A stretch of DNA of 64,000 nucleotides from Ustilago trichophora (taxonomy: Eukaryota > Basidiomycota > Ustilaginomycetes > Ustilaginales > Ustilaginaceae). Where the stretch lies: NCBI GenBank assembly GCA_900323505.1, contig OOIN01000011.1:744001-808000 (forward strand), given 5' to 3'. Below are positions 1 to 64,000 of this stretch, piece after piece. Under the pieces are notes generated by a model that had not been told where the DNA came from, ran no database searches, and was given only the letters and a program-made list of their open reading frames with translations. Both the position numbers and the translations under genes were made by a program. How positions within the stretch are numbered: the stretch's first letter is position 1; each line of letters begins with the position of its first letter.

Positions 1-785
1 ACCTGCGGCCTTGTTGCTCTCACTCCCTCGATACCATCCGACACCCCGCTGCGGCTTGGATTCAGAGCGTTGCAAGCTCATCTTCACCGTATTCTAGTTT
101 GACAAGAAAGAAAGCAGCAAGCTTGCTACATCACTTCACCAGCTCCTAGTAGAGCGCTCGCCGCACTTTCGTATCAGACCTCTGAACGGCATCGAGTATT
201 CGCTGCAGCGGTCGCCACAACTTGACATCGAGTCTTTGCGACTCGTTTCCATCGAAACACGCCTTACCTTGTGTCCCACCAAGCCTCGCTTCGGTTCATA
301 TCGGCTCAGGCACTTCATCACAACGCACAGCATCCGCTCTGCTTTGCACTCTTCGTATCTAGCATCGACGTCTCATCACACTCGCGTCCTCGGCGTCTTC
401 TCACGCTCGCTCTTGACAATCGACTCACGATCCTCTGATCCCACGGTATGCTCGTCAGACACGCCCGCCCTCTGCCATTGCAACGACTCCCGGATACCCG
501 TCTTTCATAATCAATCTGTCTCAAAGCTGAACTTTCTACTAGTCGAGCGCTCGCATCCACCCGTCAGGCGCTACACACTCTCATCGGAACATCCGACCTT
601 CCGTCCTGAGATCACATTTCGACTCACGCAGTCACCCGTATTCACACCGCTACCTGCTTTGGATCACACTATCGCATTTCGACAGCACTCGTCTACTAGC
701 GCCCATCTCTTTGCTGCTGAGCGGATCAGACTCTAAGTCACAGAAATCGCTCAACTCGACTGGCAGAGGCTCAGCTATAGACAAC
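1..785 (+). promoter_or_regulatory. Upstream/5' leader region of the YTH gene
   Basis: This C/T-rich stretch has no recognisable protein. The reading frames in it are short, overlap on both strands and carry no family signature. Because the YTH gene begins at 786 and points right, it is most likely promoter plus a long pyrimidine-rich 5' leader. The window edge cuts whatever lies to the left. Confidence 0.5.
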
Positions 786-3700
786 ATGTCTGTCACTCCT
801 CCCCTTCAAACAGATCACACCACCGCGTCATCTGACGCCGACCTCACCGCTCACGCAGCTACAAGTAGATGGGGCACCGTCTCAGGAGGCTTGCGTAGTC
901 CACCTCCTGCTCCCTCTTCAGGCGCCGGTGTGCGTCGCAACCACACTATCCATGGCGCACGCCATCACGGTAAGCCTCGTCTCGAGAAACACTTTGAACA
1001 GCCCGAAGACTATCCTGCCCACCAATCACTTGGCGATGGTGCCTCCCCTGCGCAGCAAGGACCGCAGGCTGCTACAGCAAGCTCTGTCGAACGCGCCCGT
1101 GGACCATCGAGTTCGCCTCCTTCCACCAATGACCCCCCGCTTGACCCCCTTGCCTCTCCCTCGACACGATCCGACACCGCCGGAGACTTTGTATCTTCAC
1201 TCTCTCCCCTACAAGCACTCTACTCCAAGTCGAACGTTTCTAGGAATCTCTCCTTGCCAAGCCGCCATTCGTCCAAGCTCGCCTCCAACTTGCCACATAG
1301 CGCCACACACGGCCGAACCAGTCTCTTCAACAGTCTGTCCGCCATCACTGGAGGTTCAGACTTGGACGAGCACGACTGGGAGAAGCTCATTCACTCGAGC
1401 AATGCGCTAGGTGACGAACATCACCAGGATCCCAATGCATCTCACAGTCTCTCCCTGCAGACGGATCATCCCTGGTCCTCCTCCCTCTTTGCGCAAGGTC
1501 AGCTCGGCGCACCCGCCGACGCGTCGCTTCCAACATCTCCCATCTCGCGGTCCGATCTCTTTGCAGATGCCCACCAACGTACCGACAGTTCCAGTGCCGT
1601 TGATCTCTTCGATCAGCAGGCCGCGCTTTCCGATGCCCAGGCCCTGCGTGGCTCGGCCAGCTTCGTCCGCCGCCATCAGTCGCTCAACCACCACTCTGGA
1701 CGTTCGGCTGCCAACCGACTCGCCGCTCGTTCCACAGATCTCCTCAGCAGATACGCTGGCGATGTAGCAGATCCCGTCATGTCTTCTTACTCACGAACAG
1801 ATGCTGCCTTCAGCCCAGTCCGCCATCCAACCAGTCTTTCCGCCGCAAGCAGTCCCATCATGCCCACCAGCTATTCAAAAGCTCCCTGGAATCAGCCCGC
1901 CCAAGACCCCATCGGATCGCCTTCTCGCTTCGCTGCATCCTTCCCCTCACAGAACCTGGACGGTTCTCACAGTAGGATGCCCTCTGGCATCGACGCTTCT
2001 TCGTCTCTCGCAGAAGTCAGCAAGAACCTCAGCAATCTCGACATCTCGGGTTCGTCTGCACTGGCTGGAGAAGATTCTCTGGATACGCATGCCTCCGTGA
2101 CGCCCACAAGCCATACCATGTTGACGAGTCTGTCGGCGCAGAGCAGCACCGACAGCCGTCCCTCAGGTGCCAGGAAGCTCCCCCAACTTGTGACGAACCG
2201 CGATGCCCTGCAGCGTGGTCAGCGAACCAACGGCACTTCGGCTCCCTTATCCGCAGCAGCCTTTGTCCCGCCCATTGGCCATGCCCATTCCCGCCACCAG
2301 TCCAGCGATCCTTCTGCATCCAACGCATCGACGTTCGACGCTGATCCTTCGCAGAGGTTTGGACCTTTCACTGCAGCGCCCGCAGGAAGTTGGATGGACA
2401 AGGACAACATCGCTGGACGAGCCACTGCTGATTCCCAGCCTTGGGCGCAGCAGTCACCAGCCGTACCCTATCCGGCTATGGGCATGGATCCGAACGTCGT
2501 GGCGCTCAGCATGGCTCTTGCGCAGGAGCAACAGCGTACCGCTTTCCTCCAAGCCCAACTCGGCGCGCGCAACAATGCGATCGGAATGCAGGAACCTCAC
2601 CTCTTTGGCATGCAGCCTATCGATCTCAATGGACCCATGCAATCCATTGGTCAACAGCTGCGCGGTGGACCTCTGCCCAGCTCTCCGCCCATCGGTGGTG
2701 TGGGCAATCTCCCACAACGAGGACCCTCGTTCCCCATGCAGCCATCGCAACCGCCCTTCCGCCCTACGATGCATGCACAGGCTCCATCTCCTCGTCCTCC
2801 CGCTGGAGGCCCCTTCACTAGTGGCGATGCAGAGGGCGGTGCACCACCTACACCGGTCGATCCCGCATCCTTGGCACTTCAAAAGGGCTACAACCCTGCA
2901 CCGGGAACCTTTGACCTCGCCCCGCCCAACGCGCGCTTCTTTGTCATCAAGTCGTATACCGAGGACGACGTGCACAAATCGCTCAAGTACGAGATCTGGG
3001 CGTCGACGGATAAAGGCAACCAACGCCTCGACAAGGCTTTCCGGGAAAGCGCACGCGATGGTCCCATCTACCTCTTCTATTCCGTCAACGCCTCTGGTCA
3101 CTTTTGCGGTATGGCTCAGATGCTGACGCCCCTCGACTATGCTACGTCGAGCAACGTCTGGGCGCAAGATGGCAAGTGGAAAGGAACCTTCAAGGTGCGT
3201 TGGATCTACGTCAAGGACCTACCCAACAACCAACTCCGGCACATCCGCCTCACCAACACACCAGAGTGTAAACCAGTGACCCAGTCTCGAGACACGCAAG
3301 AGTTGACGCCGGAAGCGGGGAGGGAGGTGTTGCGCATCATGGCCGAGTACAGTGCCAAGACGAGCCTGTTGCAGGATTTCAATTTCTACGAGATGCAGGG
3401 TCGAGGTCCAGTTGGGCAGGGGACAGGTCATCAGATGGCTGTACAGAGGCCACTGCCGAGCAGCCCAGCGCTTGGCTTGGGAGGATTGCAATCGAGGAAC
3501 AGTCCCAAGCCGAGCGGGTCTCCTGCGCTTGGGATTGGCGGTATGGCCTACCCGACCAGCCCCGATTTGGGCTTTGCGGGAAGGCCCAATGCTGCTTCGC
3601 CAAACGGAGGCGCACGTCGACCTCCGCCGAGTGGGACACCGCAGCGTCTGCATGGCGGCCTTGGTCTGGCGCCCGGTACTCCCCGCACGAACAATGGGAC

Positions 3701-3830
3701 AGCGCAGCAGCTCAATGATCTGCGAGGCGAGAAGAGCGGCGATGCCGGTGCAGGATCGCAGGATTCAATCGCAGATACCGAGGCTGTGTCAGCCGCACAG
3801 GTCGCCGGATTGGCCCCTTCCGCTCTCTAG
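786..3830 (+). CDS. YTH-domain m6A-RNA reader (YTHDF type)
   Basis: The protein is about 1014 aa. A long Ser/Pro/Gln-rich, probably disordered N-terminus precedes a C-terminal YTH domain at about residues 713-860. Family members bind N6-methyladenosine in mRNA and influence decay or translation in the cytoplasm. The domain closely resembles animal YTHDF proteins (motifs [37 protein letters not shown]). The three tryptophans expected to form the m6A cage are visible at about W738, W792 and W798, with one extra glycine between the last two. The frame is open upstream to a TTG at 711, but the first ATG is at 786 in a good context (ACAACATG), so I start there. No intron is needed. It is followed by a convergent neighbour 193 bp downstream. 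Yeast Pho92 is a family relative, but orthology was not tested. Confidence 0.93.
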
Positions 3831-4023
3831 CATGGCCCGGTCTCATCAGCCTCTGGCTTCATCGCAGCGAATGCTACTCACTCCAACATCGCAAACAGAG
3901 TTGCCAACAGCTCTTGCATGACTTGTTATCATTATCATTACCTGCATTGCAAACGACGAGCCTATCAATCTCACTTCAGAACGTGGGAAGAATGACTGCC
4001 AGCAGAGAGTTGCGTGGATGGCG

Positions 4024-7000
4024 TCAGTAGATGGGGAAGTTGGGATCTTTGTCTTTGCTGTAGGCGCGGAGTCCGCCGATGAGGTCCGAGATCTGCACGG
4101 CGGTGATGGCCTGTGTTCTTCGCTTTGCTGCTTCGACTTGCGTCGCTTGCGCAGCCGGAGTCGCTGTGTCTGTTGATGCTTCTAGAGGATGTGAAGGCGT
4201 CTTAGGTATGGTTGTCGCCGCTTCTGCTTGCCTTTGACCTTCTTCCACCAGCTCCTGCTGGTGCTGTAATAGAGCTTTGACTGCAAGCTTTGAATCGTTT
4301 CCCTTCTTGCAGACCACCAACACCGATGAGGAAGGTGTCTTATGTTGAGCCTCGCTGATCTTGTCCCATGCCTCTCGTGGATCTTTGAGCAGTTGTTGGA
4401 TTGGAAGATTGAGCGAACCGTCCAGCTTGGTGATGCCGTATTCGACAGCGGGCCGCACATCTACAACCAATGCTTTGGCGTCCATAGATGCCACAGCCGT
4501 CCTTGGAAAACTGCCGTCACCAGAGGATGGGGCATTGAGACCACAGAACGATACATAGTCCTCTGTCTCGAGATCAGTGATCATCGGTTCCGACACCTGT
4601 GTGGGATCGCCGCAGGATCGGCAGGTGGCGATACGACGTGGACGAATCTTTACGCATCGGAACGGCATAGAAGTGAGTGGAGATACGAGGGTGAGCATGG
4701 GAGGAGTATCTTCGCCGATCCCGGCGAGAATCTTGATCGCTTCCAAAGCCTGCATAGTGCCAACGAGACCAGTGATGCCGCCGAGAACGCCGCCATCTTC
4801 GCAATTGGTCACTTCGTCAGGTCGAGGCGCTTTTGGGAAGAGGCAGCGGTAGCATGGACCCCGAACGATGCCACCCGAAGAGGCAGCGGAGGCCTTTGCT
4901 CCAGCGAACTCGGGCTTGATCCGCTTGTGCAGAACGACAAGCTGGCCATCATAGCCTTGAGCGGCGCCCGAAACCACCTGCACACCTTCGAGAACGGCTG
5001 CGTCGGAGATGAGGTATCTGGTGAGCGGGTTGTCTGTGCAGTCAAGCACAAGATCTTGATCGTGCATCATCTGACGGGCGTTCGAGGCGCTGATTGCTTC
5101 TGATATCGGTACCGCTGTGATGTAAGGATTGATCTGTTTTGCTGCTTGGGCAGCAGAAACAGCCTTATGCATGCCAACGGTGGCGTCGCTGTGCAGGATC
5201 TGCCTCGCCAGGTTCGAGGGCTCCACTACATCATGGTCTAGAATCGAGATCTGCCCAGCACCGGCTGCAGCTAGGTACTGAATAGCAGGGCAGCCAAGGC
5301 CACCTGCACCGACGACTAAGACTTTCGCTTTGCGAAGACGCAGTTGCCCAGGCAGGCCGAAATCTGGAAGGATCATCTGCCGACCGTATCGCGCGTATTC
5401 AACGAGAGCCATGGGCAGGGTGGTGGTACTTTTCGAGGACTCGCTCTGGACGATGCCATGGCCTGCTGATAGCTCTCGCTTTTGCACAGATTGTACTCCA
5501 GTAGCAGGCTCCTCGTCAGTCTGCTCGATAGGCCGTTTGAACGTTCCGGCCTCCGTACTTTGAGGCTTCGGCACTGATTTGGGCAGGGTCGCAGGGTCAA
5601 ATTCGCTTGCTGTTCCATCGAGAACATCACGAATGTGCTTGAGGGCGGTGAAGCTCATCAGTGTGTTGAGATCGCTCTGCTCCAATTCTTCTGGGCGGAC
5701 TTTGTCACTAGACGTAGTCCGGTCGAGCCAGCTCTGCTCTAGCACCTCGATGCAAAGCGAAAGGGCTGAACCGATGGCCTTGTTAGCGGTGGTCAGCTTC
5801 GAGGATTGTTCGGTGTGCTCTGAACTTGATCTCTGGGCGGTCTCTTCAGGATCGACAACGGGTAGCTTGGGTCTGGTCCTGCTCGAAGCTGCATGGCCTA
5901 CTGTGGATGGGGGAGCGGTGCTCCGCGGTCCAGTCTGATTGGTGAAGGCCTGATCGAAGCCGGAAGGGAAGCCGGACGTCTCGACTTTGTTGGATCCGTA
6001 AGCACCAGCTGCTGCTGCGACCGTCCTTGAAACGTTAGCGATGGCACTGTTGAGGGTTTGTGGTAGCTCAGATCGCTCATACCAGCCCTTGGCGAGGTCG
6101 CTGATGCCTTCAGGCAGGTACGCAGACGGATTGATGCCAAAAGCTCGGGGTCCATTGGCGTCATTATTGAAAGTAGGCTCTTGTGAAACGCCGAGTGGAT
6201 CTCCTGCTGCAGGGGGCGATTGCCAGCGCCGAGGTCCTGGTCTGCCGTTCTGCGGTGCAGCATTGGCTTCTTGTATGCGGCTCCATGGTGATGCTCTGCT
6301 GACCGGCCCTGATGGAGCCCTTCCGACCGTTGCAAATTTTTGGGCACCGTATCGCTGCGACGGGGAGGCAGGGCCTTGTCGAAGGGGCGAAGCACCGTGG
6401 GTCGGATCATCGATGGAGCGTACCGCAATACCCAAGAGGTCTCTGTTCTGCATGACTACCGCCACACCGGTGCTGGGTTGAAGTCCGTTGTCTCGCAAGA
6501 TGATGGCTTGCTTAATCAAGAGGTTCGGCTGTATCTGGGCTTCTGCAGGGTATCGGAGCAGACTTTGTAAGGCGGAGCTGTGGTCGCCTGCGAGGAGCTG
6601 GTTACGGATGCGAAGTAGCATGGCAATGCAGACATGGTCGATGAGTTCCAGTGAGTTTCCTGAGGCGAAGAGACCATCCCAGATGGCAAGTGCGTCGTCC
6701 AAAGCAAACTCGCGGGTGAAGATCATGCGGATCCATCTCAAGCAAAAGATTTGAGGTTCTATGCCGAGGCTCTCAAGGTGCTGAGCCAAGGCAGGATCAA
6801 TGTGGCGCAAAATTTCGAAGATGGCTTCGCACTTGGCAACGATGGGAAGCGGACGACGCGGAGTCTCCGCTGAATTGCGGGTGTCCGACGCTTGTTTGGC
6901 AGAGATGGATGGAGAAGTTGAAGGTGTGGGGACAGCATCTCGGCTGGGACTGTCGCGCCAAGCATACCAGCTTTTTGCGCTCTGCATCAGAATGCAGAAG

Positions 7001-7917
7001 AGTGTGTAGACATCGTGCTCGATAAAGACGTCGGCAAGCGCGTGCTGGAAGGGGGCATCGGCGGAAGTCTGTGTGGAAGCTCGGGAAGGAGCACTACAGG
7101 AGAGGTCTCGAGCATCAACAGCGCCATCGCTGCGTACTTTCCAGAGAACAGCAGCAAGCTCGTGCATGCCTTGTCTGTAGCCGACATCGTCATTCTCGAG
7201 GATCCACAGGAAGAGAATGTTGGTTAAGGATTGTTGGACGTTGGTAAGGCGGAATAGGTTGATATCAGGAAACGTCCTTTCTACATCTTGCAAGATGACT
7301 CTTCTGGTTTCAAGAGTAGAGTAATAAGCCTTCCAAGGGTTGGAGTCGTCTAGGCTGAGCGGATTGTTGACAGAGAGGTCGTTGACGACAGCCGGCCTTA
7401 CTGGAGCTGATCGAGTCTGTGGGCTTTGTCGCGAGGCGGTAGCGTTGGTTGTTGAGTCTAGGGTCGTATGTGTGCCGTCAAAGCCGACTTCGGGGGGATA
7501 GTTGCCGTCTGGAGCGCGCAATAGGCGACAGCGCAACTCATTGTATGCTTCTCTGTCGCGCTCCAGGACAGGAGACCATGAGGAAGGGATGCTCGAAATA
7601 TGCTCGGTGAGAAAGAGCTTCCACTGGATCCATCGGAGCGATGCGCTATCGTCTTTGGCTGTCCTGCCCTCGATGCCACGAATTTTGAGTGCTTCGATCG
7701 GCGAGGAGGTGGTACCTCTCAAGAGTGACATCCATTTCGAGCTGTGACGGTGAGGTAGAAGCCGAAAGTGTCAGTCTTGTGAGCGAGTTTCCTGATGTTG
7801 GTTTGTGACGACTCACCTCAAAGATACATCAGCAGCCTTGATGTTGCTTGGCGTGGGAGCCATATGACCCTGTCGTGTCGGAGGAACTGGTGAAGTGACA
7901 GCTAAAGGATCGCTCAT
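4024..7917 (-). CDS. uba4: Fusion protein: TBC (Rab GTPase-activating) domain plus Uba4/MOCS3 E1-sulfurtransferase
   Basis: Proposed gene: complement(join(4024..7741,7817..7917)), 1272 aa. Exon 1 (ATG at 7917) joins through a 75-nt GTGAGT...CAG intron to a single open exon. The N-terminal half is a TBC domain of TBC1D5 type, with the arginine-finger motif ILQDVER and the glutamine-finger motif GYRQGM. A low-complexity linker follows. From the MALVEYARYGRQM segment (codon at 5412) a complete Uba4 follows: nucleotide-binding GAGGLGCP, the arginine motif NLARQ, zinc cysteines CYRC and CRSC, the E1 catalytic cysteine in NCEDGG, and a C-terminal rhodanese domain with its cysteine in VVCKKGND. Uba4 adenylates and thiolates Urm1 for tRNA U34 thiolation and protein urmylation, whereas TBC1D5-type proteins act on Rab7/retromer traffic. 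No stop separates the halves. Separate transcripts using the ATG at 5412 remain possible. Confidence 0.85.
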
Positions 7918-8328
7918 CTTGCCTGCCGATCCACTGATCCAATGATATCGAGTGACAGTGTCACTGGCTGCCAGAAGCAGGACAAGAGACGGCGTTGCCC
8001 TTGTTCTGCGCCCTTCGTGAGTTTGTGTGACGGTCAAGGTGGTCGTGTGTCAAGAGGTCGATGTCGAGTTGACGAGCAAGTCGGTGTCCGTGCCCCGTTG
8101 CACAAGGCCAAAGGTGGAGTTTTTTTTTGCTCTCGGCGCGTCCGAAGCTGCACCAAGACCAACACGTCGGCAATATTCCAAAAGACCCTTTCGACAGAAC
8201 CATCGACACTACCAGCAACAGACCAACAGCGTACCACCATGATCCATCACAACGATTCCTGACTCGAGGCAGTCGGCTCTATCACTTGAGCATATCACGG
8301 CTGCCATGTCATACTGAGACTCTTCACA
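7918..8328. promoter_or_regulatory. Shared divergent promoter (TBC-Uba4 / TFIIIC subunit)
   Basis: These 411 bp lie between two divergent start codons, so they should contain both promoters and both 5' leaders. A T9 tract lies near 8120. The short frames here have no family signature. No TATA box of convincing form was seen. Confidence 0.5.
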
Positions 8329-10440
8329 ATGGTCGCACAACCTAATCCAGCTCCTCATCGGTTTGAGAGAGTTCGGGCCTGCTCGATCGCCCTGTCGTCA
8401 GTATCGTCGCTTCTAGGCAACCTCAAGTGGTCAGATATTGGTCAAGCTCTGGTAGTAACGCAAGATGCCATCGTTGTGCTCTCCCCCTTGGTCGGTCTAC
8501 ATCCAACTCTCGCAGGACAAAGCCGCGCACAAGATGTAGAGTGTCATCCGGACTGGGACGGTCGCTTCCCGCACTCGGTCATCCAAATCAATGTCAAGAC
8601 TTTCCTCCAAGGTCAAAACTCCGTACGTCGTAGACTTCTGCTCGAGTCTGACCATTCATCCGTAGATCCGCGTTTCCTCGGCGCTCAGTGGTCTTCAGCA
8701 AGCTGGTCCAAGCCTGGTATGGGTCCTCATGGAAGCTGCCTCATCCTCGCTACTACCTCAGAGCAAGACCTTTTCGTACTAGGCGCACCCCGCAACGCCT
8801 GGACTGGCGAGTGGCAATTGATACATGCCATCGAATTGAGCCCCGTAGCCGACCTCACGAATCTTGATGCTGCGCCGTTTCTCGAAGCAAGCCTTCATGC
8901 AGACAGCGACAAACACGTCTTTACTCAATCACGTGCGCTGCTCCGAAAGAAGCAGATGGCAACCGAGGTGCTTTGTGCCTCCTTCATCCATCCCGATCAA
9001 TCAGATGCGCCCGCTTACATCGTTGCAGGGACTCGATCAGGCCACATCGCACTATGGCAGTGTCAATCCATCACGGGCCACTGCACGTTTCTCTCTGCAA
9101 CTCAGGTGAGCGACACTAGCATCCAACAGCTCATCCTCTCCACTCAGGTCGATAGTAACGGCGCTGCATCACGAGGGACAATCGCCTTTCAAGATGAACG
9201 CGGTATAGGGCTGTGCGACTATTGCGTCCAGCAAGGCCGTCCCTCCGTTCGACTAGCAACTTTGGGGACTGTCTACTCGCACCACTCTATGGTATCGGCT
9301 TGGCATTGGTACAACCATCAATTGATATACTCTACCGTCGGCAAAGTCCACGTTTACGATGTCCAGACCGCACAGACCATATCCTTCTCATTGGCCACAG
9401 AACCGAACAGCAGCTACGACCCCTTCTCCCCTGCCATCAGCATCAGCCATTGCTCAGACCCTCAGTACAGCTTACAAGTGGTCCTTCAAGACTTACGCGT
9501 GTACCGTATACCGTTACTGCCAACACCTCTGCCTCAATCGCTTCCCTGCACCTTGTCCCCTATACACCCGCCGACTCTCTCGGGATATCCGCCCTTGACA
9601 GAGACTCTGCAACGCAAGCATGAACTTCACCAGGCTTTCCTTGGCTACCAGACTGACCCTGGCTCAAGTCTCCCTTCCGCTTCCGTCGTGGGCGCTGTTC
9701 GCACGGATGAGCGCGTCGCTTTTCTTGGCTACAACGTCTCGGAAGTCATTCGCTATCAGATGGAAGTAATCCACCATGGCAACGTCGAGCCGGGCTCAAT
9801 ACTCGACGAGGCACTGGACGGTGTCGGTCTCGCAACCAGCTCGCCACCTTATCTCGTCGTTTGCACCATCCTCGCTTGTCTTTACACTCACCAGCAGCCC
9901 GACGCTTTTCGGGATGAGCTGCTATCCGCCATCGAGCAACGCTGGCGTCCGTTGCTAGATGCGTCTGCTGCTGACGACAAAAATGAATTCTCGAAGCCTA
10001 CAGAGGTTCGCAATGCAAAGGAGCGCCTCCTCTATCTTCTGACGCTTCGCCTCGACAGCTCCTCCCCGAGCCAACCTGCATCACTCACCACACTCGAAAA
10101 GCGACACAAGGAGTTGATTCTGCGCGACTGGCTCAAAAAGTCGGGGCAAAGCCAAGATGCCGCGACAGATGAATCATGTGCTGCCTGCCAGACACCGCTG
10201 ACCCTCTCGTGGGACAAGGACCAGGACAACTTTGGTTGGGCTCGATGCCGCAACGGCCATGTGTGGCCCCGCTGCTCGGTCAGCCTAGCCCCAATATCGG
10301 ATCGCGAGGTTCGCGTTTGCACGGGTTGCTGGTCAAAGTCGCTGGTGCCAGGCAAGCCTGGTCAGACTGCTAGGCATTCCGACATGCTGGCAGCAGCGAC
10401 CAAGTGCCTTTATTGTGGCAGCTGTTGGATCCTGCGGTGA
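8329..10440 (+). CDS. TFIIIC 90-kDa-type subunit (WD-like N-terminus, C-terminal zinc finger)
   Basis: The protein is 703 aa and starts at the ATG at 8329. The N-terminus (ALVVTQDAIVVLSPLVG) and the following beta-rich region resemble the TFIIIC delta/90-kDa N-terminal domain. The C-terminus carries the characteristic TFIIIC zinc-finger arrangement: CAACQTP, then WARCRNGHVWPRC, VCTGC and a final KCLYCGSCW. TFIIIC binds the A and B boxes of tRNA genes and recruits TFIIIB and RNA polymerase III in the nucleus. It corresponds in architecture to human GTF3C4 and S. pombe Sfc9. The reading frame is uninterrupted. The assignment rests on motif recognition and the middle region is poorly conserved. 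Confidence 0.8.
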   Translation: MVAQPNPAPHRFERVRACSIALSSVSSLLGNLKWSDIGQALVVTQDAIVVLSPLVGLHPTLAGQSRAQDVECHPDWDGRFPHSVIQINVKTFLQGQNSVRRRLLLESDHSSVDPRFLGAQWSSASWSKPGMGPHGSCLILATTSEQDLFVLGAPRNAWTGEWQLIHAIELSPVADLTNLDAAPFLEASLHADSDKHVFTQSRALLRKKQMATEVLCASFIHPDQSDAPAYIVAGTRSGHIALWQCQSITGHCTFLSATQVSDTSIQQLILSTQVDSNGAASRGTIAFQDERGIGLCDYCVQQGRPSVRLATLGTVYSHHSMVSAWHWYNHQLIYSTVGKVHVYDVQTAQTISFSLATEPNSSYDPFSPAISISHCSDPQYSLQVVLQDLRVYRIPLLPTPLPQSLPCTLSPIHPPTLSGYPPLTETLQRKHELHQAFLGYQTDPGSSLPSASVVGAVRTDERVAFLGYNVSEVIRYQMEVIHHGNVEPGSILDEALDGVGLATSSPPYLVVCTILACLYTHQQPDAFRDELLSAIEQRWRPLLDASAADDKNEFSKPTEVRNAKERLLYLLTLRLDSSSPSQPASLTTLEKRHKELILRDWLKKSGQSQDAATDESCAACQTPLTLSWDKDQDNFGWARCRNGHVWPRCSVSLAPISDREVRVCTGCWSKSLVPGKPGQTARHSDMLAAATKCLYCGSCWILR

Positions 10441-10547
10441 AAAGGGTTAAATTTGAAATGCAACTTTCTGTACAGCGCAAATGTGATGAAGGTCTGCGTA
10501 GTGTTTTCGTTCCAAATGCAACAGATGCTGATTACACGTTTCAAATC

Positions 10548-11519
10548 TCAAATGTTGACCATGCTGTCGCCCGTGTCGGTACGGGCCTCTTCCACGCCAA
10601 GCATGGCGAGGATGGCACGGCCGAGTTTCAAGCCGTCGTGGGGTTTCTTTGCGTTCTCGAGGGAGCGCTCGCGCAATTCGCCCGTGACGATTCCCATCTC
10701 GGTGCGCACCTCGATGATGTTTTCCACAATCTCACGGTCGAACTCGGGATGGCCTTGGAAGGTGAGCACGTGCAACGAGCGCAATGGATGAGGACCGGAA
10801 GAGGCGGTTCCCGAGTCGTCAATGTCGAAAGCCATGTAGGCCGAGGTTTGGGCTGTGGAAGGCAGTGGAGGTGCCTCGGTGGGGTATTTGAGGATGAGGG
10901 ATTGAATGGGTGAGATGTCGGTCGAGGCGAGGTTTTCGAAGCTCTCGCCTTGAAAGTCGGGTGGAAGGTCGATGACATGGTCCTTGTGAACTTGTTGGAT
11001 GGCCATCTGATCGCTATCGTTTGGCTCGTCGTAGCCCAAGAGCTCTCGACCTTGGTCAGTGAGTGTACACGAGGTGGTGCCCAGCTCCCAGCCCTTGGGG
11101 TTGGCCTCGACTACACCGTCAAAAGCACGCGACAGAATCTGGTGACCGTAGCAGATACCAACCAGTCGAACCAGTGGGTGATTCTCTGCTGTGGCTCGCA
11201 AGAACGCTGCTAGCTTCTTGGTCCACTCCAGATCGAGATACGCCGACGAAGCACTTCCCGTGATCATGATCGCATCCCACAATCCATCTCCAAGCTGTCC
11301 CTCGTCGGGGTACTCCATCTTGTTGACCACATCGTAGCAGCGCACGTGCAGCTCTACGTGTGGCTGCCACGGATGCCGCTTGATCGTGTTGAGCGACTCT
11401 TGCAGAAATTGAGGATAGATCTTGGTGTAGTCGCCTCGAACGGCCACGACGGGCGGCGGAGGTGTATCGGCCACCAGCAGTGCGATCGACACGATCTTTT
11501 TCTTCTGTTGCTGAGCCAT
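10548..11519 (-). CDS. Class I glutamine amidotransferase-like protein
   Basis: The protein is 323 aa from the ATG at 11519 (MAQQQKKKIVSIALL). A longer frame exists upstream, but its extension is low-complexity and the family homology starts at 11519. The GATase1 catalytic triad is visible: nucleophile C123 in GICYGHQIL, then H257 and E259 in FQGHPEFD. The protein is stand-alone, with no synthase domain, and resembles the uncharacterised yeast YLR126C group and other GMP-synthase-like amidotransferases, whose substrates are unknown. It is probably cytosolic, since no signal peptide is visible. Its 3' end lies 107 bp from the 3' end of the convergent TFIIIC gene. Confidence 0.88.
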   Translation of the reverse strand: MAQQQKKKIVSIALLVADTPPPPVVAVRGDYTKIYPQFLQESLNTIKRHPWQPHVELHVRCYDVVNKMEYPDEGQLGDGLWDAIMITGSASSAYLDLEWTKKLAAFLRATAENHPLVRLVGICYGHQILSRAFDGVVEANPKGWELGTTSCTLTDQGRELLGYDEPNDSDQMAIQQVHKDHVIDLPPDFQGESFENLASTDISPIQSLILKYPTEAPPLPSTAQTSAYMAFDIDDSGTASSGPHPLRSLHVLTFQGHPEFDREIVENIIEVRTEMGIVTGELRERSLENAKKPHDGLKLGRAILAMLGVEEARTDTGDSMVNI

Positions 11520-12105
11520 GCTGAAAATTGGTGCAGAAGATGATGGTGGAGAGGGAGATGAGGACGGCTCGTGCGGGTTCGGGACGGTAGTGCGAGCCTT
11601 ATCTTGCAGACCACGCAGCCGTGCAGTCATGCCGCGGCTACAAACCCTCTTTTCTTCGTTCCGAAGCACAAGAGCATGATGTTCCACTTTTTTATTCTTT
11701 TAAATTCTTTTTGTAAGGGCGATCAAAAGGCCGTTTTGATTGCCGCGCCTGTCATCCTTATCCTTGCCGCCCTAAATTAGCTGCTCAACATGTCGCTACA
11801 TTCGTACTACTGTTCCTTTCCAACACAACAACACCCGGAACCATGGATCTGAAACTTTCTATATTGAAGAGCAGGTGCATGACAGAGGACGAACCAAAGT
11901 CACACAAGGGCTGAGAAGAAGAGACATGAGACGTGCAAATTGGCGCTGGCCAGGTATCGGTGAGAGCTGGTATGTGGACACGTCGTAGCAAACAGAACAG
12001 AACAGAGTGGCTATGGCTGACAATTATCGTAACCCGGTGACGACGGCAGCAGTACGGAAAGATTAAAGTAAGATATTCCAGCGACCGCGTTGTTGCGGGA
12101 TATAA
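11520..12105. other. Intergenic: promoter of amidotransferase gene and 3' region of DnaJ gene
   Basis: Both flanking genes run leftwards. The stretch should therefore hold the DnaJ terminator/3' UTR (right part) and the amidotransferase promoter/leader (left part). A T/A-rich tract lies at about 11688-11712. No further gene was recognised. Confidence 0.4.
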
Positions 12106-13554
12106 CTAGGTGGAAGCTGAAGCAGCCGCGCCCGTAGGCGTGGTCGATCCGCTGACCTTCTTGTCCTTCTTGCTCTTCTTCTTGTTCTTGCCAGCAGCTT
12201 CGGCGACAAGACGCTCGAGCTCTCGTCGCTCGTCGTCGCCCTCATCGGGCTGGACAGACTTGTAGATCATGCCGAGGAACAAGATGGCCTGAGCACGGTT
12301 GAAGAGGACCTTGTCGCTGACACCCTTCTCGTTGAGCACCTTGTCGCAAACCTGGCGCAGGATGCCCGAGATCTCAAAGCGGGTTCCCCTCCAGGTGGCG
12401 AGGAGCATCTTGCCGCTCATGTCCTGTTCGAGCGCTCGCAGCTCGTCTTCCGGGATCTCACCTTTCTCCTGACGGCGGGCAAGTTCGTCCATGGATGCCT
12501 TGACATTGAGCGCCGAGCCGAGCATACCCCAAGTCTCCTTGACGACAGCACCGCGCTCCTTCATGCGGCTCATGAAACCGCCAAAGCCGAGGAAGCTGTG
12601 CTTCTTGGTCTTGATCCAGGTGGTCGCCTTCATGACGTAGATGTTACCGATGGCGTGGAGAAGCTCGACACCGAAGGATTCGAGCTTCAGATCCTCGGCC
12701 TCCTCCTTCATCTTTCGCTCAAAGATCTGTGTTTCCGAGTCGTCCTTGTCGCCTGGCTTGCGAGCATCGACGAAGGGTCGGATGCGTTCCTTGAGCTTTT
12801 GGCTGAGATCCTCGACTCGCTTGCGTTCGTTCTCCTCCTTCTCCTTTTCGAGCTCCTCGAGCTTGGCCTTCTGCTCAGGGCTGAGCTTCTGCTTTTGCTT
12901 GGCGTCTTCCTTCCTCTTGGCCTCTGCAATTTCCTCTGATGTGGCACCAGCTTCGGCTGCCTTTTGGGCGGCAGCGTCTCCAGCAGTGGTGGCCTCCGTG
13001 GGCAGTTCGGTCTTGTTGGCGTCCACGGCAGCAGGCGCTTCGGTTGCGTTGGCCTTTTTGTGCTCGGCTTTCATCTGTGCCTCGAGCTCTTCCTTCTCTT
13101 CTTCGGTCATCATGATTTCGGATGCTTTGCCAAAGTCTTTGATGAGGCTGATCTCACCGATAAGGTCCATGAAGCGTTCGCCACCGAAGAGACTGCCAAA
13201 CATGTCGGTGGCCTCTTTGAGTCCGACCTCGTCGGTGGGCTTCTTCTTTCCGTATTTGTCGTAGTCGGCTCGGAGGTGGTTGTCGCTGAGGACACGGTAG
13301 GCTTCACCGATCATTTTGAAGGTCTCCTCGTCACCGCCCTTGTCAGGGTGGTTCTTGATGGCAGCTTTGCGGTAGGCCTTTTTCAATTCGAGGTCAGAGG
13401 CATCGCCGCGAACGCCGAGGAGGTCGTAGTACTCCATATCGGCGATCTTGGCACCGTCACGCGAGATATCGCGGGCAGTGGTGGGCTCGGTAGGGGCTGC
13501 AGTCGCAGCAGCAGCAGCTGATGCTGGTGTTGATGTGGATGCTGCGTCGGCCAT
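12106..13554 (-). CDS. DnaJ (Hsp40) protein with DnaJ-X domain, Caj1/Djp1 type
   Basis: The protein is 482 aa from the ATG at 13554, after an Ala/Thr-rich N-terminus. The J domain occupies about residues 40-105 with the HPD tripeptide at 69-71, which stimulates Hsp70 ATPase. A DnaJ-X-type C-terminal half follows ([11 protein letters not shown], then [13 protein letters not shown] and a [18 protein letters not shown] segment). A highly charged coiled-coil (about 150-265) sits between them, and the tail is Lys-rich ([11 protein letters not shown]). In yeast this architecture is found in Caj1 and in Djp1, which assists peroxisomal protein import. No Gly/Phe or zinc-finger region is present, so it is a class C-type J protein. 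No intron was seen. Confidence 0.9.
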
Positions 13555-14050
13555 GGTGATGAAGAGCTAGTTTTGTGGTAGATATCGTGATGGGATCGCT
13601 TTCTGTTGCTTTGGGTATATGCGGATTCGCAAACGTTGTGATCCAGGATCCTTGATTGAGTAAGGAGCGTCGTGGTGGTAGTGGCGAATGTGATGATGGA
13701 GGCGATGCTCGCTCGAGATGTGATGGTTGTGGGCCCAAGAGTTTGGGAGACGATGTGCTTGGCATACGTTTAAGAAAAAAGGCCACGGTGCAAGGCAGGC
13801 TGTGCAACGAGCTATATTTTCTGGCTCAGTCGAGGCCCCTGTACTGTACGATGAAATCACACCTTTTTCGCCTCCAGTGCTGGATGAACGGAACTCGGGT
13901 GGACTTCAAATTTTCACAGCGACCTTCCAAACTCGAAATGAGCGTTGGTGTCTGCCCTTTCTGAGGCCCCTCGAAGCCTGACGACGCATTGTGCGCTGAG
14001 CTCGGCTCAGGATGCCTCTGCAAGCGCAGCAATTCTGATCTCGCCCAGAG
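13555..14050. promoter_or_regulatory. Promoter/leader of the DnaJ gene and upstream region of U2
   Basis: This is divergent spacer between the DnaJ gene (-) and the U2 snRNA gene (+). One TACTGTA heptamer lies at 13842-13848. Frames of up to about 115 aa here lack family signatures and overlap on both strands, so I treat them as non-coding. Confidence 0.45.
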
Positions 14051-14058
14051 TATATAAT
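14051..14058 (+). promoter_or_regulatory. TATA box of the U2 snRNA gene
   Basis: TATATAAT lies about 35-40 bp upstream of the inferred U2 5' end (about 14090), a spacing suited to RNA polymerase II initiation. The role is inferred from position only. Confidence 0.6.
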
Positions 14059-14091
14059 CTAGAGCCTGTCCCGCATCCCCCACTTGTCACC

Positions 14092-14406
14092 TCACTCTTC
14101 TGGCCTATTGTAAGTCTGCCCCCAATGGTTGCGGCGCCTCGCTCGCACTGCCTCGTCAACACCTTGAGCTCGCAAGTACTAACCGCATCCGCATTCTCTT
14201 TGTTTCTCTTCTTTTGCGATTCGACTCGTACAGGGCTTAGATCATGTGTAGTATCTGTTCTAAATAGATTGACATCTATTACTTCTCGCTCCGGCGAGAA
14301 TTATATTGTCATACACTTTTTCCTTGCGGGAGATGACCGTTCAGGTGCTTGCACCTCGGCATCTCGAGGATGTCCTTGGCCCTACACTTCCGCCTTGAGA
14401 CGTCCG
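14092..14406 (+). ncRNA. U2: U2 spliceosomal snRNA, interrupted by an intron
   Basis: Exon 1 is about 14092-14109 and exon 2 about 14234-14406, giving about 191 nt when spliced, close to the 187-188 nt of human U2. Joining them restores stem-loop I (GGCC-TATT-GGCT) and the invariant run GGCTTAGATC...GTGTAGTATCTGTTCT, including the branch-site-pairing GTAGTA at 14248-14253. All later U2 helices can be folded by eye: stem IIa 14263-14280 (7 bp), stem IIb 14283-14300 (7 bp), stem III 14330-14365 (GAGATG/CATCTC enclosing AGGTGC/GCACCT) and stem IV 14368-14405 (GGATGTC/GACGTCC). An Sm-like T5 tract (ACTTTTTCC, about 14315-14323) is degenerate. U2 pairs with the intron branch site during splicing. 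The exact 5' and 3' ends are uncertain by a few bases. Confidence 0.88.
14110..14233 (+). other. Spliceosomal (GT-AG) intron inside U2 snRNA
   Basis: This 124-nt insertion separates nucleotides equivalent to human U2 positions 18 and 19. It begins GTAAGT, ends TACAG and contains a perfect TACTAAC branch sequence at 14177-14183, followed by a pyrimidine-rich tract. These are all mRNA-intron hallmarks. The U2 stem-loop I can form only after its removal. Confidence 0.85.
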
Positions 14407-14407
14407 C

Positions 14408-15024
14408 CGTCCTCTTTTTTGCATGTGTTTGCTTACGTAATGCTGAGTCATTAGCCCTTCTCAACTGGTGCGAATTCGATACTCCCTTTTTCCGTGAATT
14501 GGGCTTGGAAAAAAAATGCCCGTGTTTAAAAATTCTGAAAAAGAAGGACATGAAAACCATTCCCAAAAGCGATGGCCCCACCGAGACCTATGGCTGAACC
14601 CACAACACACAGTTTATATCATATGCAGCCAATTACATACACGGCACTGCAGCGCAAACAATCCATAACAAGCTCAGCACGATCAACACTTGATCCGATC
14701 ATACGGACGTCGCTACCCTCAAGCCATGTTGCTTTCTGCGAGGCAAAGTCAGAGAGTGGAGGAGAAGCGTCTACTCTCGGCGAATTATGGATCGAGGAAT
14801 CGGGCGCTTCTCGAAAGCAACACTCAGGACGCGCTTTAACCAAAAAGTCGCGTCGAGCACATTCACACTTGTGACTGTTTGCATTCGCGCAGCAAATCAC
14901 AGTCTACCAAAAGTGCAAAGAGAGGCCCCTTCCGCAGCTCCTTCTCCTCCATCATCACCACCATCCGCACCGCCACCGTACACTGACTCGCCGAGGACCA
15001 GAAAGAAGGCACACGATAGCGAGC
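14408..15024. promoter_or_regulatory. Promoter/leader of pif1 and 3' flank of U2
   Basis: The stretch runs from the U2 3' end to the pif1 ATG. It contains A/T-rich runs near 14508-14545 and several short frames without family signature. An undetected 5' pif1 exon cannot be excluded. Confidence 0.4.
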
Positions 15025-17238
15025 ATGTATGCAAGGAGCAACGCATCGAGCGACTCGAACGGTCCTCCGCAAGTGCGCTCGGCACTCGGATCCCTCAAGC
15101 GGACATGGTCGGGCAACCAGCATGATCTCGGCGCCACAGCGCAGAGTACGAGTACCAAGCCAGCAGCTGCTCCAGTGTCTAGCCAAGAGATCTTTTACGA
15201 ATGGTCAGACTCGCCTTCGCCGCCGCCAACTAGGCCCAAGATCACCGCGCAAAGCGTCGACTCTGACAAGGAGAACGGTGGTTCCGCACCGCCCGAAAAG
15301 AGGGCCAAAGCGATCGAAGCATCGGCAGCATCAAAGCCATCTCAGACCTATAACAATTTCTTTGTCACAGCCTCGAGCATCGTCCGAGGTACGAGCTACA
15401 GCGACGGAAACGCATCCACAGTCTCGTCGTCAGGCTATGCACGCGCAGGAACGAGCGCCGCATCCCGCCCACCTGCTCAGTCATACTCGCGCCAACACTC
15501 ACAACCATACCCTCGTACATCCGCTCACCCTTCCATGAGCACCGACCTCGCAACGCAATTCTCTTACGATCGGAACGTGGCACGAAACGGATCTAGCACC
15601 GCGCCTACTAGCCAGAAGCTGCAGACGTCCGGCCCAAGCAGAAGTGGCGCCGCTCCGTCCGCATCGGCATCCTCCAGTTCGTACTCCCGAACGTCATCCG
15701 CGCCCACCATGCCATGGATGAAGACGGCATCTCAACTCAAGAGTGAACGACGCAACGACCCCACTGCTTACCAAGCCAGTTCCCTTATCTCGTCCAACGG
15801 CCAGGCCAGCGGGGCGAGGGCATCCCCAGCCGCCGCAGACACCAAAAAGGGCGTCAACAAGATCTTTCTGTCGCAAGAGCAGCGTAGGGTCCTGCAGATG
15901 GTGGTCGATGAAAGCAAAAACGTCTTCTTTACCGGCTCAGCCGGTACGGGTAAATCCGTTTTGCTTCGGGAAATTATCAAGGAGCTGCGTCGAAAGCATG
16001 CCAAACGGCCCGAATCCGTAGCTGTCACTGCATCCACTGGTATCGCTGCATGCAACATCGGCGGTGTCACGATCCACAGCTTTGCCGGTATCGGTCTAGG
16101 CAAAGAAACGACCACTCAGCTTGTCAACAAAATCAGAAAGAACCGCAAGGCAGCTGCCAGGTGGGCGCGCACACAGGTGCTCATCATCGACGAGATCTCG
16201 ATGGTCGACCCAGCGCTTCTCGACAAGCTCGAGGAAATCGCCAGACTGATTCGAAAGAAGCAAGACAAGCCGTTTGGCGGTATCCAGCTAGTCATCACCG
16301 GAGACTTTTTTCAGCTGCCCCCCGTCAATCCTGGCGGAAGTGTCACGTTTGCTTTCGATGCACAGTGCTGGAATAAGGTGGTGCAGCACAAGGTCAACTT
16401 GACCCAGGTCTTCCGTCAAAAGGACGAATCCTTCGTCACCATGCTCAACGAGATGCGGTTCGGTAAGCTCTCACAGAAGACGATCGAAGCTTTCAAGAAG
16501 CTGGAAAGAGTGCCAACGTACGACGATGATATTGTGCCCACCGAGCTCTTTCCCAGGCGTGAAGAGGTGGACCGCGCCAACATGGAGCGCCTCGCTGCTC
16601 TGCAGACTGAGAGCCAGAGCTACAGGGCCCAGGATGGCGGCTCGCTAGTTGGCGAGGCTCGCGAGAGGGTGCTGCAGAATTCGATCGCCTTGCCAGTCTT
16701 GCACGTCAAGAAGGGCGCACAGGTCATGCTGATCAAGAATTTGGACGAGACGCTGGTCAATGGCTCGGTCGGCAAAGTGATCGACTTTATGGACGATGCC
16801 GAGTACGACAAGCAGACGGGCGCCCTGGACGTATTGGCAGACATGTCCAAGGAAGACAGAGACAAGATCACTCGCATGGCATCGACACGCAAATGGCCAC
16901 TCGTCCGTTTCCATCTCGCCAACGGTCAGACCCGAGACTACCTCGCCAGGCCCGAATCGTGGAAGACCGAATTGCCAGACGGTGAGGTCCAGGCTTCGAG
17001 AACGCAGGTACCGCTGATCCTCGCATGGGCCATGTCGATCCACAAGTCGCAAGGTCAGACTCTGCCTTGTTGCAAGATCAACTTGAATCGCGTCTTTGAG
17101 AAAGGACAAGCATATGTAGCCTTGTCGCGTGCCACTTCGCTGGAGGGTCTGCAGGTGATCGGGTTCCGAGCTGACAAGGTCATGGCCCATCCTCGAGTCA
17201 TTTCGTGGAGTCAGTCCCTTATCGCTCTCAGCAATTAA
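15025..17238 (+). CDS. pif1: Pif1-family 5'-3' DNA helicase
   Basis: The protein is 737 aa from the ATG at 15025. The first 270 residues are Ser/Ala-rich and probably disordered. The helicase core then shows Walker A GSAGTGKS at 304-311, the Pif1 signature region STGIAACNIGGVTIHSFAG, Walker B LIIDEISMVD, GDFFQLPPV and the C-terminal motif SIHKSQGQTL followed by YVALSRATS. Pif1 helicases unwind G-quadruplexes and R-loops, restrain telomerase and help maintain mitochondrial DNA. The core is complete. There is no obvious strong mitochondrial presequence at this start, and an alternative upstream start could supply one. The gene is intron-free. Confidence 0.93.
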   Translation: MYARSNASSDSNGPPQVRSALGSLKRTWSGNQHDLGATAQSTSTKPAAAPVSSQEIFYEWSDSPSPPPTRPKITAQSVDSDKENGGSAPPEKRAKAIEASAASKPSQTYNNFFVTASSIVRGTSYSDGNASTVSSSGYARAGTSAASRPPAQSYSRQHSQPYPRTSAHPSMSTDLATQFSYDRNVARNGSSTAPTSQKLQTSGPSRSGAAPSASASSSSYSRTSSAPTMPWMKTASQLKSERRNDPTAYQASSLISSNGQASGARASPAAADTKKGVNKIFLSQEQRRVLQMVVDESKNVFFTGSAGTGKSVLLREIIKELRRKHAKRPESVAVTASTGIAACNIGGVTIHSFAGIGLGKETTTQLVNKIRKNRKAAARWARTQVLIIDEISMVDPALLDKLEEIARLIRKKQDKPFGGIQLVITGDFFQLPPVNPGGSVTFAFDAQCWNKVVQHKVNLTQVFRQKDESFVTMLNEMRFGKLSQKTIEAFKKLERVPTYDDDIVPTELFPRREEVDRANMERLAALQTESQSYRAQDGGSLVGEARERVLQNSIALPVLHVKKGAQVMLIKNLDETLVNGSVGKVIDFMDDAEYDKQTGALDVLADMSKEDRDKITRMASTRKWPLVRFHLANGQTRDYLARPESWKTELPDGEVQASRTQVPLILAWAMSIHKSQGQTLPCCKINLNRVFEKGQAYVALSRATSLEGLQVIGFRADKVMAHPRVISWSQSLIALSN

Positions 17239-17917
17239 TCGTACCATGAAATGTACACAATGGCAGCACATCGGCGTGGTCACACGCCATCGTATCATCA
17301 GATGTAATGGAAGGCACACCGCATTGGATGCACAGAAAAGAAAGCTCTAAAATCGACAAGGAAGTGGGTGATGAATTTAGCGAAATAAATTTAAAATGCG
17401 CCGGTTTGAACGCCGAGAATCATATTTCTTCCGACGTTCCGATTGGTCGTGTCCCACCAAGCGCCTCTTTTTTTCCGTCGAGAGCTGATATCCATTGATT
17501 AACTAGCGCTCAAAACCACATCCACCTAGAGCATGAGGGTCATGACAAATGCAGGTCGTGAAACTGACGAAACAAAGAGAGATCGGGGCTCAACAGCCGC
17601 TCGGAGGCAAGTTCCGGCATCCACCATGGCAGTGCTGCGAGATTGAGCTGGTGAGGACGAGACTCGATTGAACAAAAGCGTTGTCAAGTGACGAAAAAAA
17701 AATAAAAATGGCGTGCGTGTTGAACACGGCTCGATAGATAGCCGCCTGTCAGTGATCTTCTGCAGGGCCCTTTGAGCACGAGTCACTTTGCCAAGAGGCT
17801 GATATAAAGCCTAGAAACTTTCCATCGCTCTTCCCCATCTCCATCTGCGACCCAATCAATCCTCCCAGCGCACGTGTTCACCATATCGTCTCTGACAAAC
17901 GCGCTTTCTTCTCCACC
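17239..17917. other. Intergenic: pif1 3' region and Cys/Met-enzyme promoter
   Basis: A perfect 6-bp hairpin with a 4-nt loop (GGCGTG/CACGCC, 17273-17288) lies just after pif1. A TATA-like GATATAAAG sits at about 17800, 120 bp upstream of the next ATG. An A-rich tract lies near 17694-17707. No gene was recognised. Confidence 0.4.
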
Positions 17918-19282
17918 ATGTCTCCCAACGTTGCACACGGCGATGCGGGCCTGCCTCAGCCCGGATTGGCAACCGCAGCCCTGCACGCCGACCACCCGGA
18001 CCCCGTTACTGATCCCAACCACGCCGTAGCCCCCTCCATCAGCCTTTCCACCACCTTTCGCGCTCCAGCGCCCAACTCTGCCCATGCCAAGCTGGTCGAA
18101 GACGCGGTACAGGGTCGGGCCGAGTTCGACATGCAGGATCCTGATCTTCACGTCTACTCGCGCTACTCGCAGACGACCAACATCCGATGCGAAAAGGTGC
18201 TTTCGCAGATCATGAAGGCCAACGCTCTCACCTACAGCTCTGGACTGGCTGCGGCACATGCGGCTGTGGCGCACTATGCTCCCGAGGTGATTGCGATCAA
18301 GCGAGGCTACCACGGTGTCCACGTTTCCATCCAGCTCTGGTGCCGAGGACGCAATGTCAAGATGATTGATCTCGACGATGATTACGAGGCTGCTGTTGGT
18401 GAATCGAGCGCTGGAACAAAGGAGGGTGCAGTAGGGAGGGGTGGATTGCTCGTGTGGGTCGAAACCCCGCTCAACCCTTCTGGTGAAGCTAGAGACCTCG
18501 CCAAGTACGTGCGCAAGGCAAAGGCTGTTCCCGGTGCACACGTCGTGGTCGATTCGACTTTTGCTCCTCCCCCACTCCAGGACCCGTTCCAGCAGGGAGC
18601 TGATATGGTGATGCACTCGGGAACCAAGTACTTTGGTGGTCACTCTGACCTCCTCTGTGGTGTTCTTGCCGTCAAGGACAAGAAGGAATGGGACAGTCTT
18701 TGGGCGGACCGCACCTACTTTGGTTCCAATTTGGGCAGTATGGAGGCCTACCTTCTTCTTCGATCGCTTCGTACGCTCACCGTTCGAGTTCAGAAACAGT
18801 CGGCGACGGCGACCCAGCTGGCTGCCTGGCTCCACTCGCTTGCCATTTCCAACCCTTCTTCCCCGGTTGCCACTGAAGACGCCTCTTTCGCAGGAGGCAA
18901 AGTCATCGCGCGCACCTACCACTCTTCACTCCAACCTCGTCAGGACCTCGACGACGTCGTCACCAAGGGAGCCACACCCGAAGATCCCACCTTTGATCCC
19001 AGCGCCCAAATGCCAGGCGGTCACGCTCCCACCTTTGCCTTCCGCACCACAAAGCCCGAATACGCCACCTACATCCCTCATCTCACCACCTACTTCACCC
19101 CAGCTACCTCCCTCGGCGGCGTCGAAAGCCTGCTCGAACATCGTTGTAAATCAGACCCTTCCGAAGACGCTAGAATCATCCGAGTCTCCGTCGGCCTTGA
19201 GGAGTTCGAAGATCTCAAAGCCGATCTGAGGGCTGCTTTCACCCAAGTCCTCGAGAAAGAGAGCAAAGGCCAGTTGCAGTAA
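17918..19282 (+). CDS. Cys/Met-metabolism PLP-dependent enzyme (cystathionine gamma-synthase/lyase family)
   Basis: The protein is 454 aa from the ATG at 17918 (context CCACCATG). Family features are the N-terminal PSISLSTTFRAP, YSRYSQTTNIRCEKVL, the substrate/PLP segment VWVETPLNPSG, VVVDSTFAPP, and the Schiff-base lysine K237 in SGTKYFGGHSD. The next conserved block is GSNLGSMEAYLLLRSLRTL. Family members carry out trans-sulfuration or homocysteine/cysteine interconversions with PLP covalently bound. The Gly in SGTKY (often Ala) and an insertion near residues 330-360 suggest a fungal subgroup like the poorly characterised yeast YHR112C. The exact reaction cannot be decided from sequence. No intron or organelle signal was seen. 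Confidence 0.9.
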   Translation: MSPNVAHGDAGLPQPGLATAALHADHPDPVTDPNHAVAPSISLSTTFRAPAPNSAHAKLVEDAVQGRAEFDMQDPDLHVYSRYSQTTNIRCEKVLSQIMKANALTYSSGLAAAHAAVAHYAPEVIAIKRGYHGVHVSIQLWCRGRNVKMIDLDDDYEAAVGESSAGTKEGAVGRGGLLVWVETPLNPSGEARDLAKYVRKAKAVPGAHVVVDSTFAPPPLQDPFQQGADMVMHSGTKYFGGHSDLLCGVLAVKDKKEWDSLWADRTYFGSNLGSMEAYLLLRSLRTLTVRVQKQSATATQLAAWLHSLAISNPSSPVATEDASFAGGKVIARTYHSSLQPRQDLDDVVTKGATPEDPTFDPSAQMPGGHAPTFAFRTTKPEYATYIPHLTTYFTPATSLGGVESLLEHRCKSDPSEDARIIRVSVGLEEFEDLKADLRAAFTQVLEKESKGQLQ

Positions 19283-19710
19283 TTTAGAGATGTCATGTCA
19301 GCTCATATAGATTCGACCCTTTTCAATGCAGTGTGACTTGTTTTGCTCTTTTTTCGTGGGTGCGTACGAAGAACGTGTTGATGTTTCAAGAGGGTGACAG
19401 GATGAGATGCCGAGGAACGAAGGAAATGCATCTCAGCGCATCTCAACCGGCACAAGAATGGCAAAGAGGTCGGCAAGGGAATGATATTAAGCGAAGACGA
19501 ATAGGTAACAGCGTTCTGGTGGTACATTGACTGACGATACTGATATCCATTAGAGTTAAGAAAAAGTTATGATGGACGAAAAGCGCGAAGAGGCGATACG
19601 AAGCACGCACGCCAACATGTAGAAGAGGATTATTACCGGATCTAGGAGAGCAAAAGGGAAGAATTCTAGAATGGAGAACACTTTGATAGAAAGAAAGGTT
19701 TATGTTTGTA
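19283..19710. other. Convergent 3' regions
   Basis: This is spacer between the converging PLP-enzyme gene and the Con7-like gene. It should hold both 3' UTRs and terminators. No gene or structured element was recognised. Confidence 0.4.
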
Positions 19711-21573
19711 TTAGACACTGCCGCGATGAGCCGAAAGGTAGGCGCCGAGGTTCGAGTAGTGGGCATTGTTGTTGGCGCTGGATGGGTAAGGGAGCCTGCT
19801 GCTGTCACCGTTGTACTGGAGAGGAGTGGCGTTGTGGCTGTGGTCGTGGTGGTGCTGACCAAGGGTTGAAACAGAGTCGGTGGATGTACTGTTGAGGTAG
19901 AAAGGCTGAGTTGCGTTTGGATTGGCAGAGACTGACGACATGCTGTAGCGGCTCAGATGGGCCATGGATCCGGGCAACTGTCCCACTCCGGGAAGGCTGC
20001 CGGCTGCGTGTTGTCCAGCACCGAATCCACTCAAGGCGGGAGGTGGTCCGATGGGAAGCACCGAAGCATTTCCCGAGAGCTCGCTGGACGACATGTCGGC
20101 ATAGCCGGAACTGCCAAAGCTGGGACGGCGTGCCTGTTCAGTCATGCTGACCTGGCGCGATTGGCGTCGCTGCTCCTCTTCCTTTTTCTGCTTGCGCCAG
20201 GCCTTGCGCATGTCCTTGAATTCGCTTGGCGAACGTTTGGGGCCGTGCTTCTGCATGGCGACGTGCGCGTTGAGGTGGTTCAGCGTGCCGTAGCTCTTGG
20301 TGCATCCGGGCCAGCTGCAAGGGTAGAGACGCTCAATCTCATCGTAACGACGACGAGGTCGCTTCTTGCTGGCACCTGCGTTGTAGCCACCGCCAAAGTA
20401 GTGGCCGCCGTAGCTGTGAGAAGGCATACCCATGCCAGAAGAAGACATCATGGAACCATCGTCGCCGGCCATGTACGAGAAGACCTTGCCTACTCCCGAG
20501 CCACTCGAAGGGTCGGGCATCGACATGCGTCGGTGTGCATAGTACGGGTCGACGTTGGCAGCGTGGCTGCCGGGAGTGTAGGGTCGCGAACTGGATCCGG
20601 CCGAGTTGCCAATGACAGAGCTCTCTGCTGAGCCCTCGTGTGAGGTGGCGCCCGCTCCAACGACGCCAAACTGGCCAAACATGCCATCGGCGGTGTGGGG
20701 CCTTGCTGAACCAGCTGCATTCTCCCAGGCTGCCAGACCATGGACACGGGGTGGTGCTGGCCCCGCCGCCGAGCTCTCGTAGCGCTCTGCATATCCAGCC
20801 GAGTCCATCAAAGGGCCCGAGATGGAGGCACGATGTTGAAAGTACTGCGAGACGCCGGAATGTGCGTTGTGGCCTTGATAGTCGTGGTCGTTGTACTGAG
20901 CCTGGTGAGAATGATGAGCTTGCTGAGCGCTACCTGCAGCTGCATGCTTGTGGGGATACGGTGCCTGGAAGGTCGGCGCCGCCTCTTGGGGGCTTTCGAG
21001 TCCAGATCGCTTGTCATACGAGCTCTGGTGATTCCAGCCTTGTTCGTGCTGCGATGGAGACGTCTTGCCGCTGTACGCCTCTGCGGTTCCCACGCTGCCG
21101 ACAGCGGGCGAGGAGGTGGCGAGAGGTGCAGCCAGCGCCGAGACCTGGTGCAGAGAAGGCGTCTCAAAGTTGTAGTTGCTGCCTGCGCTCATGGCTGGGG
21201 AAGATTCGCAGCCAGAGTTGGATGGAGCAAAAGTGCTGCTGTCCAAGCCGCTTGGCGTAGTTGCTGAAGGAGGACCCGAGGGCGTGGAAAGATCAGGATC
21301 AAGCGAAGGAAGGCCGAGTTGAAGGAGATCGGCACCCGAGTGAGCTTGTAAATTGTCGAGGAAGAGCTGGGAAACAGTCTTTGGGGTGGAATCCAAGTTG
21401 AATGAGGAGGAGGAGGTGGATGGTGTCTTGAAGGAAGGGTGCGAAGCGCCGGCGTCCGAGGTTTCTGACGAGGGCCAAAAGAGCGAGTGTTGAGCGTCAG
21501 CAGTCGGAGCCTCCTCGTTGAGGCGCTTGAGGGAAGTGTTTGCCGGCGCAGATCCTTGCTGCCAACGAAGCAT
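19711..21573 (-). CDS. Con7-like C2H2 zinc-finger transcription factor
   Basis: The protein is 620 aa from the ATG at 21573, almost entirely Ser/Ala/Gly/His-rich except for one conserved block. That block has the basic lead KKRPRRRYDEIERLYPC, one C2H2 finger (C419, C424, H437, H443; C-x4-C-x12-H-x5-H), the finger motif SYGTLNHLNAHV, and a basic tail KRSPSEFKDMRKAWRKQKKE. This combination matches Con7, the nuclear regulator needed for appressorium and cell-wall functions in Magnaporthe. The single finger plus flanking basic helix is the family hallmark. The gene sits alone, with more than 7 kb of gene-free DNA upstream, suggesting complex transcriptional control. Function in a smut is inferred. 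Confidence 0.82.
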   Translation of the reverse strand: MLRWQQGSAPANTSLKRLNEEAPTADAQHSLFWPSSETSDAGASHPSFKTPSTSSSSFNLDSTPKTVSQLFLDNLQAHSGADLLQLGLPSLDPDLSTPSGPPSATTPSGLDSSTFAPSNSGCESSPAMSAGSNYNFETPSLHQVSALAAPLATSSPAVGSVGTAEAYSGKTSPSQHEQGWNHQSSYDKRSGLESPQEAAPTFQAPYPHKHAAAGSAQQAHHSHQAQYNDHDYQGHNAHSGVSQYFQHRASISGPLMDSAGYAERYESSAAGPAPPRVHGLAAWENAAGSARPHTADGMFGQFGVVGAGATSHEGSAESSVIGNSAGSSSRPYTPGSHAANVDPYYAHRRMSMPDPSSGSGVGKVFSYMAGDDGSMMSSSGMGMPSHSYGGHYFGGGYNAGASKKRPRRRYDEIERLYPCSWPGCTKSYGTLNHLNAHVAMQKHGPKRSPSEFKDMRKAWRKQKKEEEQRRQSRQVSMTEQARRPSFGSSGYADMSSSELSGNASVLPIGPPPALSGFGAGQHAAGSLPGVGQLPGSMAHLSRYSMSSVSANPNATQPFYLNSTSTDSVSTLGQHHHDHSHNATPLQYNGDSSRLPYPSSANNNAHYSNLGAYLSAHRGSV

Positions 21574-24500
21574 TCGTGCAAAGGAAAGGGGTGGATAGCA
21601 ACCGGTTGGGTTGCTTTAGGGGTAAAGGTGTCGAGACGTCTGAGCCACTCGACCGAGCTGCTAAAGAAAGCAGCTGAGCTAGTTGTGCGTGTCTGTTCAC
21701 TAGCGGGGCAAAAAGAGCTGCGCTTCTACGAACAAGACAGTCGATGCCGATACCCAAAAAGATAGCAGGTAGCCGGAAATGCCGAAGAGCTGCCTAAATG
21801 GAATCTGTAGAGCTAATCAGGAGACTGCGCTGCTGAGCACGGTCGGCACTTTGAGCAGGCGTGCGTGTTTGTAGCGATGCGTCGCGCGAGCAATTCGGAC
21901 AAGATGAGGCGTTAGCGGCGAAGCGATCTGAGCGAACGCCGCAGTGACCGACGAGGTGGGGTTCTTGGTCGAAGCGATACCGCTCGGGCCTTGTTGCCTG
22001 TGTAGCTGAGCGGGTTGCCGAAGAGCGATGAGGGCGGAGAAGGCGAACCGTGCAGTATGGAAAAGCGTACCAGCTTGCAGGGTTGAGGTGGGCGTAGCAG
22101 GTGAGGAGTCAGTAGGCGGTCCAAGCGGAGGCTTTTGTTTGGTGGAAGAGAGTTGGTGCTAGTTGGTGAGCAAAGCCTGAGCCGGTCAGACGTCAAAGGT
22201 TGATCGTTCTACGAGGAGGATCTCTAGTAATTGGTGGTGGAAGCCAGGAGGGGGGAGATGGTATGATACAGTTGGGATGGTGTGGTTCAACACACGACGG
22301 GGGCGTTCCGATCCAGCACCCGAGTATATGAAGGAAAGGGGAATCCCAAGATGAGCATGACAGGATGGGCCGGAAATGTAGAGGAGGATTTCCTGGCCGA
22401 CGGAGACATCTCAAGCGGAGCTGGACAAGCGAGCACTGTATGCACCATCATGGGATGCGCCTGAAGAGCCGATACTGTATCGAATCAAGAGAGAGGGAGA
22501 GAGAGAGTCTGTGTACAGTACAGTACTGTAGTCCGGAGAGAATAGAGTTACGCATGAAGCGAGTGTCTGCTGATCACACCGGTCTGTTGGGCTTGGCAGC
22601 CTGCGGTCCATTCAAAAGAAAGGGCGTTGGACGAAAAGAAGGAAGCCGACTGAGACGGTGGGTATCAGTTGATGGGAACCAAGCGAGAAGAGACGACGAA
22701 GGCAGAGACACGACACTCTCACAGCCGAGGCGTTGATGCATACGAGAGAGCCAAAAAGAACAGAAACCAGTCAGACAGCGCGCCTGCTTTTTTTTCTTTT
22801 TTATATATATTCTATTTGTCATTTTATTTTATGATAAAAAAATAAAGTGTCCACAGGCCTGATTAGGAAGGAGTGAATCGCATGGTGCGATGATGGCACC
22901 GAATTCGTCGGTATCGACTGTGGTAACTGTAGGTCCTGCGTGTGCTTGAGCTGATCTCTATGTGCTCTGCATCACGCATTCGTGCGTTTCCATGGGAATC
23001 AAGACGAGCCAAAGCCGTTGGCGGCTCATTGGCGAGGCACAGAGGGCGTAGGTCGGATGCACAAAGGATAGAGAGTCGGCAGTCTTGGTTGTGACGACGC
23101 TACACACTGCACTAGAAGAGTGTACTGTATGAGTAATACCAATCGGAAACCAGCACGGTCGGGTCATCGGCTCTGCTTTGTGCGAGAGAGAAAGAGCACG
23201 CAACGAGGCCTCTTGGCTGCGTTGACTGCGATATCAGACATGATCGCGGCCTGACACCCACTCATCGCCGAAAAGGCGACCCAAGCACTCATGCATATGC
23301 AAGTGCAGCACTCACACAGGAAAATAAAAAATAAACATAAAAATAAAAATAAAAAACCAGAGACAGCCCTATTCGATGGGGACGCTCTCGGTCACAGTTC
23401 AGCAACCAAGCATCATCAAGCTCAACACACGCTCTCTATCTTACTGAATTGCCTCCTATCATCGGCCATCTCCCAGCAGCTTACCTCACTCTTGGAGCTA
23501 CAGAAACGCGCTATAATTTGAGAACAGATCTCAGTCGCGGCCCCTCGAAGTTTTTGTTCGAGTTTCCTTTACAGCAGATATGAGCTGTAAGTATGGAAGT
23601 TGTGACGCGAGCAAACAAGAAGAGGAGTCAAATTTGAAGGTCTGAGGCAGATTTGTTTGGTCACAGTCAGCCAGCCTGTCTTGACTCTTGTCGGGGGGGC
23701 GTTTCAACCAAGCGGCTGATCATAACCTTGGTGGCCGCCTGAGCCGCAGCCGTCGGGATGACAAAGAGGCACTTCAACTGTGTCCATAGGAACACTTAGT
23801 TCATTGTAATTTTATTATTATTAAAAATAAAAAAGATCCACAGAATCAGCCAGCCAGCCTGCTTCTAGAAAATGCACGAGTCAGCGGCAGCCACAGAAAG
23901 ACACTTTTTTTCTTCTTCTCTTTCTTTTGCGTTTCTCTGGGTGGAACAAGGCTCTCAGCTCTCTGCTGCACGCCATCACTCTGATCTCTCGCCCAATGTT
24001 ACGGGCTGCCCTCTTGACTCCTCTCGTCTGCTGGCTCTCGAGGTTTGGATTGTCCCGACTTTTCCGATGTGACGTGCTCCTGGCGTAGCCAAGAGTCTGG
24101 CAGGCTTGGAGATCTGCACCGCGGCTCCTTCTTTGGTACTTGACCTTGTTGAGTTCTCAGTGTGGCTGCGACACGCCTCGCATCACAATCAGATCAGTCC
24201 CATAATACTGTACGTGCGCTTGCGTGCGGCTAACGAGAGCTTTGATTGGATGCGAGCCATCGAGTCAAGGAACGCTCGAAACAAGCGTCTGCAAGGTAAC
24301 ACGCACTGCTTCAAACAGACTTGCCTTTGAACGCCGGCGACCGTATCACTGTTTGTGACTATGCCTGTGACCAGCCAGTAGAAAGGAACGTGCAGCCAAA
24401 AGACGACGATGATGATACAGTACCCATACGCTTCATCAAACCACAAAAAAGCACGCCTTGGTCTTTGATCTGGATGGACGAGGAACGTTCATTCCTTTGG

Positions 24501-24771
24501 GTTGAGCCATTGTCCCTGCCAACGCGCGCTAAATCACCCTTTTGACTTCTCGACTCGACTTTGCTGGCTTGACATCTTTGCATGTTTCGTGAGACGCCGA
24601 GGCTTTCGTAGAAATCAGACGACGAGGTCATGGGAGCTCGAACAAAAAGGGAGACAGATTGTCGGAGACTCTCAGCCAATTACAGTGTAATTGCAGCCTT
24701 ACCAGACCCTTGGGGTTCAACCGCCAGAGACACTCTGGCAATAACTTCCCCGGACAATAAGACGAGCATTT

Positions 24772-24772
<1 letters not shown>
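21574..24772. promoter_or_regulatory. Long upstream region of the Con7-like gene, proximal half
   Basis: No credible protein was found here; frames are short and lack family signatures. Features seen are six TACTGTA/TACAGTA heptamers (22473, 22514, 22519, 22524 overlapping; 23123; 24206; 24416), A/T-rich runs at about 22788-22850, 23320-23357 and 23806-23833, and a short GA run at 22489-22507. It probably contains promoter elements and a long 5' leader of the leftward Con7-like gene. Confidence 0.45.

Positions 24773-24857
<85 letters not shown>
24773..24857 (+). repeat. Pure poly(A) tract, 85 nt
   Basis: This is an uninterrupted run of 85 adenines. It may be an expanded homopolymer or the tail of an old retroposed copy. 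No target-site duplication or recognisable retrogene is visible next to it. Confidence 0.95.
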
Positions 24858-24859
<2 letters not shown>

Positions 24860-27398
24860 TTCGGGTGAGCCGTCCAGAGTGACTGCTCAAAAAAGCTGGG
24901 ATGAATGGCAGTGACACAGCTCTGGTACGCATGAACTCTGAACAGACTCAGCTGAAGCTCCGCCAACCTCGCTTACCCGACGCGAGCCCCTCTTGCCGGT
25001 CACAAAGGTCTCGAACGTTCTCACTCTTTGCTTCTCCCGGATCCTCGCTGCTTGGACTTTGCTCTCATCGCCCAAACGAGAAAGACCAACAAAAAAAAGA
25101 AGAAAAGAAAAGACGTGCTTTGCGATCGCACCTCTGGCCGTCGCCATCGCGATGCTGGCCACTTGGCTTTGCCTCTTCTGAGCCGAGAAAGTGTGTCTAT
25201 CAACCTGCCCGTTGTGCATCCTTTTTGCACTTCCTTATCAAAGCCCACCCTACGGAGCGACTGTATCGGCCGACGAGCATGATCAGGAGCGAACCAAAGA
25301 CCCAAGCGCCTCAAAATAAAAGAAAAGAAAAAAGAGCTTTAATCACATTCGGTTCTGCGCTTCCTTGTCAAACCAAGTTCAAAGGTGTCTCCAACTCTCG
25401 AGCAAATCGGCATGAAACTCGACGACAAGCTATGATGAATGAGCAACGCATGAAAGATAGCATCTCCGAAACGAGAGTGGGTGACAAGAAAGGGCTCATC
25501 TAATCGCCTCCTTTTTCTTTTCCCATGCACTGTCACGCATAGTAGGATTCAGATGCAAACACCATCACCACCTCTGCAACAGTCACACCTCTTCGGAAAG
25601 GGCAGCCATCCTTTCCTTCGAGTGGCTGTGGGCTTCGGTGCATCATGTCGGAAAGCACTCTGAACGCGCTCTCGCAGGCTGCATGAACGGATGCAAGACG
25701 TGTTTTTTCTTCTCCGACGACCAGCAGCTGACTCTGTGCGTCCGCATGAGCCGCTCTCTCTCTTTACCGGTGTTTTTGGTGGTCATGCTGTAGTTGCAGA
25801 CTTGAGCGCTGCAGTTGGTTGGTCCATGCATCTATCAGATCTCTAGGCAATTTCTGCTTTCGGCCGTCACAGAGCGTCGCCGCATCTGCTGGCTGTACTT
25901 GCAAAGAGTAATTGCGCAAACAACCAAACAAGAAACAGATATCGGCTCTTACCCTCGGCCCTCACTGATGAGCGAGGGTGTCGGGGTAAGCTCGCAACAA
26001 TGAAAACACCATCCTCGTCAAAAAGGATAAGACGAGCAAAGCCCCGCTGCCGGTCAAAGGCCTTGTCTCCCATGACTTGCTTTGCAATGCGATACAGCAC
26101 CAAGCCGGACCAGTGTCTCACAGCAACAATCGGATATTGCCAAGATGAGGCATTGCCGGAAAAAAGACACTAAAAAAGCCATTGCTCCTGCTGCTCCTGC
26201 CCTGACTAAGTTACTGTGCAGTGACATGGTCCCAGCGAAGTTAATGGCCGGTCCCAGCTCTCCCTGTTACATGAGCAGATCATGACTCGGCTAAGGGGCG
26301 CAGAGGCCCGACTTTTGTCTTGTGTGGCTGCACGGTCTGGATGCATCAAGAGCTCTGTGGTCTTTGCTAGTTTGCTTGGTTCCGGAACGTCCCGATCGAC
26401 TTTTACATGGGGCGCTAGAGGCGTCCAAGCTCCACTACTCATGGTGTTGATCTCGGTGTCGTATCATCAGCGCTGTTCTTTTGATAAAGCCGTCGGCTTG
26501 GTCTTTCAGAGTGTGAGGCGGAGCTCAAAAGCGCTTTTCTCTCCTTGATGACATGGCAGAGCTCGAGATGGAATCCGCAACGACGATGATTGTGGATACC
26601 CTTGGCCCACGGTATTGACGATGATCACGTTCGAGTAAATTCATACCGAGAAACAGGCGTTGGGGTTCCAAACCGTCGTGTTGCCCGCGAACACGACGAC
26701 ACTCCTGTCTTGGAAACGACTCGCTCGCATCTCATTGGGTCTTGGGTTTCCTTTTGCCACCGACGCGACGCTGTTCAGCAGGGTCAGACAAAATCGACTT
26801 TTTGTCTGAGATTTCAGCGGGGTGCAGACCTCCTTACCCGATTCGAAGCTGGCTTTGCCGCATCAGAGCACCAGCAGCCGAAGCGGATATCCGAGTCAGA
26901 TGATAAGCCTTGTTGTTGGTGTTGATCCTCTTTGTTTGCGCCATCGCATTGCGAACTTTGTTATTCAATTATCCCTGTCTGCGGGTCATCTCGCTGGCTG
27001 GACCGGCTCCGTTGGCTTTCAACACGCTTTTCCCATGCTCTCCTCCAGACGGCTTGAAATGCTGTGCTAGATTGCTGGTTCTCCTTGCCGAATTGTGTTC
27101 TTTTTCTCTTGGCCTCCCCTCAAATTGCCAAAATCAGATTTTTCGACCTGTTTTTCGACCTCAGCATCACGAGAGAGAGGCAGGCATGTCGCGAGCAATG
27201 TCCTAGCTAGGCGCCGGTCACCTTTGACCAACCTCCAAGATTGAATAACAAAATGCGGGGAAGTCATCACCTCGCCTCCTTAACTTACCACGGTTAGATG
27301 AATTCACGATGTTCCCCTACATGAGCTGGCTGAGCTTGGCTTCATCCTCCTTGCGCGATCGGGACCAGTTCTTTTTTCTCTCTCTCGGGACCAGTTCT

Positions 27399-27443
<45 letters not shown>

Positions 27444-28950
27444 GTCGGCGCTTCCATCACAAGGTCGGCGCTTAACAGTGTAGCACATGGTTGACTTCTT
27501 ACCTGTTCAGCTGCTTTTGTCATGCTTGGCTGTCGTGACTGGTCTGGAACTCTTGAACGACGCCGCCGATTTTCTTCTTGAATCGCTTCTACCAGCTTTA
27601 GGTCGCAGCTCGCTTGATGAAATGTAATCAAGAAGAGTCTGGGTCGCGCTCGTCCGAGTTCTTGCGTGTCGCAATGATAGAATGCCCGCCTGTGTTTCCT
27701 CCAGCCATCCTTCGGCCGCGGTACCCGGATGCTCGGAACGCAACCCAGAACCAGCTCCATCTTGCCCACCAAACAAGTCCGTTCGCATCCCGTACAGGTC
27801 ATTCGCCAAAGCTCTCTACTGGGTTTACAGTCAAGCTAGCTCCTGTTCCTGCTGAACTGCGTCCTTCCATACCTTCAATGCAATGGCCGATGCCACTGCT
27901 GTGAATCGGACAAGTACGTAATCGTCCGGAATTTGCTGGCACAACCATACTGTGTAGCTTTTCCGACACACTACTTTTGGTTCCGACTGATACGATCTGG
28001 CAGGTCTTATCCCGAGACGAAAGCATCTCCAGCCTACAGTAGGCGAAGACAAAAAAAAAAAAAAAAACATCGGCAGACAGTGTATGAATATTGCGCTTGT
28101 TGTGCCCACGGAATCGTAGCCCAACGCCGTCGGAATGGTACCCGATTCGCGAACATGATCCTGGTATTCATGTCTCTGGTTTGGCCTTTCCGAGAATCGG
28201 GAGTGAGTCTTTCGCACGTATTCAAACCAAGTCAGCCAGAGAGCCGATTTTGAGGCAATGCATCGGCGATACACTCGCACTCGCATCAACACCTAGCCTG
28301 GCTATCTTATCCCGTCACTTCCACGCAGCATGGGGTTTGTCGACGAAACACAACGGACTTTGGCATTGAGGGTATAGGCTCAGTGATGACAAGACTTCGA
28401 GACGCTACATAATCAGGGTAATGAGAAGTCGTTGGAGATGGCTGCTTTGCGTCGTAAGGTGGTGTTCGCCTCGTACCACGTCCAACACGCTGCCATCTGT
28501 ATAACGTTGCGACTGCGCGTTTGACTCATTCTGGCAAGCCGGTCGAGCCGAAATCGACGTAGGTTAGTGTTCACACCAGGGGCTCGTTTGTGACTTACCA
28601 TGGAGACGTGCTCAGAGAGCAAAGGCTAAGGTGAGCATGCTTGGTGCAAAGCCTCTTTGGTTGAAGAAAAGGTACTGGGTATCGAGGTACGGGTGCGGCA
28701 TCGCTTGCAGAATGCGGTTGATGTTCAGCTGAAAAGCGAATGAAGACAGCGAGGTAGCAGGCTTTTTTTTTGAGTGGCGAGAGTACGCCGTGTTCAGTGG
28801 CGTCCAAAAGTACGTCCTGCTATAGGTGCAGAACGAGAGATGGCGCTAGGATGCGGGGACGATAGGTCGTGTCGGCGGTGCACGTGAGAAGGCCAGGAAT
28901 GCAGAGTGATCCTCAGAGTGCTGCTTGCCAGCAGAACGTGTCGAATAGAC
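24858..28950. other. Gene-free region, distal half of the Con7 upstream spacer
   Basis: This reaches to the 3' end of the leftward DUF2420 gene. I find no protein family, tRNA or snRNA. It holds A-rich runs (25090-25110, 25313-25335, 28049-28066), the CT tract at 27403-27439 and a duplicated 26-mer just before it. A 98-codon frame at 26910-27206 starts with a hydrophobic stretch but overlaps other frames and has no conserved motif. Confidence 0.4.
27361..27439 (+). repeat. Tandem 26-bp duplication followed by a (TC)n microsatellite
   Basis: A 26-bp unit beginning GGGACCAGTTCTTTTTTC at 27361 is repeated at 27387. The second copy runs into a TC dinucleotide tract ending at about 27439. Confidence 0.9.
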
Positions 28951-31362
28951 TCAATCCACCTTGACACGTTTGCTTTCCGCTTCGTAATCGCCTTGCTCGT
29001 ACTGAGCATTATCGTCGTCCTCATCGGCCAGACCGCGCTTGCGTTGTGCGGTGGTCTGATACGACGTTGACGCTGGCGACGACAGAGATGCGGCGTTGAC
29101 GACACCTTCACCCTGCTCTTCGGTGTACTCTACGATCTGCTCTTCTGTTTCTTCTATGGTCGAGGCGGCAAAATCGGAGAAGGTGGTGGAAGTTGGCTGG
29201 TCAGCAGACAGCTTGGCGCAGCTTGTAGTCTTCCAGGAATCGCACTTACCCTGCCAATCTTGCTCGTCGCCGGCGGCCTGGTAGGCGTGGTTTGGGTCGA
29301 GTTCTTCCAAAGTTTCCCCACGAGAGGCTCCCTCTGCTTGATGCGATGGCTCGTCTTGTTGATCCGGCTCCTCCAATTCATCCTCCTCTGCTTCAGAGCC
29401 CTCGTTGATGCTCGTGTAGAAGGTTTGCTCAGCCTCTTCACCATGGTCTTCAGCTTCGTCTGCGTATACTTGGTCTTCGTTTTCGTCTGCGTATTCTTGG
29501 TCTTCGTCCCCTTCTTCTTGTCCGTCCCATTCCACGTCGTCACCGACCTCGTCTCCTCCTTCTTGTCCCCCTTCCTCCGGCTCCCCTTCCTCTACGTCTG
29601 CCGCCTCCTCTGCATCTCCCTCCTGCCACCCTTCCGCGTGTTCTTCTCCGACTTCCTCTGCTTCTTCCTCTTCCGCTTCATCATCGTACTGTCCGAGTTG
29701 GTCGACGTGTTCGTCCTCCCGAGCTCGACCGACAAACGCCTGAGTTTCGACCTCGCCATCATGATCAGAAACGTTCTGCAGAAGGCTACCCTGTTGGATG
29801 GATGATTCGTATCCTCCGCCGACATCCCCATTCTGCTGGTTGGCGGCTTCCATAGAGGGGCCGTCAGGGGCAAGAAAATGGCTCGAGGGATCTTCGGTCG
29901 CATCCTGTGGTTGAACGCCGGATGGAAGTTGCCGAATATTTCGAGACGCGCTTTGCGATACAGGGGCAGATGTTGACTCGGGCGCTGATCCTTGAGAGGC
30001 TGCATCTGCAGAACCAATGCACCCATCAGAATTTTCAACTTTTGTTCCTTGGTCGTCGACCGTCTGTCCAACCTCAGGTTCTCTCGCAGAAGCCTCGGCG
30101 ATCGTATCCTCGACGTTCTTCAACAATGGATCGCTCTGCTGAACGAGCGTCGCAGAATCCTCTTGCTCGGAGTCATCGCTGCTGCGCTGCAATTGGTTGC
30201 CGAGGATCCCTGCGACATGTTGGGCGAGCTCGTTGTACTTGGTGATGAAACGTGGACGTTCCGATACCTGAATATGCAAGCTCGTCGTCAGTCCTAGACC
30301 GTGATGGAGCTGCAAGAGATCATCCAGGGTGATCTCGCGGCAATAGAGATTGTCTTCAGCGACAGCAAGATCCAGGTCGGGGAAAGCGAGATGCAGCTCC
30401 TGCGTCTCTTCGAGGAAATCGCCGAGGGCGTTCTTCTCTCGGAGACTGGCAAAGAGGCTGTCGAGGGGCTGCCACAGCACATCTTGCTGGACCTCGAGAG
30501 CGGGTGCCTCTACAGGCAATAGATCGTCCGATTCGTGACTTTGGTAGGCACCTTGAGCCTTGTCTGCGTGGCTCATGTAGGCCGAGATGTCGGTGGCCGA
30601 CCACATGACAAAGTCTTGACCGTTGAAGGTCACCCGTACAGTTGCGACCTCTTGCTCCTCCGAGGGGTAGTAGCCATCCATTCCATTCTCAAACGTTTCT
30701 GGAGCATCTATGCCTTCATCCCTTCCATGGTTCTCTGCCTCGCCATTGCCTTCGCTGTCGCCTTCGAGTTGATCCCTTTCTTCCAAGATGCCGGCGAGCT
30801 GGACACCGTTCTGTTCTGCAGAATGCTCGGCGTCCTGGTGCAGCTCATCTTCTTCCTCTTCGGCGTGCGTGCCGTAGTGCTGTTCTGTATGAATGCGAGC
30901 CTGCTGCACATGCCCGTTGTGACCGCCTTCGCCTCTTGCTGCCTCCCCATCGACTTGGCCACATTCTTGTTGAGCGTGCGCTTCGACGTGGGGGAGAGCC
31001 TCGTGGGAAGATTTGACCTCGCCACCGAGCTCTTGGACCGCTTCAATTTCGTAAATGTGATCTTCGGATGGCACACGGGCGGTCAGAGCGACATCCTGAT
31101 TCTCTTTGTATGAGGAGGTCGCAGATGTGGAAGCCTCAATGGTAGCTGGATGAACTGCGCTTTCGTTGAGGGGATTTGACGAGTCTTGGAAATCGACGTC
31201 GATGGCAGCCTTGTCAATCAATTCGGTGTGCATGCCAGCGTCTGACATAGCCATGCCTTCGCTACCGATATCGTCCATGGTTGCCTCTTCGGTGCTGCTC
31301 TGCAATTCAGAGTAGGTAGCTTGCGGATCCATTTCGTAATCATAGTCTGGATCCTCGTCCAT
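28951..31362 (-). CDS. Acidic DUF2420-domain protein
   Basis: Proposed gene: complement(join(28951..29153,29250..31362)). The start is the ATG at 31362 (MDEDPDYDYEMDP, context CCACCATGG); the open frame further upstream is leader. The conserved block runs from VRVTFNGQDFVMWSATD through DLDLAVAEDNLYCREITLDDLLQLH to SERPRFITKYNELA and matches DUF2420, a fungal domain of unknown function. The C-terminal half is extremely Glu/Asp-rich. The tail (KRGLADEDDD...ESKRVKVD) looks like a nuclear localisation signal. A GTAAGT...ATAG intron of 96 nt (29154-29249) fits splice consensus and joins Q to EETEEQ. It has no stop and is a multiple of three, so its retention would simply add 32 residues. Biological role unknown. 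Confidence 0.78.
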   Translation of the reverse strand: MDEDPDYDYEMDPQATYSELQSSTEEATMDDIGSEGMAMSDAGMHTELIDKAAIDVDFQDSSNPLNESAVHPATIEASTSATSSYKENQDVALTARVPSEDHIYEIEAVQELGGEVKSSHEALPHVEAHAQQECGQVDGEAARGEGGHNGHVQQARIHTEQHYGTHAEEEEDELHQDAEHSAEQNGVQLAGILEERDQLEGDSEGNGEAENHGRDEGIDAPETFENGMDGYYPSEEQEVATVRVTFNGQDFVMWSATDISAYMSHADKAQGAYQSHESDDLLPVEAPALEVQQDVLWQPLDSLFASLREKNALGDFLEETQELHLAFPDLDLAVAEDNLYCREITLDDLLQLHHGLGLTTSLHIQVSERPRFITKYNELAQHVAGILGNQLQRSSDDSEQEDSATLVQQSDPLLKNVEDTIAEASAREPEVGQTVDDQGTKVENSDGCIGSADAASQGSAPESTSAPVSQSASRNIRQLPSGVQPQDATEDPSSHFLAPDGPSMEAANQQNGDVGGGYESSIQQGSLLQNVSDHDGEVETQAFVGRAREDEHVDQLGQYDDEAEEEEAEEVGEEHAEGWQEGDAEEAADVEEGEPEEGGQEGGDEVGDDVEWDGQEEGDEDQEYADENEDQVYADEAEDHGEEAEQTFYTSINEGSEAEEDELEEPDQQDEPSHQAEGASRGETLEELDPNHAYQAAGDEQDWQGKCDSWKTTSCAKLSADQPTSTTFSDFAASTIEETEEQIVEYTEEQGEGVVNAASLSSPASTSYQTTAQRKRGLADEDDDNAQYEQGDYEAESKRVKVD

Positions 31363-31854
31363 GGTGGCTGACTTGATTTTTGTGCCTGCAGTGGAAGCGA
31401 GAAAATTGATCGTGCTGAGTAATGGGAGGCGTCTGTAAATGCTGTTGATACTCGTCGTTCCTGTAGAAACAAGACAGCCGTTGTTGGAGGATAGGAGTGA
31501 ATGTGTGTGATGAAGAGGGATTAGAGCGAAAGGTGGACGGATGGAGAGAATGTTGAGCGAGAGGAGAAGCGGAAACTGCGCGTCTCGCCAGCGCGTTTTG
31601 GGAAATTTCTGGCGCTGCGTGGAGCACATGTCACAATCTAATCCACCTTCTAGCCCATGCATCATTGTCATCGCCTCACTGGACGATGAAGGGTGCGTAA
31701 CTCCAGCGCTCACCGGGTGCACGCACATATTCAATCTGATCAATACGCAAGCATTTGCAGGCAGAGAGTGTTGGCACTCAAGCTCACCAAGTAGCATTGA
31801 GTGGAAATCTAATTTACAGTTAAAAGGAGTCCGATGATCCTGGAGAAACAACGT
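31363..31854. other. Spacer between DUF2420 promoter and thiolase 3' end
   Basis: The left part should hold the promoter/leader of the leftward DUF2420 gene, and the right part the thiolase 3' UTR. No extra gene was recognised. Confidence 0.4.
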
Positions 31855-33348
31855 TTAAGCCGAGACAATGAGAGCGGCACAGCCCATACCGGTACCTACG
31901 CACATCGAGGTGACAATGAGCTTCTTGCCGCCCTGGCGCTTAGCCTCGGCAAGACCGGTGGCGATCTGTCGAGCACCAGTGGCACCGAGAGGGTGGCCCA
32001 TAGCGATGGCGCCACCGACAGGGTTGACCTTCTTCTTGTCAAGGCCGAGGTGCTCGACCGAGAAGAGAGCCTGCGAGGCGAAAGCCTCGTTGATCTCAAA
32101 GATGTCAATGTCGTCCTTGGAGAGACCGGTGAGCTCAAAGAGGCGGGGGATGGCGTAGGCGGGGCCGACACCCATGATGTTGGGAGGAACACCAACAACG
32201 GCGCAGGTGACAAACTTGCCGATGATGGGAAGGCCGTGCTTCTTGGCAGCGCTGCGACGGGCGAGCAGGACCGAGGCGGCACCGTCACTGACCTGCGAGG
32301 CGTTACCGGCGTGAGTGTAGCCGTCCTTGGCAAAGGCGGGCTTGAGCTTGGCGAGCGACTCGACGGTGACACCCTCGCGGATTCCATCGTCGGCGTCGAC
32401 GGAACGCTCGTTGCCATCGTCGTCGGTGTACTTGACAGTAACAATCTCGCTCTTAAACTTGCCGGCCTTCTGGGCGGCAGCGGCCCTGGAGAACGACTCG
32501 GCAGCAAAGGTGTCCTGCTTGGTTCGGTCGATGTTGTACTTTTTGGCAACGTTCTCCGAGGTGATACCCATGGGCATGAGGCAGTCGGCGGCCTCCTCGT
32601 TCTCCATGACGGCATCCGACATCTTGGAGGGCATGACACCAGCACCGTAGTTGAGGGTCATGGACTCAACACCAGAGCCTGTGCCGTTTTATTTTATTTT
32701 ATTTATTTTTTTTTTGGAAGAAAGCAGAGACAGTCAGTTTATCGATTCAGCAGGTTTCATTCAGAGCTTCTTCGTGGTACTTACCAATACCGATGTCGAT
32801 CTGGCCGAGAGCGATCTGGTTGGCAATCTGGTTAACGGCAGCAAGGCCCGAAGAGCACTGTCGGTTCAAGCTGTTGCAGCCAGCAGTGTTAGGGATACCG
32901 GCCCAGAGCGAGCCCATGCGGGCCTGGGTGGAACCACCACCGGGAGCAAGGACGGTACCGACGGCAACATCCTCGATCAGCTTGGGGTCGATCTTGGACT
33001 CGGCCAGAACACCCTTGAGGGTCCAGCCGAGGAGCTCCTCGGGAGCACACTGCGAGAGACCACCCTTCTTGGCCTTGGTGATGGGGGTTCGGAGAGCCGA
33101 AACAATGACGACTGCGAATGGCAAGCAATGAGAACATCACCGGCAGAGACAGGAGAGAGGCGAAAAAAGCAATGTATATCAGTCAGCTACTGTTGGCACA
33201 CATACACGAGTCGCAGATCTTCCACACAAGGAAGGGCTCCATCCGCTGACTAGAGAAGCAGCCGTGCAGGGCGTGAATTGTACATACCATCATCGTCGTG
33301 CTCGGCGAGGATGTTCTTCTTTCCGTGACGCTGCTGGAAGGCGGACAT
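31855..33348 (-). CDS. 3-ketoacyl-CoA thiolase (ACAA1/POT1 type)
   Basis: Proposed gene: complement(join(31855..32678,32785..33111,33288..33348)), 403 aa. Introns of 176 nt (GTATGT...CAG) and 106 nt (GTAAGT...CAG) restore continuous homology: ...DDDVVIVSALRTPITKAKKGG, then GIGSGVESMTLN. Catalytic residues are the nucleophilic Cys in NRQCSSGLAAV, His in GGAIAMGHPLG and Cys in SMCVGTGMG. The overall pattern (LIPMGITSENVA-like block, GVPPNIMGVGPAYAIP, INEAFASQA) follows human peroxisomal ACAA1, which performs the last thiolytic step of beta-oxidation, rather than acetoacetyl-CoA thiolase. The N-terminus (MSAFQQRHGKKNILAEHDDD) lacks a canonical PTS2, and the C-terminus (ALIVSA) is not PTS1. Confidence 0.92.
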
Positions 33349-34346
33349 GTTGGGCGAGTATATGCAAGTGACTTGGGATGGATTAGGTTTGAAGGTGGGA
33401 GGGAAGGCGCAAGCTTGTATCACCGGTGCGGGGGTAGTATCGATTGGTGGTATAAGATGAAGAAGAAGTCGAGGTGGGAATGTTTGTCTTTTTAAGAAGG
33501 AAAGCGCCTCTGGGTGTGTTGCGGGGCAAGGAGGCACCGGGCAGCATACAAGTGGAAGCGACCGGCGTAACTCGTGCCAATTCAGGCCGGCTCAATGACC
33601 AAACTCGATCCGGAAGCTGGGGTGGACACCCCGAGAGAGACACACTTCTTGAGGAAAAAAGAGGGGCTGTTGACGTACAATAACGTGCACAGGCCTCGAG
33701 GTTGAAACTGAAGGCTGAGCATCTGCTGCATCGTTCATCTCTCTCGATTTGGCTCGGCAGACTCAAAAAGCCACTCAGCCCGCTCTGCTGCTCTGCAAGC
33801 TCTGCAAGCTCAGCAACGCCTCACTGAGATCTGTGCCTCAGCGGTCCTTCAATTTCTACGGCAAGTGTGAAAGCCGGTCTCGGAAACCGAATTTAGCCAT
33901 CGACGCGACAAAGTCTGGATCGGTAATTTCTAGCAATCGGCAATTCCAGGCACTTACCCGATCCGATTCAAATTAGAGCCTCAACTGGATGTGAGATCGT
34001 TGTCGAGATGCTTGTCAGTTTCGCAACTGCACCAGAATCCTGCCAGACGTCTTTTGCCTTGATACATAACCATACCTGCTCAGCATTGGCTGAGAGACGT
34101 TTGAGTCCAAGCTCAACACAATGAAAACATAGCAAAAAGACATATGGTGGACCAGATAGCATTCAACTATTGGAACCATTATGGAAGGCTAGAAGTACAA
34201 GGACGAAAAGAAAAAAAGCCACGACAAAAAAAAATGAGGAAAGGGGGGAATGAACCAGGGCTAGCTACCAGCATGTGAGCGCATATCGGCGATCAAAGGG
34301 GATGGGGGAGGGATAAGTGCGAGACGAGACGACAAGGCGCGACCGT
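33349..34346. other. Thiolase promoter and H3 3' flank
   Basis: About 1 kb between the leftward thiolase gene and the 3' end of the leftward H3 gene. An A-rich run lies at about 34206-34236. No gene was recognised. Confidence 0.4.
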
Positions 34347-34894
<548 letters not shown>

Positions 34895-36887
34895 TGTGAA
34901 GATGTAGGATGTTGCTGGTACTGGAGTACGAGTGAGGAGATAGTGTTGGATGATGAGGAGGAAAAAGCTGAAAGATGGATCGGCAAAGGTGGATGCTTAT
35001 ATTTGATTGAGGTCCAAGCGGACAGACGCGGAGTGTGCTGGTGTGCCGTCAGACACTGTGTGGCTGAGCTGCAAAGGGAGGGTGCAGCGTAGCGCCCAAC
35101 AGAGACTTGGCACGCAGAGAGAGAGATCACAGAGGCGCAACTCAGCTGTGCTTCTACTGCAACAGCAACACCACCACCATCACCACCACCAGCAAATACC
35201 AAGTGTAGCGGAAAGATCACACGTCAATTTTGTCACAAGTCCGGGATGACTGACGAACAACGAGCCGAGATGCAGCAAGGGCATTCTGGAGCTCAGATCA
35301 ACCACGGTCTCCCGAATGACGGGTTCCTTTCTGTATGGCGAAATACTCTGGATACACTGAGAATTACGGCGCTGCGCCTGTCTAAGGCCAAATTGGAAAC
35401 CACATGCATGAATTTACATGGAAATGGAGAAAGATAAAATTAAATAAAATAAAATAAAGTATGCAGGGTGGAGAGCAACCCAGCCCAACATCGCGTGGCT
35501 ACGGTGCCCTTTTGCAAGAACTGCGTTCTGCAGAAGCACGAGAAATCAAAAGGTGTAACCTTCCAAACCGCGGCAAAAGACGTGTTCTTCACCAATTCGC
35601 GTCTATGCCGGGCGATCAGGTCTGCTGGTAGCTCTACTCTCACACAAACTCTTTTCGCTCGTCCGTGTGTCACGCTTCAACGCGAGATTCAGCCTCTGCT
35701 GTTCCTCGCATTACGACCCTGATCACAATCGTACTGCCTCTAAGCTTGATGATACTCACTACTAGACATCCGACTGACGAGAACGAGTTGTTCAGGAGCT
35801 TGCTGAGGCTGCTACACCGCTTGAACCCGGAGACACGAAAAAAGACGAGGCAGAGGAAAGAGTGCTTTCTCACTGATTTCAAGATAGGAAGAAACTCCGT
35901 TCCACAACCAATCCAGCTCGAGATTAGATCATAAGCAAGTGGAATGGCTTGAACGGTGATACAGTATCGCGTTCGCGTGCGACCCAGGGGCACGAGATTA
36001 AAAAAAATTGATCTCGAGCCCAGACAGAGCACGGAGTTTCCTCAGACGAACCAGAAAAAGAAAAGAAAAAGGAAAGGGAAAAGGGAAAATTGGTTATTTT
36101 CCGAATTGACGGCGCTCGAGATGATCTTGCAATTGTAGTGAGAACCGAAACAACGTTGTATTGGAAACCTTTGACGTAATGACAATGTTTTGAGATGAGC
36201 GTTGTTTTCTCCGGTCAGGGCGAATGGATTCGAGCAATTTCAATGGGGTCCAGCGACAAGCGAAAGGAGGGCGTGTTAGACTCACATGCAGCTGAGTTCT
36301 ACGTGTCGAGGCAGTTGGCCAGTGTCTTCAGCTATCCGGGCCTGCGTATTCGTCGCACAATCAACAACACCGGCATCAGGCTCAACTGCACTGACGGTCC
36401 CAGTCCCCAAGCCCATGATTTTCTGTGCAGTTGACAGTCCAACAAAGGTCGCAATTCCTCACCGCAATTTCGCAGAGTGGAGTGGTGTGGAAGCCGCCCG
36501 AGATGTAAGACGCCTCGCCCCGTGTTTCTTTCGTTTCGAGTGTTAGCGGCTGCGTAATTTGTGTCTCCGTGTATGTGTGTGTGTGTGTGTGTGTGGGTGT
36601 GGGTGCAGGCGCGCGCGCTCTGTCTTGCCTGCCTGCCTGCGCGTAATGGCTCTCGGCTCACAGCACAGAGCTGAGATGGCTCAGTTACAGTCTTTGCCCT
36701 CGATGTCGACCCAGCGTGGCTCTTTGCCGATCCCGCATCCAATCCGACTTTGATACAAATACAGGCCACCGCGCCGGCGTAATTCCCTTTTTCTTTCCTC
36801 ATCATCCACTCATCTCTTCAAGAGCTCTCTCTACACACAACTCTCTCTCTCCCCACCCCACCACCAACCACACAACACTTTATCAAT
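34895..36887. promoter_or_regulatory. Divergent H3/H4 intergenic region
   Basis: This is 2.0 kb between two divergent histone start codons, longer than the few hundred bases typical of fungal H3-H4 pairs. It holds (CAC)-rich DNA near 35161-35195, an A/T-rich run at 35426-35460, a purine-rich run at 36048-36090, a GT microsatellite at about 36574-36600, and one TACAGTA at 35960. A pyrimidine-rich leader directly precedes H4. No gene was recognised. Confidence 0.5.
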
Positions 36888-37295
<408 letters not shown>

Positions 37296-39590
37296 ACGCA
37301 CTTTGCCTTTTTTGTGCATCTCTATATCTCCCAACCCCACATTTCTTGTCTCGTTTCTGGCGCTGCCTTCTGTACTTCTAGCATTTCCGATATGCCTCTC
37401 TTGTTGCGGCAGTCTCTGACGCCTGCCAGCCCATGGTAATTTCGACCTTTTTACACCCTGTAGATGGCTTTGTTTGTGTTGCAGTGTGCTGTTGCATCCA
37501 TCTGGCCGAGTTTGGTAGGTTCGCAGGGCTGGATTGATATCGACTACCTATGTATCTTGTTCCGCTCTCTTTCTAGAAGATGAGAGCTATAGCTGTATCT
37601 GGATCCGCCAATTTTGAGCTCAGAGTCCAACTGCCGGTCCGAAGCCTGATCGAGATGGGTAGCAATCGCTTTAGTGCCAGCGCACCGCTTGATTATCTCG
37701 ACAAGATGACGCATGCGCTGTAGCGTCCGTCATGGCAAAGAGCATGACACGCCGCGGGAAAGACAAACTTTCGAATCAAGACACTTGGTATGTTGTCTGG
37801 GTGAAGCGCTTGTTGGGAGAGGCCTAGATAACACCAGGTCGGAGTTGGCCACCGTCACAAAGACTGCGGTTGCTCCCATTCCCCAAAGGTCATTGCCGGG
37901 TCGGCGCAAGGAGTGTATCCCATTCAAAGTCATGCCAGTGCGATCCTACAACTGCGGTACTTACCTATGCTACTTTGGTGCCAAGGACTTGACTGATTCC
38001 CTCACGACTTCGCAAGAAGACCAAGCTGACAACAGCAGCGAGCTTGAAATCTATAGACAGAGTTGTTACTCACCAGGCGCCGTGGATCCGATGCGATCCT
38101 ATGGAGAAATGTGCGACTGCTCTAATCTATTGGCAAACGCCTAGACGCAAAAACGAATCTCAATCACGATTCCACACCAAAGGCTTGCTAGCAAAAGTCG
38201 AAAGAGAGTGCGTTTGGATCTGTGCTTGACAGAGTCATGTTGCCGATTGAAGATCTACCGGGAGCTCACATCGCAGAGGGTCGGATGCTTGTCACCTCTT
38301 GTCAGCAAACAGCGTTAATCAACAACAACACCACCATCGCTACTTGATTGAGATCGCCGGATTGAAATCGGGTATCGGCATTAGACATTTAGGAAAGCAT
38401 TCCCTCTTGATGCAAAGGGGTAAGAAAATGTATACTGTACAGTACTACAGCCAGTAGCTTGACTGATCAGTGAGAGAGACGGGTGTCGAGTGGCGGTGCA
38501 GTTTTGATTTTTGTCGCGCGGGTCTTGGCAGCATAAAGAAGTTGGACAAGCACAAGCACTAAAGGGGCAAGCACAAAACATTTTGTCCGATATAGAGTTG
38601 GTGACTTGCTGAGGGTTCAGAGGTGGCAAGGTACACTTTTGGCTTGATATATCGTCGAGTAGTGGGACAAGTCAAATTGCCATGGAATCTGAAGCAACGT
38701 AGAAAGTGACGATGTTTCAGGCGGTGCTAGAATCTGCTGAAAAAACAGAGAGGCTCAAAGAAAGAGAAGTCAGTGTCAGGGTTATCCCCGCAATCGAGCA
38801 ACAGAAGTATGATTTTCATTTGCCATGCATCAAACTAGCTGTACATCACACTACTGTACCAACCTTGTACAACAACGGCTCGACATCATCGCTTCCATCT
38901 ACTGTATCTGTAGTGAGCGCCATGTCAGGCTGTTACAGTATCCTTCAGCCCGTAGTTAGACGCAGTTACGAGCACACAGATAGCAAACAGAACAATTGAG
39001 GACAGGCCGAGCAACAGCAGCAACGCATCAACAAGACCCTGACCCCTGTGACGGCAAAATTCAAATTTCAGCGAAAAGCCAAGCATTTGAGGCTACGTAG
39101 TCGTGCGTGTAAGAGGCACTAGACCAGTTGCCGTTTCAACTACGCCAACTATACTACAGTACAGCTCCTTATTTGACCGTTGTTCCATCAAGGCTGTGCG
39201 AGATCATCTTCTACAGCACACAGGTGCTACTCTCGAGCCTATCTCCGCGGCCAACATCTTGATGCCCGTATTGCGTATGCAGTTGGGCGCCAGAACCGCT
39301 GACGGATAGGTCTTCCGCCAAGACCCTCTTCACCACGAGGCCGTGGCTTGGCACTCTCACTCCTCCTCACCTCACCTTCCCTTTTTACAATCATCTGATT
39401 CTTTCTACCACACACATCCACCCTTTCCTGCCCAGCTTTCCCGGCTTCTGACAACACCGCCTTTGCTATTCCGAAGCTTTTCCTTTCCGTGCTCTATTAG
39501 TCCCACCGGCCGACGCTCGCAAGCCGCACGACACTGCAGCTCGTCACTGTAGACCCTACGACTCTAGAGTTGCCTCGCCATTTCGCCGGT

Positions 39591-39621
<31 letters not shown>

Positions 39622-39945
39622 GGCTCTTGACGCTGACGTAAAGAACGACGACGAGCTGCTTGTCTGCAGCCCCCGTACACCCCACAGCCGCAGCCACTTT
39701 GCAGCACTGTCCATCTCCAAAGCCACTTCAAAAACCAACAAAGTTCCGACCAACTTGTCGGGTCATCCTTCGCCACAGACATCATCCTTCATATTTGACT
39801 GCTTCTTCACACACCATCTACTCTCTTTCGCACCATAACAAGCGAAGAGCACTCGAAGCATCTCCGACTCACGAGACAAACGGGTCTCAGCCTGTCGACT
39901 CTTTGCTTCCGCCGACCCTTTTCTCCTCCAATCCGACCAAACACA
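37296..39945. promoter_or_regulatory. H4 3' region and long upstream region of the ADAM gene
   Basis: This is 2.6 kb without a recognisable gene. Heptamers TACTGTA/TACAGTA cluster here (38433, 38438, 38852, 38900, 38934, 39155). A T28 tract lies at 39594-39621. The longest frame (37713-38144) begins at a non-ATG codon and has no family signature. Confidence 0.45.
39594..39621 (+). repeat. Poly(T) tract, 28 nt
   Basis: This homopolymer lies about 325 bp upstream of the ADAM start codon, in probable promoter or leader sequence. Confidence 0.9.
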
Positions 39946-42700
39946 ATGAGGTCTCTTGGTGCGCATCGATGGCTCGCAGCATTGCTGCTAGCTGTGCTTT
40001 TGGCAGCAACGCCCATCGCAGGTACGTTTCTTCTGATACACCAAAGCATACGCGCAACACCAGTATTGACGCAATGAAACCCACCTTTCCCCTTACACAG
40101 CACGAAGCCGTCAGAGTGGTCCGCTACAGCGCATAGGCAGGACGAGCGATGTGAAGCTCGACATTCTTTCGCCTGCAGCTTCTTCACAACAACAGTCAGA
40201 CGCACGTTTGCAATCAAGGTCACCTTCGGTCTCTCAACCGCCGCTTCGTCTCAGCTTCCGCGCCTTTCAGCAGGATTTCCACTTGCATCTACAGCCCAAC
40301 CAAGACATTTTGCATCCGGAAGGTACCCTTGTAAAGTACTACGCATACAACGAGACCACAGGGCAAAGCTATGTCCGCACCACCGAGAAGCTTTACCCGG
40401 GCGATGTTGCTGCCTACCACGGTGTCGTCCTTCATCCTTCCCATTCTTCCCGACGTCTCGAGGAAGATCGAGCAGGCGTTGCTCGCGACATTTACCAAGA
40501 TCACGACTTTGGCGTCGTCGGTCGAGCGTCCATCATGTTGCACGACGATGGCTCCATCTCGGGAGTTCCCTCCTTCGAGGGAAGCTTTGACTGGTTCGGC
40601 AATGTCCATCACATCGAGACTCCCAAGAGTTACTTTGCTAAACGACAAGTCGACGACCCATGGCTGGAACCTCGCTCACAACAGATTGGCTCTATGGTTG
40701 TGCATCGAGACTCGGACATCACGCTCGAGCCCAGGGACGATCTGTCCAATGGGACCACGGCTTCCTCCCCTTCCACCGGATGCAGCTCCGATGTCCTTGA
40801 CTACAACAGCCACAATCGACTCGTACTCAGCGACGACACCAATGATGAGGCGAGTCTTTCCGTCTATTCGTTCTTCAAATTGCCAACCCCTGCTCGACTA
40901 TCTCGCCGTGATCTGTTCTCCGGCTGGAACGATCTCTTCACCCGGTCGATTCAAGACGACGTGATCGAGTCGCCGCAAGCGTCCCCTGACGCCTTCATCT
41001 ACCATGAAGACCTCGACGACTACCTGGAGCCCTCGTTCCGCCGAAGGCAGGCCACAGGCAACGACATTGGAAACGGAGGGGACCAAACCTCGAGCTACGA
41101 GAATGTCATTGGATCGACGGCCGGCTGCCCCAACAGTGCCCGCGTCGTTTACGCAGGCATCGCCTCGGACTGTGCGCACACAGAGCGCCTCGGCAGCCAG
41201 GACGGAGCACGTACCGAGATCTTGAAAAACATGAACTCGGTCTCGAACCTCTATCGATCCACTTTCAACATTTCCATTGGCGTGGTCGAGCTCGACGTTC
41301 GCTCGGGCAGTTGTCCAGCCTCGCCCGCGCAAGACGCTGGATGGAACATTGGATGCGGCACCATCACGATCGATGAGCGTCTGAGCGAGTTTTCGCGATG
41401 GAGGTCCCAGCAACCGGGCAACGGCATCGGGCTTTGGCACCTGATGACAGCGTGCAACTCGGGTAGCGAGATTGGCGTCGCCTGGCTCGGCACCGTATGT
41501 ATGACGGGTGCGTCGAGCAGCGGTGGCCAGACTGTGAGTGGAACCGGTGTCAGCTCGCTCACGACGCAGCAATGGCAAGTCATGGCGCACGAGATGGGTC
41601 ACAACTTTGGTGCTATTCACGATTGCACCACCGGCTGCACGAGCAACTCAAACTATGCTGTCCAACAGGGCGGTGCGCCGTGCTGCCCGTCTTCGGCATC
41701 GTCGTGCAACGCCAATGCACAATTCATCATGAATCCGTCTTCGAGGCAAAACATCCAAAATTTCAGCCAGTGCTCGATCGGTAACGTTTGCTCGTTGCTG
41801 GGACAAGGCCTCAACACGTCGTGCATCCAGGCGCCCGGCCAACGCAGCACGCTCAGCACGCAGCAGTGCGGCAACGGTATCTTGGAGCCGGGCGAGGAAT
41901 GCGATGCTGGGCCTAACGGATCGCAATGCTGTACTACGCAATGCCGACTGAGGTCGGGCGCCCAGTGCGACCCTGCGACGAGCGCATGCTGCTCCAATTC
42001 GTGCACGTACGCACCTTCGTCGCAGATGTGCCGCCCCTCGGTCGACGGGAGATGTGACACGGCAGAGTACTGCACTGGTACGTCGGCCGAATGCCCTGCG
42101 GATCAGACCAAGGACGACGGAAGCTCGTGCGGTGACGGCCTGTCTTGCGCCAATGGCTACTGCACCTCGCGAGACTTGCAATGCCAGCAGGCGTCGACAG
42201 GCCAGCTGACGTTCCAGTCGGCGTGTTCAGCTTCCAACGCCAACTCTTGCCAGCTGACATGTCAGAGTCCCAACTCACGCAATCAGTGCCTGATCCTGCA
42301 GCAGCCCTTCATCGACGGCACGAGCTGCGGCTATGGAGGACGTTGTCAGAACGGCGAGTGCAAATCTGGTTCGTGGCAGACCACCTTCCGAAACCTGTAC
42401 ACGGACAATCTCAACATTGCGATTCCAGTGACGGTGGTGGGAGGGATCATTGTGCTGCTGCTGCTGGTTTGTCTGGTGCGATGCTGCTGTGGACGTCGAC
42501 GACCCAAGCGTCAACAGCAGACCCGAACGAGCACGGCGTACAACGTACCCAATGCTGTCGCTACACCTCAAGGTAGTGAGCGCAGTTCCCAAGCGCCGCT
42601 CACGTATCCGGCACCTCCGCCGCCCATGCGCCAGCCATACGGAGCTTCGCAACCAGGCTGGGTTGATCCGACTGCTTATAACGGTCCCAATCGATTCTAG
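39946..42700 (+). CDS. ADAM-type membrane metalloprotease-disintegrin
   Basis: Gene: join(39946..40021,40101..42700), 891 aa. Exon 1 encodes a signal peptide (MRSLGAHRWLAALLLAVLLA); a 79-nt GTACGT...CAG intron follows. A long prodomain precedes the reprolysin-type zinc site HEMGHNFGAIHD (HExxHxxGxxHD), so the protease should be active. Next comes a cysteine-rich disintegrin-like domain opening GNGILEPGEECDAG and running through the CDTAEYCTG region, then a further Cys-rich segment, one transmembrane helix (about 42415-42480, IPVTVVGGIIVLLLLVCLV) followed by cysteines and basic residues, and a Pro/Ser/Tyr-rich cytoplasmic tail. Family members shed or process surface proteins. Fungal ADAMs exist (ADM-A/ADM-B in Aspergillus) but have few known substrates. 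Confidence 0.92.
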
Positions 42701-43236
42701 GATGCGAGCCAAGCTCCCTTAGATTGGCACGTCCGGAGTTCGTAACAACTTTCTTGCTTTCACCCTTGGACACTTTCTAGACTTGGTAACTATTTCTTCA
42801 ACGAATCTTCTCGCATCGGCATCTTCTCATTGCGCTTCCGTTTTTTTTTGCTGTTCAAGCCATCATTGTACCACTGCACTGTAACAATAACAACATTTCA
42901 CACCTGACCACCTCAATCAAGTTTATGACTCTGCACTCTACTGGATGACGAGTGAGACTGTTGATTGTGGCTGCTATCGAATGTGCTGCTGAAAGAGATG
43001 CTAGATTTGAGTGTGCTGTACGGTTACTTGAAAAATGCGGACTTGGCCGGCTGTCTGTTGTGAAATGGCCAGCTGTCTGTGCTCAAGGTTGCCGTCTATG
43101 CAAGCATATTTGCCTCAATGTCAATATGCAAAGGGCGGAACGGGCTGAGGCGACTCTCTCACTGACTTGGAGAAGTTGGTTGGTTGCGAAAGGGTCAATC
43201 TCAATGTGCACGTTCTCATATAATGCAGCACGGACG

Positions 43237-43276
<40 letters not shown>

Positions 43277-43903
43277 CCTCTTTCGCAGTGGTTCTCCTCT
43301 CTGGAAAGGCACTTGAGCTGAGCTTAATTTTCCAATAAAAGGAAAAAGAACCGCCACAACACACACTCGAAAAAAAGACACAGAGACAGTGCTCAGGCTG
43401 CTCGTACAGTAGCTCAGCACTGACGCCCTTTTCGTGAGCTTTTGGTTTCGTCACCAACACCTCTGCTGGTTCGTTCATTACACGTTGTCCTCCTTTGTCT
43501 ACCATACACCATCGCCTTTCCTGCCGGTCGACCCCAAAGCTAGCACTCTTTGTCGACCGTGCACTGAAGCGAGCGCCCACCCTTTTCGCTCACACAATAC
43601 TTATAGGCGATCGACACTCCTCACTTCCACACCATACGCGCACCGAGGCCTTCTGTCACAAGTTCCGTCTCGAAGCGGTCCAGCTGCAACATTCTGTGAT
43701 CGGCCGTAACACTCGACGGAAATCTTGCATTCTTGTTCTCTGAGCCTTCATCGCACCTCCTGTGAAGCTATTCGCTCTTTGTCGTAGCGCTTATCCTCAT
43801 ATCTTGAGCATCTCGAGCATCTCGCTGGTTCTGCTTTCGAGCTCGGTAGGCCTTTGCCGCCGCCGCACTCCGCCATTGTCGCATCACTCTAGAGCCAAGA
43901 ATC
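42701..43903. promoter_or_regulatory. ADAM 3' flank and promoter/leader of the Pho80-type cyclin
   Basis: No gene was recognised. It contains a T38 tract (43239-43276), one TACAGTA at 43405, and a C/T-rich stretch from about 43430 that is probably the 5' leader of the cyclin gene. Confidence 0.45.
43239..43276 (+). repeat. Poly(T) tract, 38 nt
   Basis: An uninterrupted thymine run in the spacer between the ADAM gene and the cyclin gene. Confidence 0.9.
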
Positions 43904-46012
43904 ATGCTCTCAACCAGCCCGGATCCCTCATCCGCTGCCTCGCCACCAGGACCGCCATCTTCGCAGTCTTCCTCTGTCGGTTCCTGTTACACCTCTTCAT
44001 CCTCGCAAGCCTCGCTCCGCGCGCGTCCAACCCTGTCCGATCCGTCTTCGAGCGCCACTAGCCCAGCCAGTGCCTACGACCGTCCCTCCGAACATACCTA
44101 CGGATCTGCCCACACCAAGCGTCCAGCCCAGTCGGCGGCTTCGTACATCAGCCAATCCTCGAGCGCTTCCCACACACCGATCGACCATCGCTTCAACGAT
44201 CCATTTGCCAACTCTTCCCTCGGCTCGCACTCTTCCCCTCGAGACCACTATACACGCTCCGGCGCCATGGAGCAATCTTCCAGCACCACCTATGAGGCTC
44301 TGGATCCGCGTGGATTCCATCGTGCGGGACCTTCCAACGGCATCGCTACCGACTTCTCGACGCAGGGCGCAACGCAAGGCCAGTCCTTGGGCAGCCCCGA
44401 CAACCATCGCGGTGGTCCCGCACCTAAAGCTCGCCGTACAAGTCCGGGAGGATCGCGCGCTTCTGGTAACCTCGACCCTGCGCATGGCTCAACAGCGTAC
44501 AACTATGGCGCCAACCCGCATTCGGTCTCGCATGTCGCGAGATCGCCCAACCACAGCGGTGCGATGCCGTCGGGTATGTACACCTCGTCGACATCCGCTT
44601 TGGCGCCACGAAGCGGTTCTCATGCGGCTCCTGCCGAGACAGGCTCTTACAACCACTGGCAACAGTTGCAGCAACACAGCACACGAGCCGCACAAGCCTC
44701 CACCTCTGCAATGCCTTCACCCCGAACGCGAGCCCATGACGGCCAAGCCGATTCCACGGGCCCGCTGTCCACATCGGGTGCCCCGGCCTCTCACTCTACG
44801 TCTTCCAAAGTGTCTTCGAGCTCGGTGACGGGTCGCAGCGAGATCGCCAACAATGCCAAGCCGCCATCGCTTCCCAAGATGGATCTGGCTACGTTTGCCC
44901 CGCAGGAGCTGCTCAAGATCCTCGCTACGCTGCTTCACGAGATTGCCACGGCCAACGACGAGTTTCAACCCGACGGAAGCAAGGACGACTCGTCACGGAG
45001 CAGAAGAGCCGCACGCAGCCGAGACCGCTCAGCACCAGCTACACCCGCAGAGTCGGGCGACGCTGCTGACACGGTACGCGATTACTCGGCTCCTCCAGGG
45101 TCGCATTTGTCGTTTAGCGATGCACGACGCCCCTCGGTGACCACCGCAGCGCTAGGTGCACTTGCTACGCCCTCGAGCACGCTGTGCTTCCACGCCCGCA
45201 ACGTGCCGAGCATCAGCATCGAGTCGTACCTGTTGCGCATCCTCAAATACTGTCCCACGACGAACGAGGTGTTTTTGAGTTTGCTCGTCTACTTTGATCG
45301 CATGAGCCGTATGGGCACCGGTGCCAAGCCTGGCGCGAACGGCGAAGGCGAAGTGGCAGGCGAAGCGGCTGGCCTTCCTCGCGCCGTGGAACGCGCCACG
45401 GGACAGTCGGATGTAGGAACCGACGCCCCTGCACGCACGTCGGATTCGACCAAGGATGCAGCAGCAGCAGCAGCAGCACAACCTTATACCCATCCTGGCA
45501 TCCGCGGATTTGCGATCGACAGCTACAATGTGCATCGACTGGTGATCGCAGGTGTGACGGTGGCGAGCAAATTTTTCAGTGACGTCTTTTACACCAACAG
45601 CCGATATGCCAAAGTAGGAGGTCTGCCTCCGCACGAACTCAACCAGCTCGAGCTGCAGTTCTTGTTGCTCAACGATTTCCGCCTGACGATTCCGCTCGAA
45701 GAGATGCAACGGTATGCCGACCAATTGCTCATGTACGCAAGCGGAAGATCTGACATGGTGAAATTGACCAAGGAAGTGAGCGGCGGCATGTATGGACCCA
45801 CTGGTGAGGGAACGGGAGTTGCTAGCGCCGTGTCTGCGTCCGGCGAGGTAGCCAGTAGCAAAGAAGCAGCAGCACCGAATGCAGCCATCAACACGACTGG
45901 GACCCAAGCTGGTGCTATCACCGAGGTCGGACCGACGACGCATCAAGCAAATGCCGTTGATGCCCACGCTGATGCTGAAGGCGACGTGCAAATGTCTGAA
46001 GCGCAACGGTGA
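43904..46012 (+). CDS. Pho80/Pcl-type cyclin
   Basis: The protein is 702 aa from the ATG at 43904. The first 420 residues are Ser/Thr/His-rich and disordered. The cyclin box begins about residue 436 (PSISIESYLLRILKYCPTTNEVFLSLLVYFDRM) and resumes with AIDSYNVHRLVIAGVTVASKFFSD and LPPHELNQLELQFLLLNDFRL. A Gly/Ala-rich insertion of about 60 residues, including an alanine run, separates the two parts. This is the Pho80-like family that partners Pho85-type CDKs in phosphate sensing, glycogen or cell-cycle control. The insertion inside the box is smut-like low complexity. The specific CDK partner cannot be told. No intron is needed. Confidence 0.88.
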   Translation: MLSTSPDPSSAASPPGPPSSQSSSVGSCYTSSSSQASLRARPTLSDPSSSATSPASAYDRPSEHTYGSAHTKRPAQSAASYISQSSSASHTPIDHRFNDPFANSSLGSHSSPRDHYTRSGAMEQSSSTTYEALDPRGFHRAGPSNGIATDFSTQGATQGQSLGSPDNHRGGPAPKARRTSPGGSRASGNLDPAHGSTAYNYGANPHSVSHVARSPNHSGAMPSGMYTSSTSALAPRSGSHAAPAETGSYNHWQQLQQHSTRAAQASTSAMPSPRTRAHDGQADSTGPLSTSGAPASHSTSSKVSSSSVTGRSEIANNAKPPSLPKMDLATFAPQELLKILATLLHEIATANDEFQPDGSKDDSSRSRRAARSRDRSAPATPAESGDAADTVRDYSAPPGSHLSFSDARRPSVTTAALGALATPSSTLCFHARNVPSISIESYLLRILKYCPTTNEVFLSLLVYFDRMSRMGTGAKPGANGEGEVAGEAAGLPRAVERATGQSDVGTDAPARTSDSTKDAAAAAAAQPYTHPGIRGFAIDSYNVHRLVIAGVTVASKFFSDVFYTNSRYAKVGGLPPHELNQLELQFLLLNDFRLTIPLEEMQRYADQLLMYASGRSDMVKLTKEVSGGMYGPTGEGTGVASAVSASGEVASSKEAAAPNAAINTTGTQAGAITEVGPTTHQANAVDAHADAEGDVQMSEAQR

Positions 46013-47290
46013 CCGAATCGGATTCTCGGTCGAAGCATTGGCATGATTCGCCCGGGTGAGCTTGGTCAATTTATGCATTGCAAGACCATTCCGCAGCTTG
46101 CCAAAAATCTCTTGCCATTGTAGTCAATTCATCATCTTATCCATGCATGGTAAGAAAGGCACACTCCGGATAATACCGAGCGCGAACAATGGCGGGGGTT
46201 AGATATTAAGAGAAAAACAGTCTGTGGGCCTCGGTCACGAATGCAGATCATACACAGTCGGGCCGGCTATTTTTGGGACAATGATGAATTATGCGGGATG
46301 TCGCATCAAGAGTTCCGGGAATGTCTTTGCTACGAGGTGAGTTGAGGTAGATGCGGATCGGATTTGAACTGAATGTCAGCGCATCGGGAAACGATGATTC
46401 GATGCGGACTGGATGGGAGCACGCCGAGCAGAGGCGAGGATGCTTCCGTCGGATGCGCCCCGAGTCAAGCGGGATCCGACAGAGACAATGGGAGGAGTGT
46501 CGTTGAGAAGAGGCAGTCGAGGTCATTGTATTCCACCGCATCGCATCGTACCATGTCGTCATGATCATTGTTGTTTGGCAACACCTTTTACATGTGCGGA
46601 TTGGCCAACAAGGTGTTAGATGGAGATTGGGGCGGAGACGCTAGGTGATCTACAATGGCAAAGGATCAACCACCGCCGTGCGTAGAGGACAGAGTGTTGC
46701 ACAAGATGAAGGAGACTGGTAAATTCGATAAGGCAAACACAATGAAGGAAAGCGGGAGAGATCTCGCAGCTTTGTTCGAGAGCGGAGCTGTGAAAAAAGG
46801 CCAAGTTTCGAATGCCCAACCACAACCACAAAGAACAAAGACAAAGCAGATTTAGGCGGTACAGAACGAGAGAGAGAGAGAGAACTAACTACGTTGCAGA
46901 TGTTTTGAAATTCAGCTCAATATTCGAGACACACCAGACCAAACAATACAGGGTAGCCTCCATTCGGGACGCCACCATATGCAACTTACAGCTCTAAAAT
47001 ATGCAAGATCCGCCTCCGCACAATGCTTGCCATATCCAATCAGATCTGTATCTCTCTCTCATCTGTCAATGACGCATAGCAGAGCATGGAGAGAGAGAAA
47101 AAGAGGTAGCGTCAGATCCGCATCGGGTCCTCGGTTGCCTTCCGACTCAGCTGGCCTCTATCAGTTCCGGCATACCATGATCAACATCAGAGAGACACAA
47201 AGACGGAGAAGACCGGTCCATACCTCAACACTCTTCTTACTCTGGTGCACCCAGGCTCTCCGGCAATCTGGTCAAGCCGTAGGAGAACAA
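46013..47290. other. Gene-free region downstream of the cyclin gene
   Basis: This is the first part of a 4.7-kb gene-free stretch leading to the prf1-like gene. Short overlapping frames only; no motif was recognised beyond small GA-rich patches near 46870 and 47090. Confidence 0.4.
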
Positions 47291-47826
47291 TCACATCGTA
47301 AAAAAAGTATTTTCTCCTAGCTCAGGCAGGCCTCAGGCCGTTGATTGGCCTGAACTTTGAGCCAGGCCATGAGCCCAAGACAGTCACAGGCGGCCTGCCT
47401 GAAGTTTCAGGCAGATCAAAAAATAAAAATAAAAAAAATGCCTCCACCTGGACTCGAACCCATGCCTCCCACAGGCCATACTCTCGTCACACCTGCGCAC
47501 ATGTGTCTGCCTACCCACCTAGCCACACAGTCATTTTTGTGAATGATAGAAATGCGGCAAAATATGTATCACACAACTCAATTTTCGAACAAAAATAAAT
47601 ATTTGCAAAATTCAATGCCTTTAATTCGCATTTTTCTAAGGCAGGCCTCAGCCAGCGTCAGGCAGACCACCTGCCTCAAGTTGGGCCCAGGCAGCCCCGA
47701 GCCAGACCAACTGCATAACAGCCTCCAGGCAGGCCGACTGGCTGAGCAGCTGCCTGGAGGTTTCCAGCCCAACGCCCAGGCTGGAGCCTGCCTGAGTAAC
47801 GGGTGGAAACACTTCTTACGATGTGA
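47291..47826. mobile_element. 536-bp inverted-repeat (MITE/foldback-like) element
   Basis: The ends are inverted copies. TCACATCGTAA (47291-47301) is perfectly matched by TTACGATGTGA (47816-47826), and CTCAGGCAGGC (47321-47331) by GCCTGCCTGAG (47786-47796). The spacing is exactly equal, so a gapless 41-bp terminal inverted repeat shows about 30 matches. Inside are GC-rich CAGGC/GCCTG blocks with their own hairpins (TCAGGCC/GGCCTGA at 47333-47353; CCTCCAGGCAG/CTGCCTGGAGG at 47722-47760), an A/T-rich centre and a tRNA-like segment. AATCA occurs at both edges (47289 and 47826) and could be a target duplication overlapping the ends. No transposase is present, so it would be non-autonomous. Confidence 0.65.
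47431..47546 (-). repeat. tRNA-like Pol III promoter segment (SINE-like relic)
   Basis: On the minus strand an A-box-like TGGCTAGGTGGGTAGGC (47525-47509) is followed by a perfect B box GGTTCGAGTCC (47460-47450) and, 11 nt later, a T8 run (47438-47431) that would terminate RNA polymerase III. The T stem and acceptor stem do not pair, so it is not a functional tRNA. It lies inside the inverted-repeat element. It most resembles a tRNA of the Ser/Leu class in its A-box region. Confidence 0.6.
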
Positions 47827-48522
47827 ATCATAAAAATAATAAATAAAATCAATCAAAGACTTACCCTTCGGGATCGGCTTCGGTACCTCGAACCCCAGCA
47901 TACAGAATGACCCCTTGTGATAGAGAGCCAGACACACACACAGACACACACATATATGTGTTCTCGCTTGGTTTTCGCTTCGCTTCCCCTCCGCATCATG
48001 AGGGATGGCCATCATGGCAAGAATTCCGGCCTCGTGCTCTGCCGGCTAAAGCATTCTGATGGAAGATCACTTTGAATATTCCGTAGGCATAAGTCAACCT
48101 GTCCTTGGGGTACCGAGGTTGCTTGCTTGCGGAAGCACTACTGCAACTCATGCATGCAGTCTCGAACTGCGTCTCACGGGTTCGGTTGCATCTCTGCCTT
48201 TGCTCACTTGCTATACTGTACCTTTTGGCCTCGTGGTGAGCGACGCCGTAGCCGATCCATCAGCCGCTTTTTAGAGCTCTTTTCCTTCTTTCAAACACCT
48301 TCCTTGTGGGTTTTAGCGTCGGCTGCCAACTCCGCGGTTCGTACCTCCCAAAAACGCCACTTCTCTCTCTCTCTCTCTTCCTCTCTCTTCCTCTCTCTGC
48401 GGAGATCAGTTGGTGCTTGACGCTAACACGAACTGCTGACTAGCCATGCATTTGAAGAAGATCGGAACGAATCAACCGGATGGATTCGACAACCCGGTCG
48501 TCATCGATGCGCAATAAGGTCC
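47827..48522. other. Spacer with a second, decayed tRNA-like segment
   Basis: On the minus strand a D-arm-like TAGCCGGCAGAGCACGAGG (48048-48030) and a degenerate B-box-like GGTTCGAGGTA (47894-47884) lie about 150 bp apart. A TACTGTA heptamer is at 48214, and short CT and CA runs are at 48362-48400 and 47932-47953. No gene was recognised. Confidence 0.35.
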
Positions 48523-48553
48523 CATGACCATGACCATGATCATGACCATGCCA
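48523..48553 (+). repeat. Short (CATGAC)n-type hexamer repeat
   Basis: Five imperfect copies of a CATGAC/CATGAT hexamer lie in the prf1-like upstream region. Confidence 0.8.
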
Positions 48554-49590
48554 AGGCCATACCGCATTCGTCTCGTTCGGCCTCGGGATCCAGGTTCGGG
48601 AATCACCATGGCTTGGCAACAGCAAAATCGGTCAGTACCACCATAATGTGCCATTTCAAACTGCGAGTCCTCTCCGAGCTGGTCTGAACAGAGATATCCT
48701 ATCAGCCCGTGATTGGTCGATCGCCATACTGTGGCGTACCATGTCTGTGCTACAAATCCGGCCTGACCAGAAGGTTCTGCGAGATAGATGCTTTGGTACG
48801 TGTGCGTGGGTGCTATTCTCGGCCTGGGAAGCTGCAAAAAGATTGCAACCTTTCAAGTCCGAAGACAAAGCTCCCGCCACACCCATCCTCGAAAACACCT
48901 GATCTCCTCTGCTCAGCCTGACGATACAATAGAGTAAGTCGATTTTTGGTCTCATCACGTTTCAGGCTGCGGGGCTAGGATTGACATGCTACTGCATCAC
49001 CAATTGTTCTCACAATCCAACTTGCATCGGCAGAGACACAATAGCAAACAACTTGTTTAGGATCCAGTTGCTATCAATCCGCTTCGTGCCTGAATCCTTG
49101 GTGATACGACGGTGAGGGACGAACTGCCGTCGCCGCCTCGTTTCTGGTCCATCTCCCCCGGTGCCGGTCTAGTCAGCTCTCATGACAGCGAGGCGAGGCT
49201 GAAACGCTGACAACGGGTCTAAAACAAGGGTTCGCCTCCGGCGTCTGATGTTCCGTATTCGCTGATCACTTGGCATTTCTTCTCCAAGCACGACATCGTT
49301 TCAGATAAAGCATTGTAGTGTAGAGGTGATGGGAATGCATTTTCTCTCCAACACTTTTGTAAAAAGCCCCACACAAGAGGCGTTGCACGGTGGCAGACTG
49401 GTTTTACGTGTGTGTGTGTGTCTCTCTCCCACACTTTGCTGCTTCATACCGCTCCTTCATCTGAGATTTATGCCGAAGCACCGAGCTCATTGGTGAGATC
49501 TCTCCAACCCGCAGCCACCTTGCGGAGCTGCAAGTCTACACAGGCTGGTCTCAATCTCTAAAAACAAATCAAAGCCATTTCAGTACAACC

Positions 49591-49593
<3 letters not shown>

Positions 49594-49670
<77 letters not shown>
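49594..49670 (+). repeat. (CAA)25 trinucleotide repeat
   Basis: A 77-nt uninterrupted CAA run about 1.1 kb upstream of the prf1-like start codon and 140 bp before the first pheromone response element. Confidence 0.92.
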
Positions 49671-49812
49671 CCATACCAAACCGAACCAGACCATGCGATA
49701 GGGCATGGGCAGCACAATTCGGGAAGCTCTCTTTGAAATTTTTTTTTTCTCTAAAAAGAAAAAAACGAGATGCGCAAGCTTTGCACATGTGAATTCATGC
49801 GATCCCCCCAGC

Positions 49813-49821
49813 TCCCTTTGT
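49813..49821 (-). promoter_or_regulatory. Pheromone response element 1
   Basis: TCCCTTTGT is the exact reverse complement of ACAAAGGGA, the element bound by Prf1 in Ustilago maydis. It lies about 940 bp upstream of the prf1-like ATG. Confidence 0.65.
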
Positions 49822-49890
49822 ATGTGCAGATACACCTCACCGGTCTCGTGCCCCCCACCACTCTTTCATCGTACTTACAAAGCGTTGGAT

Positions 49891-49899
49891 TCCCTTTGT
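49891..49899 (-). promoter_or_regulatory. Pheromone response element 2
   Basis: A second exact TCCCTTTGT, 78 bp from the first and in the same orientation. A one-mismatch copy follows at 49912. I noticed no other exact copy in the window, which supports a specific autoregulatory role. Confidence 0.65.
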
Positions 49900-50758
49900 T
49901 GTGATACCCGTTTCCTTTGTTCTTTTCTTCCAGCCAAGTCTCAAAGCTACTGCTGCCAACACCGCAAACTAGCGCCAGATGGCTTTTCATGCTTCTTTGG
50001 TGGACCTTATGGTGGAGTCGTTTTGTGCATTTGATGGCCGACTCTTATCCATTGTTTCGCCTCCCGTGGTGCTATGAGTCTGCCTCTCTCTCCGTCTTGC
50101 CTCCGTCAGCCCTCCGTTTGCGGCCCCGATGCTGTGGAACACTGCGTACGAAGGTCTTGAACGGCGCTATGGCACGTTGTCCGCTGCTGCTATGCTTCCT
50201 GCCATTTCTTTGCCAAATAAGACCAGGTCCATGTCTTTTTTAGCGTGTGCTTTGCACACCAAATTGCATTGAGGCGTTTGCTTTGTTTGACATGGTCAGA
50301 GCTACTTTTGCACCGTGCACAAACTGCATCCTCTCCAACTCTCTCCGCCCATTGTTCCTACTTTGAATCTCGAGGCTCTTCCTTTTTTTTCCTATCTGGG
50401 CATGCAATGCGCTCGAATCAGCCGCTTGTGCTGTAGGCGCTTGCAGAAATCTAAACCCACCTTGCGCTTTGACGTGGCTCTCAAATGGGTCAAGGCCCCG
50501 CGAGGGCACTTCATTAGTCTCTTTCGGGTGTCGAGCATCTCAGACTCGAGATCGACCAAGCGCCATGACTGCTCTGCTTCCTTTGTTGGTTGCCGCGCTT
50601 CGGGGGAGGCAAGATGCTGCAGGACGAGCCTAATCTACATATTAGGAGGCCTACCTTGCCAAGTAGACCTTGACCATCGATTCCCCGGACCTCCTCCTTC
50701 ACCTCACTTTTCTCTCGTCAGACTTTGAGAGGGCCTACCCCCGACGTCGTTGAGGAAC

Positions 50759-52945
50759 ATGATGCCAAACCATACAGATGCCACCAGTGTCGCCTTAGGG
50801 TCGGCAAGGCGTGGTCACGTCGCCGTGGACTTGTTTCAAGGATGGTCGACGGAGGCTCAGGCCAGCAGTAGCGCTACAGTTGCACAGGCTAGCCACCAGC
50901 ATGACCTTGTGACAGTCAAACGTTCTCCTTCTCAGGAGAACGCGGTATCGGCCATTGAGGTTGCTGCACCACAATTCCAGTCCATCTCGTTCCCAAAGAA
51001 AGATATCACCTTGGCTGCTTCACTGTACACAGGATTCAAGGAGGAAGATGCGCAAGAACTTGAGAGGATCAAGCGTCTCCCACCATCCAAACGTCCCGGC
51101 GTGTCGCATGCCAAAAAGACGCCCCCCAACCACATCAAGCGGCCTCGCAACGCCTACATTATTTTCCGATCCCACACCGTCTCGCAGAAGCTTATACCCA
51201 AGGAGGTCGAACATGACCATCGCAACATCAGCCGTATCATCGCCCACATGTGGAAGAGCCTAGCCCCCGAGGAGCGTGCCCACTACGAGCATATTGCCAA
51301 GGAGGAAAAGGAGAGACACAAGCAACTCTTTCCCAACTATCGATACCAGCCTACGACGCGCCGAACGGGTGTCAACAAACGCAACGTCAAGAAGCTCGAA
51401 AATGGCGAGGAGGAGTGTCAAGAGATTGCCGACATCATCCTCAAGGCACAAGGCAAGGACGGTGTCATTCTTCGTTCGGGTCCGTCCAAAGCCATGAAAA
51501 GGGCACGCGAGGCGACGCGCGAAAAGAATTCGTCCACCGCTCCACCTCGCAAGCGTGCAAAGGTGACCAAACCGACCCGGATCGAATTGCCTCCCGCCGA
51601 GCAGATGCTCGAGACTGTATTCCTCCACCCGTCACCTTCCAACTCTCCTACGTCAGGCGCCAGTACTGGCCCTGGAGCCGTGCAGATCCCTTCTCCCGAA
51701 CCCTTCCGACTCGGCTCGAGGACACCTTCCATCGACCAAGGCCAGCCAGAGGCGACGGCAGAGCCCAGTCCGGTCATGGCCAACTTGTTGGGACGTAGAG
51801 CTTCATCGGTACCGCTGTTGCGACCTTGTTCACCCCCTCCTCCTTTTGTGGTGGCCAACCCACCGCCCCTCGAAGGAGCACATGACAGCAATGTCGGCTT
51901 TGACAGGGAGAATGGCGGCGACGTAAGTCATACGCAGATGGGCTTCTCGGACGAGCTCGTCATGCCGGCTCCCGCCTGGAAAGGACGCAAAGCACAGCCA
52001 CCGCCGATTCCCAACACATGGCAGCTCTGCTCGTACGACGATCAGTCGCTTCCTTCGCCACGGTCCTTTGACGGCCTTGGACAGTCGAGCAAGAATGCCA
52101 TGGGTCGACCTCGTACGGCGTTCCCCTCGACACCCAGCTCGGGCACCTTTCGCGGCTTCTTCCATCCATGGGCGTACGAGCAGGGCAACGATTCGATGCT
52201 CATCTCTCCCATGACGGCGTGCTTCCAAGATCTGAGGAGGCGCAGCTCGCTCGTACGTTCCGGTTTGGTGGCTGCTCGGCGACCGGGATCGTTTGGCATG
52301 GATGCACATGGCCATGCTGCTGGAAGGACAGCAGAGACGGGCGAGGGATCGCATTCTCTCCTTTCGGCAGCCGATCCGCGTCTTTCCGACATCCAGATGT
52401 TTGATCAAGCCGCTCGAGCGGCAGCTATTAGCCTGGAAGTGGAAGCACAGACGGGCGATATGGTGGATGCCAACGGTTTTGCTTTTGATCCTGCGCTCGA
52501 AGGAGAAGGTTGCGAGCCGGCGCCATCGTCATCGCTTCCGGTTCAGATGTCCCATGTCGGGCTTCATACCATCCAATCCCCTACCGCCAGTCCTCGCCCA
52601 TCGTTTTCCGGAAGCACGCTTGCTGCGGCTGCTCGCGACTGGGCCAGCATGAAGAGGCGTCGAAGCAAGATGGAGCAGCAACAGCATCAGCACCAGCACC
52701 AGAGAAGCGTCATTGAACCCGTCAGCAACTTGACCCCTTCATCAACCGACTTGTCCGCCACATGTGGTCAGGGAAGGATCGAGGCAGAGCCGCCGACTCT
52801 GTACAGGCCTTCTCTGGAAGAGTCGGTAGAGCGAGCAGTAATGCTGGCTCTTGGCAAGGATGCTGCATCCGGTGCTGATCGTGACGAGCGCAACTCCAAG
52901 ATTGTCCAACAGATCCTGTCGTCGCTCAACGCCGAGCTTACTCTT

Positions 52946-52988
<43 letters not shown>

Positions 52989-53242
52989 CCTCTTCGACCT
53001 ACGGCTCCGAGCTCGAACCTCCGCGCCACCCTGCAGGCAAGGCGCCGTCGCCCATCATCGAGCACAGCCGAAGAGCTTCGCAACGCATCCATTGCGGCTC
53101 GACATCGCCCTTCAAGCCGAGTCATCAGTACTTTACTGGTATGGCCGTGTCCAAACCGCTTCCATCGCCTTTGCAGCTCGTCATGTCGAACCATGAAATG
53201 TCTTCGGACGCCTCGTACGCATCTTCCCAGCATTGCAACTAG
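50759..53242 (+). CDS. prf1: HMG-box transcription factor, Prf1-like pheromone response factor
   Basis: The protein is 827 aa from the first ATG at 50759 (a second ATG follows at once). One MATA-type HMG box lies at about residues 124-200: IKRPRNAYIIFRSHTVSQ...NISRIIAHMWKSL...HYEHIAKEEKERHKQLFPNY. The rest is Ser/Pro-rich, with many S/T-P sites (such as SPSNSPTSG and QSPTASPRP) suitable for MAP-kinase control, and a 14-residue glutamine tract near the C-terminus. In U. maydis, Prf1 links cAMP and MAPK pheromone signalling to a- and b-mating-locus transcription. Length, box type and the two upstream response elements support prf1. A paralogous HMG regulator such as Rop1 is the main alternative. 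Confidence 0.72.
52946..52987 (+). repeat. CAG/CAA repeat encoding polyglutamine
   Basis: Fourteen consecutive glutamine codons (nearly all CAG, the last CAA) lie in the C-terminal part of the prf1-like gene and are likely length-polymorphic. Confidence 0.9.
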
Positions 53243-53904
53243 ATAACTTTAGCATCTCTTACATACTTTAGCATCTCTTTATTTGATAGCACATCTCAAC
53301 TTTTTGTCTCCCTGCCCGCATACATACAAGCACTTGCGGTCGTTTAATCCATGCATCTCTGTTTCTATGCGCAAGTCACCCGTCAGTGTGAGAGCGGTTT
53401 GGCGTTGTTGGACAGTTCCGTGGAAGAAAAAGGCTCGGCATCGATGCTCGCAAAGTTGGACCAAAGGCTGAGAGATCTGGTTAAAGTGCATCTGACGATC
53501 TTTCCGATCTTTTGATTTGATTAAAGATGTTAAGTCGCGACATCTGAATTCGGAGACTTGTTGGAAATTGTTTGCTGTAGAGCCGGTCACGTGCTTCAAA
53601 GATCAAAACTGTAAATTTTCAACGCCGTGCCTTCCAGGGAGCCGAAATTGAAGTCAGTTGCAGACAGACGGCGCACAAATCAGAATTCAAGATTTACGGG
53701 CGACACGAGCCCAAGCCCAAAAGACGAGAGAGGCAGGCTAGAGAGACAGTCTTGGAGTTTTGGAAACTTGTACTCAGAGCACCCAGCAGCACACCCTCGA
53801 ATCGAGTCGAGTCGAGTCGAGTCGGTGGCAGTCCAAGTTGTTCATCTCCTCGCGATCCACCTTGACACCGTCATCCTTCAAGATCCCATAGCATATACTT
53901 CAAG
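53243..53904. promoter_or_regulatory. prf1-like 3' flank and promoter of ribosomal protein eS4
   Basis: Directly after the prf1-like stop, ACTTTAGCATCTCTT occurs twice (53246 and 53265). Near the eS4 exon there are four tandem GAGTC units (about 53804-53824). No gene was recognised. Confidence 0.45.
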
Positions 53905-55629
53905 AGTAAGTGACCCACAACTACGGTAGCATCGGTAGCAGCATCATCATCACACGTTCTGGCACGGCATCACGAGCAACAGCATTGCAGCATGTACGAC
54001 GACCAACAATCCAGGTTTCAGCGTCGGTGGAGATGGACATTGGTGATTAGGATCAACCTTGGTCGTATCGTATGCATGGTCGCCCATTATTCAACAAGAG
54101 GCAATCTCCTCCTCGATCAATGATGCCGTAGCCGCGATATGATGATGATCCATGCCGTCAGATTGGTTTACAAATGGACACGGAACTCACCATTTTTGAT
54201 CGTCGTTTTGCAACAACCACCCATCGTCAACCCGCACACCATCGCCAACCTCAACCACCTACCAAACGCAAACGCATCGCTTTGACATCTTGTAGTGGTT
54301 CGCGGCCCCAAGCACCACCTTAAGCGCCTGAACGCTCCCTCCTCGTGGATGCTGGACAAGCTGTCCGGTACCTACGCCCCCCGACCTACCAACGGTCCCC
54401 ACAAGCTGCGTGAGGCCCTTCCCCTGGTCGTAAGTATCTCTTCTGCCGTTGGCACAGGCATTCCATCGACGAATCGGAGCATCACAAAGTACCTCGAAGG
54501 GAAAGCATTGGAAAGTTATCAGCATCGATGTAGGAGATTTGGACACACGCATGGAAAGCCGAACAGCAGCAAACAGGATCACAGGAGAATCCCAAGACGA
54601 CATGCTGGGCTGGCAGAGAAAGCGGTGCAAGTGCATAAATTCGGGAGGCATCAAGCACTATCAATACGGCAGAGTAGTGCAGACGCAGCAGACACGCTGT
54701 TTCATCCGGTTTTTAGAGCGTTGGAACAGTATGTCGACCGCGAAACGTTTTGCATCGCCGGTCAAAGATGGATAAAGAATGGTCAGATCAAGTATCGGCC
54801 TGCATGGAAGAGCATCTGGAACTTTTTTTTGCGGTTTCCCACACAAACGACCTTGGCGGCCGTCCCCCTCTAGCCACTATTGTGATGCTCCATCGATTCG
54901 TCTGCAGCACGAATGCACTTGCCCAAGGTTTGACGTCCATTCGCTGACCCTTTCTCCGCTTTCCTATCACAGATCCTCCTCCGCAACCGATTGAAGTACG
55001 CCCTCACCGGCCGTGAGGTCAACGCCATCACTGCCCAGCGTCTCATCAAGATCGACGGCAAGGTCCGCACCGACCCCACCTACCCCACTGGTTTCCAGGA
55101 CGTTGTCTCGATCGAGAAGTCGGGCGAGCACTTCCGTATCCTCTACGACGTCAAGGGCCGATTCATCGTCCACCGCATCACCGCCGAGGAGGCCTCGTAC
55201 AAGCTCCTCAAGGTCAAGAAGGTGCAGCTCGGTGCCCGTGGTGTCCCCCACATTGTCACCCACGACGGCCGCACCATCCGATACCCCGACCCCGCCATCA
55301 AGGTCAACGACACTGTCCGATTCGACATTGAGTCGCAGAAGATCCTCGACTTTGTCGCCTTCGACACTGGTGCCACCGTCATGGTCACTGGTGGTCGTAA
55401 CCAGGGCCGTGCCGGTGTCATCACCGGTAAGGAGCGTCACCTCGGTGGCTTCGACATTGTCCACATCCGCGATGTTCTTGGCCGTGATTTCTCCACCCGT
55501 CTCGGCAACGTTTTCGTCCTCGGCTCTGACAAGCCCATGATCTCGATGCCCCGTGGCGGTGGTGTCGCTCTCACTATCACCGAGGAGCGTGACCAGCGTC
55601 GACGACAGAAGGAGGCTCGTGGCCAGTAA
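53905..55629 (+). CDS. rps4: 40S ribosomal protein eS4 (RPS4)
   Basis: Gene: join(53905,54296..54429,54973..55629), 263 aa. The A of the start codon is the last base of exon 1 (...TTCAAGA | GTAAGT), and TG begins exon 2 (TTGTAG | TGGTTCGC), so a 390-nt intron interrupts the AUG. The spliced start [20 protein letters not shown] matches the family exactly in length. A 543-nt second intron follows LREALPLV, and exon 3 continues [16 protein letters not shown]. The S4, central and KOW parts are intact ([24 protein letters not shown]-like [22 protein letters not shown]). It is a structural protein of the small ribosomal subunit. The introns are typical of fungal ribosomal protein genes; I found no convincing snoRNA in them. 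Confidence 0.93.
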
Positions 55630-56632
55630 ATCTGATGCTACGACGTTTGTTCGCATGCATTCCAGTTCCTGTCCCCCGCGCTGTCCTCTCTCACCATCAT
55701 CACCTCAAAAATGTCTAGAGGTCCAAAGTAGAGTCTGAAAGCTGTGCTTTGCTCCTTGAGACAAAAACCTACGGTTGGGTCGCCATCCAAAATCCGATCA
55801 AATCGTAGTCCGGCATTCAATGTGGCGCTTTGCGCTGTTCTTTTTTCTTCACATCCAAAAACGGCTTCTTCTGTTCATCATTTCGTTCAGGCGTACTTGT
55901 CGCTTCAATGCCAAACTTGTATTCTTCCATGCTTCACGGCTGTTTGTCTGTCGGAGAGGAGTGTCACTGAAGTGTGGATGAGGTGGAGTGAACGTCAAGT
56001 CAAACGGCATGCGTGTCGGGCGATGGGAATGCGACAATGTCGGGTTGATTCTCGATCCAGTGAGTTGAGTATGGATCGATGGTGAGCGGTTTGACCAAGA
56101 CAAGCACACGCACAGTTGCGATGTGCGATTGTTGCTCTTGAAAGTGCGGTCCGTTCAGTAGCATCCTACCGGCGAACAAGCCTTATCGATGCAGGACGGT
56201 TCGCATGATTGTCGTCCCGAAAGAAGACGAGTATACCAAGGCATGTGTTGAGACTGCAGAGGGTCCATCAAAGGATTCAAGGATCGAGCGAGGCGAAGAA
56301 GACGACGATCCCTTCAACTTTACACCAAGTGAGAGCTTCCACTCGGGCGATAGATATATGGATCTAACATTCCACGACAAGCAGCATTTTGCCGCGGCTC
56401 CACATGCAAGAGGACCCTGAACCAAAAAGTAGTATTGGCTGAGCGCGTGTTGCACTTTCCTCCTCTCCTAATGAATGCTGATCGACACCATCCTTGCCTT
56501 CGTACGTCCACTGCATCGACTCTTTACAGCAAAGTAACGCTCCCAAGTATATACACTACATCGTCCATGACTGTCCCCTCACGCATCTCCTCCTGCTCTT
56601 GAAGGCACTCCTCCACCACAGGCTGGGTCACA
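55630..56632. other. eS4 3' region and promoter of the MFS gene
   Basis: This 1.0-kb stretch has only short overlapping frames. No gene or structured element was recognised. Confidence 0.4.
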
Positions 56633-58648
56633 ATGCAGCCATCTGACGAAGAATCTCGCCCTCTTCTGAGCGGCCCTCGCTCCAACGGCCAACATGACAC
56701 TGCCAGCATCTCCTCAGATGGACCCAAGTCGCACCGCCGCGCTGTAAGAGCCTTTCACCGGGCCAAGCGACACTGGCCCATGCTTCGCATCCTCGCTGTA
56801 GCTCTACTCTGGGGCGCTGCCAACTACGGAGCCGTGCCCTCCTACCTCGATGGACTTCGCAGCTACACTTGCGCCTACGTCTACAGCATCCATCCCGACC
56901 TGTTGCCCGTCCAACCGCATCCTCCCCTCCCGCGCGATCGCGACCGGCCGTGTGCAGTCTCTGGTGTCGAAAGCCGCGTCGGCATTGTCGTCGCCGTCGC
57001 AACCATGCTTAGCTTTGTCGTCTCGAGCATCAGCATGCTCTACTACGGTCCTCGACTCTCGAGATGGGGCCGCAAACCCATGCTCCTCATCTCGCTCGCT
57101 TCCAACATTATCAACTACATCCCCTTTGCGCTTCTTCCTCTCGGATATCCTTTCGGAAACATCCCTTCGCAGCTCGCCATCTCCCCGGCAACCTCGATGG
57201 CCATCCTCCTCCTCTGCAGTTTTCTCACAGGCCTCACAGGCTTTACCGGTCTGTTCCTCTGCGTCATGCGCGTCATGATTGTCGATGTCGCACCACCCAC
57301 TCGCCGCACCGTTGCATTGAATTGGCTCATCAGCGCCACTCTTTGCGGTGCCTTTTTCGGCCCCCTGCTGGCAGCCTGGGCGCTCCAGACTTCGGTCAAG
57401 GCTCGCACCCGTCTCTTCTTGCAACGCTTCTTCAACACGGCTATCACCAGCTTTGAGCTTCCATCGACACCAATGCCACCGCCGATTCCTGGAACTCCCC
57501 AAGCTCCTTCCAAGCACGGAAATCCAGCCGCGCTCATCGCTTGCTGTTGGGTGTTTTTTGTCGCCATCGTCTGGGTGGTGCTTTTGGTTCCCGAGACGAA
57601 ACCCGCCACGGTCGCCGAGGTCACAACGACGGCATCAGAGCTACGCGGCGCGACGGTAGCAGAATCCGCAGTCAGCGACAATGCGTCCCTTGACCCGTAC
57701 GCCCACCACTCGGCCGCCAGCATCGACATCTCGCCGTCCAGGCTTCGTGCGCACAAGCTGCTCGGCCCACTCTCCATCTATCTACCCCAGGTCACTCGAG
57801 ACGGCCGCAAAGACTATCGCTTGACGTGGCTCGCCCTTGCCGGCGCGTTTGCCAACATTGGCACCAACGCCCTGTCGTATGTCGCCGTCTTTGCGGGCTA
57901 CAAGTTTGACTTCACTCCCGATGCTATTGGGCTCTTGTTGGGCCTGATCGGTGCAACACGCGCCGGATGGCTCATCTTTGCCATTCCGCTGCTTGTGCTC
58001 TTTTTCGAACGCACCATACGCAAACCTAGCCCGATTGCTTCGCTCTCGACGGAAGAGCTTGAGCGTCTTGCTAAAGCGGGACTCAAGGATCCTGATCTCC
58101 AGCAGGCAGACCGCCGACGAAATGAAGAGCTCCGTGATCGAGGCTTGGCACAGCCGCTGGACGCGGAGCCACCCGAGGTTTCGACCGACACGATTCGAGC
58201 CGTTGTTCTGTGGAGAACCGCTGTTGACGTTGCCATTGCCAAAGTGTCGTACTTTGCCGACATTGTCGGCTATCTCGTGGTGTTTGTCTCTGCCAGCTTC
58301 TCGAATGCGGCGGCCATGATCTTTGGAACGCTGTTTCTTTCGTTTGGTGCAGGAGCGGGACCTGCGGTGGCTTCGGCTGCCATTGCCATTATCCAGGATC
58401 AAAAACGAGCTGGTCACCCTTCGTTGCATCCTACGCTCCACCCCTCCCCGACAGACGATTGGCTGGCTGCACTGTCCATCTCGGACAATATCGTCAACGG
58501 ATTGAGCCCGATCCTCATCAGCGTAGTCTACAGCTTGACGATCGAGACTGCTTTGCCGTCGACATGCTTTCTCATCCCCACGGTTGGATATGTCCTTTCG
58601 TTTGTATTGCTGGCCATGGTCCGGACAAGAGCTACAGACACGCGCTAG
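56633..58648 (+). CDS. Major facilitator superfamily transporter
   Basis: The protein is 671 aa from the ATG at 56633 and intron-free. A cytoplasmic N-terminus with an acidic di-leucine-like motif (EESRPLL) precedes about 11-12 hydrophobic helices. The inter-helix 2-3 loop has the MFS signature in the form GPRLSRWGRKPML. Two large loops are present, one between the halves and one in the second half (EELERLAKAGL...RRNEELRDRG). The pattern recalls the proton-coupled folate/heme-carrier (SLC46-like) and tetracycline-resistance branches, but the substrate cannot be told. The N-terminal motif would suit vacuolar or endosomal sorting. No neighbours suggest a metabolite cluster. Confidence 0.85.
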   Translation: MQPSDEESRPLLSGPRSNGQHDTASISSDGPKSHRRAVRAFHRAKRHWPMLRILAVALLWGAANYGAVPSYLDGLRSYTCAYVYSIHPDLLPVQPHPPLPRDRDRPCAVSGVESRVGIVVAVATMLSFVVSSISMLYYGPRLSRWGRKPMLLISLASNIINYIPFALLPLGYPFGNIPSQLAISPATSMAILLLCSFLTGLTGFTGLFLCVMRVMIVDVAPPTRRTVALNWLISATLCGAFFGPLLAAWALQTSVKARTRLFLQRFFNTAITSFELPSTPMPPPIPGTPQAPSKHGNPAALIACCWVFFVAIVWVVLLVPETKPATVAEVTTTASELRGATVAESAVSDNASLDPYAHHSAASIDISPSRLRAHKLLGPLSIYLPQVTRDGRKDYRLTWLALAGAFANIGTNALSYVAVFAGYKFDFTPDAIGLLLGLIGATRAGWLIFAIPLLVLFFERTIRKPSPIASLSTEELERLAKAGLKDPDLQQADRRRNEELRDRGLAQPLDAEPPEVSTDTIRAVVLWRTAVDVAIAKVSYFADIVGYLVVFVSASFSNAAAMIFGTLFLSFGAGAGPAVASAAIAIIQDQKRAGHPSLHPTLHPSPTDDWLAALSISDNIVNGLSPILISVVYSLTIETALPSTCFLIPTVGYVLSFVLLAMVRTRATDTR

Positions 58649-60047
58649 GATTGCATCTTGACGACCGTTACGCATTTTTATTAGCATGTCATTTACGATT
58701 GGATCATTATGAATGTCTGTGTGGTGGCGCTAAAAGAGCTTGTGCTGGGTAAGTAGGATGGAGCTTCACGAAGTGTGACCACGGCTACGCAAGTTTGAGC
58801 TCGGCGGCTTGACCAAAGAGCCAAGCGTGCTGCCGGGCAGCTTGGCCTTGGCAAGGTGGTGCTCACTCACACACTGCACGTCGATGGTAGCGAGTTGACG
58901 GTCCAGTACAGTACAAAGTGACATGGGCTGTTGGTGTGGAGGCCAAGACAAGGGATCAATGAGGAACCCTTGAAGAAGTTGGAACGGAGGCGTCATCGAA
59001 GGTTTTCCAAACGAGCGGTGTCGAAGAAGCTGCCATACTGACGACACGGGGGATGATGGTGAACAAGCTTTCTAAAATCGGAAATACGCGAATAGTGTTG
59101 CCGGACCTAAGCGAGGCACTAGAGCAGTTGGAGACGAAAATCCGATGATCTGCGATGATGACGAAATGTCACAGCTGCTTGCTACCTTTGTCAAAAGTCG
59201 GACCATTTTTCTTTTTCTTTTTTTTTTTTTGTTCGACCTGAACCATCATGACTCGCCGAATGATGTCGGTGATCCCTGTTCCTCGGTCATCACTGCCAGT
59301 GAAGCCTGTTGATTATCAGCGCCAAACACAGACAAGCGTGTTGTTGAAAGTGCCGGAAAAAATGTTGAAGAAGCGCCTTGCCAAGGCATTACGAGTGACA
59401 ACTTCCGCCTTTGAGATCCTGGGTAAGACTCGAAGAAGCAACGGGCAACGGAAAGAACAAAGAAAAGAAGAAAAACGGTCTGGACCATGACATGGCCCTT
59501 GTCGGCAGTGTGAGTCTTATTGCTTGGATTTCATGCTTTTTTGGACGGCCCGGAGCTGAAAAGTGCGATGACGAGGTGGGAGGGATTGTTTTAGCTTGAG
59601 AGCTGTGTGCTGAGTGGGGACCTAGCAAAAGCCTTGTGACGACGAATACGGCATCCCATTGTCACGTCTAATTTCGTCACACACAGCCCAAAAGTCAGGT
59701 CATCTGCTTACTTTTTTTTTCTTTTTTTTTTTTTCTTTTGTTTCCAACATGCCCAGCCGCGGAGTTTACACTGCCGAATCCAAAAAGCAGATGAGCTCAC
59801 CCGTCAAAGAATGCGCTGCAGCGCGTCATCAGTACAATTTTCCAAAAAAAGCCTAGCCGCCTTGCTCTCATCACAAATATATACACTCTCTGCTCTACAT
59901 TCCACTGATTCCCTTTCCATCCATCATCTACATATATCCCTTGTACCACGCTGCTGTCCACCTAACCGTCGATTCTCCAGCATCTAACACTTCAACCACA
60001 GCCCTACTATATCCACTCTTGACATCACCCCCGAGCCTTCTTTCACC
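58649..60047. promoter_or_regulatory. MFS 3' flank and promoter/leader of the MARVEL-like gene
   Basis: Gene-free. It contains T-rich runs at 59210-59230 and 59712-59736, one TACAGTA at 58907, and a C/T-rich leader directly before the next ATG. Small frames lack family signatures. Confidence 0.4.
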
Positions 60048-60711
60048 ATGGTTGACTCTGCCGCCGCCATCCGCCGCGGTCACCCCATCGCCTTTATCTC
60101 TTTCACCTTTGTCGCCTTCATCGTAGCCGTTATTGCTTCGACGTTGGTCTCGGACTACAACTCGAACAACAATGCCCCAACCATGGGCATTAACAATGCC
60201 ACCCGTTTCTTGCTCTTTGCTGGCTGGTGGGGCTTCCTTGTCGGCGTTATCTACGTAAGTTTTCCATTTTTGGCGACCATGACCGGGCATTTTTGGGTCT
60301 ACTTTCTTCAGAATGATCCCCCTCGCCCCCATGCCTTCGCACGCATTGCTTTTGTAAAGGCACCGTACTGACGATCTGTCTCTTTGCATCTCCTATCGTT
60401 TCCCCTTACAGACCGGTCTCTTCCTTGCCAGCGTCGGCGGCGTCATCACCTCGATCGCAGGTCACGCCATCTCGATCTTCCTCACCTGGATCTTCTGGCT
60501 CGCTGGAGCCGCCGCTCTCACCGACCGTACCGGAGGCTCGTTCAACTGCGCCGACAAGGGTTACCCCTTCCCTTACTGCAACTCGACCAAGGCCCTCACT
60601 GCTTTCGCTTGGATCGGCTGGATCATCCTCACCTTCATGCTCGCCATGGTCATCGCCATCGGTGCCGGCGCCTTCCGTGGAGGCCGCTCCATGAAGGAGG
60701 CCATCGCATAA
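60048..60711 (+). CDS. MARVEL-like four-transmembrane protein
   Basis: Gene: join(60048..60254,60412..60711), 168 aa. The ATG lies in a CACCATGG context. A 157-nt GTAAGT...TTACAG intron falls after VGVIY, and exon 2 resumes TGLFLASVGG. Four hydrophobic helices are visible: PIAFISFTFVAFIVAVIAS, RFLLFAGWWGFLVGVIY, the HAISIFLTWIFWLAGAAAL region and WIGWIILTFMLAMVIAIGAG. Two cysteines (FNCADKG, YCNSTK) lie in the last extracytoplasmic loop, and a short basic tail follows. The topology fits MARVEL-domain proteins of membrane microdomains or vesicle traffic. The precise role is unknown. Codon choice is strongly C-ending, suggesting high expression. Confidence 0.85.
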
Positions 60712-61782
60712 TCGAATCCTCCTCACACCCATGCCAAGCGTCTCGATGATACCACACTTTGCACGATTCCCTTCGTTTTCATTCAGCTTAACCCTATCCT
60801 CTACGCAGGAACGGTATACCTTGTTTTCACATTGTACACGAGCCCGTCGGGTTTCTCCCCGACTTGGCCAATGTATGCTTTTTCACCTCGTGTATCCTCT
60901 TTTTTTGTTGCTCCTTGCTAATCAATTTCACTCTAGTGAACCATTCAAACACTTGAGATCAAGACGAACAACTACTCACAGCTTGGGTCGGGATTCTCAA
61001 TCATATTGAGGCGGGAGAGAAACATGTCGCCTGCGTTGAGTCGATTGCCGTCAACAGAAGTGTATAGAGACAATGACCCGCATATGATCCACTCGTTCAC
61101 AGTGTCGATGGTGAAGCGGATGTGGATATCTTATCAAAAATCATGCGAAGTGATGCCAGTCTCACGGCTGACGATTACAACTTTGTTGGAGCGAGCGGGC
61201 GAGGCACGGTGAGAGGCAGATCGCCGCAAAGCGCCCCCGACAGCTGGAAGTCGGTGGGCCAAGGATTGGGAGTAGGTCGAGAGAACGAGTTGGGCATTTT
61301 CGATCAAGGGCGGGGAACGTTCATGGTCACGAAACACGGACAAGGGGCTCTGATTCTCCTTTTTTTATATCTTCTCCTAACTCTACCTTGGCTAGCGCAT
61401 ACAAAACCCCATACTTAGCCACAGGGCCTGTGGAATTCCGTAGCCCAGGCACCTCAGACCAAGCGCACTTCGGAAGGGCCGACTGACCAGGTCAAAAGGG
61501 CCAGCCACCTCTGTAGAGTCGACTCAGCAGGTCTGAAAGGCGTAGCTACCATGCCCAAGGCCAACGAGCGAACAATTGCTCACAATGCCAACTTCGTTTC
61601 GTCCCGAAAGAATAAGAAGAACCCAAACCCCCCACAAAAAATGGAAAAAATGGAAAATGAAAAATTGAAAAGGCAACGGGTCTTGCATTGCGTCATACGA
61701 GGTACATGTTGTTCGATATACTAGATGGAACTACCATCATGGTATTCCAAATAACCATCTTGGTGAAACAACGTCGAATCGT
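60712..61782. other. Convergent spacer between MARVEL-like gene and cytochrome c
   Basis: It holds a GC-rich hairpin (GTCGGG/CCCGAC, about 60846-60863) in the probable 3' UTR of the MARVEL-like gene. Two imperfect direct repeats of about 33 bp lie at 61477-61510 and 61516-61550, beginning CGACT and sharing CAGGTC and AAAGG. No gene was recognised. Confidence 0.4.
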
Positions 61783-62649
61783 TTACTTGGTAGCCTCCCT
61801 GAGGTGCGTGACGAGGTCGTTGCGGTCCTTGTCCTTCTTCAAACCGGCGAAAGCCATCTGTAGTGGGGGAAAAGAAGCATGATATAATGTCAGTTAAAGA
61901 ACTTCCTCCAAGATGATGGTGATAAAAGTGATCAAATAAACGGCAAAACTTACTTTTGTACCGGGGATGTATTTTTTGGGGTTTTCCAAGTATTCAAAGA
62001 GAGTCTCCTCGTTCCAGGTAATTCCGGCCTTGATCGATCGAAGAGATAAGGAAGAGAGCAATGTCAGTAGATGGATGGAAGAAATGGTGACGAATGATGA
62101 TGAGGACTTACGTTGATGTTGGCCTGGGTGTAGGAGAAGCCATCGACGGTACCGGACTTGCGGCCGAAGAGACCGTGGAGGTTGGGTCCGACTGAGAAGG
62201 ACGGGAAGAGGGAGTGACGAGATTTGAGATGATGGTCAGTCACATGTTCTGAGATCTTTGTTGGTGGTGATGAGTCGAATGTGCAAAACAGCCACGGATG
62301 CGTCTTGGAGAGCAAAGAGATTGCGGGGGAAAGGAAGCGCAGTTCAAGACCAGAAATGACGGATCTGTCACTTGTGTACACAAGACGAGGCGCGCAATAA
62401 AGAAGTTGACGCGATGGTGTAGAAGACGACGACGAGATGGTATCCAGAGGCGGAACGGCTTGCATATCGTATTGGTATCGGTGGCGACGACCCTGTTCCG
62501 CATGGTATGAAACGTGATCCGTGGCTGTTTTTGTGTGCAAGAGATTACCTACCCTTGTTGGGTTCACCGGCGCCGAGGGTGTGGCACTGAGCGCATCGAG
62601 TCTTGAAGAGACCAGCGCCCTTCTTAGCGTCACCGTCCTTGAAGCCCAT
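61783..62649 (-). CDS. cyc1: Cytochrome c
   Basis: Gene: complement(join(61783..61857,61954..62028,62112..62191,62553..62649)), 108 aa. Introns of 361, 83 and 96 nt have GTAGGT, GTAAGT and GTAAGT donors. The spliced protein shows the heme-binding CAQCH (C19, C22, H23), [36 protein letters not shown], and the axial methionine M85, which is the first codon of the last exon (MAFAGLKK). It carries electrons from complex III to complex IV in the mitochondrial intermembrane space and, as usual, has no cleavable presequence. Confidence 0.97.
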
Positions 62650-64000
62650 TTTGATGGATGTATGTGTGTTGTACGGTGGGGGAGAGGAAACGAGTTGTTC
62701 GTGATCGTGGTGGCGAAAGAGAAAGACGAAGAGGGATGGGATCAATATACCTATTCGAGACCAATCCGGAAGGTGCGCTCGTCACACGGGGGACCAAGCC
62801 TGACTCGGTGAAAAATGGGGGACGGAATCAACAAGAACAAGAAAAAAAAGCCGGAAATTCCAAGCTTACGAATCAAGAGGATCGAGTTGGGATTTTTTTT
62901 TGATTTTCTCACATGCATGCGCCTGTCCATTGTAAGTAGGGAACAGAGCCAACCCGAACGCTCCGACAGCCAATAGCGATGAGCTGATTGAAACGAACTT
63001 CTTTTCCCACCTTTTTTGCTGTGTTTTTGGCCGTGATCCGGCGAGGATTTTCCGATCTGCCTGCATGAGATGGGGGAAGAGCAAATTCTTCAAACTCTCC
63101 TGCCACAAACTCTGGGGGCGCGCACGAAGGGCAAGGCAGTGTAGTCTCTCGTCAGCAAACCACTGCGTCCGTACCGCTGTGTTTGTCGTCTTTGTCAGGT
63201 GCAACCAGTGCGACCGTCATCACCGGCTTTTTTTTGGCCGCTCCGGTGTTTGTTCAGCAAGGACCGTGTGTGTGTGTGTGTGACGATCTCTTCCTCATGT
63301 GGCTTTTTGGCGAGAGGAAGAACCGAAGGAACGCCGATTTAAGCGGGCGCGTCACAATTTCTTTCCTTCCGACGTCATCATCGGCGAAGAAATACAATCC
63401 GAAGCGCTCCGATCCCTAGTCGGCCGGGATGCGAAAGAAATTGATCGTATCGGGATCAAGACCCCAATTTGTTAGCTAAATATGACTAAGCACTGGTCAC
63501 GACGTCGCGCGCTTTTGTTTGTTACGTTCATGTCACAAACATTTGGCTCGAACGCTCGGCTTGATATTCATCGCGATGCGCGAATCCAGTGTCGCGGTGC
63601 TCGCTGTAGGGTTTTGCCTCTGATTTGACGCTGGACTGTGCTCTCTCTGTGTGTGTGTCTCTCTCTCTCTCTCTGGCCATTTGACCGGTTCCGAACCAAC
63701 TCTCTGTACTCCACTGTCTCCATCACCGTCTTCCATCTACCATCCACCATCACCACCACCGCCATCCTTTCGGCAGCACTCGGTCGTTCACGGGTACTAC
63801 ATAATCTTCACCGCCCCTCTTCCTCCTCTTCTTCTTGTTCCACATTCCGCATCTCGCGCGATCTATGCACTTCTGACCCACGCTCGGTGGTCTATGCTCT
63901 ACTTGGCGGCCTCGCCATCCATCTCTGCGCGCTTTCCCGTCCACAACGCTCCATCGTGCACATCCCTATCCTCTCTATAATCGCCCAGCGTTCAACGCTG
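62650..64000. promoter_or_regulatory. Cytochrome c promoter and possible leader of a gene beyond the window
   Basis: CCAAT boxes (plus strand) lie at 62761-62765, about 112 bp from the cytochrome c ATG, and at 62970-62974. They could bind the HAP/CCAAT complex that regulates respiratory genes. A CT microsatellite (about 63657-63675) and C/A-rich DNA towards 64000 look like the leader of a rightward gene cut off by the window end. No coding exon is identifiable. Confidence 0.45.

Follow-up and report, generated by a model that had tools for sequence, protein, structure and literature searches.

Predicted spliceosomal introns split both U2 and both U4 snRNA genes found in a smut genome assembly

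Rhodotorula hasegawae, a basidiomycete, holds the closest described counterparts of the locus analysed here. Genes for noncoding RNAs are sometimes interrupted by spliceosomal introns (PMC2586383). The same source cites an mRNA-type intron in U2 snRNA of R. hasegawae (Takahashi et al. 1993, Mol Cell Biol 13:5613), and a second one cites introns in fungal U6 snRNA (PMC5832005, 2017). As far as these accounts go, the gene described below is alike in being a basidiomycete U2 gene with an mRNA-type intron and different in that, in this smut relative, both U2 copies found are interrupted and U4 is interrupted too; the fungal U6 introns likewise lie in a spliceosomal RNA gene, whereas here U6 is uninterrupted and the introns fall in U2 and U4. 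U3 introns, to the extent that the cited literature describes them, resemble the present case in being spliceosomal, in interrupting the 5' stem-loop of a small structured RNA and in being broadly distributed in Basidiomycota; U3, however, lies outside the spliceosome, so that no self-dependence arises, unlike for U2 and U4 here. Work of Takahashi and colleagues from 1996 reportedly described interrupted U1 and U5 genes in R. hasegawae, which would likewise make several snRNAs interrupted in one fungus, although U4 is not known to be among them. A survey of titles and abstract openings in the open-access literature returned no report of a smut U2 intron or of any U4 intron. An intron in U2 alone is thus known from another basidiomycete, and it is the predicted splitting of both U2 and U4 in one genome, in every copy found, that appears to be new.

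The stretch of DNA analysed (64,000 bases, hereafter the window) contains a U2 snRNA gene that we read, with high confidence, as one of two found in the assembly whose stem-loop I is split by a predicted 124-nt GT-AG intron, likely removed by the major spliceosome. The interrupting stretch has the form GTAAGT...TACTAAC...TACAG (14110–14233, plus strand), and the gene is laid out as follows.

14051–14058, plus strand: TATA-like box TATATAAT, read from the sequence, 59 nt upstream of GTAAGT
14088–14109, plus strand: U2 exon 1, conserved core CACCTCACTCTTCTGGCCTATT, placed by sequence, copy comparison and pairing; 5' end approximate
14110–14233, plus strand: predicted spliceosomal intron, 124 nt, GTAAGT...TACAG, placed by sequence, copy comparison and motif counts
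14110–14115, plus strand: 5' splice site GTAAGT, read from the sequence
14177–14183, plus strand: predicted branch site TACTAAC, its branch A predicted at 14182, 51 nt before the intron ends
14229–14233, plus strand: 3' splice site TACAG, read from the sequence
14234–14406, plus strand: U2 exon 2, beginning GGCTTAGATC, from the stem-loop I 3' strand through stem-loop IV; 3' end approximate
14248–14253, plus strand: branch-site recognition sequence GTAGTA, from sequence reading and the Rfam alignment

Exon 1 holds the U6-pairing strand CTCTTCTG and the 5' strand of stem-loop I (GGCC), and the branch-recognition sequence GUAGUA lies within the conserved U2 core GTAGTATCTGTTCT, common to both copies. 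An earlier note on this DNA had described a U2 core directly after TACAG, a separated 5' part running straight into GTAAGT and a perfect TACTAAC in between. All three can be read in the sequence as described: the core starts at 14234, the 5' part ends in GGCCTATT at 14109, the interval is the 124 nt claimed, and the branch site lies at 14177–14183. The spliced length, put there at about 191 nt, comes to 195 nt with the ends used here (14088–14109 plus 173 nt). Going by how often each motif occurs in the window itself, GTAAGT at the upstream junction would coincide by chance with CTRAC in an 85-nt zone ahead of the downstream junction and with YAG at the latter at a joint frequency of ~4.7e-7, and the same arrangement recurs in the second copy.

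That second copy was found by searching the assembly (38,820,965 bases in 45 contigs), with the U2 model scored on 46 of 375 first-look candidates; these genome searches cover assembled sequence and the best first-look candidates. The model matched two places, the window locus and C11:154562–154768, and the C11 gene is interrupted at the same position. A U2 core pattern allowing up to three mismatches returned the same two loci and no third, as did a pattern spanning stem-loop I and the core (up to three mismatches), which each locus matched with two mismatches at the junction. Since an intact U2 would score better on this last pattern and none appeared, we saw no uninterrupted copy in the assembly, whether by the U2 model or by the junction and core patterns. 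The search for a second, intact U2 that the earlier note had proposed has therefore yielded two matches out of two interrupted at one and the same site.

The window and the C11 locus are diverged duplicates, 57,147 of the 64,000 window bases aligning at a mean identity of 81.8%. As a separate observation, the window and C11:105277–169034 are ~82% identical and collinear along the compared stretch, and the assembly resembles two subgenomes; U2, U4 and U6 have two matches apiece. The assembly would thus appear to be that of a hybrid, or to contain two subgenomes. Among the best 120 of 621 matches, the best named relatives of the DnaJ-X gene adjoining U2 are from Sporisorium reilianum, Ustilago loliicola, Ustilago sp. 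UG-2017b and Kalmanozyma, which places the source among the smuts or their close yeast relatives. No related locus was returned by one pattern in bacterial and archaeal and one in viral contig collections, as expected there. Elsewhere in the window (4024–7731, minus strand), a single 1,235-aa frame joins a RabGAP-TBC domain to a ThiF plus rhodanese part, and its C11 counterpart is 90% identical across 1,235 aa within one stop-free frame; a gene fusion is possible.

Comparison of the two U2 copies, which share one ancestor so that their agreement amounts to one comparison, revealed conservation confined to the exons. Exon 1 is identical at 20 of 20 positions (23/25 when taken over 25 nt) and exon 2 at 169 of 173, against 92 of 122 in the intron (plus two gap columns), and the flanks have also diverged (upstream 151/191 with 18 gaps, downstream 113/178 with 44 gaps). 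The difference between exons and intron gave p = 7e-11 (Fisher test; 0.007 for exon 1 alone), suggesting that the exons are under constraint while the intron drifts. Within the drifting intron, GTAAGT, CTAAC and TACAG are retained in both copies, in the order and spacing that a major-spliceosome intron requires, with CTAAC 51 nt before the intron end in the window and 49 nt before it in C11; the full TACTAAC occurs in the window copy only, the C11 copy reading CTCTAAC. The C11 gene also has a TATA-like box, 60 nt before its 5' splice site.

This pattern bears on the possibility that both U2 loci are decayed and unexpressed, with an intact U2 residing in unassembled or unscored sequence. An assembly of 45 contigs may indeed be incomplete, but unexpressed copies should drift throughout, whereas here 20/20 and 169/173 exon positions are kept as intron and flanks diverge. 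The splice signals are retained as well, the core patterns with up to three mismatches give no third place, and the U4 genes described below repeat the pattern, again with no intact copy seen among the model matches. We therefore regard this account as improbable.

If the predicted intron is removed, the two exons should fit together structurally. Using U6 from the same genome and allowing G-U pairs, we counted pairs in a locked register and found 12 of 12 in both spliced copies (eight with U6 in helix II and four in stem-loop I), compared with three and two of 12 in the unspliced sequences; 12 such pairs were reached at 13 of 287,730 background positions, these genes themselves being counted in. 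The earlier claim that splicing restores stem-loop I is borne out by these counts. Its companion claim, that all four U2 stems fold, stands in part: in free-energy folds of both copies a stem-loop I-like hairpin and stem-loops IIb, III and IV formed, while stem-loop IIa was missing from the minimum-energy folds of both spliced RNAs, its pairs being placed in the Rfam alignment. Tests without a fixed register were weaker. Among 701 upstream positions, a minimal stem-loop fold put exon 1 at rank 9 in one copy and 6 in the other. Free pairing with U6 was also stronger for 32 nt at the end of the intron (-15.4 and -12.6 kcal/mol) than for 15 nt of exon 1 (-11.2 kcal/mol).

The covariance-model results allow a different view of the 5' end. 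Of 4,227 Rfam families scanned, U2 alone reached its gathering score in the window, and the match (RF00004) covers 14204–14412 of the unspliced sequence with 106.4 bits and E 1.8e-20; the unspliced C11 copy scores 101.7 bits. The unspliced sequence by itself thus clears the gathering cut-off of 46 in both copies, which counts against our preferred explanation. U2 might accordingly be made without splicing, from a start near 14204 inside the putative intron, with the pyrimidine tract as its 5' end: the Rfam alignment of the unspliced sequence begins at 14204 and spans the complete model, placing the model 5' end on this tract, TTCTCTTCT is similar to the start of U2, the end of the intron can pair with U6 at the free-register energies given above, and a TATAA occurs in the C11 intron 29 nt ahead of exon 2. 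The tract, however, is not conserved in C11, the 110 nt preceding exon 2 in the window copy lack a TATA box, stem-loop I fails to form (three and two of 12 locked pairs), and the invariance of the upstream exon 1 is left unexplained, all of which makes this alternative very improbable. The unspliced sequence has 17 nt where the Rfam model has six, and the spliced form has six (CUAUUG, by eye). A practical warning follows, as covariance models run on genomic sequence are likely to give wrong 5' ends at snRNA genes split by introns.

Removal by a non-spliceosomal route, that is group I or II self-splicing or tRNA-type splicing, would avoid self-dependence and deserves hardly any credence, given that no group I or II intron family was matched in the window (4,227 families, gathering scores) and that the 124 nt carry a complete spliceosomal signal set in GTAAGT, TACTAAC and TACAG. 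Our reading of an mRNA-type intron in U2, as the earlier note had also proposed, is supported by the two-copy search, by the exon-limited conservation and by the restored stem-loop I and helix II. With regard to where such introns came from, an introner origin was considered and rejected within the set compared (307,718 bases in 63 overlapping records): the U2 and U4 introns do not match each other, and outside their own loci and duplicates there was one 15-nt match only.

Two further features of the U2 sequence were recorded. At window position 14245, just 5' of the branch-recognition sequence, both copies read GATCATGTGTAGTA as against GAUCAAGUGUAGUA in the Rfam consensus. The Sm-binding site consensus is ATTTTTGR; the Sm-like site of U2 is the unusual ACTTTTTCC (14314–14322, both copies), which differs from it and counts against our preferred explanation, and the Sm-like site in U4 reads AATTTTTGG, as against ACTTTTTCC in U2.

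The same design, missed by the earlier reading, seems on comparison of its copies to extend to U4. The U4 model (RF00015), scored on 41 of 1,967 first-look candidates of the assembly, matched two loci, L009 on C4 with 65.0 bits and L010 on C8 with 60.1 bits (cut-off 46), and no intact U4 was seen among the model matches from these 41 candidates. Both genes carry a GTAAGT...ACAG stretch that cuts off the U6-pairing strand.

L009, 1647–1882, minus strand of the locus: U4 predicted intron on C4, 236 nt
L010, 1647–1884, minus strand of the locus: U4 predicted intron on C8, 238 nt

Upstream of the stretch, the 16-nt CTCCTCATCCATCTTC is identical in both copies (20/22 over 22 nt) and is followed by GTAAGT, with CATCCATCTTC immediately preceding the splice site; after the ACAG at the intron end come TGAGGCAGG and the remainder of U4, of which the first 105 nt are identical between the copies (105/105). 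The introns agree at 199 of 234 positions with six gap columns and the flanks at 176 of 199 (5', eight gaps) and 160 of 199 (3', two gaps), so that exons and intron again differ in conservation (Fisher p = 2e-8). Candidate branch sites reading CTGAC lie 99 and 100 nt before the intron ends, and a second candidate pair of CTGAC, 220 and 222 nt from those ends, is close to the 5' splice site.

Splicing, as modelled on these sequences, would restore the U6-pairing strand of U4. In the locked U4/U6 register the spliced form makes 16 Watson-Crick pairs and one G-U pair of 19, compared with 9+1 and 8+1 unspliced, and the duplex energy is -26.0 kcal/mol spliced versus -17.1 and -16.5 kcal/mol unspliced. 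In each copy, none of the other 1,498 upstream positions does as well in locked U6 pairing as the 12-mer directly before GTAAGT (39 of 287,784 background 12-mers were equal or better), and none of 1,000 shuffles of the U4 exon reached its duplex energy. In free register, two other upstream 13-mers per copy equal or beat the exon, which ranks 3 of 701 upstream positions by free duplex energy and 2 of the 34 that are followed by GT.

Both U6 genes are uninterrupted, the whole model being matched without a large insertion (45.4 and 44.4 bits, cut-off 44). The stem II strand of U6 is unusual, GCCCCAGCAGATGGATGG, its complement CATCCATCT is present in U4 exon 1, and the low U6 scores fit this diverged strand. 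In the 3' hairpin of the two U6 loci (L007 and L008, from position 1501 in each), a compensatory change between copies is visible by eye, GCTTTC-TTCG-GAAAGC versus GCCTTC-TTCG-GAAGGC. U1 and U5 gave no match in the assembly with the Rfam models at E 0.001, a setting at which the control genomes likewise had none. At E 10, U1 again found nothing in the assembly and matched in 9 of 14 control genomes, none over the cut-off, while U5 gave one match in the assembly and matched in 2 of 14 controls, none over the cut-off; the assembly match (L014, 24.7 bits, cut-off 40) was rejected, since by eye it lies within apparent coding sequence. A U5 loop-plus-Sm pattern had no match in the assembly, and a U1 two-loop pattern hit three places, of which those on C10 and C11 are identical and the third lies on C39. 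The U5 loop pattern with three mismatches returned 62 places, fewer than the 108 of the reversed control; intercomparison of 30 loci drawn from these 62 places yielded two pairs, overlapping neighbour stretches on C4 and two loci that are 77% identical but lack a U5-like loop, and both pairs were rejected as U5. The unfound U1 and U5 genes may be diverged, interrupted inside a conserved stretch, or lost at the first-look filter.

Taken together, the predicted introns would place U2 in a loop of its own. Transcription, probably by RNA polymerase II, would proceed from the TATA box at 14051 across both U2 exons, and existing spliceosomes, already containing U2, would recognise GTAAGT, TACTAAC and TACAG of the U2 precursor. 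Once the exons are joined, the 5' strand that pairs with U6 would lie, together with the first half of stem-loop I, beside the branch-recognition region; the intron TACTAAC can itself pair, with the branch A bulged, with GTAGTA in exon 2 of the same gene. Mature U2 would in this way help to produce further U2, and, as the U4 genes share the split design with a longer intron, U4 production would likewise depend on U4. From the predicted start of transcription to the self-dependent feedback, these steps are what we infer for U2 and U4.

Should there be no intact copy, neither U2 nor U4 can be produced unless its own mature form is already present. We judge the odds to be even that no spliceosome can be made from this genome alone, every U2 and U4 gene needing spliceosomes that contain U2 and U4 and that are handed on between cells, renewing themselves, and that U1 and U5 may also be split. 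U4 left unspliced should hold U6 poorly, which offers a direct molecular test of the U4 case. The splitting of U2 and U4 in one genome raises the question of how evolution could lead into such a loop, and whether self-dependence sets snRNA levels through positive feedback and spores carry inherited snRNPs.
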